A program made the translations under genes and the position numbers. From the NCBI RefSeq assembly GCF_000280495.2, contig NZ_CP018016.1, forward strand, positions 4,278,001-4,342,000: a stretch of DNA of 64,000 bases, in the 5' to 3' direction. Under the pieces are notes generated by a model. The model was not told the DNA's origin. It worked only from the letters and a program-made list of their open reading frames with translations, and did no database searches. Shown piece after piece: positions 1-64,000 of this stretch (position 1 is the first letter of the stretch; every line of letters starts with the position of its first letter). The stretch comes from Kosakonia radicincitans DSM 16656 (GTDB taxonomy: Bacteria; Pseudomonadota; Gammaproteobacteria; Enterobacterales; Enterobacteriaceae).

Positions 1-1561
1 GACGCCAGCGGATAAGCCCGGCGATCAGCAGCAACGGTAGCCCTGCAAGGAACGCGATGGCTACCGCAGGCCAGGCTTTCTCCCAGTTGCCGGTGATCTT
101 CATGGATTTGATTTGGTCATGCAGCGCCTGCGGGAAGGATTTGATCCAGTCCCAGTCCATTGGCTTATTGCTGTTCACCCAGAAGATCTGCTGCGTCAGA
201 ATTTCCTGCAGGCTTTTCGACACGCTCATCAGCTGCTGCTGGTTAACTTGCAGGTTGATGGCCATCATCAACTGAGTGCCCAGCTGTTTATTCAGTTGAT
301 CGAGCAGTTCACGGCGCATATCCACAACCTGCAACAGCGCGTCATGTACTTCATCGTTGACTTCACTGGAATGACCTTCCTCCAGTTTGGCGACAAAGGT
401 ATCGCTCTGGAACAGCGCATCACGCTGCTGGTTGATTTCAAACTGTTCAAGACGCAGATCCGCAATGCGGTTGGTCATGTCTTGCAGCTCATCCGCCGAC
501 GGCAATGTCTGCTGTTGCTGATACAAAATACGCGACAGCAACAGGCTGCCTTTCAGCACCGAGATCTGTTCTTTAACATTACGTTCGGATTGCAGGGCGC
601 GGTCGAGCCAGTTTTTCACCTTAATATTCTGCTGCACCAGCGAGTTGCCATTCTCCGTGGCGGCAATCAACTTCTGGCTTAGCTGATGGTTAACATCCAG
701 CTCCTGTTTCACCAGCGGATTGGCCTGAATGCGCGACGTTTCATCCGGCGTTACCGCTTCCTGTGCCGTCTTTTCCGTCAGTGTCAGACGCTTGCTGTTC
801 ACCGCTTCCTGCAACAACTGCAACTGATGCTCAAGGCGGTTGCTGTTCGCCGTCACGTAATCGCGTTGTTTTTGCAGCGTATCCTGTAATGTGGTGTTGC
901 CTTCAAGGCTTTTGCGCAGTTGCTCGATCTGCGCATTCAACAACGCCTGTTGCACCTGCAACAGAGTTTGTTGCGTAGGACGCAGCGCGCCCTCGCCTGC
1001 CGCGGTGCCGTTCAGACGATTGCGGATCTGCTGCAACTGCTGGGAAGCGGAGTACATGGAGTTTTGTACACGCTCGGGCTGCGTTTGCAGCGAGACCAGT
1101 TGGCTGTTGTAGTTCGATAAATCGTTCTGGGCAGACTGTAAATCTTCCAGCAATTGTGAGATGCGGGATTCCAGCTGGCGCAAGGAGAGCGAAGCCAGCG
1201 TTTTACGCGTTTCGTCGTCGTTATCTTTATCACTCAGCGCGTTCAGGGCATCGGTCGCCTGGCGCAATTTATCCGGCGCCTGGGCAATTTTTTGCTTCAG
1301 CAACGCGGTTTCTTGCTTCACGCGGTCGATTTTGTCGAGCGTGTCCAGCGTCTCGGTCAAATCCTGAATAACCAGTTTGTCCTGCGCGGTATGATTTTTT
1401 TGTTTGTTTAGCGTATCAAGCTGGCTTTGTATGTCGCTGCGGGAAGGTAAATCGTTCGTGGTCTGCGCAAGGGCGGCGTTACTCACCAGGCTTGCGAAGA
1501 GAAGGAACAGTGCGGCGGCAAAAGCGGCGAGCGTGTTTCGCGTGCGGTAGTTGTGCAACAT
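1..1561 (-). CDS. mscK: Mechanosensitive channel MscK (KefA), N-terminal part, cut by the window edge
   Basis: Reading leftward from an ATG at 1559-1561, an uninterrupted frame runs off the window after about 520 codons. It begins with a signal peptide (MLHNYRTRNTLAAF, then a hydrophobic stretch ending SNAALA before QTTND). A long Gln/Leu/Glu-rich helical, coiled-coil-like periplasmic domain follows, and a first membrane segment appears at the window edge (about residues 500-520). This layout is that of MscK, the roughly 1120-residue potassium-dependent mechanosensitive channel of the inner membrane; the pore-forming MscS-like C-terminus lies outside the window. mscK next to acrR is the E. 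coli gene order. The exact start is inferred; family N-termini vary. Confidence 0.93.
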   Translation of the reverse strand, partial: MLHNYRTRNTLAAFAAALFLLFASLVSNAALAQTTNDLPSRSDIQSQLDTLNKQKNHTAQDKLVIQDLTETLDTLDKIDRVKQETALLKQKIAQAPDKLRQATDALNALSDKDNDDETRKTLASLSLRQLESRISQLLEDLQSAQNDLSNYNSQLVSLQTQPERVQNSMYSASQQLQQIRNRLNGTAAGEGALRPTQQTLLQVQQALLNAQIEQLRKSLEGNTTLQDTLQKQRDYVTANSNRLEHQLQLLQEAVNSKRLTLTEKTAQEAVTPDETSRIQANPLVKQELDVNHQLSQKLIAATENGNSLVQQNIKVKNWLDRALQSERNVKEQISVLKGSLLLSRILYQQQQTLPSADELQDMTNRIADLRLEQFEINQQRDALFQSDTFVAKLEEGHSSEVNDEVHDALLQVVDMRRELLDQLNKQLGTQLMMAINLQVNQQQLMSVSKSLQEILTQQIFWVNSNKPMDWDWIKSFPQALHDQIKSMKITGNWEKAWPAVAIAFLAGLPLLLIAGLIRWR

Positions 1562-1689
1562 AATTTGAGCGATCGTTTTCTGTACGGGAAAGGCGGCCGG
1601 AATGGCCGCGAACGCAAGAATATCACGCCGTTATGCAACAACCTAGAAAAGTGACTCGCCTCCAGGATAAATCCTGGCGGCTCTGGTAG

Positions 1690-2343
1690 TCAGGCGCTGA
1701 CGGCGCCCTGGTCTGCCTGCAGCGTCGGGCATAACTGGCACATCTCCAGCAGGATCGCCACGTAATCACGCGCTTCTTTTTTCAAATCGAAAGATTGCGG
1801 TGCAAACAGCCAGTTTTCCATAATGCCGGAAATATAGGCGCGCATTAATACGGCTACGCGGCGAGTGAGTAAATTGGCGGGCAGCAATTTTGCCTGAATA
1901 CACTCAGTAAGCGTTTGCTCGATTCGATCATAACTTTCAAGGCTCAGGTTACGCTGCGCTTCTTGCACAATGGTCATTTCCCCGACAAACTCACATTTGT
2001 GAAAAATGATCTCCATCATTAATCGCCGGCGCTCTTCAACAACTGTAGCTTCAAGGATATAAACCAATATTTCTCTTAATACAGAGAGTGGATCGTCAGG
2101 GAATTTTGCCCGATACTCAAGCTCAAGATCGTCAATACTGGACTCTGATAATTTCCAAATTTCACTAAACAAATCCGACTTATTTTTGAAGTGCCAGTAA
2201 ATCGCGCCGCGAGTCACGCCTGCCGCCTGCGCAATGTCAGCCAGCGAAGTAGAAGAAACGCCCTGCCGGGAAAACAAGTGTATGGCGACATCGAGAATGT
2301 GCTGTCGCGTCTCCAGCGCTTGTTGTTTGGTTTTTCGTGCCAT
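1690..2343 (-). CDS. acrR: AcrR, TetR-family repressor of acrAB
   Basis: This 217-residue protein has an N-terminal TetR helix-turn-helix (residues about 10-55, with [20 protein letters not shown]) and a C-terminal all-helical ligand pocket. It is the local repressor of the AcrAB-TolC efflux pump; bile salts, dyes and other pump substrates release it from DNA (family knowledge). It is transcribed divergently from acrA, with 142 bp between the two start codons, and the palindromic operator lies in that gap. E. coli AcrR has 215 residues, so the length fits. No disruption is visible, so the repressor should be intact here; acrR mutation is a common route to pump overexpression. Confidence 0.97.
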
Positions 2344-2371
2344 ATGTTGGTGAATTTACAGGAGTCAGATT

Positions 2372-2395
2372 TACATACATTTGTGAATGTTTGTA
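2372..2395. promoter_or_regulatory. AcrR operator between acrR and acrA
   Basis: A 24-bp interrupted palindrome, tacatacat-ttgtga-atgtttgta, sits in the acrR/acrA gap. It matches the known E. coli AcrR operator except for one base in the right arm. Its position lets AcrR repress both its own gene and acrAB. Confidence 0.88.
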
Positions 2396-2485
2396 CCATA
2401 GCACGACCATAATATAAACGCAGCAATGGGTTTTTGGGCCATTGATCCATTGATCAATTTGAAATCGGACACTCGAGGTTTACTT

Positions 2486-3679
2486 ATGAACAAAAACAGA
2501 GGGTTTACGCCTCTGGCGGTCGTTCTGATGCTTTCGGGCAGCTTAGCGCTTACAGGATGTGATGAAAAACCGGCTCAGCAGGGTGCGGGGCAGATGCCGG
2601 AAGTTGGCGTCGTCACGGTCAAGACGGAACCTCTGCAAATCACCACTGAGCTACCGGGCCGAACGACTGCTTTTCGCATTGCGGAAGTGCGTCCTCAGGT
2701 CAGCGGCATTATTTTGAAACGCAACTTCACGGAAGGCAGTGACGTTGAAGCTGGTGTCTCGCTCTATCAGATTGATCCCGCTACTTATCAGGCAGCTTAT
2801 GACAGCGCAAAAGGCGATCTGGCGAAAGCGCAAGCGGCTGCCAACATCGCTCAGATGACCGTCAACCGTTATCAGAAACTGTTGGGCACCAAGTACATCA
2901 GCCAACAGGATTACGATACCGCTCAGGCGGACGCTCAGCAGGCTAACGCTACCGTTGTCGCGGCGAAAGCAGCAGTAGAAAGCGCGCGCATCAACCTGGC
3001 GTATACCAAAGTGATTTCCCCCATCAGCGGTCGTATCGGGACTTCCACTGTCACGGAAGGTGCGCTGGTACAGAGCGGGCAAACCACGGCGCTGACTACC
3101 GTGCAGCAGCTTGATCCGATCTACGTTGACGTTACCCAGTCCAGCAATGATTTTCTGCGTCTGCAACAGGAAATGGCGAACGGTACGCTGAAGCAGGACA
3201 ACGGCAAAGCGAAAGTTCAGCTCGTTACCAACGACGGTGTTCAATACGCCCAGGAAGGTACGCTTGAGTTTTCTGGCGTGACGGTAGACCAGACCACCGG
3301 TTCCATCACTCTGCGTGCTGTGTTCCCGAACCCGGATCACTCGTTGCTGCCAGGCATGTTCGTACGCGCCAAGCTGGAAGAAGGCGTTAACCCGAATGCC
3401 ATGCTGGTTCCACAGCAGGGTGTTACTCGTACGCCGCGCGGTGACGCAACGGCGATGGTGGTGGGTGAAGGCGATAAAGTTGAAGTCCGCAATATCGTCG
3501 CAAGCCAGGCCATTGGCGACAAATGGCTGGTGACTGAAGGTCTGAAAAGCGGCGATCGCGTGATTATTGCTGGCTTACAAAAAGTCAAACCGGGCGTGCA
3601 GGTTAAAGCTCAGGAAGTGACTTCTGACAACAAAGAGCAAGCCCAGGCCGGCGGCCAGTCAGAAAAACCGAAGTCTTAA
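2486..3679 (+). CDS. acrA: AcrA, periplasmic adaptor of the AcrAB-TolC efflux pump
   Basis: This membrane-fusion lipoprotein bridges AcrB in the inner membrane to TolC in the outer membrane. The chosen ATG (2486) gives 397 residues, the E. coli length; an in-frame upstream ATG at 2426 would only add residues in front of the signal peptide. The N-terminus MNKNRGFTPLAVVLMLSG leads to the lipobox LTGC with Cys25 as the lipidation site. Barrel-sandwich/lipoyl halves, a long alpha-hairpin (about 90-170, Ala/Gln-rich) and a beta-barrel domain follow. acrB starts 22 bp downstream, so the two form one operon under AcrR and global activators. Confidence 0.97.
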   Translation: MNKNRGFTPLAVVLMLSGSLALTGCDEKPAQQGAGQMPEVGVVTVKTEPLQITTELPGRTTAFRIAEVRPQVSGIILKRNFTEGSDVEAGVSLYQIDPATYQAAYDSAKGDLAKAQAAANIAQMTVNRYQKLLGTKYISQQDYDTAQADAQQANATVVAAKAAVESARINLAYTKVISPISGRIGTSTVTEGALVQSGQTTALTTVQQLDPIYVDVTQSSNDFLRLQQEMANGTLKQDNGKAKVQLVTNDGVQYAQEGTLEFSGVTVDQTTGSITLRAVFPNPDHSLLPGMFVRAKLEEGVNPNAMLVPQQGVTRTPRGDATAMVVGEGDKVEVRNIVASQAIGDKWLVTEGLKSGDRVIIAGLQKVKPGVQVKAQEVTSDNKEQAQAGGQSEKPKS

Positions 3680-3701
3680 CTAAAACAGGAGCCGTTAAGA
3701 C

Positions 3702-6700
3702 ATGGCTAAGTTTTTTATCGATCGCCCCATCTTTGCGTGGGTTATCGCGATTATCATCATGCTGGCAGGGGCTCTCTCGATCCTCAAATTGCCGGTAGCG
3801 CAATATCCAACCATTGCGCCGCCTGCAATTCAGATCACGGCCACCTACCCGGGTGCTGATGCGAAAACGGTACAGGATACCGTGACGCAGGTCATCGAAC
3901 AGAACATGAACGGTATCGATAACCTGCTTTATATGTCATCTGCCAGTGATTCCTCTGGTACGGTACAAATTACAATTACTTTTGATTCCGGAACGGATGC
4001 GGATATCGCGCAGGTTCAGGTGCAGAACAAACTGCAACTGGCCATGCCGCTGTTACCGCAGGAAGTGCAACAGCAAGGCGTTAGCGTCGAGAAATCATCC
4101 AGCAGCTTCCTGATGGTTCTCGGGATGATCAGTACCGATGGTTCCATGACGCAGGAAGATATTGCGGACTACGTCGGCGCAACCATCAAAGATCCGGTCA
4201 GCCGTACTTCCGGCGTCGGTGACGTTCAGCTGTTCGGTGCGCAGTATGCGATGCGTATCTGGATGGATCCGAGCAAACTCAATAATTTCCAGCTCACGCC
4301 AGTTGACGTGATTGCGGCTATCAAAGCGCAGAACGCCCAGGTTGCGGCAGGTCAGTTAGGCGGTACTCCGCCGGTGAAAGGGCAGCAGTTGAACGCCTCT
4401 ATCATCGCGCAAACCCGTCTGACCTCCACGGACGAGTTCGGTAAGATCCTGTTGAAAGTGAACGCTGACGGTTCGCAGGTTCGTCTGCGCGACGTGGCGA
4501 AGATTGAACTGGGCGGCGAAAGCTATGACGTAATCGCACGTTATAACGGCCAACCGGCTGCGGGTCTCGGTATCAAACTGGCAACCGGCGCGAACGCGCT
4601 CGATACTGCCGAAGCGGTACGTGCGACCATTGCCAAACTGGAGCCGTTCTTCCCGCACGGCCTGAAAGTGGTTTATCCGTATGACACCACACCATTCGTT
4701 AAGATCTCGATTAACGAAGTGGTGAAAACGCTGGTTGAAGCGATCGTACTGGTATTCCTGGTAATGTACCTGTTCCTGCAAAACTTCCGCGCAACGCTGA
4801 TCCCAACGATCGCGGTGCCGGTGGTACTGCTCGGGACATTCGCGATACTCGCCGCCTTTGGCTACTCCATCAACACCCTCACCATGTTCGGTATGGTGCT
4901 GGCGATAGGTCTGCTGGTGGACGATGCTATCGTGGTGGTGGAAAACGTCGAACGTGTGATGATGGAAGAAGGCCTGCCACCAAAAGAGGCGACGCGCCGT
5001 TCCATGGGGCAGATTCAGGGTGCGCTGGTTGGTATTGCACTGGTGCTGTCAGCGGTATTTATCCCGATGGCGTTCTTCGGTGGTTCTACCGGTGCTATCT
5101 ATCGCCAGTTCTCCATTACTATCGTTTCCGCGATGGTACTGTCTGTGCTGGTCGCACTGATCCTGACGCCGGCGCTGTGCGCCACCATGCTGAAGCCGGT
5201 TGCCAAAGGCGACCACGGTGAAGGCAAAAAAGGCTTCTTCGGCTGGTTCAACCGCATGTTTGAGAAGAGCACGCACCACTACACCGACAGCGTAGGGAAC
5301 ATTCTGCGCAGCACCGGTCGTTACTTGCTGCTCTATATCGTCATCGTTGCGGGTATGGCGGTGCTGTTTGTGCGCCTGCCAAGTTCGTTCCTGCCGGATG
5401 AAGACCAGGGCGTATTTCTCACTATGGCCCAGTTGCCTGCGGGCGCGACGCAAGAGCGTACGCAGAAAGTGCTGGATGAAGTGACGAAATATTATCTGGA
5501 AAACGAGAAAGACAACGTTAACTCCGTCTTTACCGTTAACGGCTTTGGCTTCTCTGGTCGCGGTCAGAACACCGGTCTGGCGTTCGTATCGCTGAAAAAC
5601 TGGGACGAACGTCCTGGTGAAGCGAATAAAGTACCGGCAATCGCAGGCCGTGCGAGCGCGCACTTTGCATCGATTAAAGATGCAATGGTCTTCGCTTTCA
5701 ACCTGCCAGCGATTGTTGAACTCGGTACGGCAACCGGCTTCGACTTCCAGTTGATTGATCAGGCGAACCTGGGGCATGAGAAATTAACCCAGGCGCGTAA
5801 TCAACTGTTTGGCGAAATCGCGCAGCATCCGGATCTGCTGGTGGGCGTGCGTCCTAACGGCCTGGAAGATACACCGCAGTTCAAGATCGATATCGATCAG
5901 GAAAAAGCACAGGCGCTGGGCGTGTCGATTAGCGACATCAACACCACGCTGGGTGCAGCCTGGGGCGGCAGTTACGTTAACGACTTTATCGACCGTGGTC
6001 GCGTGAAGAAAGTGTACGTCATGTCGCAGGCCAAATACCGTATGCTGCCAAGCGATATTGGTAACTGGTACGTGCGGGCAACCGATGGACAGATGGTGCC
6101 GTTCTCCGCCTTCTCCAGCACACACTGGGAATACGGTTCACCGCGTCTGGAGCGTTACAACGGTCTGCCGTCGATGGAAATCCTCGGCCAGGCGGCTCCG
6201 GGTAAAAGTACCGGTGAAGCGATGGCGATGATGGAACAACTGGCCAGTAAGCTGCCAACCGGTATCGGTTATGACTGGACGGGGATGTCCTATCAGGAAC
6301 GTCTCTCCGGCAACCAGGCGCCTGCGTTGTACGCCATCTCGCTGATCGTGGTATTCCTCTGCCTCGCAGCGCTGTATGAAAGCTGGTCGATTCCGTTCTC
6401 GGTCATGCTGGTTGTACCGCTGGGTGTTGTGGGTGCGTTGCTGGCGGCCACCTTCCGCGGTCTGACCAACGACGTTTACTTCCAGGTGGGCCTGCTGACG
6501 ACCATTGGTTTGTCGGCGAAGAACGCGATACTTATCGTCGAATTCGCCAAAGACCTGATGGATAAAGAAGGCAAAGGCCTGGTAGAGGCGACGCTGGAAG
6601 CGGTTCGTATGCGTCTGCGTCCAATTCTGATGACCTCACTGGCATTTATCCTTGGGGTACTGCCGTTGGTTATCAGCTCCGGTGCAGGTTCCGGCGCGCA

Positions 6701-6851
6701 GAACGCAGTAGGTACTGGCGTAATGGGCGGGATGATCACCGCAACCATACTGGCTATCTTCTTCGTTCCGGTGTTCTTCGTGGTGGTGCGCCGCCGCTTT
6801 AGTCGCCACGGTGAGGATATTGAGCACAGCCATAAGGTTGAGGAGCACTGA
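3702..6851 (+). CDS. acrB: AcrB, RND-family proton-driven multidrug efflux transporter
   Basis: The protein has 1049 residues, exactly the E. coli AcrB length. AcrB is the trimeric inner-membrane RND pump that exports antibiotics, dyes, detergents and bile salts through AcrA and TolC. Visible hallmarks are the N-terminal [17 protein letters not shown] segment, twelve expected membrane helices with two large periplasmic loops, and the TM4 proton-relay motif [18 protein letters not shown] carrying the paired aspartates. A second RND repeat contains [20 protein letters not shown]. It is cotranscribed with acrA (22-bp gap, ribosome site aggag) and followed by an intrinsic terminator. Confidence 0.98.
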
Positions 6852-6866
6852 TCGTTTCTCTAATAG

Positions 6867-6892
6867 AAAAGGCCGCACTTAGCGGCCTTTTT
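6867..6892 (+). terminator. Intrinsic terminator after acrB
   Basis: The inverted repeat ggccgc-actta-gcggcc is followed by ttttt, 15-40 bp downstream of the acrB stop codon. The hairpin plus T-tract is a standard rho-independent terminator ending the acrAB transcript. Confidence 0.9.
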
Positions 6893-7364
6893 CATATCAG
6901 TACATCCGAAATTAAAAGCATTTATTGTCTGTTTGTTTATTTTGTACTGCCAATATAAGGCTTATAATAACTATGTATTTTGAAAGCAGCGATCATTTAC
7001 CGTTTATAAACTTTAATTATCTGGTACAATCAGTTTAACTCAGACGATTCCTGGTATAAAAATACCGTTCGAACTGGAATAATCTCTTCCATGCTAACTT
7101 AATGAATCTCAAGGATGAACAAGCAATAACGCCCGCAGGCGTAACACGCTTCATCCCGACGTCATGTTCCTATTTTGTCCATTTTTCTCAAAAAAAACAT
7201 TATTTGTAATTTTTCGTGATAGCACAATGAAATCCCATTCAGACTAGCTTATAGTTATATTGACAAACATAAAGCAGCGTCTGTCTCTGGTCAGAGCAGA
7301 AGTTCCCATCCTGAAACAGCAGTCGGTCAGTAAAAAAAAATTACCACTCAGAAGGGGATGCGTT
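6893..7364. other. acrB-tomB intergenic region, no gene seen
   Basis: These 472 bp between the acrB terminator and tomB are AT-rich and hold no convincing protein frame. The last part contains A/T-rich promoter-like sequence (ttatagttatat near 7249-7260), consistent with a tomB-hha promoter and a leader of roughly 100 nt. An open frame entering tomB from a TTG at 7260 has no family support and is ignored. Confidence 0.5.
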
Positions 7365-7739
7365 ATGGACGAATACTCGCCAAAAAGGCATGATATCGCG
7401 CAGCTCAAATTTCTCTGCGAAACACTGTACCATGACTGCCTTGTTAATCTCGAAGAGAGCCATCATGGGTGGGTTAACGATCCTACATCAGCGGTGAACT
7501 TGCAGTTAAATGAGCTGATAGAACACATAGCGACCTTCGCACTTAATTATAAAATTAAGTACAATGAAGATAATAAACTGATTGAACAGATAGACGAATA
7601 TCTTGACGATACGTTTATGTTGTTCAGTAGCTATGGCATAAATACACATGACTTACAGAAATGGCGCAAAACAGGTAACAAGCTGTTCCGCTGCTTCGTC
7701 AATGTAAGCAAGGCTAATCCTGTTAGCCACTCTTGTTAA
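7365..7739 (+). CDS. tomB: TomB, Hha-antagonising biofilm protein
   Basis: The protein has 124 residues from ATG 7365, the E. coli TomB (YbaJ) length, with the characteristic start MDEYSPKRHDIAQLKFLCE. The ribosome site is aaggggatg. TomB is the partner of Hha: the tomB-hha pair behaves like a toxin-antitoxin module in which TomB counteracts Hha toxicity and influences biofilm formation and conjugation (established for E. coli). Conserved cysteines (Cys17, Cys25-type spacing CETLYHDC) are present. hha begins 23 bp downstream, as expected for a two-gene operon. Confidence 0.95.
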   Translation: MDEYSPKRHDIAQLKFLCETLYHDCLVNLEESHHGWVNDPTSAVNLQLNELIEHIATFALNYKIKYNEDNKLIEQIDEYLDDTFMLFSSYGINTHDLQKWRKTGNKLFRCFVNVSKANPVSHSC

Positions 7740-7762
7740 TTTTTCAACACTAAGGTGAAGGT

Positions 7763-7981
7763 ATGTCCGAAAAACCATTAACAAAAGTTGATTATTTGAT
7801 GCGTCTCAGACGTTGTCAGACAATTGATACCCTTGAACGTGTAATTGAAAAAAATAAATACGAACTTCCGGATGAGGAACTCGCGGTGTTTTATTCAGCA
7901 GCCGATCATCGCCTGGCAGAACTGACCATGAATAAGCTGTATGACAAAATCCCCTCCTCCGTGTGGAAATTTGTACGATAA
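7763..7981 (+). CDS. hha: Hha, H-NS-associated nucleoid modulator
   Basis: This 72-residue protein begins [20 protein letters not shown] and ends WKFVR, near-identical to E. coli Hha over its full length. Hha has no strong DNA-binding specificity of its own; it binds H-NS/StpA filaments and sharpens silencing of AT-rich, horizontally acquired DNA, including virulence and osmoregulated genes. It is encoded right after its antagonist tomB (ribosome site aaggtgaagg). The AT-rich segment at 26-30 kb in this window is the kind of DNA that H-NS/Hha would be expected to cover (inference). Confidence 0.97.
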
Positions 7982-8046
7982 TTCTGCTAACTATTTTTCT
8001 ACGCAAACAGAACGTTCAGATTCCGTGACGAGTGTCTTCGAATCAG

Positions 8047-8607
8047 ATGAATGACGAAAAGCAAAAAATGATTGCCGGATTGCCCTATCTTTCGGCAGAC
8101 GAAGTCTTGCGCGCCGATCGTCTGCGAGCCAGGCAGTTGCTGCATCGTTACAATCATTCGGCGCCGGAAGAAAAAGCCGAGCGTAAAGACATTCTCTCCA
8201 GCCTTCTCGGCCACAGTGATGGGGTCTACATCGAACCGAATTTTCGCTGCGATTATGGCTACAATATTTTTCTCGGCCGCAATTTCTACGCGAATTTCGA
8301 CTGTGTCATGCTCGATGTTTGTCCAATTCGTATCGGCGATAACTGCATGCTGGCGCCCGGCGTTCATATCTATACCGCAACGCATCCGCTGGATGCCGCT
8401 GAACGCATCAGCGGCGTGGAATATGGAAAACCTGTCACCATTGGTCACAATGTCTGGATTGGTGGCCGCGCCATTATCAACCCGGGCGTAACGATTGGCG
8501 ATAACGCCGTCATCGCCTCCGGTGCGGTCGTTGTGAAAGATGTTCCGGCCAATGTCGTGGTCGGTGGCAACCCGGCGCGGATCATCAAACCCCTGCCAGC
8601 CATCTAA
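8047..8607 (+). CDS. maa: Maltose O-acetyltransferase
   Basis: This left-handed beta-helix (hexapeptide-repeat) acetyltransferase transfers acetyl from acetyl-CoA to the 6-OH of maltose and other sugars. The chosen ATG gives 186 residues (E. coli Maa has 183); an upstream GTG at 8032 would add five residues with no better ribosome site. Visible features are the N-terminal Mac domain ([24 protein letters not shown]), the loop with [20 protein letters not shown], catalytic-type His in THPLD, and tandem hexapeptide repeats such as [18 protein letters not shown] ending in [11 protein letters not shown]. It sits downstream of hha as in E. coli. Confidence 0.93.
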
Positions 8608-8707
8608 CTGTTATCGTTTTTTGCGGCAAAACTGTTACTTTTTTCATACAAAATGGCAACTTAAAATAGCGTGTCCACCTGCAAAACAGTATCAGTAAAG
8701 GCGTAAG

Positions 8708-9187
8708 ATGACAGAGATACAGCGGCTGCTCACCGAAACGATTGAAGAGATCAACCAGCGCGAGAAACGGGATAACCGCCCGCGCTTCAGCATCAGTTTT
8801 ATTTGCAAACACCCCGGCCTGTTTGTTGGCATGTATCTGGCCTGGCTTGCCACGCTGGCGGTGATGCTGCAGTCCGAAACCCTCTCAGGCTCCGTCTGGC
8901 TATTGATCGTGCTCTTCGTGGTGCTGAATGGTTTCTTCTTTTTTGACGTTTACCCTCGCTACCACTACGAAGATATCGATGTGCTCGATTTCCGGGTCTG
9001 CTATAACGGCGAGTGGTACAACACGCGATTTGTTCCGTCAGGTTTGATTAACGCGATCCTGCAATCCCCGCAGGTCGAGGAAGAGAGCAAATCCCGGCTG
9101 GAAAAAATGGTTGCGCGTAAAGGCGAGCTCTCATTTTATGACGTCTTCACCCTCACCCGTCCCGAAACTGCTCAATCAATCGGTTAA
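8708..9187 (+). CDS. ylaC: YlaC family inner-membrane protein of unknown function
   Basis: This 159-residue protein matches the YlaC family (E. coli 156 residues) in length, location after maa and the start [19 protein letters not shown]. Two adjacent membrane helices are visible (about residues 36-55, [16 protein letters not shown], and 61-80, [17 protein letters not shown]). They are followed by a soluble C-terminal half with [13 protein letters not shown] near the end. The function is not established. Its 3' end overlaps the convergent MocR-type gene by 35 bp, which is unusual for a conserved gene and suggests the neighbour came in later. Confidence 0.85.
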
Positions 9188-10598
9188 GTGTACGTACCGC
9201 CGCCGTAAACCGGCTGGCGGACGTATTGCCGTAACCCAGAACCAGCCCGCTGGAAGCAGCACGCTTGTGCAGCCAAAAACGGCTTAATGCATGGGGCGCA
9301 AGTTGCCATTGCCTCGCAGCGAGGGCTACCGCCTCATCATCAATCCCCGGGATCGCCAGCGTTAAGTGCAGTCCACCGCCGCCGCCATAAACCTGATGCG
9401 CAACGTGCAGCTCATTGCGAACGGCTTCCAGCAGGTGCGCTTGCCGCTTGCGATACAGCCGACGCATCGCGGCGAGATGTCGTGCGTAGTGCCCATCTTC
9501 AATAAAACGCGCCAGCGTCAGTTGCTCGGCACGATGACCGCCACGTAACAAACTACCGATTGCCGGTCCGGCAGCCTGCGCCAGCGCGGGCGGCATCACC
9601 ATAAAACCGATACGCAACGATGGAAACAAGGTTTTACTAAAAGTACCAAGATAAACCACGGGCGGATTCGCCACCATGCCTGACATCGCCGGAATGGGCT
9701 CGCCCGGATAGCGAAACTCACTATCGTAATCATCTTCCACAATCCAGCTTCCCACTTGCCGGGCATAGTCCAGCAGCGCCAGCCGCCGGGCCGCGCTCAT
9801 CACCTTGCCCAGCGGATACTGATGTGACGGCGAGGTGTAAATCATGCGCGGTGGCCGGGCCGCAGAGTTCAGCACCATCCCTTCATCGTCGATCTGCATG
9901 CCCGCCACTTCCAGGCCAGCCGCCAGAAAAGCGCTTTTGGCGCCACCGTAACCCGGCTCTTCCACCCATGCATGCTCGCCCACGTCGCTAAGTAAATGCA
10001 CACAAAGCATCAGCGCTTCCTGCGCGCCTTCGGTGATCACTATCTGTTCAGCATCGCAATCAATGCCGCGAGATATCGCCAAATGGCGGGCTATCGCTAC
10101 GCGTAAACGCCATTCACCGGCGGATTCACCATAATTCAATAACGGGCTGCCTTCATCGCGCCACACGCGTTCAGCCAGCCGTCGCCAGACTGTCAGCGGG
10201 AAGTAATTTGCCGCCGGAATGCCCGGCGTCAGCGCCAGCGCGGGCGAATGACGTAAAACGCCGCCCGGCAGTTGCTGTACACGCTTAGCGAGCGTTATCG
10301 ACGGCGCCGGATCCGTTCGCTCAACTGTCGCCAGTTTCGCCACTCGAGTTCCCTGGCGATCGCGCAACACATACCCTTCAACGGCCAGTTGTTCCAGCGC
10401 TGCATTCACGGTATTACGCGAAATATTCAGCATCTCCGCCAGTACGCGCGATCCCGGCAACAGACTGCCGGGCTTCAACATCCCCTGCCGTACCGCGTCG
10501 CGCAGCGCCACATACAGCGCGCGCTGCCGCGTCAGGCTGGCGCGATCCTTCAGCGCCCGTCGCAGCAGCGCGTACAGTCCATCCTCAGGAATATTCAT
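9153..10598 (-). CDS. MocR-type (GntR/aminotransferase) transcriptional regulator
   Basis: This 481-residue two-domain protein has an N-terminal winged helix of GntR type (residues about 20-85; [20 protein letters not shown] and [17 protein letters not shown]). It is fused to a fold-type-I aminotransferase domain with the PLP-lysine region [19 protein letters not shown]. Such MocR proteins (PdxR, GabR, EnuR) use PLP or a PLP adduct as effector and typically control a divergent neighbour. The divergent gene here is the frameshifted acetyltransferase (97-bp gap), so that is the likely former target. Its 3' end overlaps ylaC by 35 bp. The specific effector cannot be inferred. Confidence 0.85.
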
Positions 10599-10695
10599 TA
10601 TTTTCTCCGCGTGGCTCTATAAAAATATAACCTGCTGGCTCTTTTTATGGAACCACCGCAGCGCTACGCTGCCTCCGTATTCACAAGGAGACGCA

Positions 10696-11398
10696 ATGAG
10701 CCAGTTCAATCAATATCAACAACCTATCGGCGATGCGCTGCCTGACTGGCAGCCACGCCCTTTCCCGCAGCGCGTTACTCTCGAAGGCCGTTATTGTCGT
10801 CTTGAACCCGCTGGGCACTGAGCACGCCAGCGCGCTGTTTCAGGCGCATCAACACGCAGGTGATAACCGGAGCTGGACGTGGCTGCTGCGGGAGCCGGAA
10901 AAAGATGAAGCGGCGTTTCGCGACTGGATAGCGAGCATCTGCACACTGCACGATCCACTACACTTTGCCGTCATTGACAACAAAACTTCGCAGCCGGTTG
11001 GTAGCCTCGCGCTGATGCGCATTGATGAGAAAAACGGTGTCATGGAAGTGGGAAGCGTACATTTCTCGCCGTTGCTGACCCGTACACCCGCCTCGACAGA
11101 AGCGCAATGGTTATTGATGAACTATGCCTTTACAACGCTGGGATACCGGCGCTACGAGTGGAAGTGTAACAGTCTGAATGAGCCGTCACGCCAGGCGGCG
11201 CTGCGTCTCGGTTTTCAGTATGAAGGCCGCTTTCGCCAGGCGCTGGTGCTCAAAGGCCATAATCGCGATACCGACTGGTTTTCAATTATTGACGGGGAAT
11301 GGCCGCAGATTGATCGCGCGCTGCAACGCTGGCTTGCCGCCGACAACTTCACGGCCGATGGCAAGCAGCGTCACTCCCTGGCATCACTTCGCGCTTAA
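10696..11398 (+). pseudogene. GNAT-family N-acetyltransferase gene with a +1 frameshift
   Basis: A good ribosome site (aaggag, 10685-10690) leads to ATG 10696 and a family-typical N-terminus MSQFNQYQQPIGDALPDW. That frame reaches RLEPAGH and stops at TGA 10819-10821. The next frame (+1) continues the family pattern with PLGTEHASALFQAH and then a complete GNAT domain ending at 11398. It includes the segments PVGSLALMRIDEKNGVMEVG, ARTP-like TRTPASTEAQWLLMNY and NEPSRQAALRLGFQYEGRFR of the RimJ/YjcK-like type. Removing one C from ccc at 10807-10809 restores a single frame of about 233 residues. It is either a genuine pseudogene or an assembly error. The stop codon overlaps that of the convergent ykgO gene. 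Confidence 0.85.
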
Positions 11399-11535
11399 CG
11401 TTTTTTCTTTTTGCCTTGCACCGCTTTGAAACGCGGATTGGATTTACAGATCACATATAAACGCCCCTTGCGCCGGACAATCTGGCAGTCAGGGTGGCGT
11501 TGTTTCGCACTGCGCAATGAATTCAGTACCTGCAT
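11395..11535 (-). CDS. ykgO: Alternative ribosomal protein L36 (RpmJ2, YkgO), zinc-independent
   Basis: A small 46-residue frame starts [17 protein letters not shown] and ends in a basic tail [10 protein letters not shown], the L36 type-B paralogue. Canonical L36 binds zinc through a CxxC-CH motif; this version lacks the full set, keeping only isolated Cys residues ([16 protein letters not shown]). In zinc starvation such C- paralogues replace the zinc-containing proteins in the large subunit and spare zinc. It lies 3 bp downstream of ykgM in the same transcript. Its TAA (11395-11397) overlaps the TAA of the convergent acetyltransferase gene. Confidence 0.93.
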
Positions 11536-11538
11536 CAC

Positions 11539-11799
11539 TTACTCCTTTTTATCGCTAAAAAAGCGACCGTAACGTTGCTGGAAACGTGCCGCGCTGCCTT
11601 CGTTAGCAATCACTTTTTGTTTACCGGTGTAATAAGGATGCGACGCAGACGAAACGTCGATGGTGACGTACGGATAGTTCACGCCTTCCAGTTCGATTTC
11701 GCGTTCCGTTTTAATGGTTGAACCCACTTTGAAATACTCGTTGGCGCTGGTGTCGTGGAATACCACGGTACGATAGTGAGGATGGATATCAGCTTTCAT
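11539..11799 (-). CDS. ykgM: Alternative ribosomal protein L31 type B (RpmE2, YkgM), zinc-independent
   Basis: The protein has 86 residues, begins [20 protein letters not shown], has the L31 core ending [10 protein letters not shown] and contains no cysteine at all. The zinc-ribbon CxxC of ordinary RpmE is therefore absent, which defines the type-B paralogue. It is made when Zur lifts repression under zinc limitation and replaces RpmE on the 50S subunit. A near-perfect Zur box lies 15-35 bp upstream of the start, and ykgO follows after 3 bp, so the pair is a Zur-controlled operon. Confidence 0.96.
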
Positions 11800-11813
11800 A
11801 ATTCACTCATCTG

Positions 11814-11834
11814 TTTTGTTATAACATAACAAAA
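11814..11834. promoter_or_regulatory. Zur box upstream of ykgM-ykgO
   Basis: A perfect 9+9 inverted repeat with a 3-bp centre, ttttgttat-aac-ataacaaaa, resembles the enterobacterial Zur consensus (gttataacataac core). Its location just upstream of the zinc-free L31/L36 operon is where Zur is known to bind in E. coli. Confidence 0.85.
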
Positions 11835-11951
11835 GTCTATCGAAGTTATTTCTCCATTTCAAGCGATCCGCGTTATGCGTTTTTCGCAAAAGCACGTGAT
11901 CCTGCGCGGACATAAATTAGAAAAGAACGTTATTGGTTGAATTGGTGCCCC

Positions 11952-11976
11952 TCAGGCAAGCTGTGATCACACCTGA
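11952..11976. promoter_or_regulatory. Dyad upstream of the oxygenase/transporter operon
   Basis: The 10-bp palindrome tgtgatcaca (11962-11971) lies inside an outer repeat tcagg (11952-11956) and cctga (11972-11976), 18 bp before the Cys-rich leader frame. It could be an operator or an RNA hairpin; the binding factor is unknown. It does not have CRP half-site spacing. Confidence 0.35.
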
Positions 11977-11993
11977 CGAAGAGGAAAAAGAAA

Positions 11994-12119
11994 ATGCGCT
12001 GTTGTTGTCCCCGAACCCTGAACCTGACCAGAACACGATTATTGACTGCTTTCGGAGAACACAATGAACGCAACGACGTTACCGATCCTCGATCTTTCCC
12101 GCTATACGCACGGCGCTGA
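11994..12119 (+). CDS. Putative poly-cysteine leader peptide overlapping the oxygenase start
   Basis: A 41-codon frame starts at ATG 11994, preceded by gagg at 11981-11984 (9-nt spacing), a better ribosome site than most random frames have. It reads MRCCCPRTLNLTRTRLLTAF and has three consecutive tgt codons at positions 3-5. It ends with TGA at 12117-12119, inside the oxygenase gene, so it covers that gene's ribosome site (ggag near 12054) and ATG (12064). Poly-Cys leader frames upstream of sulfur-metabolism genes are known from other bacteria as cysteine-responsive attenuators. Here the role is inference; no protein function is claimed. Confidence 0.5.
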   Translation: MRCCCPRTLNLTRTRLLTAFGEHNERNDVTDPRSFPLYARR

Positions 12120-13092
12120 GCGCGAACGCTTTCTTGCCGATCTGCGCCACGCTGCGCGCGATATCGGTTTCTTCTACCTGATTAACCACGGCGTCGATGA
12201 CGCACTGCAACACGCCGTCCAGCAAGAATCCCGACGTTTTTTCGCCCTGACTGATGAGCAAAAACAGCAAGTGGCGATGATCCACTCCCCCCATTTTCGT
12301 GGCTATAACCGCGCCGCTTCAGAGATAACCCGCGGGCAACCGGACTGGCGCGAGCAGTTCGATATTGGCGCGGAACGCCCGGCGCTACTGCTCAGCGACA
12401 GCGATCCCGGCTGGCGACGCTTACAAGGCCCGAATCTTTGGCCGCAAGCCTTGCCAACGCTGAAACCCGCCCTGCTCGCCTGGCAGAAGGCGATGACCGG
12501 TATGGCCATCACACTGCTGCGGGCGTTTGCCGAAGCACTGCAACTGCCTGCGGACGCCTTTGACGCGCTGTATGGCGATAAACCGAACGAGCATATCAAG
12601 CTGATCCGCTACCCTGGCCAGCACTCGACCCGGAGCGCGCAAGGCGTTGGCGCCCATAAGGATTCCGGCTTTCTCAGTTTTCTGCTGCAGGACGAGCAAA
12701 AAGGGCTGCAAGTAGAAGTCGAACCAGGCCACTGGATCGATGCCGCGCCGCTGGCGGGCAGTTTTGTCGTCAACATTGGCGAACTGCTGGAACTGGCCAC
12801 CAATGGCTATCTGCGCGCCACCGTTCACCGCGTGGTTTCGCCCCCTGCGGAACAGCAGCGTTTGTCGATTGCTTTCTTCCTCGGCGCCCAGCTCGATGCG
12901 GTGGTGCCGTTGTACACCCTACCGCCGAAGCTGGCGCAAGAGGCGCGCGGGCCGGAGAGCGATCCGCACAATCCGCTGCTGCGCGACGTCGGCTGGAACT
13001 ACCTGAAAGGCCGCCTGCGCTCCCATCCGGATGTGGCGGAACGTTATTACCGCGATGTGCTGCGCGAACGCACTGAACAATTGATCGTCTGA
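12064..13092 (+). CDS. 2-oxoglutarate/Fe(II)-dependent oxygenase, isopenicillin N synthase-like
   Basis: This 342-residue protein has the double-stranded beta-helix of the 2OG-Fe(II) family. An N-terminal DIOX_N-type region (IGFFYLINHGVDDALQH) precedes the catalytic core with the metal triad His198-x-Asp200 (VGAHKDSGFLSF) and His255 (ATVHRVVSP). The 2-oxoglutarate-binding Arg266 lies in QQRLSIAFF. The substrate is not known. It is the first gene of a four-gene unit with MetQ/MetN/MetI-like transporter genes (25-bp gap to the next). This suggests that it oxidises the imported compound, perhaps releasing sulfur or an amino-acid part (inference). The poly-Cys leader frame overlaps its start. Confidence 0.87.
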   Translation: MNATTLPILDLSRYTHGAERERFLADLRHAARDIGFFYLINHGVDDALQHAVQQESRRFFALTDEQKQQVAMIHSPHFRGYNRAASEITRGQPDWREQFDIGAERPALLLSDSDPGWRRLQGPNLWPQALPTLKPALLAWQKAMTGMAITLLRAFAEALQLPADAFDALYGDKPNEHIKLIRYPGQHSTRSAQGVGAHKDSGFLSFLLQDEQKGLQVEVEPGHWIDAAPLAGSFVVNIGELLELATNGYLRATVHRVVSPPAEQQRLSIAFFLGAQLDAVVPLYTLPPKLAQEARGPESDPHNPLLRDVGWNYLKGRLRSHPDVAERYYRDVLRERTEQLIV

Positions 13093-13117
13093 CCATAACA
13101 ACACAGGAACACACATC

Positions 13118-13924
13118 ATGAAACATGCCGCTTTTACTCTGGCAGGGGTAGCACTGTCTCTTTCTCTGGTATGGACTTCCGCCCAGGCTGAAGCACTGCG
13201 CGTCGCCGCCGACCCGGTACCGCACGCGGAGATCCTCAATTACATCAAAAAGATCGATCCGAAACTGGATCTGAAAGTGGTTGAATTAACCAACGGCGCC
13301 AATGCTAACGAGCTGCTGGCGAACGGCGATGTCGATGCCAACTACTTCCAGCATGTGCCTTACTTGAAGGATCAGGAAAAGGCGCTGGGCAAGACTTTTG
13401 CTGTTGCCGCGACGGTACACATTGAACCGCTCGGCATCTATTCACATAAATACAAGGATTTCAAATCGCTGCCGAATAACGCCAAAGTGGCCGTGCCGAA
13501 TAATGCCACTAACCTGAGCCGCGCCCTGTTCCTGCTGCAAGCCCAGGGATTGATCAAACTCGACAGCAAGTTCACCGATCCGGCCACCACCCTGGCGACG
13601 CCGAAAGACATCGCCCAGAACCCGAAACATTTGCAGATCCTGGAAATTGAATCGCCGCAAATCCCGCGCTCGCTGGATGATGTCGATCTGGCGGTAATCA
13701 ACGGCAACTACGCGCTGGAAGCAGGGCTGAGCCCGGCGAAAGATGCGCTCGGTCTGGAGAGTGCGAAGCACAACCCTTATGCCAATATTCTGGTCACCAA
13801 CCCGCAATTGGCCAACGATCCGCGCATCAAAGAACTGGCCAAAGATCTGACCTCACCGCAGGTCGCGGAGTTTATCCGCAAGCAATATAACGGTTCCGTG
13901 ATCCCGGTTGCGCCGCAGTCATGA
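13118..13924 (+). CDS. MetQ/NlpA-family periplasmic binding protein, not a lipoprotein
   Basis: This 268-residue substrate-binding protein is of the MetQ/NlpA family, whose usual ligands are methionine and related compounds. The N-terminus ([19 protein letters not shown], cleavage after AQA) is a signal-peptidase-I signal; there is no cysteine anywhere in the protein. It therefore cannot carry the lipid anchor found in MetQ and should be freely periplasmic. Family features include [12 protein letters not shown] near the mature N-terminus and the region [12 protein letters not shown]. Its stop overlaps the ATPase start by 4 bp (atga), showing tight coupling. The ligand is probably a sulfur compound or amino acid, unproven. 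Confidence 0.88.
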
Positions 13925-14712
13925 TTGAGATTGAAGGGCTGAGTAAAATCTACGCTGGAGCAGGCCGACCGGCGTTAAAAGAGGTGTCGCTGAACGTACC
14001 GAAAGGCGCGATTTACGGCATCCTCGGGCGCAGCGGCGCAGGGAAAAGTACGCTAATCCGTTGCCTTAATCTGCTGGAGCGGCCCACTGCGGGCCGTATT
14101 ATCGTGAACGGTAATGACATCACCCAACTGAATAAGACAGGGCTTCGCGAACATCGGCTGCGCACCGGCATGATTTTCCAGCACTTCAATTTACTGCATG
14201 CGCGTACGGTCGCCGATAATGTCGCCGTGCCGCTGGAAATCGCCGGTGTAGCGAAAGACCAGCGTCAGGCGCGCGTAGAAGAACTGCTGTGGCTGGTGGG
14301 ATTAAGCGAAAAAGCGCACGCCTTCCCGTCACAGCTTTCCGGCGGACAAAAGCAGCGTGTCGGCATTGCCAGAGCGCTGGCGGCACACCCGGATGTGCTG
14401 CTGTGCGACGAAGCCACCAGTGCGCTGGATCCGGAAACTACCGCGTCAGTGCTGGAGTTACTGGCAGACATCAACCAAAAACTGCAACTCACCATTGTGT
14501 TGATCACCCATGAACTGGAAGTGGTCAAAACGCTGTGCGATCACGCGGCGCTGCTGGAAAATGGCGAAGTCATAGAGAGCGGGAAAATCGCTGATTTGCT
14601 GGTTGCTCCGTGGTCGCGACTGCGCCAGGCGCTGCTGCACGATCCGCAGGCAGAGCAGGCATTTCTTGCTCGTCATGGTTTTACCGGGAGGCCGTTATGT
14701 GGGGTCGCATGA
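13921..14712 (+). CDS. MetN-like ABC transporter ATPase without the C-terminal regulatory domain
   Basis: This 263-residue nucleotide-binding protein has Walker [10 protein letters not shown] (about residues 37-45), signature [15 protein letters not shown], Walker [14 protein letters not shown] and the H-loop LITHELEVV. It resembles MetN over the ABC domain, but MetN has about 343 residues because of a C-terminal NIL/ACT domain that binds methionine and inhibits transport. That domain is missing here, so this importer probably lacks methionine feedback. It overlaps the binding-protein gene by 4 bp and the permease gene by 16 bp. Confidence 0.9.
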
Positions 14713-15368
14713 GCTGGGAGGATCTCTGGCCGCTGCTGTTAAACGGCTCGCTGGAAACCATTTATATGGTCGGCCTGTCGGCACTCTTTACCGTGCTGAT
14801 TGGTCTGCCGCTGGGTGTACTGCTGTTTATTTCCCGCAGTAATGGCTTAGCGCCGATGCCAAAGCTGAATGCGCTGCTCGGTACGATTATCAACATTGGC
14901 CGCTCGCTGCCATTTATTGTGCTGTTGATTGCGCTGATCCCATTTACCCGGTTACTTATAGGAACCACGCTCGGCAGTACCGCCGCCGTCGTGCCGGTGA
15001 CTATTGGCGCATTTCCCTTCTTCGCGCGCCTGACGGAAACCGCACTCGACGAAGTGGATTACGGACGCATTGAAGCTATTTTATCCATGGGCGGTAACCT
15101 CTGGCATGTGATTACCAAAGCGCTGTTGCCGGAAGCGCTTCCCACGCTGCTGGCCGGGATTACCTTAACGGTGGTGATGCTGATTGGCTTCTCATCAATG
15201 GCGGGCGTAATTGGCGGTGGCGGGCTGGGCGATTTAGCCATTCGTTACGGCTACCAACGCTTTAACAACCAGGTCATGTTCGGCACTGTGATTATCCTGG
15301 TGGTGATGGTACAGGGCGTGCAAATGGTGGGTGATCGCCTGGTTCGCCGACTGGCACACCGTCGATAA
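14697..15368 (+). CDS. MetI-like ABC transporter permease
   Basis: This 223-residue permease is read from ATG 14697, which has a strong ribosome site (gggagg, 14687-14692) within the end of the ATPase gene. It has about five membrane helices and a MetI-type coupling loop around [20 protein letters not shown], with the later helix region [20 protein letters not shown] that is typical of methionine-family permeases. It completes a one-operon importer with the preceding ATPase and binding protein. MetI of E. coli has 217 residues, so the length is normal. Confidence 0.9.
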
Positions 15369-15579
15369 GCTGTTCCGGCGTTTCTTTGCCCTGAAAACCA
15401 GGAAAGAGGCGCCGTTTATCCCTTCTTGTTTGGTAAAAATTTCTTAGCTAACCTGCACCGCAGACTCTTTTTTCCTCACCCCTGCTCATCCTGAAAGAAA
15501 ACAATTGCTGCCGCGTGATATAACATTTGCGGGTGAAAGATACGCTATGTTTATCAGTATCAAAGAGGGATTTTTGATC

Positions 15580-17154
15580 ATGACTAATCGACGGCTGGTA
15601 ACTCTTATTATCGCGATTCTGGCGCTCGCGCTGATCCTCCCGCCAGGGCTGAGTATCTGGATGACCCATCGCCAGGCTAAAGAAACGTTTATGGATCAGC
15701 TTGAAAGCTATTCAAAGCTGGCGGATATGCGCACACTGCGTGTCGTTAACGAAAGTAAAGCCGCGCTCCGGCAACTGGAAAACTGGCGAGGCCCGGTTTG
15801 TACCGCCGAACATCTGCTGGAGATGCAACGCGCTTCTTACGCCCATCGCTATGTGCAGGAAGTTTTATACGTTGACGATCTTCAGCCGCGCTGCTCATCG
15901 TTGCAAAGCGGCACCTCGACATCGCCCTTCCCGCCGCCAAAGAAAATTACCGCAGATGGCTTTCGCGTCTGGCTTACGCGTCACAATGATTTGGGTTTAT
16001 CGCGGAACATGATTGCCATCGGTAATGAGCATTATGTCGTGATGGTCGATCCCCAGTCGTTTATCGATATCCTCTCTTACGGCTCGCTTCCGCTGCACTT
16101 CTCGCTGGTCAATACCAGCACCCGGCAAGTCATTGCGGGTAGTACGGAGATCCCCCGCACCGTGCTCGAGCAGATAGCGCAACGCGCGCAAACGACAGAG
16201 CATTTCCGGGAATCAACCTACCACATTAAATACGATGCCAGCCAGGGGCTGGCCACCGTAACCTGGATGCCGGACACGCCGCTGGAAAACAACTGGCATC
16301 GTTTATTGACTATCTGGGTGCCGTTCAGTTTGCTGATGAGTTTATTGCTCGCCTTTGTTTTACTCAGAGTGCTGCGTCGTCTGCAATCGCCGCACTATCA
16401 GTTGCAGGAGGCCATCCATCGCCGTGAAATCATGGCGCATTACCAGCCGATTATGGCGCTGGAAAGCGGGCGTATCGTTGGAGCCGAGGCGCTGGCGCGC
16501 TGGCAGCAAAAGGACGGCACTTTTCTGTCGCCGGATATTTTTATCCCGCTCGCGGTACACAGCGGCCTGATGCCGCAGTTGACCAGGCTGATGATTGAAA
16601 ATGTGTTTGCCGATATGGGGCCATGGCTGCAGCAACACCCAGAGCAGCATATCTCTGTCAATCTGGAACCCACCGATCTGCTGGATCCGGGCCTGCCGGC
16701 TCTACTCGCGGAATTACTACAGCGCTGGCAGCTTTCGCCGTCGCAAATCGCCTTAGAACTAACCGAGCGGGGTTTTGCCGATCCGGTCGTCAGCGGCCCG
16801 GCGATCAACACGCTGCGCGCCGCAGGCCATGCGATCTACATTGACGATTTCGGTACGGGTTATTGCAGCCTGAGCTACCTGCAAAACCTCGACGTCGATA
16901 TCATTAAAATCGATAAATCGTTTGTCGATGCGCTGGAGCACAAAACCGTGACGCCGCACATTATCGAGATGGCAAAAGCCTTAAAGCTGGCGATGGTTGC
17001 CGAAGGTATCGAAACCGAAGCTCAGTTGCAGTGGCTGAAACAGTGTGGCGTGGAATATGGGCAAGGCTGGCTTTACAGCAAAGCGCTACCGGCGGAGGAG
17101 TTTATTCGCTGGGCGGAAAATAACCTTCATGAGAAAGCGCTCTGCTACTGTTAA
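15580..17154 (+). CDS. pdeB: PdeB (YlaB), CSS-motif EAL-domain c-di-GMP phosphodiesterase
   Basis: This 524-residue inner-membrane enzyme hydrolyses cyclic di-GMP. Start ATG 15580 (ribosome site agaggg) matches the E. coli YlaB N-terminus pattern, with the first membrane helix LVTLIIAILALALILPPG. A periplasmic CSS domain with the redox motif CSS (RCSSLQS) and a second membrane helix near residues 250-275 follow. The C-terminal EAL domain is complete (GAEALARWQ, NLEPTDLL, ELTERGF, IDDFGTGYCSLSYL, KIDKSF, AEGIETEAQ), so it should be active. CSS domains are controlled by DsbA/DsbB-dependent disulfides. In E. coli ylaB also lies between ylaC and ybaA; here accessory genes separate it from ylaC. 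Confidence 0.92.
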   Translation: MTNRRLVTLIIAILALALILPPGLSIWMTHRQAKETFMDQLESYSKLADMRTLRVVNESKAALRQLENWRGPVCTAEHLLEMQRASYAHRYVQEVLYVDDLQPRCSSLQSGTSTSPFPPPKKITADGFRVWLTRHNDLGLSRNMIAIGNEHYVVMVDPQSFIDILSYGSLPLHFSLVNTSTRQVIAGSTEIPRTVLEQIAQRAQTTEHFRESTYHIKYDASQGLATVTWMPDTPLENNWHRLLTIWVPFSLLMSLLLAFVLLRVLRRLQSPHYQLQEAIHRREIMAHYQPIMALESGRIVGAEALARWQQKDGTFLSPDIFIPLAVHSGLMPQLTRLMIENVFADMGPWLQQHPEQHISVNLEPTDLLDPGLPALLAELLQRWQLSPSQIALELTERGFADPVVSGPAINTLRAAGHAIYIDDFGTGYCSLSYLQNLDVDIIKIDKSFVDALEHKTVTPHIIEMAKALKLAMVAEGIETEAQLQWLKQCGVEYGQGWLYSKALPAEEFIRWAENNLHEKALCYC

Positions 17155-17183
17155 AAGGGTTTTAACAACGCGGAGGAAGCACA

Positions 17184-17729
17184 ATGAAAAAGCAATCCTG
17201 GCCGCTGCACGATGTCCGGCACTGGCTGGAGCCTGGCCCGGTGGTACTGCTGAGCAGCCACTGGCAAGGGCGGAATAATATTATGACCTTAGGCTGGCAC
17301 ACGATTCTGGAGTTTTCCCCTTCGCTGGTCGGCTGCATGATTTCCGGTGGCAATGCCAGCTTCGAACGCATCCGACAAAGCGGAGAGTCCGTAATTAACC
17401 TGCCTGAAGCCAGCATGATCGACACCGTTTCTCGCATTGGCAACTGTACGGGCGATGAGGTCGATAAGTTTGCTCAATTTGGCCTGACGGCAGAAAAAAG
17501 CGAACACGTGACCGCGCCATCCATTAAAGAGTGCTACGGCCAGTTCGAATGCCGCCTTTATGACGACGCAATGGTGGATACCTACAACTTCTTTATTTTT
17601 GAAGTGGTTGCAGCGCGGGTAAACCGCGAACCAACGTGGCCGCAGACGCTGCATTACACCGGCGACGGCGTGTTCCGTACCGATGGCGATGTGCTTGAGC
17701 GTAAAGCGCTCTTCACCAAAGTCTCCTGA
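17184..17729 (+). CDS. Flavin reductase-like FMN-binding protein
   Basis: This 181-residue protein has a flavin-reductase-like split-barrel fold. Visible family segments are GPVVLLSSHWQGRNNIMTLG, the VGCMISGGNASFERIRQSGE region that lines the FMN site, and FAQFGLTAEKSEHVTAPSI. It has a strong ribosome site (cggagg) and starts 29 bp after pdeB, so cotranscription is likely although no functional link to c-di-GMP is evident. Members reduce flavin for partner oxygenases or act as FMN-binding proteins; the specific substrate is unknown. It is not part of the E. coli K-12 arrangement at this locus. Confidence 0.85.
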   Translation: MKKQSWPLHDVRHWLEPGPVVLLSSHWQGRNNIMTLGWHTILEFSPSLVGCMISGGNASFERIRQSGESVINLPEASMIDTVSRIGNCTGDEVDKFAQFGLTAEKSEHVTAPSIKECYGQFECRLYDDAMVDTYNFFIFEVVAARVNREPTWPQTLHYTGDGVFRTDGDVLERKALFTKVS

Positions 17730-17737
17730 GTGTCACA

Positions 17738-18091
17738 TTACTCATCAAGCACTGGCACAAAGCCTCCGTATATCATGCGCTTACCGTCAAAAGGCATCGC
17801 ATTGCCCAGTTCGCGCATGCGGGGATCGGTCATCATTTTTTGATTCGCCGCATCGCGTACCTCTTTGGACGGGTATTCAATCCAGCTGAAGACGACCGCT
17901 TCGTGGTCTTCAGCTTTTACCGCCATGCGAAAATCGGTGAGTTTGCCATCCGGTACGTCGTCAGCCCAACATTCGACAATGCGCGTTGCGCCGAACTCTT
18001 TGAAGATCGGTGCCGCTTTCGCCGCGAGCTGGCAATAAGCCTCTTTTTCATCCTCTGGCACTGCGACCACAAAACCATCGACATATTTCAT
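17738..18091 (-). CDS. ybaA: YbaA, DUF1428 family protein
   Basis: This 117-residue protein has the E. coli YbaA length and is highly similar to it (MKYVDGFVVAVPEDEKEAY; FKEFGATRIVECWADDVPDG; MPFDGKRMIYGGF). DUF1428 proteins have a ferredoxin-like dimeric alpha/beta-barrel fold, and no biochemical role has been established. It is convergent with the flavin reductase gene (8-bp gap). lacZ, read in the same direction, ends 59 bp upstream of its start. In E. coli ybaA is near ylaB and ybaZ, so this marks the backbone on the left side of the lac insertion. Confidence 0.93.
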   Translation of the reverse strand: MKYVDGFVVAVPEDEKEAYCQLAAKAAPIFKEFGATRIVECWADDVPDGKLTDFRMAVKAEDHEAVVFSWIEYPSKEVRDAANQKMMTDPRMRELGNAMPFDGKRMIYGGFVPVLDE

Positions 18092-18150
18092 GCATCGGCC
18101 CCCACATGACTGCGCAGCGGGACAGCCCCACTACATCAGACCCGATAAGT

Positions 18151-21323
<3,173 letters not shown>

Positions 21324-21329
21324 AAAGCA

Positions 21330-22412
21330 TTAGCGCCGATCCAGCATGGCAACCTGCTGTGCCAGTTCACTCAGTTGCCGGGCAAGAGTTTCACCGCTAC
21401 GGATCTGCCGTTCGCGCGCCGGAGCCGTAGACAGACGTTCGATCAACGTGACGGGTAGCCGAATCTGACTGAGGGTCAATTCCCTGTCGGGCGGATTAAG
21501 CAGCCAGTCCACGCTACGCTCGCCCGCTTCTTTGAACGCCTGGCGCACCGTGGTCAGCGGCGGAGAAAACCAGGCGCTGTCCGCCGTGTCGTCGTACCCC
21601 ACCACTGAAATCTGCCCCGGCACATCAATGCCCTTCTCAGCACAGGCGCGCATCACGCCGAGCGCCATCTGATCGTTAGCCACCAGAATCGCCTGCGGCA
21701 GCCGGGGACCCGCCAGCAGCAGATGGGCTTTTTCATACCCCGATGCGGCGCTCCAGTCCCCATACTCGCTGGCGCAGGGGGTCAGTTTCTCCTGTGCTAA
21801 CGCCGCCAGCCAGCCGCTAAAACGGGCGCGGGCTGAAACTGAACTCTGCGGCCCGCCCAGCAGAGCAATGCGCTGGTGGCCTTGCGACAGCACATGTTCC
21901 ACACCCAGGCGCGCGCCCTGCTCCGCATCAAACACCAGACTGTTAACGGCTGCCTTATCACTGACATCCAGAAACAATACCGGCGTCGGTTGCGCCTGCG
22001 CCGCCAACTGCTGCGCCAACGCATCTTCCAGCGGAACATTAATAAGCACGCCTTCCACACGCTGTGCCAGCAGTTCCTGCAATGCCGCGCTACAACTGGC
22101 GGCGTCATGCTGCTCAAGCATCGAAATAATGACGCTCGTGGAGGCAAGACCGGCGCGGGATTTCACCGCCGAGGCAATTTGTGACGGCGCATGCAGCGCC
22201 AGATCGGTAGTCAGTAGTCCCAGCGCTCTGCTGCGTTTGCCCGCAAGTTGCTGAGCGCCTCGATTGGGAACATAGTGCAGCGCGGCCATTGCGGCGAGCA
22301 CCTTTTCACGGGTACGAACGGAAACATGGGCCGCATCATTGATCACCCGGGATACGGTCTGGTAAGAGACGCCTGCATAGCTGGCAACGTCGTAAAGTGT
22401 GATAGTTTTCAT
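21330..22412 (-). CDS. lacI: Lac repressor LacI
   Basis: From ATG 22410-22412 the protein has 360 residues, the E. coli LacI length; an open frame extends upstream but lacks family similarity. The N-terminal LacI helix-turn-helix (MKTITLYDVASYAGVSYQTV, then SRVINDAAHVS) and hinge helix (PNRGAQQLAGK) are followed by a periplasmic-binding-protein-like core (LALHAPSQIASAVKSRA; VANDQMALGVMRA; VVGYDDTADS). A C-terminal tetramerisation segment (ARQLSELAQQVAMLDRR) closes the protein. The recognition helix YQTVSR is the same as in E. coli, fitting the lacO-like half site before lacZ. lacI and lacZ are read in tandem with 104 bp between. Confidence 0.96.
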   Translation of the reverse strand: MKTITLYDVASYAGVSYQTVSRVINDAAHVSVRTREKVLAAMAALHYVPNRGAQQLAGKRSRALGLLTTDLALHAPSQIASAVKSRAGLASTSVIISMLEQHDAASCSAALQELLAQRVEGVLINVPLEDALAQQLAAQAQPTPVLFLDVSDKAAVNSLVFDAEQGARLGVEHVLSQGHQRIALLGGPQSSVSARARFSGWLAALAQEKLTPCASEYGDWSAASGYEKAHLLLAGPRLPQAILVANDQMALGVMRACAEKGIDVPGQISVVGYDDTADSAWFSPPLTTVRQAFKEAGERSVDWLLNPPDRELTLSQIRLPVTLIERLSTAPARERQIRSGETLARQLSELAQQVAMLDRR

Positions 22413-22668
22413 GGCGTTCCTGGCAGCAAAGGGATCATTAGTATACCCGTTTTGCCCGGATCTGCCTGTGAGCGCTTCGTGAAAAATACCAGGAACTAAG
22501 ACAATCGGCACAAAATATATTGCGCGAGACAAAAAGAAATATCGGCGAACCACAAGGCTCGCCGGAAACATCATCCGTAATGTGTTTTGAGATGGTTCTG
22601 TAGAGTTATTATGAAACAATCATCACAGTTTTTAATGCAATTTAAATGACGGTTTCATGACAACAAGA

Positions 22669-22887
22669 TTACTGCTGGCGAGGAATAGGAAATCCTTTTA
22701 TTGAAATAATAAAACTGTTTCCCTCTTTTTTGATTTTCGCGCCAGCGTCACACCAGTCCGATGCGATACGAAAAAACTCATCACTTCCGATATTCCAGTC
22801 CAGTCGTACTTGTTTTACAAAGCCTGAGCGCAACATCGCACAGGCTTCGCCGTAGTTACTGGCGGTTGATAGCAGTTGTTGGTTCAT
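22669..22887 (-). CDS. Small unknown protein, second gene of an RHH pair
   Basis: This 72-residue protein is unrecognised. It has the core VKQVRLDWNIGSDEFFRIAS and a C-terminal beta-hairpin-like stretch GNSFIISIKGFPIP. It has no signal peptide, no membrane segment and two cysteines (Cys16, Cys46). Its start codon overlaps the stop of the upstream RHH-like gene by 4 bp, so translation is probably coupled. Gene order, with a DNA-binding-like small protein first and a second small protein overlapping, is the order of many type II toxin-antitoxin modules. No toxin fold is recognisable, so this is only a hypothesis. Confidence 0.7.
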   Translation of the reverse strand: MNQQLLSTASNYGEACAMLRSGFVKQVRLDWNIGSDEFFRIASDWCDAGAKIKKEGNSFIISIKGFPIPRQQ

Positions 22888-23135
22888 TTTTTCTTCTTCA
22901 GGAGTTTACGTAATGCTTTGATCTCTTTAGGAGTGAACGGAGTTGCACTCTCTTCTTCCGTGTGCTGGTTGTCAATATCATCTTCCGAGACTCCCGCCTC
23001 TTCCGCTGCTTCGAACGCCAGCAGCAGCAGTTTTTCTGTCGCCGTGCTTAAATTTTCACTATTTACTTCTGCGTAATGACGCAATTTCTCTTTTAGCGCT
23101 TCATCAATTTTGACGTTTAATACTGCACTGGCCAT
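22884..23135 (-). CDS. Small ribbon-helix-helix-like protein
   Basis: This 83-residue protein has an N-terminal pattern (VLNVKIDEALKEKLRHYAE, then ENLSTATEKLLLLAFEAAEE) that fits a CopG/Arc ribbon-helix-helix DNA-binding domain: a short beta strand with alternating residues, then two helices. An acidic middle (SEDDIDNQHTEEES) and a lysine-rich end (LRKLLKKKK) follow. The next gene overlaps by 4 bp. The upstream 200 bp are AT-rich and could hold its own promoter and autoregulatory site. It may be an antitoxin-like or small regulatory protein; the family is not identified. Confidence 0.72.
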   Translation of the reverse strand: MASAVLNVKIDEALKEKLRHYAEVNSENLSTATEKLLLLAFEAAEEAGVSEDDIDNQHTEEESATPFTPKEIKALRKLLKKKK

Positions 23136-23369
23136 GATTATCCCTTCTTGTGTGAATAAACATGCTAATTAATACACGAACTTATGAAACCGATCCAGAT
23201 TTATATTTCAAAATTATAACAGGGCGAAAAATCCCCATAAATAATCTGCCTTATATTTATGACAGAAAAATGAAGATAATATTTCAATTAAATGACACTA
23301 TAATTTAAAACGAAAAAATATAATGCTAATCGCGGGAATAAAACCCGCCAGCGCGCACGCCGACGGGTT

Positions 23370-23915
23370 TCAGTGATGCAGTTGGTTCCATTTTTCGCGG
23401 GTTATCTCCCACAACTCCGTCTCCAGCTCCCCGGAAACATACTCACCTTTTTGCAGGCGAACTAAGCGCATACCGCTGCGTTGAGAAAGTCGCTTCGAAC
23501 GATCGTTTGCGACAGCTTTGGGCGCGCGCAGTACATCGCGTTCAAGCACGTTAAACCAAAAATCCGTTACCGCATGGCAGGCTTCCGTCATATACCCCTG
23601 CCCTTGCCACTCCGGAGCCAGCCAGAATCCCCGGTTATTGTCCGGCGTATCCATCAGGCAGATCACGCCCATGAGTTCATCGGCATTCTCTTTACGTCGC
23701 AACGTCCAGAACCAGCCTTTCCCCGCGCGCGTTGCCTCCAGCGCAACATTGTCGACATAGTTCTGCGCCGCATCATCCGGATAGGGCCAGGGAACGCTGG
23801 CAACCAGATAACGGACAATCTCCCAGCGAGGGAAAATGCGCTGAATTTGCGTGGCATCTTCCGATGCCAGCGGTTTGAGAATTAGACGTGCCGTTTGAAG
23901 CTCTGGTGTCGTCAC
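23370..23915 (-). CDS. GNAT-family N-acetyltransferase (RimJ/RimL type)
   Basis: This 181-residue acetyltransferase has the start pattern ELQTARLILKPLASEDATQI of the RimJ/RimL/YjcK group. A central strand with the acetyl-CoA loop (GFWLAPEWQGQGYMTEACHA, the QGQGYM P-loop) and the later region RAPKAVANDRSKRLSQRSGM, where family members carry N..S..V..K-type residues, are also present. The substrate is unknown; members acetylate ribosomal protein N-termini or small molecules. It is a single transcription unit between the small RHH pair and yczE, with ordinary base composition. Confidence 0.87.
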   Translation of the reverse strand: MTTPELQTARLILKPLASEDATQIQRIFPRWEIVRYLVASVPWPYPDDAAQNYVDNVALEATRAGKGWFWTLRRKENADELMGVICLMDTPDNNRGFWLAPEWQGQGYMTEACHAVTDFWFNVLERDVLRAPKAVANDRSKRLSQRSGMRLVRLQKGEYVSGELETELWEITREKWNQLHH

Positions 23916-24002
23916 AGGTGATCGCTCCTTTTCTTCCTGAGAGAAGCAAGTATTGCAGACGCTCCGCCAGATCAGGGGATTTTTCGCTATATTAACGAAA
24001 AA

Positions 24003-24614
24003 TCAGGCTACCGGTTCAGTTTGCGGCGCCACGCTTAGCGTCGGTTTCTGACGAAACCACGGCAGACAAAGCTGAATCAGCGGGCCAATACTGAGCGCGT
24101 AAAATACCGTGCCGACGCCAAATGTGCCGCCCAACAGGCAGCCTGCCAGCAAGACTGAAATCTCAATCGCCGTACGGATACTGCGCACTGACCAGCCTGT
24201 GCGGGCATGGATCCCGGTCATCAGGCCATCACGCGGGCCTGCGCCAAACCCGGCACCAATATACATTCCGGTCGCCAGCGCATTGACAATTACCGCCGCC
24301 ACCAGCATTACGCTGCGCGCCAGGAGTGTCTCCAGCGGCGGCATCAACGCCAGCGCAGCATCGGCGGCAAGCCCAAGCACGATCACATTGCTGATGGTTC
24401 CCAGACCCGGACGCTGACGCAGCGGGATCCAGAACAACAATACCAGCGCGCCGGTGGCGATCATCACCGTACCGATATCCATCGACAGCAGTTTCGCCAC
24501 CCCAAGGTGGAAAACATTCCACGGATCGGCGCCCAAATCCGCGCGGACAAACATCGCGGTAGAAACACCGTACAGGACCAAACCAATATAGAGTTGCAGT
24601 AATCGACGTAGCAT
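24003..24614 (-). CDS. yczE: YczE-type inner-membrane protein
   Basis: This 203-residue protein is read from ATG 24612-24614, which has a well-spaced ribosome site (ggag, 7 nt); an ATG seven codons upstream is possible. About five to six membrane helices are visible (QLYIGLVLYGVSTAMFV; IGTVMIATGALVLLFWI; VMLVAAVIVNALATGMYIG and others). The loop GADPWNVFHLG and the later GAGPRDGLMTGIHARTG are hallmarks of the YczE/YyaS/YitT-related group. The transported or sensed molecule is unknown. It is divergent from a MocR-type regulator of YczR type, an arrangement conserved in several bacteria. Confidence 0.85.
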   Translation of the reverse strand: MLRRLLQLYIGLVLYGVSTAMFVRADLGADPWNVFHLGVAKLLSMDIGTVMIATGALVLLFWIPLRQRPGLGTISNVIVLGLAADAALALMPPLETLLARSVMLVAAVIVNALATGMYIGAGFGAGPRDGLMTGIHARTGWSVRSIRTAIEISVLLAGCLLGGTFGVGTVFYALSIGPLIQLCLPWFRQKPTLSVAPQTEPVA

Positions 24615-24671
24615 TTTTGTTCTCCGGTTGTTCATGCTTCCATCTTCTCCGCAAATGGCATTATGATTAAT

Positions 24672-24693
24672 GTCCAGTTTTCATATAGTGGAC
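24672..24693. promoter_or_regulatory. Inverted repeat in the yczE/yczR gap, possible YczR site
   Basis: gtcca at 24672-24676 and tggac at 24689-24693 form an inverted repeat around an AT-rich centre containing catatag, within the 84-bp divergent gap. MocR regulators bind repeats in such gaps. The assignment is inferred from position only. Confidence 0.35.
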
Positions 24694-24698
24694 TGCAT

Positions 24699-26120
24699 AT
24701 GTCATCCCGTCGCTTTGGTAGCCAATCTTTGCAGCGCCTGTTAGGGCACTGGCAACAACCCGAGTCCCGCATGCCGCTATGGCGTCAGCTTGCCGATGCC
24801 CTGCGTTTGCTGATTCTTGATGGCAGGCTGGCGCTGGGCACACGTCTGCCCGGCGAGCGTGAACTGGCCTCAACGCTGGAAATCAGCCGCACCACCGTTG
24901 CCAGTGCGCTGGCGCACTTGCGCGATGAGGGTTATCTGGAGAGCCGCCACGGTAGCGGATCGCGGGTGATTCTGCCTGATAGCCGTAGCGTTCCAACGCT
25001 CGCAACAGCCGGTACGGCACTGGATCTCTCAACGGCGGCGTTGAGCGCCGGGCCGGAGATCCACCAGGCCTATACCCACGCGCTGAGCATGATCCCCCAC
25101 TACCTCACGCGAACCGGCTACGGTCAGCTCGGCTTGCTGCCACTACGTGAAGCCATTGCCGCACGTTATACCGAGCGCGGGCTGCCAACTCACGCCGATG
25201 AAGTGATGGTGGTGAATGGTGCCGTCAGCGGACTGGCGCTGGTACTGCGCATGCTAACCGGTCCGGGCGATCGCGTGGTGGTCGATCACCCAACCTACCC
25301 GCTGGCGATTGCCGCGATCCAGGGGGCGTCATGCAGGCCCGTTGGCGTATCGCTGCCACAAACCGGCTGGGATTGTGATGGGTTTGCCGCCACGCTGGCA
25401 CAGACCGCGCCGCGTCTGGCCTATCTGATGCCCGATTTTCACAATCCAACCGGACGCTGTATGGATATCGCCACTCGCGAAGCCATCGCCGCCATCGCGG
25501 CGCGCACGCGCACGGCGCTGGTGGTCGATGAAACGATGGTGGATTTGTGGTACGACGCGCCGCCACCGCCGCCGCTGGCGGCCTTTGATCCTGCTGGAAA
25601 CGTGATCACACTCGGTTCGGCGGGGAAAAGTTTCTGGGGTGGCTTACGCCTGGGATGGATCCGCGCCTCAACGCGCACAATTGCCGCTCTCGCCCAGACC
25701 CGTGACACGCTGGATCTGGGTTCCCCGTTACTGGAGCAACTGGCAACGCTGTGGCTAGTGCAAAACGCAGAAGCATTTTTGCCCGGCCGTCGACAAATGC
25801 TCGCCAGCCGCCGTGATGATTGCGCCGCGTTAATGCGCGAGCATTTTCCGGAATGGCGCTTTCAGACACCGCAGGGCGGCCTCTCCTACTGGGTAGAACT
25901 GCCCGATATGCTGGCGACTCAGTTTGCCGCCCGTGCGGAAACTATCGGTATTCACCTCGGTGCGGGAACACGTTTTGGTCTTTCCGGCGCTTTTGACCGC
26001 TATTTACGAATGCCCTTTTCACTGGAATTAACCGAACTCGAGAACGCATTACTGCGCATCAAACCCCTGTGGCTCGCGCTCAACTATTCGCATCCCCCGG
26101 TAAAACGCAGCATGGTGTAA
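24699..26120 (+). CDS. yczR: YczR-like MocR-type regulator
   Basis: This 473-residue protein is read from ATG 24699; an ATG at 24663 would leave almost no promoter space. A GntR winged helix (residues about 25-95; LPGERELASTLEISRTTVAS, LRDEGYLESRHGSGSRV) is fused to an aminotransferase-fold domain. The PLP lysine lies in ITLGSAGKSFWGGLRLGWIR and the cofactor aspartate region in VVDETMVDLWYD. MocR proteins bind PLP and control neighbouring genes; the YczR branch is the one encoded divergently from yczE and is expected to regulate it. A hairpin-forming repeat lies 19 bp after the stop. Confidence 0.85.
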   Translation: MSSRRFGSQSLQRLLGHWQQPESRMPLWRQLADALRLLILDGRLALGTRLPGERELASTLEISRTTVASALAHLRDEGYLESRHGSGSRVILPDSRSVPTLATAGTALDLSTAALSAGPEIHQAYTHALSMIPHYLTRTGYGQLGLLPLREAIAARYTERGLPTHADEVMVVNGAVSGLALVLRMLTGPGDRVVVDHPTYPLAIAAIQGASCRPVGVSLPQTGWDCDGFAATLAQTAPRLAYLMPDFHNPTGRCMDIATREAIAAIAARTRTALVVDETMVDLWYDAPPPPPLAAFDPAGNVITLGSAGKSFWGGLRLGWIRASTRTIAALAQTRDTLDLGSPLLEQLATLWLVQNAEAFLPGRRQMLASRRDDCAALMREHFPEWRFQTPQGGLSYWVELPDMLATQFAARAETIGIHLGAGTRFGLSGAFDRYLRMPFSLELTELENALLRIKPLWLALNYSHPPVKRSMV

Positions 26121-26138
26121 TGCCGGAAACGTTCAATA

Positions 26139-26164
26139 CACATGTCACGGCACCGTGGCATGTG
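26139..26164. repeat. 26-bp near-perfect inverted repeat after yczR
   Basis: The arms cacatgtcacgg and ccgtggcatgtg (12 nt each, 11 of 12 paired, one T.G wobble) surround a 2-bp centre. No T-tract follows on either strand, so it is not a classical terminator. It marks the point where the composition turns AT-rich. Confidence 0.7.
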
Positions 26165-26568
26165 CCCGAACAGACGGGGAGACTTTCTGCCGTTGCAAAC
26201 ACTCTTCTGATATTTCCGTTAGTCCTGAAATGTTTAATCGCCTTATCGCTCAATTGCTTTCATGCCATCAATAAATCAGGCTTTATTTATTGTTTTTGTA
26301 ATTTGATTTTGAGGGTGTACTACGTCATCATCTGTTTTTTATGCAATATACAAGCGGATAGATATCAAAAACACTGGCTTGCGAAAACGCAGGGCAGGAA
26401 CAACATCCGCTGTACTTTACGCGCTTAAAATTAATGACACAGATTGCACATGACGCCATAGCTAACCTGCTTGCTCGTTAATAACACATAATTATTTATA
26501 GAGCACTGCACTGGTATGCCAGAGATTGAGTGGAAAACTCATTATATCCGCAGAGAGTAAAGATCCTT
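26165..26568. other. AT-rich intergenic region before the LuxR-type gene
   Basis: These 404 bp become increasingly AT-rich and contain no frame with family features. The composition change begins here and continues to about 29.8 kb. Promoters for the downstream regulator are presumably in the last 150 bp (ataattatttataga near 26489), but no site can be called firmly. Confidence 0.45.
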
Positions 26569-27141
26569 ATGAATTATGAACCCAGGGGTAATTTTGAATA
26601 CATCGTCAGAATTAATAATACTTACCTTGCTGAAGGTATAAAACAGATTATACAAAAAATGTATAATCTGGGTGAACTGAGTTCATCTATCCTGGTTTTC
26701 GACTGTCATAATTACTATTCAATCAATTTCGATCAAGTCGGTGATACGATATGCGTTATGCTCTGCGAGAAAAACTACCAGAAATTCCTGCCAGACATCA
26801 ACAAAATATACCGCTGTGAAGCGAACATCACCGCGAAGGGTTTTAAAAATTTAGTTAAACGCATATCAAACGGCAAGGGACCATCAAGTACGCTAAAAAC
26901 AGACTGCTGCATCAATGAGCGCGAAATGGCGGTGATTCATTCCTATATGGAAGGCTATTCAGAGGCAACGGTTTCCGACTGGTTGGGTGTCAATATAAAA
27001 ACGATTTACCTTGCCAGGCGCCGCCTTTTTTCAAAGTTAGAATGCAATTCATTACTGGAGTTTAGAATTATGTGCAGAACACAATTATTTACTGAATGGT
27101 ATTCAAGGCAAAAAGAAGCGTTTAACACCGTTGATCATTAA
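26569..27141 (+). CDS. LuxR/FixJ-type helix-turn-helix regulator
   Basis: This 190-residue protein is read from ATG 26569; a GTG at 26530 is possible but adds a dissimilar segment. The C-terminal third (about residues 118-180) is a LuxR-type helix-turn-helix: INEREMAVIHSYMEGYSEAT, then VSDWLGVNIKTIYLARRRLF. The N-terminal 110 residues resemble the non-phosphorylated receiver-like part of RcsA/BglJ/fimbrial regulators, without a clear phospho-acceptor motif. The gene is AT-rich and stands alone in a gene-poor segment, so it was probably acquired horizontally and may be under H-NS/Hha. Its targets are unknown. Confidence 0.8.
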   Translation: MNYEPRGNFEYIVRINNTYLAEGIKQIIQKMYNLGELSSSILVFDCHNYYSINFDQVGDTICVMLCEKNYQKFLPDINKIYRCEANITAKGFKNLVKRISNGKGPSSTLKTDCCINEREMAVIHSYMEGYSEATVSDWLGVNIKTIYLARRRLFSKLECNSLLEFRIMCRTQLFTEWYSRQKEAFNTVDH

Positions 27142-27215
27142 TCCGCTGACCAACATTCATCATCTCAGCGTTCCCTACCCCACCATTATATGGCAGATAA
27201 AACCGTAGAAAGGTA

Positions 27216-27240
27216 TGCAGGAGAGTCATTTCCTCCTGCA
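27216..27240. terminator. Hairpin downstream of the LuxR-type gene
   Basis: The arms tgcaggag and ctcctgca (8 bp, perfect) enclose a 9-nt loop, 75 bp after the LuxR-type gene. Only a weak T-tract follows, so termination is plausible but uncertain. Confidence 0.4.
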
Positions 27241-27282
27241 TTAGATCACTATCGCTGGCAACTACACAGGAATGGAAATGTT

Positions 27283-27483
27283 TCAGCTACTCTCTGCACG
27301 TAGTTTTTTGATATTAATATCGATACGCTCGATTGCAGGTTGAGAGGCACCTTTCGTCAAAGACACGCGTATTTTAATGCTGTCATTATCGATTACAACC
27401 AGGTTAACATCAACATTATCTTCTTCTACCATCCAGAATATTTTTTCTTTTATTTCCTCGGCTATTGAATTCAAAACCTCCAC
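27283..27483 (-). CDS. Small hypothetical protein
   Basis: A 66-residue frame starts with GTG (27481-27483), preceded by a well-placed ribosome site (gagg, 7-nt spacing). The sequence alternates acidic and hydrophobic residues: an amphipathic helix (EVLNSIAEEIKEKIFWMVEE) is followed by strands (DVNLVVIDNDSIKIRVSLT) and a basic end. This helix-strand pattern looks protein-like rather than random. No family is recognised. It lies in the AT-rich segment and faces the LuxR-type gene; whether the two work together is unknown. Confidence 0.5.
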   Translation of the reverse strand: MEVLNSIAEEIKEKIFWMVEEDNVDVNLVVIDNDSIKIRVSLTKGASQPAIERIDINIKKLRAESS

Positions 27484-28224
27484 CTAATCACCTCATGGTT
27501 ATGTTGATTAAAAATGACCTGACAGCAAAGATTCGTTAGCATATAAAACCAGACTTTTTCTCATTAATATACTGACGAAGATAAAACAATAATATAAGCC
27601 AAAATATTTCAAGCCAGTAACGAAGATGAGTTCACCACATATACATCACAATATCAATTGATAAACTCTATAGATTTTTTGTAAGATAGTAGATTTAAAT
27701 ATTCCATAATAATTATTATGCATGCCATTCCCAAAAAAACACTTATCACAGAACCACGATAGGATTTTTAAATTGGAGAGCAATCGATTGAGAGTATGTA
27801 TCATCGCACGTCTTTGATAAGATATATAAATATTCATTCTGAACACACCCTATTGTTCACATATCTTATTCCATATAAGTTTTCTTTAAATCAAAAAACT
27901 CAATAGAATTTTTCAATTACATTTACGCTTGTCATTTAAAATATCAGTGTTATATTACGCGTCCCTGTTATTGAAAGATCATACCAGGATCTTAGGTTTT
28001 TCGCCTTGCCACTTTAATATAAATTTTACCGGGTATATTCAAAATGGAGATAAGATTATAGATAACATCAATAAATGATCGTGTTACTAACGGGATTAAT
28101 CTCTCAATCTGAAGCATTTCTTCTGTCGTGAAGCAAAATCCAAATTGCTTTTTGTCAACGGTTGTATCTTTTTTTATTAGCAAAAAAGAACATCACAAAA
28201 TGATAAGGTAGAGTGGTAACCAGA
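27484..28224. other. AT-rich gene-poor region
   Basis: These 741 bp are strongly AT-rich with no confident gene. A minus-strand frame at 27992-28183 (63 codons, TTG start, poor ribosome site) contains KKQFGFCFTTEEMLQIERLI and could be a small protein or a gene remnant. A second minus-strand frame at 27646-27846 shows no protein-like features. The last 60 bp must hold the promoter of the OxyR-like gene. Confidence 0.4.
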
Positions 28225-29109
28225 ATGAATAGTCGATCTTTAGAGTACCTGGCAGCACTGGCAAAGTACAATCATTTTCAGCATGCAGCAGACGAGTGCA
28301 ACGTAACGCAATCAACGCTGAGTATTCAATTGAAAAAGCTAGAACAAGAGCTTGGCGCGCCCTTGCTGGATCGTTCAAATAAAAGAGTTAAATTTACAAC
28401 GATGGGTATCAGGGTGGTAAAACAGACACATGTGATACTCAAAGAACTCGAACGATTACGGGAGATGGCATCAAAACCACATATGTATGGTATACAAAAC
28501 ATACGTATAGGGATTATGCCATCAGTCTCAACAAACATATTTAAATATGCAGTTGAACTTTGCGATAACTTCCCATCGAAAATCGAGCTGCAGTTTAATG
28601 AAGCCGACCCGGAGAAACTCTTTTCAATGATGAAAACAGGTGCTCTGGAGTGCGCGATAATGGACAAACAGCCCAGAAATTCTGATTTTTTTGAATGCGC
28701 ATCATTCGATGAACCACTGATCATTGGCGTCGGAGCCAGACATCAATATGCACTTTCAGAATCATTAGAACAAGCAGAGCTGAAAAAGCTGAAGATTCTG
28801 GTCCCGGAATATGGAAATAATCTGCACGATCCGATCATGAGCTTTTGCGATCAATATGGGCTTTTTGCGGAGATAGGCTCCGTAGGCATGAACATTGAAA
28901 CATTGCGCTGGCGAATTTCGATGTCTGATTATGTATCCTTTTTCCCCTATTTTTCTGCCCTGGATAAAAATGATACCCGGCTGAAGTATATCAGACTCAA
29001 CCATTTCAACCCCAGGCGTAAAATTGTTTTCTTATCACAACGAGAGCCTGTCGTGAAAAAATTCACGGAGTTGCTCATAAAAAAAATGACCAACGCGTTA
29101 ATAGAATAA
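28225..29109 (+). CDS. OxyR-like LysR-family regulator lacking the peroxidatic cysteine
   Basis: This 294-residue LysR regulator aligns without gaps to OxyR in the regions I can compare. The N-terminal winged helix (SLEYLAALAKYNHFQHAADE with Cys25, TQSTLSIQLKKLEQELGAPL) and the effector domain with Cys143 (GALECAIMD) match OxyR positions. OxyR senses hydrogen peroxide through a Cys199-Cys208 disulfide. Here residue 199 is Asn (PEYGNNLHDP) while Cys208 (IMSFC) is kept, so the classical redox switch cannot form. It probably senses something else or acts as a locked form. It is AT-rich and isolated; a GTG start at 28213 is possible. Targets are unknown. Confidence 0.85.
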   Translation: MNSRSLEYLAALAKYNHFQHAADECNVTQSTLSIQLKKLEQELGAPLLDRSNKRVKFTTMGIRVVKQTHVILKELERLREMASKPHMYGIQNIRIGIMPSVSTNIFKYAVELCDNFPSKIELQFNEADPEKLFSMMKTGALECAIMDKQPRNSDFFECASFDEPLIIGVGARHQYALSESLEQAELKKLKILVPEYGNNLHDPIMSFCDQYGLFAEIGSVGMNIETLRWRISMSDYVSFFPYFSALDKNDTRLKYIRLNHFNPRRKIVFLSQREPVVKKFTELLIKKMTNALIE

Positions 29110-29816
29110 AGCATCCAGAAACCAGTTTTACTTATCGGACGGGTAGACAGAACCCCATTATGAATATATTTTTAGGCATTGTATTTACGCACGCTACACA
29201 TAAGCAAAAATGACATTATTAGCTGCACCGATAACATGGACATTCTCTTGAATTATATATTCATAATAGTTTTCGTTATGGAGGAAAGTATCCGTGTATT
29301 TATTTTTCTACACGGCGATGCAGTATGCCAAAGCATGCAACCTGAACATACTTCACCCGGAGCACTATTTCATAGAGGATATAAATTAATAACAGAGGTC
29401 AGGTAAAGATCGTATAAATACGTTACACAAGGGGAAAAATGGTGTTATATAAAAAATACCCTGGTTAATGGTTATTTCTAACTACCCTTAGAACAAGACG
29501 CTAACCAGAGCTTGTCACCAATTTTACTCAGTGGTTAATAGACCGCACAAAACAAGAGTTAAATAATTCCACATCGCCGCTAACAAATACAGTAGAAGGT
29601 ATCTATAAATTAGAATCACTTATTTTTGCCAGATGCGCAGCATGGTCGCCTTTTCAGCACAGTTGTTTGGTATTGACGTCATGGGGAAAATCGGCATTAC
29701 GGATAATGAAGTAAGGGTATTTAACAAGCACGATAAGCAGTTTCAAACAGGCTGCGCAACCGCTGGTGTGCTGAAGATGTAAAGAGATAAACGGAACGAA
29801 CTTCAAAAGCAGAAAT
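29110..29816. other. AT-rich region between the OxyR-like gene and ffs
   Basis: These 707 bp hold no complete gene. A plus-strand open stretch at 29505-29714 (69 codons, no start codon) reads VTNFTQWLIDRTKQELNN and on to LESLIFARCAAWSPF. It looks protein-like and may be the tail of a decayed gene. A 75-codon frame at 29179-29406 has no ribosome site and no family features. The composition returns to normal at ffs. Confidence 0.4.
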
Positions 29817-29930
29817 GGGTGGGGGCCCTGCCAGCTACATCCCGGCACACACGTCGTCTGCCCTGGCTGCTTCCTTCCGGACCTGACCTGGTGAACAGAG
29901 TAGCGTTGCGGGAGAACCAACAGGGCCCCC
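29817..29930 (-). ncRNA. ffs: 4.5S RNA of the signal recognition particle
   Basis: On the minus strand the 114-nt RNA runs from gggggccctgttggttctcc to gggccccc-accc, the E. coli length. The central SRP hairpin with caggtcaggtccggaaggaa and gcagccagggcag is intact; it binds Ffh and the FtsY receptor to target membrane proteins. The ends pair over ggggccc. It lies next to ybaZ, as in E. coli. Confidence 0.97.
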
Positions 29931-30087
29931 ATTGAGAGCGTTGTTAATCAACGCGCTGGCGCATTATCCCTGTCCAGGATGGCAATTGCAAGCCGCGCCG
30001 GGGCGGATGCTGGTTTATTGCGCAACTGTCCCTTCACAGCACGCTTTATGCTGTTTATGCTGCAAGGACTTCCCTCAGGATATCAGC

Positions 30088-30399
30088 ATGGATATACAGG
30101 ATTCTTTCCCGCAACGGGTCTGGCAAATCGTTGCCGCGATACCGGAAGGTTACGTCACAACTTATGGTGACGTGGCGAAACTGGCTGGCTCTCCGCGCGC
30201 CGCGCGACAGGTGGGCGGCGTACTGAAACGCTTACCGGAAGGGAGTACGTTACCGTGGCATCGGGTGGTAAATCGTCATGGCTGCATTTCCTTGACCGGG
30301 CCGGATTTACAGCGTCAACGCCAGGCATTACTGGCTGAAGGCGTGGTGGTGTCAGGTAGCGGGCAAATCGATTTACAACGTTATCGCTGGATCTACTAA
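30088..30399 (+). CDS. ybaZ: YbaZ (Atl), alkyltransferase-like DNA repair protein
   Basis: This 103-residue protein is read from ATG 30088, with ribosome site agga (7-nt spacing); upstream in-frame ATGs at 29932 and 30010 give less likely extended forms. The alkylguanine-transferase C-terminal fold is visible: FPQRVWQIVAAIPEGYVTTY, the DNA-binding helix PRAARQVGGVLKRLP, and the active-site loop PWHRVVNRHG. In true alkyltransferases this loop is PCHRVV; the Cys-to-Trp change defines ATL proteins. They bind O6-alkylguanine and hand the lesion to nucleotide excision repair without transferring the alkyl group. The gene follows ffs and converges on ybaY. Confidence 0.93.
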   Translation: MDIQDSFPQRVWQIVAAIPEGYVTTYGDVAKLAGSPRAARQVGGVLKRLPEGSTLPWHRVVNRHGCISLTGPDLQRQRQALLAEGVVVSGSGQIDLQRYRWIY

Positions 30400-30430
30400 A
30401 ACGCTCCTCCCCCGCAGGAGAGGAGCCGTT
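30400..30430. terminator. Hairpin between ybaZ and ybaY
   Basis: The inverted repeat acgctcctcccccgcaggag-aggagccgt sits between the two convergent stop codons. The aaaa run on its left becomes tttt on the minus strand, so it best terminates ybaY and perhaps also ybaZ. Confidence 0.6.
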
Positions 30431-30431
30431 A

Positions 30432-31001
30432 TCAGTACTGTGTCGGAGCCGGAGTGGCTTCAGACGGGTTCACTTGTGTGGGTGACGTGGAAGGCACGGT
30501 CGTGGCGGCGCCACTGTTTTGCTGCAACGGCACAGCCGTTTGCTGCACCGGCACCAGCGTCAGATCCGCTTTGGTTCCGCCCTGATTGATAACCGGTTTA
30601 ACCGTATCGGTGATAAAGACAATTTTATCGTCGATGGTAATGGCCGCACTCAGCAGGATACGGGCATTCGGCTGGATATCAGCCGGGTTAAACGGCAGCA
30701 CGAAGCTGAACGGAGCCTGTTTACCTTCGGTACGCACAGCTTTCTGCGCCAGCACCTTCGACGGCGCATCCGCCTGGGACGCATCAGAAACTGTCACGGT
30801 TAATACCGCATTTGGCGGCAGCGCCACTTTCTGACGGATCCAGATCGTACCGGAGACGTTAGGTTGCGCAATCGCAGCTTTATTGGTTGCCGCTGGCGCG
30901 CTGGGATTAGGTGCTGGTGTTGGAATGTCAGCGCCTTTTTGAGCGCAGGCAGAGAGCGCAACAGCAACTGCCAAACCACTTAACATGTGCACGAGTTTCA
31001 T
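30432..31001 (-). CDS. ybaY: YbaY, outer-membrane-type lipoprotein
   Basis: The chosen ATG (30999-31001) gives 189 residues with a lipoprotein signal MKLVHMLSGLAVAVALSAC (lipobox LSAC). A Pro/Ala-rich linker and a YbaY/HslJ-type beta domain (GTIWIRQKVALPPNAVLTVT, FSFVLPFNPADIQPNARILL) follow. A Gln/Pro/Thr-rich tail ends TPAPTQY. E. coli YbaY has 190 residues, has been described as a glycoprotein-like lipoprotein and has no defined role. The gene converges on ybaZ; tesB is divergent. An upstream open extension lacks family features. Confidence 0.93.
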   Translation of the reverse strand: MKLVHMLSGLAVAVALSACAQKGADIPTPAPNPSAPAATNKAAIAQPNVSGTIWIRQKVALPPNAVLTVTVSDASQADAPSKVLAQKAVRTEGKQAPFSFVLPFNPADIQPNARILLSAAITIDDKIVFITDTVKPVINQGGTKADLTLVPVQQTAVPLQQNSGAATTVPSTSPTQVNPSEATPAPTQY

Positions 31002-31216
31002 TGATTTCTCCTTATCTTCAATGCACCGGCAGAACGCTTGCCTGCCAGGATGGGTGGTTAAACCATCGTAACGAGAACAAGTCTGGCACATAAGCGCGAT
31101 ATATTCCTGCAAAGCCCCATTTATTCAGATTATTGAACCCATCGGACCACTCATTGTTCCAGGTTATACTTATCGGGTTATTCGCTCAGTCAGCCGCTAT
31201 TTATTTGAGGAAATTT

Positions 31217-32077
31217 ATGAGTCAGGCACTCTCTAACCTGCTGTCATTATTGAATCTGGAAAAAATCGAAGAAGGCCTGTTTCGCGGCCAGAGCGAAGAT
31301 TTAGGGTTACGCCAGGTCTTTGGCGGCCAGGTTGTCGGCCAGGCGCTGTACGCCGCTAAAGAGACCGTCCCCGCCGAGCGACTGGTGCACTCCTTCCACA
31401 GCTACTTTTTGCGTCCTGGCGATAGCCAGAAACCGATTGTCTATGACGTGGAAGTTCTGCGCGACGGCAACAGCTTCAGCGCCCGCCGCGTGGCGGCGAT
31501 CCAGAACGGGAAACCGATTTTCTATATGACCGCCTCGTTCCAGGCGCCGGAAACGGGTTACGAACACCAAAAAACGATGCCGGACGCGCCCGCGCCGGAT
31601 TCACTGAAATCCGAAACCGATATCGCCCGTGCACTCTCCCATTTGTTGCCGCCGCTGGTGAAAGAGAAATTCCTCAGCGATAAACCGCTGGAGATCCGAC
31701 CGGTAGAATTTCACAACCCGCTAAAAGGGCACGTTGCCGAGCCTGCGCGCCAGGTATGGATCCGCGCAAACGGCGCGGTGCCGGAAGACTTTCGCGTCCA
31801 TCAATACCTGCTGGGCTACGCCTCAGACTTCAACTTCCTGCCGGTGGCGCTGCAACCACACGGTGTGGGTTTCCTTGAGCACGGTATGCAAGTCGCCACC
31901 ATTGACCACTCGATGTGGTTCCATCGTCCATTCAATATGAATGAATGGCTGCTTTATAGCGTGGAAAGTACGTCGGCCTCCGGGGCGCGCGGCTTTGTAC
32001 GCGGTGAGTTCTATACGCAACAGGGCGTGCTGGTGGCGTCAACCGTGCAGGAAGGGGTGATGCGCAATCGCAACTAA
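31217..32077 (+). CDS. tesB: Acyl-CoA thioesterase II
   Basis: This 286-residue enzyme, the E. coli TesB length, is read from ATG 31217 with ribosome site gagg. It hydrolyses medium- and long-chain acyl-CoA to fatty acid and CoA in the cytoplasm. Double hot-dog fold segments are visible: [20 protein letters not shown] and [18 protein letters not shown], the active-site aspartate region [16 protein letters not shown], and the C-terminal [16 protein letters not shown] with the catalytic Thr/Gln partners. It is followed by a strong bidirectional terminator shared with amtB. Confidence 0.97.
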
Positions 32078-32091
32078 GGCTCTACAAAAGG

Positions 32092-32117
32092 AAAAGCCTC
32101 CGAAAGGAGGCTTTTTT
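32092..32117. terminator. Bidirectional terminator between tesB and amtB
   Basis: The perfect 8-bp stem aagcctcc/ggaggctt has a gaaa loop, with a T-tract on the plus strand (tttttt) and an A-rich flank giving Ts on the minus strand. It ends both tesB and glnK-amtB transcripts. Confidence 0.9.
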
Positions 32118-32142
32118 ATGCTCAGGAGATAACTCAATTCAA

Positions 32143-33429
32143 TCAGGCGTTGTAGGCGTTTTCGCCGTGGCTGTTAACATCCAGACCTTCACGCTCTTGA
32201 TCTTCCGGTACACGCAGGCCCACAGTCATGTCAGCCAGTTTGTAGCCGATGAAGGCCACGACGCCGGACCACACGATGGTGAGTGCGATACTTTCCAACT
32301 GAACCAGGAGCTGCTGACCCATCGTCACGCCTTGTGCGTAACCGACGCCGCCCAGGGACGTTGCGGCAAAGATGCCGGTCAGGATACAGCCGACGATACC
32401 GCACACGCCATGCACACCAAACACGTCACACGGATCGTCAACACGCAGCATACGTTTCAGTGCAGTAACGCCCCACAGGCCTGCCAGACCTGAAACCAGG
32501 CCCACAATCAGCGCGCCGCCGACACCCACATAACCACACGCCGGAGTAATACCCACCAGGCCTGCAATCGCGCCGGAACATGCACCCAGCAGAGATGGTT
32601 TGCCACGCAGCGCCCACTCACCGAACACCCACGCCAGGATTGCACCAGCAGTAGCTACAACGGTATTCACAAAGGCCAGACCGGCGATTTCGTTAGCCGC
32701 ACTTGCGGAACCCGCGTTGAAGCCGAACCAACCGACATAGAGGATAGCGGTGCCGGTAAAGACCATCGGCAGGTTATGCGGTTTGAACGCTTCTTTGCCA
32801 AAGCCCACACGTTTACCAATCAGGTAAGCACCCACCAGGCCTGCAACAGCGGCGTTAATATGCACCACCGTACCGCCAGCGAAGTCCAGCGCGCCATGCG
32901 CTGCCAGCAGACCACCGCCCCATACCATGTGCGCGATTGGCACATAAGAGAGCGTCAGCCATACCACCACGAAAATCAGCACCGCAGAGAAGCGAATACG
33001 TTCAGCCAGTGCACCAACAATCAGGCCGACGGTAATACAGGCGAAAGAGCCCTGGAAAGCAACGTGGATATACTGATAGATGCTGCCCATGACTGCAGTC
33101 AGTTCAATATTCTTCAACATTACCCAGTTGAAGCTGCCGAAGAAGCTGTTGCCCTCGCCAAAAGCCAGAGAGTAGCCGTAAACCACCCACAGAACGCACA
33201 CCAGCGCGAAGGTGACAGCCACCTGCGTCAGCATAGAGAGCACGTTTTTCCCGCGAATCAAGCCGCCGTAAAACAGCGCAATGCCCGGGATGCTCATAAA
33301 CAGCACCAGTGCGGTAGAAATCATCATAAAGCCGTTGTCTGCTTTATCTGCTACAGCGGGAGCCGCCATCGCCAGACCTGGCAGCAATGCCAGTGAAGCA
33401 AGACCTGTTTTTAATGTTGTGTTTTTCAT
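32143..33429 (-). CDS. amtB: Ammonium transporter AmtB
   Basis: From ATG 33427-33429 the protein has 428 residues, equal to E. coli AmtB. A cleaved signal peptide (LASLALLPGLAMA) and eleven membrane helices are followed by the twin-His pore motifs (AHMVWGGGLL and FGVHGVCGIVGC) and the cytoplasmic tail ending HGENAYNA. It conducts ammonium/ammonia at low external nitrogen and is blocked when deuridylylated GlnK inserts its T-loop into the trimer. It is downstream of glnK in the same transcript (32-bp gap), under sigma-54 and NtrC. Confidence 0.97.
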   Translation of the reverse strand: MKNTTLKTGLASLALLPGLAMAAPAVADKADNGFMMISTALVLFMSIPGIALFYGGLIRGKNVLSMLTQVAVTFALVCVLWVVYGYSLAFGEGNSFFGSFNWVMLKNIELTAVMGSIYQYIHVAFQGSFACITVGLIVGALAERIRFSAVLIFVVVWLTLSYVPIAHMVWGGGLLAAHGALDFAGGTVVHINAAVAGLVGAYLIGKRVGFGKEAFKPHNLPMVFTGTAILYVGWFGFNAGSASAANEIAGLAFVNTVVATAGAILAWVFGEWALRGKPSLLGACSGAIAGLVGITPACGYVGVGGALIVGLVSGLAGLWGVTALKRMLRVDDPCDVFGVHGVCGIVGCILTGIFAATSLGGVGYAQGVTMGQQLLVQLESIALTIVWSGVVAFIGYKLADMTVGLRVPEDQEREGLDVNSHGENAYNA

Positions 33430-33461
33430 TGTTCCAATCCCTATCACTGTGTGGCCAGCTA

Positions 33462-33800
33462 TTACAGTGCCGCTTCGTCGGCTTCGCCGGTACGAATACG
33501 AATGACGCGTTGCAACTCAGCAACGAAAATTTTGCCGTCGCCAATTTTTCCGGTGTAGGCCGCTTTGCTGATCACATCGATAACTTCATCGAGTTGATCA
33601 TCAGCAATCGCCACATCAATTTTCACTTTAGGCAGGAAATTGACGCTATATTCCGCACCGCGGTACAGCTCGGCATGACCTTTCTGACGCCCGAAACCTT
33701 TAACTTCAGTCACGGTCAGCCCTTGAATACCAATAGAAGACAGTGCTTCACGAACGTCTTCGAGTTTGAATGGTTTAATCACCACGGTAACCAGCTTCAT
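33462..33800 (-). CDS. glnK: Nitrogen regulatory PII protein GlnK
   Basis: From ATG 33798-33800 the protein has 112 residues and the PII fold starting MKLVTVVIKPFKLEDVREAL. The T-loop contains uridylylation Tyr51 (GHAELYRGAEYSV), and the C-terminal signature includes KIGDGKIFVAELQRVIRIRT. GlnK senses ATP/ADP and 2-oxoglutarate, is uridylylated by GlnD and controls AmtB and NtrB. An open extension upstream of this ATG has no family similarity. It is first in the glnK-amtB operon, behind a sigma-54 promoter. Confidence 0.97.
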   Translation of the reverse strand: MKLVTVVIKPFKLEDVREALSSIGIQGLTVTEVKGFGRQKGHAELYRGAEYSVNFLPKVKIDVAIADDQLDEVIDVISKAAYTGKIGDGKIFVAELQRVIRIRTGEADEAAL

Positions 33801-33855
33801 AGATCCCCCTCCAGTCGAAATTCGATAATGGCCGCAGCTAACACATGACAGATAT

Positions 33856-33871
33856 TGCAAGTGGTGTGCCA
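33856..33871 (-). promoter_or_regulatory. Sigma-54 promoter of glnK-amtB
   Basis: On the minus strand tggcac-accac-ttgca matches the sigma-54 -24/-12 consensus exactly. It lies 56 bp upstream of the glnK ATG, with NtrC-like enhancers further upstream. Confidence 0.92.
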
Positions 33872-33978
33872 ACAATGAAAACGAGGAGAATTTCAGATTG
33901 TTAGTGCAGACAGGCCGGGAAAAGCAGAAGGGGGAAAATGCAGGCTCGCGATTCGGCCTGGTGTCAGAAAAGAAAAAC

Positions 33979-34056
33979 GCACCATAACAGTGCATGGTGC
34001 GTTACTTTTTTGCACCAACAGAGGATCCTGTCAGTAGCATGCCTAATTTTGGTGCA
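33979..34056. promoter_or_regulatory. NtrC enhancer-like sites for glnK-amtB
   Basis: gcaccataacagtgca (33979-33994) reads tgcact-N4-tggtgc on the minus strand, close to the NtrC consensus tgcacc-N5-ggtgca. Additional half sites occur at 34012-34016 (gcacc) and 34051-34056 (ggtgca). They lie 110-185 bp upstream of the sigma-54 promoter and directly after the mdlB stop codon. Confidence 0.7.
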
Positions 34057-35835
34057 TCAGGCGATAAGCGACTCTTCTCGCGAGCTGGCCGCCAGTTCTT
34101 CCCCTGCCAGTTGCAGTTGATACATCTGCCAGTAGCGCCCTTTCGCGGCCAACAATTGCTGGTGTGTCCCGCGTTCCACCGCCTGCCCGCGATGTAATAC
34201 AAGGATGGTTTCCGCCTCAACAATGGTCGATAAACGGTGAGCGATCACCACCAGCGTGGTCTGCTTACGCACCGCAGCCAGCGCATGCTGGATTGCCTGC
34301 TCGGTACCGGAGTCGATATTTGCCGTTGCCTCATCGAGGATCAGGATCTGTGGCGTATCAACCAGCACGCGCGCCAGCGCCAGCAGCTGTTTTTGCCCAA
34401 CCGAGAGATTATTCCCCTGCTCGCCGAGCCGGGTATGAATGCCCGCACTCATACCGCGCGCCAGTTCCGCCAGTTGTACCGTCTCCAGCGCCTGCCACAC
34501 CTGTGCTTCGCTGATATCTCGCCCCAGCGTCACGTTGGCGAAAAAGCTGTCCGCCAGCACCACCGGATCCTGTTGCACCATCGCCACGCCTTTGCGTAGC
34601 GCTGTATGGCTGAGCGCAGAGAGCGGCCTTTCGTCGAGGCGTATCTCACCCTGCGTGAGCGGGTAGTAACCCATCAACAGGCTGGCGAGCGTACTTTTCC
34701 CGCTGCCGGTATGCCCCACTAAGGCGACAAAGCTGCGCGGCTCAACCGATAGCGAAATATCCTGCAGCACCAGTTGATCGTCGCGGTAGGCAAACGAAAC
34801 ATTCTCAATATCAATGGCGCCACTGTGCAGCGGCGTATCATCGTAACCATAAGACTGGCGCGGCCGATCCATCAGTTCGAACACCCGTTCGCCCGCGACA
34901 ACTGCCTGCTGCAACATCGATTGCTGCGTCGTCAGCTCAATCAACGGTTCATTCAGACGGCCAAGGTAGCTGATAAACGCGTACAGTACGCCGACTTCCA
35001 CCGTACCCACGGAGGAAAAGCCAAACAGCATCAGCAACCCGCACAGCACCAGCGCCGAGAAAAGACTCAGCAGCGGGCGCAGCAGAAAGCCATCCAGCCG
35101 CAGAGTTTGCATGCGCGCAAGATAGTGGGAACGGCTGGCATCGCCCATACGTTCACCAAAACGCGCCTGCTGGCGGAACTGCTGAATCACGCCCATGCCG
35201 TTAATGATTTCGTTAAAGCCATCGTTAATATCAGCAAGGTAGGCACGCATCCGGCGCACAATCGGCGTGCTGTAACGCTGATAGATCAGCATGACAATCA
35301 GCACCGCGGGGAAAATCGCCATCGCCACCAGCGCCATCCGCCAGTCCAGGCTGAACATGGCGACCAGCATCGCGCCAATCAACGCGGCGCTGCGCAGCAC
35401 CGTCGCGACCACTGTGACATAAAGATCGCGGATCACTTCGGTGTCGTTGGTCACGCGGGAGATAATCTGCCCGACCGGCTGGGTATCAAATTCGCTTAGC
35501 GGCTGGCGCAGCGCGGCGTCCATCACATCGGTACGCAGTTGTTGTACCACGCCGACCGCCGCCTGATTAAACAGCAGCGACTGACTGTAGTGCAGCAGCG
35601 CCGCCAGCAGTTGCAGGCCGACATAAACCGCAGCCAGACCGGCGACCAGCGCAAGTGGCAGGTAGCTTTTCGCCACCATGTTATCGATAAAGTAGCTGAT
35701 CAGCGCCGGACCGGAGACTTCCGCAATCGCCGCAACCCACAGCATCATCACCGCTTTGATTAACGATTTGCGCCACGGTTTGCCATACACCAGCAGGCGT
35801 TTCAGCGTCGGCCATTGTCGTGCGAGATTACGCAT
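34057..35835 (-). CDS. mdlB: ABC exporter half-transporter MdlB
   Basis: From ATG 35833-35835 (ribosome site ggagg) the protein has 592 residues (E. coli 593). Six membrane helices (residues about 20-300) precede the ABC domain with Walker [10 protein letters not shown], signature [15 protein letters not shown], Walker [18 protein letters not shown] and the H-loop VIAHRLSTI. It pairs with MdlA as a heterodimeric multidrug/lipid-exporter-type complex of unknown substrate. The start overlaps the mdlA stop by 8 bp. The stop codon directly abuts the NtrC sites of glnK. Confidence 0.95.
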
Positions 35836-37591
35836 CGGCGGCCTCCTGCGGTACGTCATTCAACGCAGCTTCCAGTTGCTGGTAGCGATACATATCGCGA
35901 TACCAGCCCGGCAGGCGCGCAAGCTGCTCATGCTGGCCACGCTGGGCAATATGTCCATGCTGCATGACTAAAATCTCACTGGCTTCCGTCAGCGCCGACA
36001 GGCGATGCGCGCTGATAATGACTGTGCGCCCTTCGCCCCACTGGCGCAGGTTATGCAAAATTTGATGTTCGGTGCGACCGTCAACGGCCGACAGCGCATC
36101 ATCCAGGATCAGGATCTCGGCATTGAGCAGCAGCGCGCGTGCAATCGAAATGCGCTGTTTTTGACCGCCGGAAAGCATCACGCCGCGCTCGCCCACTTCC
36201 GTATCGTAGCCCTGCGGCAGACGCAGAATGTCGTCATGCACGCTGGCAAGCTTCGCCACGTGTTCAATCTCTTCCTGCGTTGCGCCGGGTTTGCCTAACG
36301 CAATGTTGTTGCCCACCGTATCGGAGAAGAGGAACGGCGTCTGATTCACCACTGCCAGACGGCTGCGCCAGGCATCCAGCTTCAATTGCTGAAGGGGAAT
36401 ATTGTGGAAACGAATATCGCCCTGCCCGACGTCAAAATGGCGCTGAATTAACGCCAGCAAGGTGGTTTTCCCGGCACCGGTCGGCCCGCAGATGCCCAGC
36501 ATCTGGCCCGGCGTCAGCAGCACGTTAACATTATTCAGTACGGCAGTTTCCGTTTGCGGATAGCGAAATTCACGGATAGCGATAGTCAGATTGCCGCGTC
36601 CTTCCGGCACCGGCTCACTGCCGTCATTCACTACCGGCGCTTCTGCCAGCATGTCGCGAATACGGCTGTATGCCGCACTTCCGCGCTCCACGATATTAAA
36701 CATCCACGCCAGCGCCAGCATCGGCCAAATCATCAGCCCCAGATACATGGCAAAACTGGTGAGCTGACCGAGCGTCAGCGTACCGTGGACAATCATCCAG
36801 CTACCGCCGCCAATCGCCAGCATATTCGCCAGGCCAATCGCAATGTAAATGGTTGGATCAAAACGCGCATCAACACGGGCGACGCGCATATTTTTCGCCC
36901 CGGTGTCGGCGGCTTCCGCCGCAAACAGCGCCGACTGGCGATCCTCCAGACCGAAGGCTTTGATCATGCGGATACTGGTCATGCTCTCCTGCGTGCGATC
37001 GTTAAGCGCGGAGAATGCCGCCTGCGCTAACTTAAAACGCTGGTGCAACTGATCGCCGTAACGCTTGATAACCAGCGCCATAATCGGCATCGGTAGCAGC
37101 GACAGCAACGTTAATTGCCAGCTAATTTGCGTCGACATCACCACCAGCACCACGCAACCCATCACCAGCGAATCCACTAACGTCAATACGCCTTCACCGG
37201 CAGCAAACACGACGCGATCGACGTCGTTCGTTGCTCGCGCCATTAAATCACCGGTACGGTGACGCAGGTAAAACTCCGGATGCTGGCGGCTCAACTGCCG
37301 ATAGAAATCTTCACGCAGCTCCACGGCCAGTTGATAAGAAGCGCCGAACAACCAGACGCGCCAGACATAACGCAGCAGATAGGTGACGACCGCGACCGCG
37401 ACCAGTGCGCCAATCCACATCCACACCTGTGATGTGGTGTAATGCTGTTCGGTTACGCCATCGACAATCACCCCCACCACTTTGGGCGGAATGAGTTGCA
37501 GAATAGCAATAATGATAAGTAAGGCCACTGCACCGAGGTAGCGTTGCCACTCCCGGCGAAAGTACCAGCCTAACTGGGCAAATAATCGCAC
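35828..37591 (-). CDS. mdlA: ABC exporter half-transporter MdlA
   Basis: This 587-residue protein (E. coli 590) has an N-terminal membrane domain from [20 protein letters not shown] and a C-terminal ABC domain. The ABC domain carries Walker [10 protein letters not shown], signature [15 protein letters not shown], Walker [16 protein letters not shown] and the H-loop [14 protein letters not shown]. In Walker B the glutamate after DD is replaced (LDDALS), the usual asymmetry of heterodimeric exporters in which only one ATP site is fully catalytic. It is the first gene of the mdlAB pair, 49 bp downstream of decR. Confidence 0.95.
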
Positions 37592-37640
37592 GCGGTTATA
37601 TCCTGAAGGTGATTTTCCGGCTGTTGGTTTAGCCTGAGCG

Positions 37641-38099
37641 TTATTCTATGGGTAAAGCCGTGGTGTATTTTATCTGTTCCATGGCGAAGCTAGAAGTGAC
37701 ATCTGATAGCCCCGGCACGCTGTTCACCAGCTTCTTATAAAAGTCATCATAGCGTTTCATATCTGCCACCTGCACGCGCAGCAGATAATCATACTCTCCC
37801 GCCATACGCCAGAAACCGAGCACTTCCGGCATTTGCGTCACTTCGCTGACAAAGCGGCAATACCAGTCGCTACTGTGGTGCTGGGTTTTAATCAGCACGA
37901 AGGCGGTCAAATTCAGCCCCAGTTTTTCAGCATCCAGCACGGCAACACGACCGAGCAAAATCCCGTCGTCTTCCAGCCGCTTCAGACGTTTCCAGCAGGG
38001 AGTGGTGGTCAGATTAACGGCATCTGCCAGCGTCTGCAAAGAGAGCGAACAATCCTGTTGCAGCAGGGAGAGCAGCTTGCGGTCAATTTTATCTAACAT
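37641..38099 (-). CDS. decR: DecR (YbaO), Lrp-family regulator of cysteine detoxification
   Basis: From ATG 38097-38099 the protein has 152 residues, the E. coli length. An N-terminal AsnC-type helix-turn-helix ([40 protein letters not shown]) precedes a C-terminal RAM domain ([36 protein letters not shown]). In E. coli, DecR activates yhaOM, which degrade excess cysteine. Here it is divergent from a cysteine-synthase-fold gene, a natural local target that E. coli lacks. mdlA follows in the same direction. Confidence 0.94.
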
Positions 38100-38214
38100 T
38101 CGGTAATCCTGAAGAAAATTTTTCTCTTTATAGTCTAATACAAAGGCTAAATGGCAACCCTTTTTTCTTTTGCTTTCGCTAGACTGGGCACAAAATGACA
38201 AACGGATAACCGCC

Positions 38215-39261
38215 ATGAATTGCAGTTGGGTCAAATACGCTATCAATGAAATTAACGCCGATGCACAGCGTTCTGCGGATACGCACCTTATTCGCCTGAT
38301 GCTGCCAGCTTTTCCGGGGATCAATCTCTACCTGAAAGATGAAAGCACGCACCCTACAGGTAGCCTGAAACACCGGCTGGCGCGCTCATTGTTCCTGTAT
38401 GGTTTGTGTAACGGCTGGATCAAAGAAGGCACGACCATTATTGAGGCCTCCTCCGGTTCAACTGCCGTCTCCGAAGCTTGGTTCGCGCGGTTGCTGGGGC
38501 TGCCCTTTATCGCGGTTATGCCTTACTGCACCGCTAAACGCAAAATCGAGCAGATCGAGTTTTATGGCGGCCGCTGCCATTTTGTTGACAGCGCCTGTGA
38601 GATCTATGCGGAATCGGAACGGCTGGCAAAAGAACTGAACGGACATTATATGGATCAGTTCACGTTTGCTGAACGTGCAACCGACTGGCGCGGCAACAAC
38701 AATATTGCCGACAGCATCTTCCGTCAGATGAAAAATGAGCCGCATCCGGTGCCGGATTACATTGTGATGAGCGCAGGCACCGGCGGCACCTCTGCGACGA
38801 TTGGCCGCTATATTCGCAGCCAGGGCTACGGCACGCAGTTGATGGTGGTGGACCCGGAAAACTCGGTGTTTCTTGATTACTGGCAGCAGCGCGACGCCAG
38901 CCTGCGCAGCACGACAGGCAGCAAAATCGAAGGGATTGGCCGTCCGCGCGTGGAACCTTCTTTTATTGCCGACGTAGTGGATGAGATGTTGCGGGTTCCC
39001 GATGCCGCCAGTGTGGCAACGGCGCAGTGGCTGGAAACGCAAATCGGTCGCAAAGTGGGTGCCTCTACCGGCACTAATATGTGGGGCGCGCTACAGCTTG
39101 CCGCGCGGATGTGCGACGAAGGACGCAGCGGTTCTATCGTGACGCTACTGTGCGACAGCGGCGAGCGGTATCTGGAAACCTACTACAATCCGCAATGGGT
39201 GGCGACAAACATCGGCGATATCGATCCCTGGCGCGCGGAAATCGCCCGTCTGACGGCATAA
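38215..39261 (+). CDS. PLP-dependent cysteine-synthase-fold enzyme, probable L-cysteine desulfhydrase
   Basis: This 348-residue fold-type-II PLP enzyme has the Schiff-base lysine in [15 protein letters not shown], the substrate loop [19 protein letters not shown] and the phosphate-binding loop [16 protein letters not shown]. It resembles the cysteine synthase superfamily branch (Cds1-type) reported to release sulfide from cysteine. Start ATG 38215 is preferred; an earlier TTG has no support. It is divergent from decR (115-bp gap), whose E. coli orthologue activates cysteine catabolism, so cysteine degradation is the most economical role. Cysteine synthase or another beta-elimination activity is the alternative. 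Confidence 0.84.
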
Positions 39262-39286
39262 AAAAAGCCGGGTAAAAACCCGGCTT
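39259..39286 (-). terminator. Terminator of cof (also at the end of the cysteine enzyme gene)
   Basis: A perfect 9-bp stem aagccgggt/acccggctt has an aaaa loop. On the minus strand it is followed by tttttt, ending cof transcription. On the plus strand the T-tract is weak, but the hairpin directly follows the convergent gene's stop. Confidence 0.85.
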
Positions 39287-39302
39287 GCTGGAAAAATCTT
39301 TT

Positions 39303-40121
39303 TCATTCGGGGGAATAAGGAAGATTAGGTGTGTCCAGCCAGTGCAGCAAAAAGTGTGATACTGCCTGATTCCGGCAGTGTCCGATAACCGGTAAATGCG
39401 GCAGCGCTTCCCGTAACTGCGGCATGGCGTTGCCCATGATCATGCCGTGCCCCACGCTTTCAAGCATCTCTCTGTCATTCATCGCGTCGCCAAACGCCAT
39501 GCAATCCTGCAATGTCAGCCCCAGCGACAGGCTCAGCGCCGCCAGCGCGGAACCTTTGTTACAGCCTGGCGGCAGGATTTCCAGACAATCGGTGGCAGAA
39601 AAACACAAGTGCGCGCGCGCTCCCAGCGCCTCATTCAGTTGAATCCGCAGGCGGCAGAGATCGTCATGATCGCCAACAAAACAAATTTTGGTCACCTCGT
39701 GAGCCGGTAAGCGCCTGAGATCGGCCAGTTGGTAGGTAAAACCGCTGAGCAGATGAGCTTGCAGCAACTCTGGCAGCGCGTTATCCGTCAACCAGCCGGA
39801 ATCATTGAATACGTGAACGGTCGCGCGGGTATCCCATGTGCTGTGCAGAACAAGCTCCGCCACTTCCGGGTTCAGATCCTGACGGAACAGTAGCTCGCCT
39901 TCCTGCGAATGGATGCGCGTTCCGTTACCGGTTATTAAAAAAGCATCCAGCGCCAGGCTACTGATAAGGCTACGCATCTCCAGCGCGTGCCGCCCGGTCG
40001 CAAAAGTCAGGGTGATATCCCGTTCGCGCAGACGCTGAAGCGCATTGACCGTTTGCTCGCCTAAGCGGTGGTCAGGCATTAACAGGGTGCCGTCCATGTC
40101 AAAAGCAGCCAAACGCGCCAT
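39303..40121 (-). CDS. cof: Cof, HAD-family HMP-PP phosphatase
   Basis: This 272-residue protein is read from the second of two adjacent ATGs (E. coli length). It is a haloacid-dehalogenase phosphatase of the Cof subfamily with nucleophile motif [25 protein letters not shown], the lysine region [12 protein letters not shown] and the acidic motif [15 protein letters not shown]. It hydrolyses the thiamine precursor HMP-pyrophosphate and other phosphorylated metabolites such as pyridoxal phosphate in vitro. Expected metal ligands are all present. It is divergent from ybaE. Confidence 0.95.
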
Positions 40122-40221
40122 CATCTTTTCTCCGGTTATGTTTCATTCACAGTTGCGTTCCAGTATTACGTGAGATATACGGAAGTAATAGTGAATAGAT
40201 GACAAATATTGTTCCGGGTTT

Positions 40222-41919
40222 ATGCGACTCCTCAATCGGCTCAATCAGTACCAACGCCTGTGGCAGATCTCTGCCGGGGAAACACAATCTGCCAGCGTAA
40301 CGGAGCTGGCGGCGTACTGTTTTTGCAGCGAGCGGCATATGCGCACGCTGCTGCGCCAGATGCAGGACGCTGGCTGGCTACGCTGGCAATCGCAATCCGG
40401 ACGGGGTAAACGCGGCGAGTTGCAGTTGCTGATCGCGCCGGAATCGATACGCAGTGAGATGCTCGAACAGGCTCTCAATACCGGTCAGCAGCAGAACGCG
40501 TTGGCGCTGGCGCAAATTGCACCGGATGATCTGCGCACATTGCTGAATCCGTTTCTCGGCGGCTTGTGGCAAAACGAAACGCCAACCCTGCGCATTCCCT
40601 ACTATCGCCCGCTTGATCCCCTTGTTCCGGGTTTTCTTCCCGGACGCGCGGAACAGCATCTTGTCGGGCAGATCTTCAGCGGCCTGACCCGCTTTGTCAG
40701 CCACAGCATTCAACCGCAGGGCGATTTGGCGCATCACTGGGATGTGAGCGCAGACGGCTTGTGTTGGCGATTCCATTTGCATGCCACGCTGCACTGGCAT
40801 AACGGCGATACCGTCACGGCTGTGCAGTTACAGGAGAGCCTGCAACGGCTGCTGCAATTGCCTGCGTTGCAAAAGTTATTTTCCAGCGTCGCGAGCATTG
40901 AAATTACGCATCCCTGGTGTCTGACATTCAAACTGCACCGCCCGGATTTCTGGCTGCCGTACCGCCTTGCCAGTTACGGCAGCCGTCTGGCACATCCGCA
41001 GCAGCCCATGGTTGGTACCGGGCCGTTTCGCCTGGTCACGTACAGCCGCGAACTGGTCCGGCTGGAGAGTCACGACCACTATCATCTTGGGCACCCATTC
41101 CTGAAGGCGGTAGAGTTCTGGATCACGCCACAGTTGTTTGAGCAGGATTTAGGCACCAGTTGCCGGCATCCGGTGCAAATTGCCATTGGCGAGCCGGATG
41201 AGCTTCGTCACCTGCAACCCGTCAGTAACGGCATCAGCCTTGGGTTTTGTTATCTTGCCCAGCGGCCAGGCGCGCGCCTGAGCCCGGCGCAGTCACGCCG
41301 TCTGGTACAGATTATCCATCACACTTCGCTGGTGCAGACGTTGCCGCTTGACGAGAATCTGATCACTCCCAGCCGTGAGCTCTTACCCGGCTGGCAAATG
41401 CCTGAATGGCCAGCCGAACAGGTTCCGCTGCCAGCAAAACTCACCCTGCTCTACCATTTACCGGTGGAACTACACATCATGGCGGAGCAACTCAGGCTTT
41501 ATCTCGCCACGCTCGGTTGTGAACTGACAGTTATTTTCCACGACGGCAAAAACTGGGATGGCTGCCCCCAGCTTGCGACTGCCGATCTGATGATGGGAGA
41601 CAGGCTGATTGGCGAAACACCGGAATATACTCTTGAGCAGTGGATACGTTGCGACCCGCTATGGCCCAACCTGCTTAGTGCGCCGCAGTTCGCGCATTTG
41701 CAGGCAACGCTGGATGCCGTGCAGCGCCAGGTGAATGAGCAGGAGCGTTACCAGGCGCTGCATGATGTGTTCGATACCCTGATGGATAATGCCACACTCA
41801 CACCGCTGTTTAATTACCAGTACCGTATCAGCGCACCGCCAGGCGTGGAAGGGATCCATCTGAATACGCGCGGCTGGTTTGACTTTGCCGAAGCGTGGCT
41901 TCCCGCCCCGGCGCGGTGA
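40222..41919 (+). CDS. ybaE: YbaE, SgrR-like regulator/solute-binding protein
   Basis: This 565-residue protein (E. coli 566) has an N-terminal winged helix of the SgrR type (SASVTELAAYCFCSERHMRT, MQDAGWLRWQSQSGRGKRGE). It is fused to an extracellular solute-binding-protein-like domain of the dipeptide/oligopeptide family (GDLAHHWDVSADGLCWRFHL, GTGPFRLVTYSRELVRLE). There is no signal peptide, so the binding domain is cytoplasmic, as in SgrR, where it senses a small molecule. Its targets are unknown. It precedes queC with a 66-bp gap. Confidence 0.93.
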   Translation: MRLLNRLNQYQRLWQISAGETQSASVTELAAYCFCSERHMRTLLRQMQDAGWLRWQSQSGRGKRGELQLLIAPESIRSEMLEQALNTGQQQNALALAQIAPDDLRTLLNPFLGGLWQNETPTLRIPYYRPLDPLVPGFLPGRAEQHLVGQIFSGLTRFVSHSIQPQGDLAHHWDVSADGLCWRFHLHATLHWHNGDTVTAVQLQESLQRLLQLPALQKLFSSVASIEITHPWCLTFKLHRPDFWLPYRLASYGSRLAHPQQPMVGTGPFRLVTYSRELVRLESHDHYHLGHPFLKAVEFWITPQLFEQDLGTSCRHPVQIAIGEPDELRHLQPVSNGISLGFCYLAQRPGARLSPAQSRRLVQIIHHTSLVQTLPLDENLITPSRELLPGWQMPEWPAEQVPLPAKLTLLYHLPVELHIMAEQLRLYLATLGCELTVIFHDGKNWDGCPQLATADLMMGDRLIGETPEYTLEQWIRCDPLWPNLLSAPQFAHLQATLDAVQRQVNEQERYQALHDVFDTLMDNATLTPLFNYQYRISAPPGVEGIHLNTRGWFDFAEAWLPAPAR

Positions 41920-41985
41920 AGAAGCTGGTCGCTGTCAGCGGCACGCGCTACCATAGCGTTTTATTCGCGATTGTCAGGAAGAATT

Positions 41986-42681
41986 ATGAAACGTGCCGTT
42001 GTCGTGTTCAGTGGCGGACAAGACTCCACAACTTGCCTGGTGCAGGCATTGCAGCAGTATGACGAAGTGCATTGCGTCACCTTTGATTACGGCCAGCGCC
42101 ACCGCGCAGAGATCGATGTTGCCCGCGAACTGGCGTTAACGCTGGGTGCCCGTGCCCACAAAGTGCTGGATGTCACCCTGCTCAATGAACTGGCGGTCAG
42201 CAGCCTGACACGCGACAGCATTCCGGTGCCGGACTACGAGCCTGATGCCACCGGTATTCCAAATACTTTCGTGCCTGGGCGTAATATTCTGTTTCTGACG
42301 CTGGCGGCGGTGTATGCATATCAGGTGCAGGCAGAAGCCGTGATCACTGGCGTTTGTGAAACCGATTTTTCCGGTTACCCGGATTGCCGCGATGAGTTTG
42401 TTAAGGCACTTAACCATGCGGTCAATCTTGGCCTGGCGAAAGATATCCGCTTTGAAACCCCGCTGATGTGGATCGATAAAGCCGAAACCTGGGCGCTGGC
42501 GGATTACTGGGGCAAACTGGATCTGGTGCGCAGCGAAACGCTGACCTGCTATAACGGTATTAAAGGCGATGGCTGCGGCCATTGTGCAGCCTGCAACCTG
42601 CGCGCCAACGGCCTGCAACATTACCTCGCGGATAAAAGCGGCGTAATGGCAGCCATGAAACAGAAGACCGGATTGAAATAA
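41986..42681 (+). CDS. queC: 7-cyano-7-deazaguanine synthase QueC
   Basis: This 231-residue enzyme (E. coli length) is read from ATG 41986 with ribosome site aggaa. It converts 7-carboxy-7-deazaguanine to preQ0 with ATP and ammonia in queuosine biosynthesis. The PP-loop [15 protein letters not shown] and adenine-binding segments are visible. The C-terminal zinc site is [17 protein letters not shown], with an additional conserved Cys before it ([11 protein letters not shown]). A REP-like hairpin lies just downstream. Confidence 0.97.
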
Positions 42682-42701
42682 AAGACACTCTCCGGGATCT
42701 G

Positions 42702-42733
42702 TGCCGGATGGGCGCTAACGCTCATCCGGTCTG
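42702..42733. repeat. REP-like palindromic element between queC and fadM
   Basis: gccggatgggcgctaacgct followed by catccggtctgc forms a long hairpin (ccggatg-g-gcg/cgc-t-catccgg) like enterobacterial REP sequences. It separates convergent queC and fadM and may stop transcription or stabilise mRNA. Confidence 0.75.
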
Positions 42734-42789
42734 CAATCTTGTCGGGCAGCGATTTGTCTTTGACGGTTTTCGCCAGCCCGTTTTTAATA

Positions 42790-43197
42790 TTAATCGCCTG
42801 CGCGGATCATCTTCTCCAGTTTTTCCCGCAGTTCCCCTTCTAATGCCAGCGCCTTCTGGCTTTTCAGGTCGATGCAGACAAATGTCACCAGCGCATCAGC
42901 GACTACCTGTCCTTCCGGTTCCAGCGTGACGACCTGGCTTAAAACGCCGCTTTTACCGTTGATCTGCTTTACATGGCTGGTGACGGTAAGCAAATCACCG
43001 AGCACCGCCGGACGGCGATAGTTGATATTGATGTTCACCACCACGAAAGCAATGTTATTGGCCGTCATCCATTTAAAGCTGTCGTTATTCTCAAGCCCGT
43101 CCCAGCGAGCCTCTTCGAGAAACTCCAGATAGCGAGCATTATTCACGTGCTGGTAAACATCGAGATGAAAACCACGAACTTTGATTTGTGTCTGCAT
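42790..43197 (-). CDS. fadM: Long-chain acyl-CoA thioesterase FadM (YbaW)
   Basis: This 135-residue hot-dog-fold thioesterase (E. coli 132) starts MQTQIKVRGFHLDVYQHVNN and continues RYLEFLEEARWDGLEN, the 4HBT family motif with the catalytic Asp. It hydrolyses long-chain acyl-CoA such as 3,5-tetradecadienoyl-CoA, a by-product of beta-oxidation, and is FadR-repressed in E. coli; no FadR site was examined closely here. It lies between queC and ybaV as in E. coli, converging on queC. Confidence 0.95.
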   Translation of the reverse strand: MQTQIKVRGFHLDVYQHVNNARYLEFLEEARWDGLENNDSFKWMTANNIAFVVVNININYRRPAVLGDLLTVTSHVKQINGKSGVLSQVVTLEPEGQVVADALVTFVCIDLKSQKALALEGELREKLEKMIRAGD

Positions 43198-43295
43198 AGC
43201 GCTTTAACCTTTACCGTTTATTGTTATAGGGACAGAGAGATCATAACTGGTATGACCTCTCTATTCTGGCAAAGATTAGCGACTACGCAAGCGCC

Positions 43296-45703
<2,408 letters not shown>

Positions 45704-45850
45704 GGTGTAACAACACTCCGCTGTAGGTGACTTTAGATCTCAGGCAGCAAGAGTTGCCCGCTGCGTGTAAGCGCGTATTTTGACAAGAAACCGGCGCAAT
45801 TGTTAGCCCACAACGTGCAGAAACTCGTACAAAGTAAGAATTCGCAAATA

Positions 45851-45878
45851 AAAAAAGGCACATCTCGCGATGCGCCTT
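45851..45878 (-). terminator. Terminator of hupB
   Basis: aaggcacatc/gatgcgcctt (one G.T pair) with a 4-nt loop lies 35-62 bp after the hupB stop; on the minus strand ttttttt follows. Confidence 0.87.
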
Positions 45879-45912
45879 GTATTTTCTTACTCTCCCCACA
45901 CGGGGAAAGTAA

Positions 45913-46185
45913 TCAGTTTACTGCGTCTTTCAGCGCTTTACCTGCGCGGAACCCTGGCACTTTAGCTGCAGCGATAGTGATTTCTTTGCCGGTCTGCGGG
46001 TTACGGCCAGTGCGTGCAGCACGTTCTTTAACCGCGAAAGTCCCGAAACCTACCAGTGCTACGTCGTCCCCGGATTTCAAAGATTCAGTAACAGAAGCAA
46101 TTAAAGCATCTAACGCACGTCCTGCAGCAGCTTTGGAAATATCAGCACCTGCGGCAATCTTGTCAATCAGCTGAGATTTGTTCAC
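45913..46185 (-). CDS. hupB: HU beta, nucleoid protein
   Basis: This 90-residue protein, the E. coli HU-beta length, starts [20 protein letters not shown]. The DNA-binding arm signature is [20 protein letters not shown], followed by [16 protein letters not shown] heterodimers (HupA/HupB) bend and constrain DNA without sequence specificity. hupB is monocistronic between lon and ppiD, bounded by terminators on both sides. Confidence 0.98.
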
Positions 46186-46326
46186 TCTTCTCTTCCTCTC
46201 TTTATAATTTATATCGCACCTGAATCCTTCACAGCGCGACCGCGCAGCAGTTATATCAGGCCTGTCATGCCCTTACAACACCAGTTGATGATGACACACC
46301 CAACCAGCAATCTAAATTAGCTATAC

Positions 46327-46366
46327 AAAAAAAGGCTGGCAAGTACGAAATCACTCACCAGCCTTG
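46327..46366 (-). terminator. Terminator of lon
   Basis: aaggctggcaagt and actcaccagcctt form a 12-bp stem with few mismatches, about 30 bp after the lon stop. On the minus strand ttttttt follows. Confidence 0.87.
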
Positions 46367-46395
46367 TTTTTATCAACGCACTTTGCGCGAGGTCA

Positions 46396-48750
46396 CTATT
46401 TTGCCGTCACGACCTGCATACCAAAGGGTTCGTTCTGCAATGCAAGGCTGAGAACTTCTTCGATACGCTTAACCGGATGGATATCCAAATCGGCCACAAC
46501 GTTGTCCGGAATCTCTTCCAGGTCACGTTTGTTTTCGTAAGGAATCAGAACAGTCTTAATGCCCCCACGGTGCGCCGCCAACAGTTTTTCCTTCAGACCA
46601 CCAATCGGCAACACCTGGCCACGCAGGGTAATTTCACCCGTCATTGCCACATCTGCACGAACCGGGTTACCAGTCAGGCAGGAAACCAGTGCGGTACACA
46701 TTGCAATCCCCGCACTCGGGCCATCTTTCGGCGTCGCGCCTTCCGGTACGTGAACGTGGATATCGCGTTTTTCGTAAAAATCGCCGTTGATGCCGAGTTT
46801 CTCCGCACGGGCGCGAACCACGGTCAGCGCCGCCTGGATAGACTCCTGCATCACTTCGCCGAGCGAACCGGTATACGTCAGCTTACCTTTGCCCGGAACG
46901 CAGGCGGTTTCAATGGTCAGCAGATCGCCGCCCACTTCCGTCCACGCCAGCCCCGTCACCTGACCGACACGGTTTTCATCATCCGCACGGCCATAATCAA
47001 AGCGCTGAACGCCCAGGTAGTCATGCAGGTTATCACCGTTGATCTCAATGTGCTTCAGCGACGGATCCAGCAGCAACTGTTTCACCGCCTTGCGGCACAG
47101 TTTGGAGATTTCGCGCTCCAGACCACGCACGCCAGCTTCACGGGTGTAGTAACGGATGATGCCGACGATTGCACTGTCATCAACGGTCAATTCGCTATCT
47201 TTCAGCGCATTACGCTCAATCTGTTTGGTCAACAGGTGACGTTTTGCAATGTTCAGTTTTTCGTCTTCGGTGTAGCCGGAAAGACGGATCACTTCCATAC
47301 GATCCAGCAGCGGCGCCGGAATATTCATGGAGTTCGAGGTCGCGACAAACATCACATCGCTGAGATCGTAATCCACTTCCAGGTAGTGATCGCTGAAGGC
47401 TACGTTCTGTTCAGGATCCAGAACTTCCAGCAGAGCCGAAGCCGGATCGCCGCGCATATCGGACGACATTTTGTCGATTTCATCGAGCAGGAACAGCGGG
47501 TTTTTCACGCCCACTTTCGCCATCTTCTGGATCAGTTTGCCCGGCATAGAACCGATGTAGGTACGGCGGTGACCGCGAATTTCCGCTTCGTCACGCACGC
47601 CGCCCAGCGCCATACGGATGTATTTACGCCCGGTGGCTTTGGCAATAGATTGCCCCAGCGAGGTTTTCCCCACCCCCGGAGGCCCAACCAGACACAGAAT
47701 CGGCCCTTTCAGCTTGTTCATACGGCTCTGCACCGCAAGGTATTCAAGGATACGATCCTTCACGCGCTCAAGGCCGTAATGGTCGGTATCGAGGATCTCC
47801 TGCGCCTGACGAAGGTCTTTTTTGACCTTGCTGCGCGCGTTCCACGGCACCTGCACCATCCATTCAATATAGCCGCGCACGACGGTCGCTTCTGCAGACA
47901 TCGGCGACATCATTTTCAGCTTCTGCAGCTCGGATTCGGCTTTCTCTTTTGCCTCTTTCGGCATTTTTGCCGCATCGATTTTGCGTTTCAGCGCTTCGTT
48001 TTCATCCGGCGCATCATCCATTTCACCCAGCTCTTTCTGAATGGCTTTCATTTGCTCATTCAGGTAGTACTCGCGTTGGGATTTTTCCATCTGCTTTTTA
48101 ACGCGGTTGCGAATGCGTTTCTCAACCTGGAGCAGATCGATTTCAGATTCCATCATCGCCATCAGATATTCCAGACGTTCATTAACGTCGGACATCTCCA
48201 GAACAGACTGTTTATCAGCCAGTTTCAGCGGCATATGGGCAGCGATGGTATCAGCCAGACGTGCGGGATCGTCAATGCTGTTCAGCGAAGTCAGCACTTC
48301 CGGCGGGATTTTTTTATTCAGTTTGATATAGCCTTCAAACTGGCTGATCGCCGTACGTACCAGCACTTCCTGCTCGCGCTCGTCGATAGCCGGCGAGTCG
48401 AGATATTCCGCTTTGGCAGAGAAGTGCTCGCCATCATCGGCAAGCGTGGTAATGCGCGCGCGCTGCAGCCCCTCGACCAGCACTTTTACAGTGCCATCAG
48501 GCAGCTTCAGCATCTGCAGAATAGACGCCACGGTCCCGACGGTGAAAAGATCGTTTACACCCGGCTCATCCGTTGACGCTTCTTTCTGCGCAACCAGCAT
48601 GATTTTTTTATCATGGTCCATGGCCGCTTCCAGACAACGGATCGATTTTTCCCGTCCAACAAATAAGGGAATGACCATGTGCGGATAAACCACCACATCG
48701 CGCAACGGCAATACGGGGATTTCAATGCGTTCAGAACGCTCAGGATTCAT
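46396..48750 (-). CDS. lon: ATP-dependent protease Lon
   Basis: From ATG 48748-48750 the protein has 784 residues, equal to E. coli Lon. It is a homohexameric AAA+ serine protease that degrades damaged proteins and regulators such as SulA and RcsA. The N-terminal substrate domain starts [20 protein letters not shown]. The AAA+ module has Walker [17 protein letters not shown] and Walker [15 protein letters not shown]. The C-terminal protease domain has catalytic Ser in [15 protein letters not shown] and the Lys dyad partner in [14 protein letters not shown]. It is preceded by a sigma-32-like promoter and followed by a terminator. Confidence 0.98.
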
Positions 48751-48830
48751 AGAGCTCTCTCTTAGTTTAAAGTCCGCCAGGTAATCAGGTGACGTGACTG
48801 TGCAACACGCACCATTAACATGTAAAGCAG

Positions 48831-48860
48831 TATATGGGGATGTTTCCCACACATTCAACG
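48831..48860 (-). promoter_or_regulatory. Sigma-32 heat-shock promoter of lon
   Basis: On the minus strand cgttgaat (48853-48860) and ccccatata (48831-48839) with a 13-bp spacer match the sigma-32 -35/-10 pattern and the known E. coli lon promoter closely. Confidence 0.82.
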
Positions 48861-48878
48861 GCGGGAATACGGAAAAAT

Positions 48879-48906
48879 AAAAGGGGAGATAAAATCCCCC
48901 CCTTTT
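48879..48906 (-). terminator. Terminator of clpX
   Basis: aaaaggggagat and atcccccccctttt-type arms form a G/C-rich stem, 27-55 bp after the clpX stop, with T-rich sequence following on the minus strand. It separates clpX from lon. Confidence 0.78.
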
Positions 48907-48933
48907 GGTTAACTGATTGTAAGAATTGGTGAA

Positions 48934-50208
48934 TTATTCGCCAGATGCCTGCTGCGCTTCCGGTTTGCCGTAAATCAGCAACGGTTTGCTTTGACCAGCG
49001 ATAACCGACTCGTCAATGACCACTTTCTCAACGTCTTCCAGCGATGGAAGATCGTACATGGTATCGAGCAGAGCGGCTTCTACAATTGAACGCAGGCCAC
49101 GAGCACCGGTTTTGCGCACCATTGCTTTCTTGGCGATCGCATCCAGCGCTTCGTCGCGGAACTCAAGATCCACGCCTTCCAGATTGAACAGCGCCTGATA
49201 CTGCTTGGTCAGCGCATTTTTCGGCTCTTTCAGGATCTGAATCAGCGCTTCTTCGCTCAGCTCGCTCAGCGTCGCCACCACCGGCAGACGGCCGATGAAC
49301 TCAGGAATCAGGCCAAATTTGATCAAATCTTCCGGCTCAACCTGCGCCAGCAGTTCGCCTTCGTTGGCTTTTTCAGATTTGCCTTTCACCGTCGCGCCGA
49401 AACCAATGCCCGATCCGGTTTCAACACGGTGAGAAATCACTTTGTCGAGACCAGCAAATGCACCGCCGCAAATGAACAGGATTTTCGAGGTATCAACCTG
49501 CAAAAACTCCTGCTGCGGGTGCTTACGTCCACCCTGCGGCGGAACCGCAGCCACGGTGCCTTCGATCAGCTTCAGCAACGCCTGCTGCACGCCTTCACCG
49601 GAAACATCACGCGTAATTGACGGGTTGTCTGATTTACGGGAGATCTTGTCAATCTCATCAATGTAAACAATCCCGCGCTGCGCTTTCTGCACGTCGTAAT
49701 CGCATTTTTGCAGCAATTTCTGGATAATGTTTTCGACGTCTTCCCCCACGTAACCGGCTTCGGTCAACGTAGTGGCATCCGCCATGGTGAATGGCACATC
49801 CAGCAAACGCGCCAGCGTTTCAGCCAGCAATGTCTTACCGGAACCGGTCGGCCCAATCAGCAGAATGTTACTTTTGCCCAGTTCAACGCCATTGCTGGTA
49901 TCGCCATTGCGCAGGCGTTTGTAGTGGTTATAGACCGCCACTGCCAGCACTTTTTTCGCCTGTTCCTGGCCAATGACATAGTCATCCAGATGGTGGCGGA
50001 TTTCATGCGGGGTCGGCAGCGCGCTGCGCTCGCGATGCGGCGCAACTTCTTTAATCTCTTCGCGAATAATGTCGTTACACAGATCCACACATTCGTCGCA
50101 GATATACACGGACGGCCCGGCGATTAGCTTACGCACTTCATGCTGGCTTTTGCCGCAAAAAGAGCAATACAACAGTTTGCCCGAACCATCTTTGCGTTTA
50201 TCTGTCAT
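48934..50208 (-). CDS. clpX: ClpX, AAA+ unfoldase of the ClpXP protease
   Basis: This 424-residue protein, the E. coli length, has an N-terminal zinc-binding domain ([20 protein letters not shown] then [10 protein letters not shown], four Cys). The AAA+ module has Walker [18 protein letters not shown], Walker [15 protein letters not shown], the pore loop and arginine finger regions, and the ClpP-docking IGF loop ([12 protein letters not shown]). It unfolds tagged or adaptor-delivered proteins and feeds them to ClpP. It is downstream of clpP with a 128-bp gap, so partly cotranscribed. Confidence 0.98.
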
Positions 50209-50336
50209 GAGTCAAAACCTCTTAATCTGTTCTTTGTGCCGCACATGACGACGCAAATGCCATTCCAGGCGCAAAACGTTACTCAAACATGATGCCGCTT
50301 GCATCACATAGTATAGCGGCACATGCAATCTGAGCA

Positions 50337-50960
50337 TTAGTTACGATGGGTTAAAATTGAGTCAACCAGACCGTAATCCACGGCTTCTTGCGCAGCAAGG
50401 AAGCGGTCACGCTCTGTATCACGTTCAATTTGCTCTAAAGATTGACCCGTGTGATGCGCCATAAGTTCATTCATACGGCCTTTCACTTTCAGGATTTCAC
50501 GAGCGTGGATTTCGATATCCGTCGCCTGGCCCTGATAGCCCCCCAGCGGCTGGTGAATCATCACACGTGAATTCGGCAGGCAGAAACGCTTGCCTTTAGC
50601 GCCCGCCGTCAGCAGGAATGCGCCCATCGACGCGGCCTGGCCCATACAAATGGTGCTGACGTCCGGCTTAATAAATTGCATGGTGTCGTAAATCGACATC
50701 CCGGCAGTAATCACACCGCCCGGAGAGTTAATATACAGGTAAATGTCTTTTTCCGGATTTTCCGCTTCCAGAAAGAGCATTTGAGCCACAATCAGGTTTG
50801 CCATATGGTCTTCGACCTGGCCGGTGAGAAAAATCACGCGTTCCTTGAGAAGACGGGAGTAGATATCGAAAGAGCGCTCACCGCGTGAGGTCTGTTCAAT
50901 AACCATTGGCACCAGAGCCATATGGGGTGCAAAGTTATCTCGTTCGCCGCTGTATGACAT
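50337..50960 (-). CDS. clpP: ClpP protease subunit
   Basis: This 207-residue serine protease precursor (E. coli 207) forms the double-heptamer barrel used by ClpX and ClpA. The catalytic triad is visible: Ser in [20 protein letters not shown], His in [13 protein letters not shown] and Asp in [19 protein letters not shown] short N-terminal propeptide ([14 protein letters not shown]) is expected to be removed before [10 protein letters not shown] sigma-32-like promoter is located about 120-150 bp upstream; tig lies upstream behind its own terminator. Confidence 0.98.
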
Positions 50961-51081
50961 TTCCGTCTCCTGGATAAAAAAATAAACTAACCTGCTGTAC
51001 TGATTGTACTTGAGTGAGCGGGATCTGACTATGACCCCTCACGGACGGATTATCAGCCAGAGCCTTTACGCCAATACCCTC

Positions 51082-51112
51082 TTTAGTGGGGATGACCAAG
51101 TCTGTTTTCAAG
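51082..51112 (-). promoter_or_regulatory. Probable sigma-32 promoter of clpP-clpX
   Basis: On the minus strand cttgaaa (51106-51112) and ccccactaaa (51082-51091) with a 14-bp spacer fit the heat-shock consensus. The position, 120-150 bp before clpP, is consistent with the known heat-shock control of clpPX. Confidence 0.65.
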
Positions 51113-51184
51113 CATAACAATCTTTTGCTGTTACGCTAATACTGAAACGCTCTTTTAGCACACATCTGTAAATGTCAATACGAT

Positions 51185-51217
51185 AAAAAAAGCCCGCCAC
51201 CAGCAGGTGACGGGCTT
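51185..51217 (-). terminator. Terminator of tig
   Basis: aagcccgccacc/ggtgacgggctt with an agca loop lies just after the tig stop codon; on the minus strand ttttttt follows. Confidence 0.9.
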
Positions 51218-51244
51218 ATTACATTTCGCTAATGCTGAAGCCGA

Positions 51245-52552
<1,308 letters not shown>

Positions 52553-52816
52553 TCAAAAAATCACAGTGCTCGGTCAACTCTACTCTGCGAAGCAAACCTT
52601 TTCGCTTTGCAGAACCGGGATGTTCTCTCCAATCAGAAAACACATTCCCTGTCGTCAGAAGCATCCCGAAGACATTCCGAAAAATAAGACGCAGCATTAT
52701 AGCGGCATCACAGATATGAGTCGAGAAGGGGAATGGCGCAATGATGCGCCATTTTTCACACTTCTGAAGCAATTTCGCTCAAAAAATTGCGTTTCTCGCT
52801 CAAAATTCAGGCAAAA

Positions 52817-52840
52817 CAAAACGGCCCGCAGGCCGTTTTT
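52817..52840 (-). terminator. Terminator of bolA
   Basis: acggcc-cgca-ggccgt hairpin with aaaaca on its left (tgtttt on the minus strand) and ttttt on its right, about 55 bp after the bolA stop. It can act in both directions. Confidence 0.75.
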
Positions 52841-52894
52841 ACATAATCTGCATGCAACATACTGGAAAAGTTCAGACGGTTGCAACCTGGTTTT

Positions 52895-53212
52895 CTAAGC
52901 GATGCTTCCGGCGCCCCGGCATGCCGGCGAGGTCAGGAGGGTATCCTGCAAGCCTTCCCACTCTTTGAGGGTGTAAGTATGCAGTGCAAGTGCATGAATT
53001 GTCGTTGCCAGTTCGTCAGCCAACGTACCGTAAATCATGCGATGCCGATTAAGAAAACGTTCTCCGGTGAAGCGGTCGCTTACCAGCACCACTTTGAAAT
53101 GGCTTTCGGAACCCGCCGGAACGTTGTGACGGTAACTTTCATCTACGACTTCAAGTAATACAGGCTCGAATGCCGCTTTCAATTTTGCTTCTATCTGTTC
53201 ACGCATCATCAT
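52895..53212 (-). CDS. bolA: BolA, stress-induced morphology regulator
   Basis: This 105-residue protein, the E. coli length, starts with three consecutive Met codons and shares the core [20 protein letters not shown] and [19 protein letters not shown]. The conserved His in RHRMIY and the KH-like fold mark BolA, which partners with monothiol glutaredoxin (GrxD) in Fe-S handling and acts as a transcription regulator that shapes cells in stationary phase. A sigma-S/gearbox-like promoter lies upstream. It is divergent from yajG. Confidence 0.97.
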
Positions 53213-53257
53213 GATGTTACGCCTCCGACAACGCTGAGATGCCAGCCATCTCTTTAA

Positions 53258-53290
53258 ATGTTAGCCGCTTTTACCGTTTTCATAACAATA
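53258..53290 (-). promoter_or_regulatory. Gearbox-like promoter of bolA
   Basis: On the minus strand cggctaaca (53258-53266) preceded by tgaaaacggtaaaag resembles the E. coli bolA P1 gearbox promoter read by sigma-S. It lies 46 bp upstream of the bolA ATG. Confidence 0.55.
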
Positions 53291-53513
53291 AAACAACAAA
53301 AAATTAGCGTTCGTCTGATTTGCCGGCTCAACGCGATAAAGTCTACTAAAAGACGGCGGATTTTTGCCATCCCGCTTCAACAACCTGTTTTTTGATGCCG
53401 AAAAAGCACAAGGTGATGAATTTACATACGTTGAGGACTTCCCCTTAACGGCGGCAATGTTATGATGGCGAGAATTTTTCCCCAAACGCTTACGATCCCT
53501 TGAGAGCCTGAAC

Positions 53514-54092
53514 ATGTTTAAAAAACTACTCTTCCCGTTGGTCGCTTTATTTATGCTGGCCGGGTGCGCTACCCCGCCGACAACCCTTGAAGTTTCACCG
53601 AAAATCACCCTGCCGCAGCAGGATCCGAGCCTGATGGGCGTGACCGTTAGCATTACTGGCGCCGATCAACGTCAGGACCAGGCGCTGGCGAAAGTAACGC
53701 GTGACAACCAGTTGGTCACTTTAACCGCCTCCCGCGATCTGCGTTTCCTTTTACAGGAAGTGCTGGAGAAACAGATGACGGCGCGCGGCTATATGATCGG
53801 GCCGAACGGCGCGGTAAATCTGCAAATCATTGTTAACCAACTGTATGCCGACGTTTCTCAAGGCAACGTGCGTTACAACATCGCCACCAAAGCGGATATC
53901 GCCATCATTGCCACCGCAGCTAATGGTAATAAGATGACGAAAAACTACCGTGCCAGCTATAACGTTGAAGGCGCTTTCCAGGCGACTAACGACAAAATCA
54001 CGACCGCGGTTAATAGCGTGCTGACCGACACTATCGCGGATATGTCTCAGGACACCAGCATCCACGATTTCATCAAGCAAAACGCCCGTTAA
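53514..54092 (+). CDS. yajG: YajG, uncharacterised lipoprotein
   Basis: This 192-residue lipoprotein, the E. coli length, has signal peptide MFKKLLFPLVALFMLAGC with lipobox LAGC (Cys18). The mature domain begins ATPPTTLEVSPKITLPQQ and includes TRDNQLVTLTASRDLRFLLQ and INLQIIV-type strands. The function is unknown; in E. coli yajG precedes ampG, the muropeptide permease gene, which suggests a cell-envelope role (inference). An intrinsic terminator lies between yajG and ampG, so coupling to ampG is probably partial. Confidence 0.95.
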   Translation: MFKKLLFPLVALFMLAGCATPPTTLEVSPKITLPQQDPSLMGVTVSITGADQRQDQALAKVTRDNQLVTLTASRDLRFLLQEVLEKQMTARGYMIGPNGAVNLQIIVNQLYADVSQGNVRYNIATKADIAIIATAANGNKMTKNYRASYNVEGAFQATNDKITTAVNSVLTDTIADMSQDTSIHDFIKQNAR

Positions 54093-54100
54093 TTGCTGCA

Positions 54101-54127
54101 CTGGCCCGGTTTTACGGGCCAGTTTTT
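54101..54127 (+). terminator. Intrinsic terminator between yajG and ampG
   Basis: A perfect stem ctggcccg/cgggccag with a gtttta loop is followed by ttttt. It ends five bases before the ampG start codon, so it must strongly reduce readthrough into ampG. Confidence 0.88.
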
Positions 54128-54132
54128 AACTC

Positions 54133-55608
54133 ATGTCGAGCCACTACTTACGCATCTTCACGCAGCCCAAATCAGCAATTCTGCTTATCCTGGGTTTTGC
54201 CTCCGGTCTCCCCCTTGCCCTGACCAGCGGTACGCTTCAGGCATGGATGACCGTTGAAAACGTCGATCTTAAAACCATCGGTTTCTTCTCGCTGGTCGGC
54301 CAGGCCTACGTCTTTAAATTCCTTTGGTCGCCGCTCATGGATCGCTACACGCTGCCGCTATTGGGAAGGCGTCGCGGCTGGCTACTGCTGACGCAACTGT
54401 TGCTGCTGGCCTCCATCGCCGGCATGGGCTTCCTTGATCCGGCCAACCACCTGCGCTGGATGGCGGCACTGGCTGTACTGATTGCCTTCTGTTCCGCCTC
54501 GCAGGACATTGTGTTCGATGCCTGGAAGACGGATGTCCTGCCTGTTGAAGAGCGCGGCGCTGGCGCAGCCATTAGCGTACTCGGCTATCGCCTTGGCATG
54601 CTGGTTTCCGGTGGGCTGGCGCTGTGGCTCGCCGATCGCTGGCTCGGCTGGCAAGGAATGTACTGGCTGATGGCCGCACTGCTGATCCCATGTATTATTG
54701 CCACCCTGCTGGCGCCGGAGCCAACAGACACCATTCCGGTGCCGAAAACGCTGGAGCAGGCCGTCGTCGAGCCGCTGCGTGATTTCTTCGGTCGCAATAA
54801 TGCCTGGCTGATTTTACTGCTGATCGTGCTGTATAAACTCGGCGATGCTTTCGCCATGAGCCTGACGACCACCTTTTTGATTCGCGGCGTCGGGTTTGAC
54901 GCGGGCGAAGTCGGCGTGGTCAACAAAACGCTGGGGCTGGCGGCAACAATCATTGGCGCGCTGTATGGCGGGGTATTAATGCAGCGCCTCTCTCTGTTCC
55001 GCGCGTTAATGATCTTCGGATTTTTACAGGCGGTTTCCAATGCCGGTTACTGGCTGCTGTCCACCACGCAGAAAGATATCGTCAACATGGGTGCCGCCGT
55101 GTTCTTCGAGAATCTGTGCGGCGGCATGGGAACGGCGGCGTTTGTCGCGTTATTAATGACGCTTTGCAATAAATCCTTCTCCGCAACCCAGTTTGCTCTG
55201 CTTTCAGCGCTATCCGCTGTCGGACGCGTGTACGTCGGCCCGCTGGCGGGCTGGTTTGTAGAAACCTACAGTTGGTCAACGTTTTATCTCTTCTCCATTA
55301 TTGCTGCTGCGCCGGGCCTGCTGCTGCTGGCGATGTGTAAGCGGACGCTGGAATTTACCCAGCAGACCGGGCATTTCATGCCACGCAACAAATATCCGGC
55401 GGCCTACCGTCTGGCCTTGCGCATATTGAGTGTCGGCTGCCTGCTGCTTAGCGGCTGGCTGGTGGTGCTTATTGTGACGGCCAGCGGAATGGCGAACTGG
55501 GCCATTGGCACCAGGCTTCTCGAAGGCGGCGCGCTGCTGGCGATTGTCGGCATTCTGTTCGGCGGGCTGCTGGATCTGCTGGCGCTGCGCAAAACGCGGC
55601 TAATGTGA
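54133..55608 (+). CDS. ampG: AmpG, muropeptide permease
   Basis: This 491-residue major-facilitator transporter, the E. coli length, starts MSSHYLRIFTQPKSAILLIL. It imports GlcNAc-anhydromuropeptides from the periplasm for peptidoglycan recycling; these are the signals for AmpR/AmpC in many relatives. Twelve or more membrane helices are visible, with motifs LPLALTSGTLQAWMTVENVD, AFCSASQDIVFDAWKTDVLP and KLGDAFAMSLTTTFLIRGVG. The start has no Shine-Dalgarno: a terminator hairpin ends only five bases upstream. The C-terminal 60 residues differ from E. coli, as is common for this tail. Confidence 0.95.
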   Translation: MSSHYLRIFTQPKSAILLILGFASGLPLALTSGTLQAWMTVENVDLKTIGFFSLVGQAYVFKFLWSPLMDRYTLPLLGRRRGWLLLTQLLLLASIAGMGFLDPANHLRWMAALAVLIAFCSASQDIVFDAWKTDVLPVEERGAGAAISVLGYRLGMLVSGGLALWLADRWLGWQGMYWLMAALLIPCIIATLLAPEPTDTIPVPKTLEQAVVEPLRDFFGRNNAWLILLLIVLYKLGDAFAMSLTTTFLIRGVGFDAGEVGVVNKTLGLAATIIGALYGGVLMQRLSLFRALMIFGFLQAVSNAGYWLLSTTQKDIVNMGAAVFFENLCGGMGTAAFVALLMTLCNKSFSATQFALLSALSAVGRVYVGPLAGWFVETYSWSTFYLFSIIAAAPGLLLLAMCKRTLEFTQQTGHFMPRNKYPAAYRLALRILSVGCLLLSGWLVVLIVTASGMANWAIGTRLLEGGALLAIVGILFGGLLDLLALRKTRLM

Positions 55609-55611
55609 ACA

Positions 55612-55641
55612 CAGCGCTTACCCGATGAAAGGTAAGCGCTG
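55612..55641. terminator. Hairpin between ampG and the J-protein gene
   Basis: A perfect 11-bp stem cagcgcttacc/ggtaagcgctg with an 8-nt loop lies between the convergent genes. The T-tract is weak on both strands. Confidence 0.65.
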
Positions 55642-55647
55642 GTGCTA

Positions 55648-56985
55648 TTAATAGAAGAAAAATAACCCGCGAAGAACGTGCGTGAAGAGCGCCGGTAAAA
55701 TAATCACGCCAACGGCGGTAATAATTGGCGAAAATTGCTGCAGAAACGCGATGGGTAACACAAACATAAACGCAACCCCTTTGAAGGGCATCGCGTACCA
55801 CTGATGTCGGTTACGGCTAATCACCCACCAGGCGGGATAAGCCAGCACCGCGGTCAGCATCATGACGCGAGAAACACCTTTGTACACTGGCGGGTAGTTG
55901 AAGACCACTTCATATAAATGAAACAACGGGATCGCCAGCATAATCCATCCCAGCAGCCACAAGAGCGGCAGCACTGCCCTGGCGATACGTTTTCCCTGTG
56001 CATAATACGCCAGTAAAAGCGGCATGACCCACAGATAGACGATAAGGCTCCCTACTATCGCCGCAGCCTGCCCTGCCATTGCGGGTGCGGCCCGCACCTG
56101 TAACCAGGCAGCCACGCCCCAGAACCAGAGCGCTGCAACCTCTCTCCAACTCAACAAAAGGTGCGGCGAAGAGATATATTCCAGCAGTTCGGGATTCAGG
56201 CGATCCAGCAGTTGCGGATAGTGATATTTAATTGTCGCAACATGATTGACCAGTTGTTGCGTGAAACCGGGAATCAGTTTCGCCCACCACGGCACCCTTT
56301 TCATCTCGCCAGCCAGCAGTCGCCAGGCCAGTTTCGCTTGCCTGTCATTTGTGCTTTGCCGCGCCAGATACGCCCAGTGCTCTTCGGCTTCACTCAGCGC
56401 AACCTGCTGTTCAATGGCCTCAACCACCCAGTATGGGATATGCCTGACGCGATAGCCGTCCAGCTCCCAGCCCATAATAGCGGAGACTTCACTGACCAGG
56501 CTGCGCGTAATGCCTTTGCGCTCACTTAACGCCTGCGCCAGCGCAAGGCTGAAAACAGCGCGCGCGTCCAGGGCATCCGGCAGTTCATGATCCAGATACT
56601 CACGCAACGCTTTCAGCGCAGGCATTTCATCGGTTAACAGCCGGACGGAAAAACGCTCTGCGTCATCTTCCAGCGTCTCGCGTTGCCAGTCGGGTTGCAG
56701 GGCGATGTCGTGATGCCCTTCCAGCGTACGCAGATAATCCTGCGCGCTGGAAAGTGTCACTTCGCTATGTTCGGATTCGTCCGCTTCAGGCGCATCCTCT
56801 TCTTCGTCCTGCCACATCGCCGCATTGCTGGCGTATTGCTTCGCGAGATCGAACGCTTCCCGCAGTTGCTGATAACCCTGAGGATCTTTATCCGGGCGAT
56901 GCAGTTTAAGCTGGCGGGCGTAAGCCCGGCGGATGGCGGATTCATCCGTAGTGGCATCAATGCCAAGGGTTTCCCAGATAGTCAT
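55648..56985 (-). CDS. Membrane J-domain protein partnered with HscC
   Basis: This 445-residue protein has an N-terminal J-domain-like region (MTIWETLGIDATTDESAIRR, AYARQLKLHRPDKDPQGYQQ). The hallmark HPD tripeptide appears as RPD within HRPDKD, as in the divergent J-proteins that serve HscC. A cytoplasmic middle follows, then a C-terminal membrane domain of about five helices (for example LWFWGVAAWLQVRAAPAM and AVGVIILPALFTHVLRGLF). The Hsp70 gene lies 5 bp upstream, in the same operon. E. coli encodes the analogous djlB/djlC-hscC genes elsewhere on the chromosome. The role is probably recruitment of the Hsp70 to the membrane (inference). Confidence 0.85.
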   Translation of the reverse strand: MTIWETLGIDATTDESAIRRAYARQLKLHRPDKDPQGYQQLREAFDLAKQYASNAAMWQDEEEDAPEADESEHSEVTLSSAQDYLRTLEGHHDIALQPDWQRETLEDDAERFSVRLLTDEMPALKALREYLDHELPDALDARAVFSLALAQALSERKGITRSLVSEVSAIMGWELDGYRVRHIPYWVVEAIEQQVALSEAEEHWAYLARQSTNDRQAKLAWRLLAGEMKRVPWWAKLIPGFTQQLVNHVATIKYHYPQLLDRLNPELLEYISSPHLLLSWREVAALWFWGVAAWLQVRAAPAMAGQAAAIVGSLIVYLWVMPLLLAYYAQGKRIARAVLPLLWLLGWIMLAIPLFHLYEVVFNYPPVYKGVSRVMMLTAVLAYPAWWVISRNRHQWYAMPFKGVAFMFVLPIAFLQQFSPIITAVGVIILPALFTHVLRGLFFFY

Positions 56986-56990
56986 CGCTA

Positions 56991-58694
56991 TTACATCCCG
57001 TCATCCAGCATATCTAATGCCCGGCGCAGTTCATCACGCGCCGCAGCGATAGCACGCACATCCTGACGATTAAGCGCCATTTCAAACTGCGTGGCATAGT
57101 GGTCGATCAGTTGCCGACGCTGCCCTAAAAGCTGTTCGTAACGGCGTGACGCCTCCGCCAGCAATTGCCGGTTTTCCGGCACATCGCGAGGGTGCATTTT
57201 CAGGCCATCAAGCTGACGTAAACGCTCGGCAATCTCTTCTTCACTCAACACGCCAGGGGCTTTTTCGATGATCAGCGTTGAAGCGGTGCTTTCACCCTGC
57301 ACTTTACATTCCACTTCCAGAATACCGTCCAGCGTATAGGTGAAGCGCACATCGATTTTCACCTCGCCTGCGCGGCGGGCCGGAACCGGAACGGTCATAC
57401 GATCGAGCAGCAAATTATCGCTGACGCGGCGGGCTTCGCCCTGATATACCGCGATCACAATATGATCCTGGTTGTCACTCATCGTCTCGACCGTTTCGAC
57501 AACGCTGACCGGAACAAACGCATTGCGCTCAATCAGCGGCATGAAATAGCCGTCGTCAGTTTTACCGCCTTCGAGCCGCCGGGCCACTGCCACGCCCAGC
57601 GAGTACGGCATCACATCGGTCAATACGATATCGTCCAGCGCGCGGTCTTCGGCGATAAGCCCGGCCTGCACTCCTGCGCCAAGCGCCACGACTTCATCCG
57701 GATTAAGCTCATTACGCGGAAAGCGGCCAAACATTCGCGTTGCCAATTGGCGCACCAGCGCCATCCGGGTCGCGCCGCCCACCAGGATGACGTGATCAAG
57801 ATCGCGGGGATCAAACTGTGCATCCTGTAAAACCTGCACGACTGTTTTTTTCAGCCGTGAAAGTAACCCGGCAGCCTGCCCGGCAAAGGTTTCGCCGTCC
57901 AGTTGCCAGCGGTACGTTTCACCGGCAAAAGCGAGCTGCGCGGAGGCGTTATCCTGCGCGCTGAGCGTCTGTTTAAGCTCTTCCGCCAGTGAAGTTAATT
58001 GTGCCGAGCAGGTTAACGGCGCGTCCTTTAATGCCGGAGAAGTACTTAACATCCACTGGCGAATAAGATCGGTAAAGTCGTCACCGCCCAGCCAGGCATC
58101 GCCGCTGCTGGCACGCACTTCGATCACGCCCTCGAAAATGTCCACAATAGAGACATCAAAAGTGCCGCCGCCGAGGTCGAAAATCAGGAACTTTTGCTCG
58201 CTGTTATCGGCCAGCCCGTAAGCCAACGCTGCTGCCGTCGGTTCATTGAGCAAACGCATAACCTCAAGCCCGGCAAGACGCCCGGCGGCTTTTACCGCCT
58301 TGCGTTGCGCATCATTAAAATAGGCGGGAACCGTGATCACCGCATGGGTTACCGGGCAGCCCAGCGCCACTTCGGCATCGGTTTTGAGTTTACGTAAGAT
58401 AAGAGCGGATAACTCTTCGGCGCGAAATTGCCGCGAGCCGAGTGTCCAGGTTTTATCCGTGCCCATATAGCGCTTGAAGCTGGCGACCGTCATCTGTGGA
58501 TGGCTGACCAGACGCGCTTTAGCTGCGGCACCAACCAGCAGGTGCCCCCCATCATCGATGCCGATCACAGAGGGTGTTAAGCGCTCCCCTTGCGCGCCGG
58601 TGATCAGTTGCGTGTCACCCTCAGCGAACCAGGCGACAGCGCTATTGGAGGTTCCTAAGTCGATGCCAATAATCGGCGAGGTATTTCCAGACAT
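56991..58694 (-). CDS. hscC: HscC-type Hsp70 chaperone
   Basis: This 567-residue Hsp70 starts MSGNTSPIIGIDLGTSNSAV. The ATPase domain motifs are complete (LINEPTAAALAYGL-type MRLLNEPTAAALAYGLADN, IFDLGGGTFDVSIV, DHVILVGGATRMALVR), and the substrate domain is short, with no EEVD tail. The length fits HscC (E. coli 556) rather than DnaK (about 638). HscC binds sigma-70 in E. coli and is served by divergent membrane J-proteins. Here the J-protein gene follows after 5 bp, giving a chaperone pair inserted between ampG and cyoA. Divergence from E. coli HscC is considerable, so the symbol is given by family. Confidence 0.85.
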   Translation of the reverse strand: MSGNTSPIIGIDLGTSNSAVAWFAEGDTQLITGAQGERLTPSVIGIDDGGHLLVGAAAKARLVSHPQMTVASFKRYMGTDKTWTLGSRQFRAEELSALILRKLKTDAEVALGCPVTHAVITVPAYFNDAQRKAVKAAGRLAGLEVMRLLNEPTAAALAYGLADNSEQKFLIFDLGGGTFDVSIVDIFEGVIEVRASSGDAWLGGDDFTDLIRQWMLSTSPALKDAPLTCSAQLTSLAEELKQTLSAQDNASAQLAFAGETYRWQLDGETFAGQAAGLLSRLKKTVVQVLQDAQFDPRDLDHVILVGGATRMALVRQLATRMFGRFPRNELNPDEVVALGAGVQAGLIAEDRALDDIVLTDVMPYSLGVAVARRLEGGKTDDGYFMPLIERNAFVPVSVVETVETMSDNQDHIVIAVYQGEARRVSDNLLLDRMTVPVPARRAGEVKIDVRFTYTLDGILEVECKVQGESTASTLIIEKAPGVLSEEEIAERLRQLDGLKMHPRDVPENRQLLAEASRRYEQLLGQRRQLIDHYATQFEMALNRQDVRAIAAARDELRRALDMLDDGM

Positions 58695-59244
58695 CTGAAT
58701 ATCATCCCTTCATAATTAACAATTCCCCGGATTTTTTTGTTTTTAAAATCAATCGCAAGGATAAAAAACCGACTAAATAATTCATGATGGTTATTATTTC
58801 GTACAATTAATAACCATTATTTTAATCCAGGCCTAATCGGTTATTTATCGTTATATGTATACATTTTCTTTAATTATTTTGTGCGCTATAAATTAAGGGC
58901 TATTCTTTAACGATTCAGCACTGTTATTAATTATTTGGTTTCACATTAGTTCCAATAATGTACGGTAATTGCTGAATATATGTTAATTATTTGTTTAATA
59001 AATTGATTGGTTATACCAATTCACCCTCAGCGCTGATTGTAATGTAATATTTTCGTTATAATCTCAACTTCAGGCTGTGCGAATGCCCGATTTTACAGTT
59101 TGTTGCATTCCGTGTGACATAAACGGCAGAACCCAGTAACACCTTACTGACACAGAGCCAAGTATGTTTACAGTAACGTAACCTTTCCGTAAAATGCCCG
59201 CACACTTTAAGCGCCACCAGATCCCGTGGAATTGAGGTCGTTAA
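58695..59244. other. AT-rich control region upstream of cyoABCDE
   Basis: These 550 bp contain no gene. Most of it is AT-rich with repeated ttaatta-type words; this is where the ArcA/Fnr-controlled cyo promoter is expected. The 180 bp before cyoA are less AT-rich and probably hold the transcription start and leader. Confidence 0.6.
58981..59000. promoter_or_regulatory. ArcA-like direct repeat upstream of cyoA
   Basis: tgttaattatt and tgtttaata are direct repeats of the ArcA half-site (tgttaa-like) spaced 11 bp apart, about 245-265 bp upstream of cyoA. ArcA-P represses cyo at low oxygen in E. coli. Confidence 0.5.
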
Positions 59245-62806
<3,562 letters not shown>

Positions 62807-62807
<1 letters not shown>

Positions 62808-63133
62808 TGAGTCATTCTAACGATCATGGCGCTTCCCACGGCAGCGTAAAAACCTACATGACAGGTTTCATCCTGTCGATCATCCTGACGGTGATCCCGT
62901 TCTGGATGGTGATGAACGGTTCTGCTTCTAAGCCGGTAATTCTGGGCGTTGTCCTGGTTACCGCCGTAGTTCAGATTCTGGTGCATCTGGTTTGCTTCCT
63001 GCACATGAACACCAAGTCTGATGAAGGCTGGAACCTTACCGCCTTTATCTTTACCGTGATTATCATCGCTATCCTGGTAGTCGGTTCCATCTGGATTATG
63101 TGGAACCTCAACTACAACATGATGGTTCACTAA
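62807..63133 (+). CDS. cyoD: Cytochrome bo3 oxidase subunit IV, CyoD
   Basis: This 108-residue subunit (E. coli 109) is read from ATG 62807, which overlaps the cyoC stop by one base. It starts [20 protein letters not shown] and has three membrane helices ([56 protein letters not shown]). It helps copper and haem assembly in subunit I. cyoE starts 11 bp downstream. An earlier in-frame start inside cyoC (62726) is rejected. Confidence 0.96.
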
Positions 63134-63144
63134 GAGCGGCGAGT

Positions 63145-64000
63145 ATGTTTAAGCAATACCTGCAAGTTACGAAACCGGGCATTATTTTTGGCAATCTGAT
63201 CTCCGTGATTGGGGGGTTCCTGCTGGCTTCCAAAGGCCACATCGACTATCCCCTGTTCCTCTACACGCTGATTGGCGTGTCGTTGGTGGTCGCCTCTGGT
63301 TGTGTATTTAACAACTACATCGATCGTGACATCGATAAAAAGATGGAACGAACGAAAAACCGGGTGCTGGTCAGAGGGCTGATCTCGCCAAAAGTCTCGC
63401 TGGTGTACGCCTCCTTGTTGGGTATTGCTGGCTTTATGCTGCTGTGGTTTGGCGCCAACCCGCTGGCCTGCTGGCTGGGGGTAATGGGGTTCGTGGTTTA
63501 TGTCGGCGTTTACAGCCTGTACATGAAACGCCACTCCGTTTACGGCACGCTGATTGGCTCTCTCTCCGGCGCTGCGCCGCCGGTGATTGGCTATTGCGCG
63601 GTCACCAACGAGTTCGATAGCGGTGCGGCAATTCTGCTGGCGATTTTCAGCCTGTGGCAAATGCCTCACTCCTATGCCATCGCGATTTTCCGCTTTAAGG
63701 ATTATCAGGCAGCGAACATTCCGGTACTGCCGGTGGTGAAAGGCATTTCCGTGGCCAAAAACCATATCACGCTGTACATCCTGGCGTTTGCCATTGCCAC
63801 ACTGATGCTGTCGCTGGGCGGTTATGCCGGGTACAAATACCTGGTCGTTGCCGCCGCGGTAAGCCTCTGGTGGCTGGGCATGGCGCTGCGCGGTTACAAA
63901 GTGGAAGATGACAAAGTGTGGGCGCGCAAACTGTTTGTGTTCTCCATTGTTGCCATCACTTCCCTTTCCGTAATGATGTCCGTGGACTTTATGGTGCCGG
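63145..64000 (+). CDS. cyoE: Protohaem IX farnesyltransferase CyoE (haem O synthase), cut by the window edge
   Basis: The frame from ATG 63145 (285 complete codons) runs off the window end; E. coli CyoE has 296 residues, so only about ten are missing. It farnesylates haem b to haem o for subunit I. The prenyltransferase motif [18 protein letters not shown] and a second aspartate-rich segment ([19 protein letters not shown]) are present, with several membrane helices ([15 protein letters not shown] and others). It is the last gene of the operon. Confidence 0.96.

Follow-up and report, generated by a model that had tools for sequence, protein, structure and literature searches.

The poly-cysteine leader frame and the operon behind it

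The window, i.e., the whole stretch of 64,000 nucleotides from Kosakonia radicincitans DSM 16656 that was analysed, holds a short reading frame with consecutive cysteine codons at the front of an operon encoding an oxygenase and an importer. The first codons of this frame are an ATG, an arginine codon, and three TGT cysteine codons, and its stop at 12119 falls 56 nt beyond the oxygenase ATG (12064). A sequence-only reading had placed here a poly-Cys leader that covers the ribosome site and the start codon of the oxygenase gene, and it was right on both counts: the coordinates, the start, the Cys codons 3-5, the ribosome site, and the stop within the oxygenase gene are exact in the sequence, and the oxygenase GGAG (12054-12057) and ATG both lie inside the frame. 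The presence of the poly-Cys leader frame at 11994-12119 is confirmed. Its 41-residue product has no match in a Pfam search, and its sequence contains no RAPP arrest motif. The locus comprises the following features:

11912-11936, plus strand: promoter-like box ATAAATTAGAAAAGAACGTTATTGG, from an alignment of 23 leader loci, three leaderless loci, and the window
11955-11963, plus strand: GGCAAGCTG, about 18 nt after the box, from the same upstream alignment
11981-11984, plus strand: leader Shine-Dalgarno (SD) sequence GAGG, 9 nt 5′ of the leader ATG at 11994
11994-12119, plus strand: poly-Cys leader frame of 41 residues, MRCCCPRTLNLTRTRLLTAFGEHNERNDVTDPRSFPLYARR and a stop, out of frame with the oxygenase, whose start it overlaps
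12000-12008, plus strand: leader Cys codons 3-5 (TGT TGT TGT in the translated sequence), the presumed stall site
12009-12057, plus strand: hairpin predicted by folding, with 12009-12015 paired to the oxygenase SD region 12051-12057; lineage-dependent
12054-12057, plus strand: oxygenase SD sequence GGAG, within the leader frame
12064-13092, plus strand: 2OG-Fe(II) oxygenase, isopenicillin N synthase-like (PF14226, PF03171), without Cys
13118-13924, plus strand: MetQ/NlpA-like binding protein (PF03180; below the MetQ cut-offs), without Cys
13921-14712, plus strand: MetN-like ATPase (best NCBIfam match MetN, below its cut-off)
14697-15368, plus strand: MetI-like permease (PF00528; best NCBIfam match MetI), in the 223-residue reading from 14697

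The genes behind the leader had been described as an oxygenase plus a methionine-family importer. The families stand, with a 2OG-Fe(II) oxygenase and MetQ-, MetN-, and MetI-like proteins, but all three importer proteins score below the curated Met cut-offs (in the case of the permease, 205.7 bits against an NCBIfam MetI cut-off of 212 bits), and they are therefore relatives of the methionine system rather than that system itself. Since the MetQ-like protein (13118-13924) holds no cysteine, it has no lipobox and, judging from its sequence, is expected to be free in the periplasm, in contrast to MetQ, a lipoprotein. The absence of cysteine extends to 78 of the 80 oxygenase orthologues examined (the best 80 of 291 loci) and, for the MetQ-like protein, to 74 of the 77 loci at which one was identified. 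Proteins made in sulfur starvation tend to have a low sulfur content. In the oxygenase, the lack of cysteine is a trait of the family that is also seen at leaderless loci, and it is not tied to the leader. A putative function of the operon in sulfur scavenging is suggested by its gene families, which fall below the curated Met cut-offs. The best sequence matches of the oxygenase among solved structures are 9ovh (a 2-oxoglutarate-dependent ethylene/succinate-forming enzyme) and 6jyv (a probable iron/ascorbate oxidoreductase). The protein is 99% identical to the oxygenase of Kosakonia sacchari SP1. A Klebsiella record carries the same four genes, with no feature annotated just 5′ of the oxygenase in a gene table that is incomplete.

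Upstream of the leader, aligning the window with 23 of the 61 loci that have a leader and with three leaderless loci revealed the conserved promoter-like box, which is clear in most Enterobacteriaceae rows, is unrecognisable in the two Brenneria rows, and has no second occurrence in the genome when up to 3 mismatches are allowed. A simple sigma-70 scan found no plus-strand promoter in 11820-12200. Further upstream, a small divergent gene (11559-11850, minus strand), which we take to be an alternative L31 ribosomal protein gene, is accompanied by a palindromic AT-rich site, gttataacataac, presumably resembling a Zur box. As for the activator acting at the promoter-like box, CysB is a guess, and the literature search found nothing on a CysB site with TTATTGG. 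By term search, the operon is not mentioned in the accessible text of two papers on sulfur starvation in Pseudomonas (PMC12581299 and PMC12174637).

Conservation of the leader among orthologous loci

Genome contigs were scanned for relatives of the oxygenase, which gave 291 loci, and the best 80 of these were examined. A leader was called where an ATG no more than 220 nt upstream opened a frame with two cysteines, separated by at most one residue, within its first 12 residues; weak TTG-started frames at three loci (L099, L101, and L107) were not counted. Such an ATG-led leader with clustered Cys codons is present at 61 of these best 80 loci, with a run of at least three Cys in 44 leaders, a run of two in 13, and only interrupted Cys in 4, and an SD-like motif precedes the leader ATG in 60 of the 61. 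These loci belong to the Enterobacteriaceae and neighbouring families, and the genera include Kosakonia, Klebsiella, Raoultella, Phytobacter, Trabulsiella, Kluyvera, Pseudocitrobacter, Franconibacter, Cedecea, Buttiauxella, Brenneria, Sodalis, and Biostraticola. The 19 loci without a leader are those of Erwinia and Pantoea (9), Rouxiella (3), Yersinia, Chimaeribacter, and Edaphovirga (1 each), Pseudescherichia and a near relative (2), and Pluralibacter (2), which indicates that the leader is dispensable. On the protein tree, its presence and absence need at least five changes, suggesting repeated loss under a root placed at the midpoint only. The comparison that the sequence-only reading had proposed came out in its favour: the start, the Cys cluster, and the overlap recur at orthologous loci (61/80 loci, with overlap in 58/61). 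At three leaderless loci (L042, L045, and L060), the upstream box is recognisable and lies directly 5′ of the oxygenase with its own SD. The search for close homologues outside the Enterobacterales yielded none in a class-wide sample of 369 genomes, of which the window's own genome alone matched at E <= 1e-60; complete E. coli genomes gave no match at megablast sensitivity, and three records of a plasmid collection match at about 79%.

The distance from the leader ATG to the oxygenase ATG is 1 modulo 3 in 60 of the 61 loci, through nine different distances from 67 to 100, and the same phase is found in all 13 representatives at <=65% spacer identity. This leader phase is independent of which in-frame start is chosen for the oxygenase. 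Most leaders (58/61) measure 36-47 residues, and 58/61 overlap past the oxygenase start, in most cases with their stop 38-62 nt into the gene. In counts over 60 loci that leave out the Yokenella locus L105, the leader frame carries a stop between the ATGs at only 2 loci, against 54 in the oxygenase's own frame and 34 in the third frame; in dinucleotide-shuffled spacers, a leader-frame stop is expected in 33.4 +/- 3.8 of the 60. Kinship inflates these 60-locus figures, and those of the 13 representatives are fairer, with 1 leader-frame stop observed, 7.2 expected, and none of 2000 shuffles as low.

In termination-reinitiation, a TGA on the next start codon is the usual arrangement. In the other out-of-frame phase, a leader TGA would fall on the start codon in 54 of the 60 loci and one base inside it in a further 5, and the in-frame phase would fuse the leader and oxygenase proteins. 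The observed phase would let a leader ribosome pass the start, with no termination on the start codon and no termination-reinitiation hand-over. A fusion through frameshifting at the Cys codons was likewise considered, and rejected because the oxygenase frame has a stop between the ATGs in 54/60 loci. Two short leaders (L072 and L076, of 25 and 20 residues) stop 22 nt before the oxygenase, which indicates that the overlap is not obligatory. The single phase exception is L105, where the ATGs are 200 nt apart: an insertion, presumably an ERIC-like repeat, ends the leader early and cuts the retained Cys codons off from the oxygenase, resulting in a natural broken variant.

In locus groups aligning without gaps, changes in the spacer between the Cys run and the gene number 158, 160, and 179 at codon positions 1, 2, and 3, and such near equality gives little sign of selection at the peptide level. 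Within the Cys codons, read by eye, the corresponding changes are 2, 0, and 7 (Fisher P 0.013). The few changes inside the Cys codons thus fall mostly on third positions, the pattern that the sequence-only reading had asked about. TGT accounts for 159 of the 183 leader Cys codons versus 17 of 45 in nine window genes, a preference for which pairing with the SD region and slower decoding are both possible reasons. The last Cys codon lies 52, 55, or 58 nt before the oxygenase ATG in 57 of the 61 loci, a gap at which a ribosome stalled on the Cys codons would leave the oxygenase site uncovered. Judging by these alignments, what selection seems to maintain is the Cys codons together with a stop-free, out-of-frame passage beyond the oxygenase start, and not a peptide.

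Predicted RNA structure and terminator searches

In the window, the SD core of the oxygenase is predicted to pair, with a probability of about 0.95, with the bases just after the Cys codons; the Cys codons themselves are predicted to pair with the region of the oxygenase start codon. In the free RNA, opening the oxygenase site is predicted to cost 6.2 kcal/mol. Occupancy of the Cys codons by a ribosome brings this down to 3.6-4.1 kcal/mol, and ribosome positions as far as codon 13 lower it too. Overall, the predicted fold does not stand out (z -0.64). Over the 60 loci, the mean opening cost goes from 6.05 kcal/mol to 4.4-4.7 with a ribosome on the Cys codons and shows no drop (6.11 kcal/mol) with a ribosome in the 5′ UTR. 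Masks placed in the spacer lower it equally, to 4.2-4.4 kcal/mol, and the mean unpaired probability of the SD barely shifts, from 0.30 to 0.33-0.36.

The controls on this pairing were mixed. When arms were swapped among the 60 loci, cognate arms beat permuted ones, with 30 of 5000 permutations as good; over the 13 representatives, the arm swap is not significant (P 0.18). Only 7/60 loci beat 95% of their synonymous recodings and 2/60 beat spacer shuffles, and all nine Buttiauxella loci (L067, L070, L079, L080, L084, L087, L089, L091, and L098) pair worse than their recoded means. A universal SD-hiding hairpin was rejected on these arm-swap, recoding, and spacer-shuffle results, and we take the modelled hairpin to be a helper in some lineages. 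Terminator-like sites are absent from 11820-12200 and Rfam matches from 11500-15600, and transcription attenuation was rejected for the window on these two results.

A candidate cysteine-responsive attenuator, its rivals, and known systems

The leader probably attenuates translation of the oxygenase-MetQNI-like operon in response to cysteine. The Cys cluster, the SD, the phase, the open frame, and the spacing are conserved at the level of sequence; we infer the translation of the leader, the stalling, the direction of the effect, and the sulfur role of the operon. With ample charged Cys-tRNA, leader ribosomes would read the Cys codons fast and would then cross the oxygenase ribosome site and start codon out of frame, a transit that would hold oxygenase initiation low, with the hairpin helping in this genome. 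Once charged Cys-tRNA runs short, the first ribosome would stall at codons 3-5, about 55 nt 5′ of the oxygenase ATG, stopping further leader initiation and masking the 5′ arm of the hairpin, and the oxygenase start would be left free for the operon to be translated. Translational attenuation by ribosome traffic is the reading that uses every conserved part, and the repression exerted by passing ribosomes through occlusion may be only weak. Somewhat short of an even chance, in our estimation, is a traffic-based attenuator in which selection keeps hungry Cys codons close to the beginning of the leader and an uninterrupted out-of-frame passage across the oxygenase start, but neither a peptide nor a terminator nor an obligatory hairpin; passing ribosomes would repress the operon, and those stalled by Cys-tRNA starvation would derepress it.

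Alternatively, RNA structure could be the main sensor, with the Cys tract and the following bases pairing with the oxygenase SD and start, a stalled ribosome freeing the site, and the overlap being secondary. This explanation, which we regard as unlikely if still to be taken seriously, draws on the pairing of the SD core in the window (about 0.95), on an opening cost that falls over the 60 loci from 6.05 to 4.4-4.7 on the Cys codons and stays at 6.11 in the 5′ UTR, and on the arm swap over the same loci (30/5000 as good). However, the P value is 0.18 over the 13 representatives, 7/60 loci beat 95% of recodings and 2/60 the spacer shuffles, nine Buttiauxella loci lie below the recoded mean, masks in the spacer are as effective (4.2-4.4), the SD goes merely from 0.30 to 0.33-0.36 unpaired, and the fold has a z of -0.64. 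Leader ribosomes might also act in the opposite sense, unfolding the site and activating the gene, and stalling would then lower expression. They can melt the hairpin, and the opening cost in the window is lowest near codons 11-12 (1.2-1.8 kcal/mol), but such activation seems improbable: 60/61 loci avoid the phase that would permit termination on the oxygenase start, and a sulfur-scavenging operon whose expression falls on cysteine shortage would make little sense.

Two further explanations concern the peptide and the frame itself. The Cys-rich nascent end, out of the exit tunnel near the gene start, could sense the metal or thiol state rather than Cys-tRNA, for which the leaders of 36-47 residues in 58/61 loci have sufficient length; regulatory uORFs for copper that contain Cys exist, according to the accessible part of PMC9426467. 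Against this stand the two leaders of merely 25 and 20 residues (L072 and L076), a spacer without peptide-level selection, and a 41-residue product without a Pfam match or RAPP, which make sensing by the peptide very improbable. Barely credible is the idea of a functionless frame arising as a by-product of a conserved 5′ UTR. It would agree with a spacer without peptide-level selection and with the missing leader at 19/80 loci, but the phase is fixed through nine spacings, stops are near-absent, and the Cys cluster is kept while the spacer diverges.

Returning to the proposed cysteine-responsive attenuator, several known systems share some of its features. Classical enterobacterial leader peptides such as hisL, trpL, and leuL stall ribosomes at codons of the sensed amino acid and act through a transcription terminator. 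Stalling at such codons is likewise proposed here, but, unlike in those leaders, no terminator was found in 11820-12200. The poly-Cys short ORF attenuators of mycobacteria, reportedly those of Canestrari et al. 2020, Mol Microbiol 114:93, are said to be found on leaderless mRNAs and to work by a ribosome that stalls at the Cys run and frees the next ribosome site. Like them, the present leader is a short frame with a Cys run before an operon (61/80 loci, 44 with a run of at least three Cys), and it would work in a similar manner. Unlike their leaderless start, an SD-like motif is found before the leader ATG in 60/61 loci, and the system belongs to the Enterobacterales, holds its Cys codons at the leader start, and runs out of frame over the next start. 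As to the hiding of the next ribosome site, a hairpin is predicted here in the window and not in all relatives. In the accessible parts of PMC9094748 and PMC13236596, poly-Cys short ORFs of mycobacteria are presented as cysteine-responsive attenuators.

Candidate Cys leader peptides were also predicted in 2005 for the actinobacterial cys and cbs operons (PMC1262725, in part), which resemble the present one in having a Cys run in a short frame before sulfur genes and no obvious terminator. In those leaders, however, the Cys run lies near the stop codon, whereas here it is near the leader start, and an out-of-frame overlap is not mentioned in the accessible portion of PMC1262725. CruR from Bordetella, as far as the accessible part of PMC9426467 goes, is a copper-responsive uORF encoding a DUF2946 protein with CXXC and RAPP motifs, acting through Rho-dependent termination. 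Both are Cys-containing frames upstream of genes, which CruR controls; unlike CruR, with its DUF2946 domain and C-terminal RAPP, the 41-residue leader has neither a Pfam match nor RAPP. The sequence-only reading knew of no description of this arrangement at this locus, and none was found in a literature search with most subscription journals outside its reach.

If the proposal is correct, this would be, as far as that search shows, the first cysteine leader described in enterobacteria, and cysteine would join the amino acids that these bacteria sense through translation of a leader; the locus is also present in Klebsiella and Raoultella. It would furthermore represent an attenuator in which a codon run and a reading-frame relation are conserved, and not RNA structure, and would link the oxygenase-importer operon, so far uncharacterised, with sulfur status. 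The natural variants without a leader (19/80 loci) offer ready comparisons.

How often such a frame arises by chance was assessed in the organism's own 6.1 Mb genome with patterns of AGGA, GAGG, or GGAG, then an ATG, a short gap, and three Cys codons. These gave 4 + 7 + 6 = 17 rows at 15 distinct places, 7 of which have the ATG and three Cys codons in frame without a stop, and five of these seven (L138, L140, L141, L142, and L145) fall within longer open frames or antisense to them. For three-Cys frames with these three SD types, only the present leader and one mini-frame (L139) stand directly 5′ of a gene, and a genome-wide set of poly-Cys leaders was accordingly rejected. That SD-led mini-frame, MLCCCRSSF followed by a stop (G000:C1:507300-508700, minus strand), precedes a gene that we take to resemble degS, and its first 23 bases are matched at <=3 mismatches in 11 of the 15 genomes of the genus.
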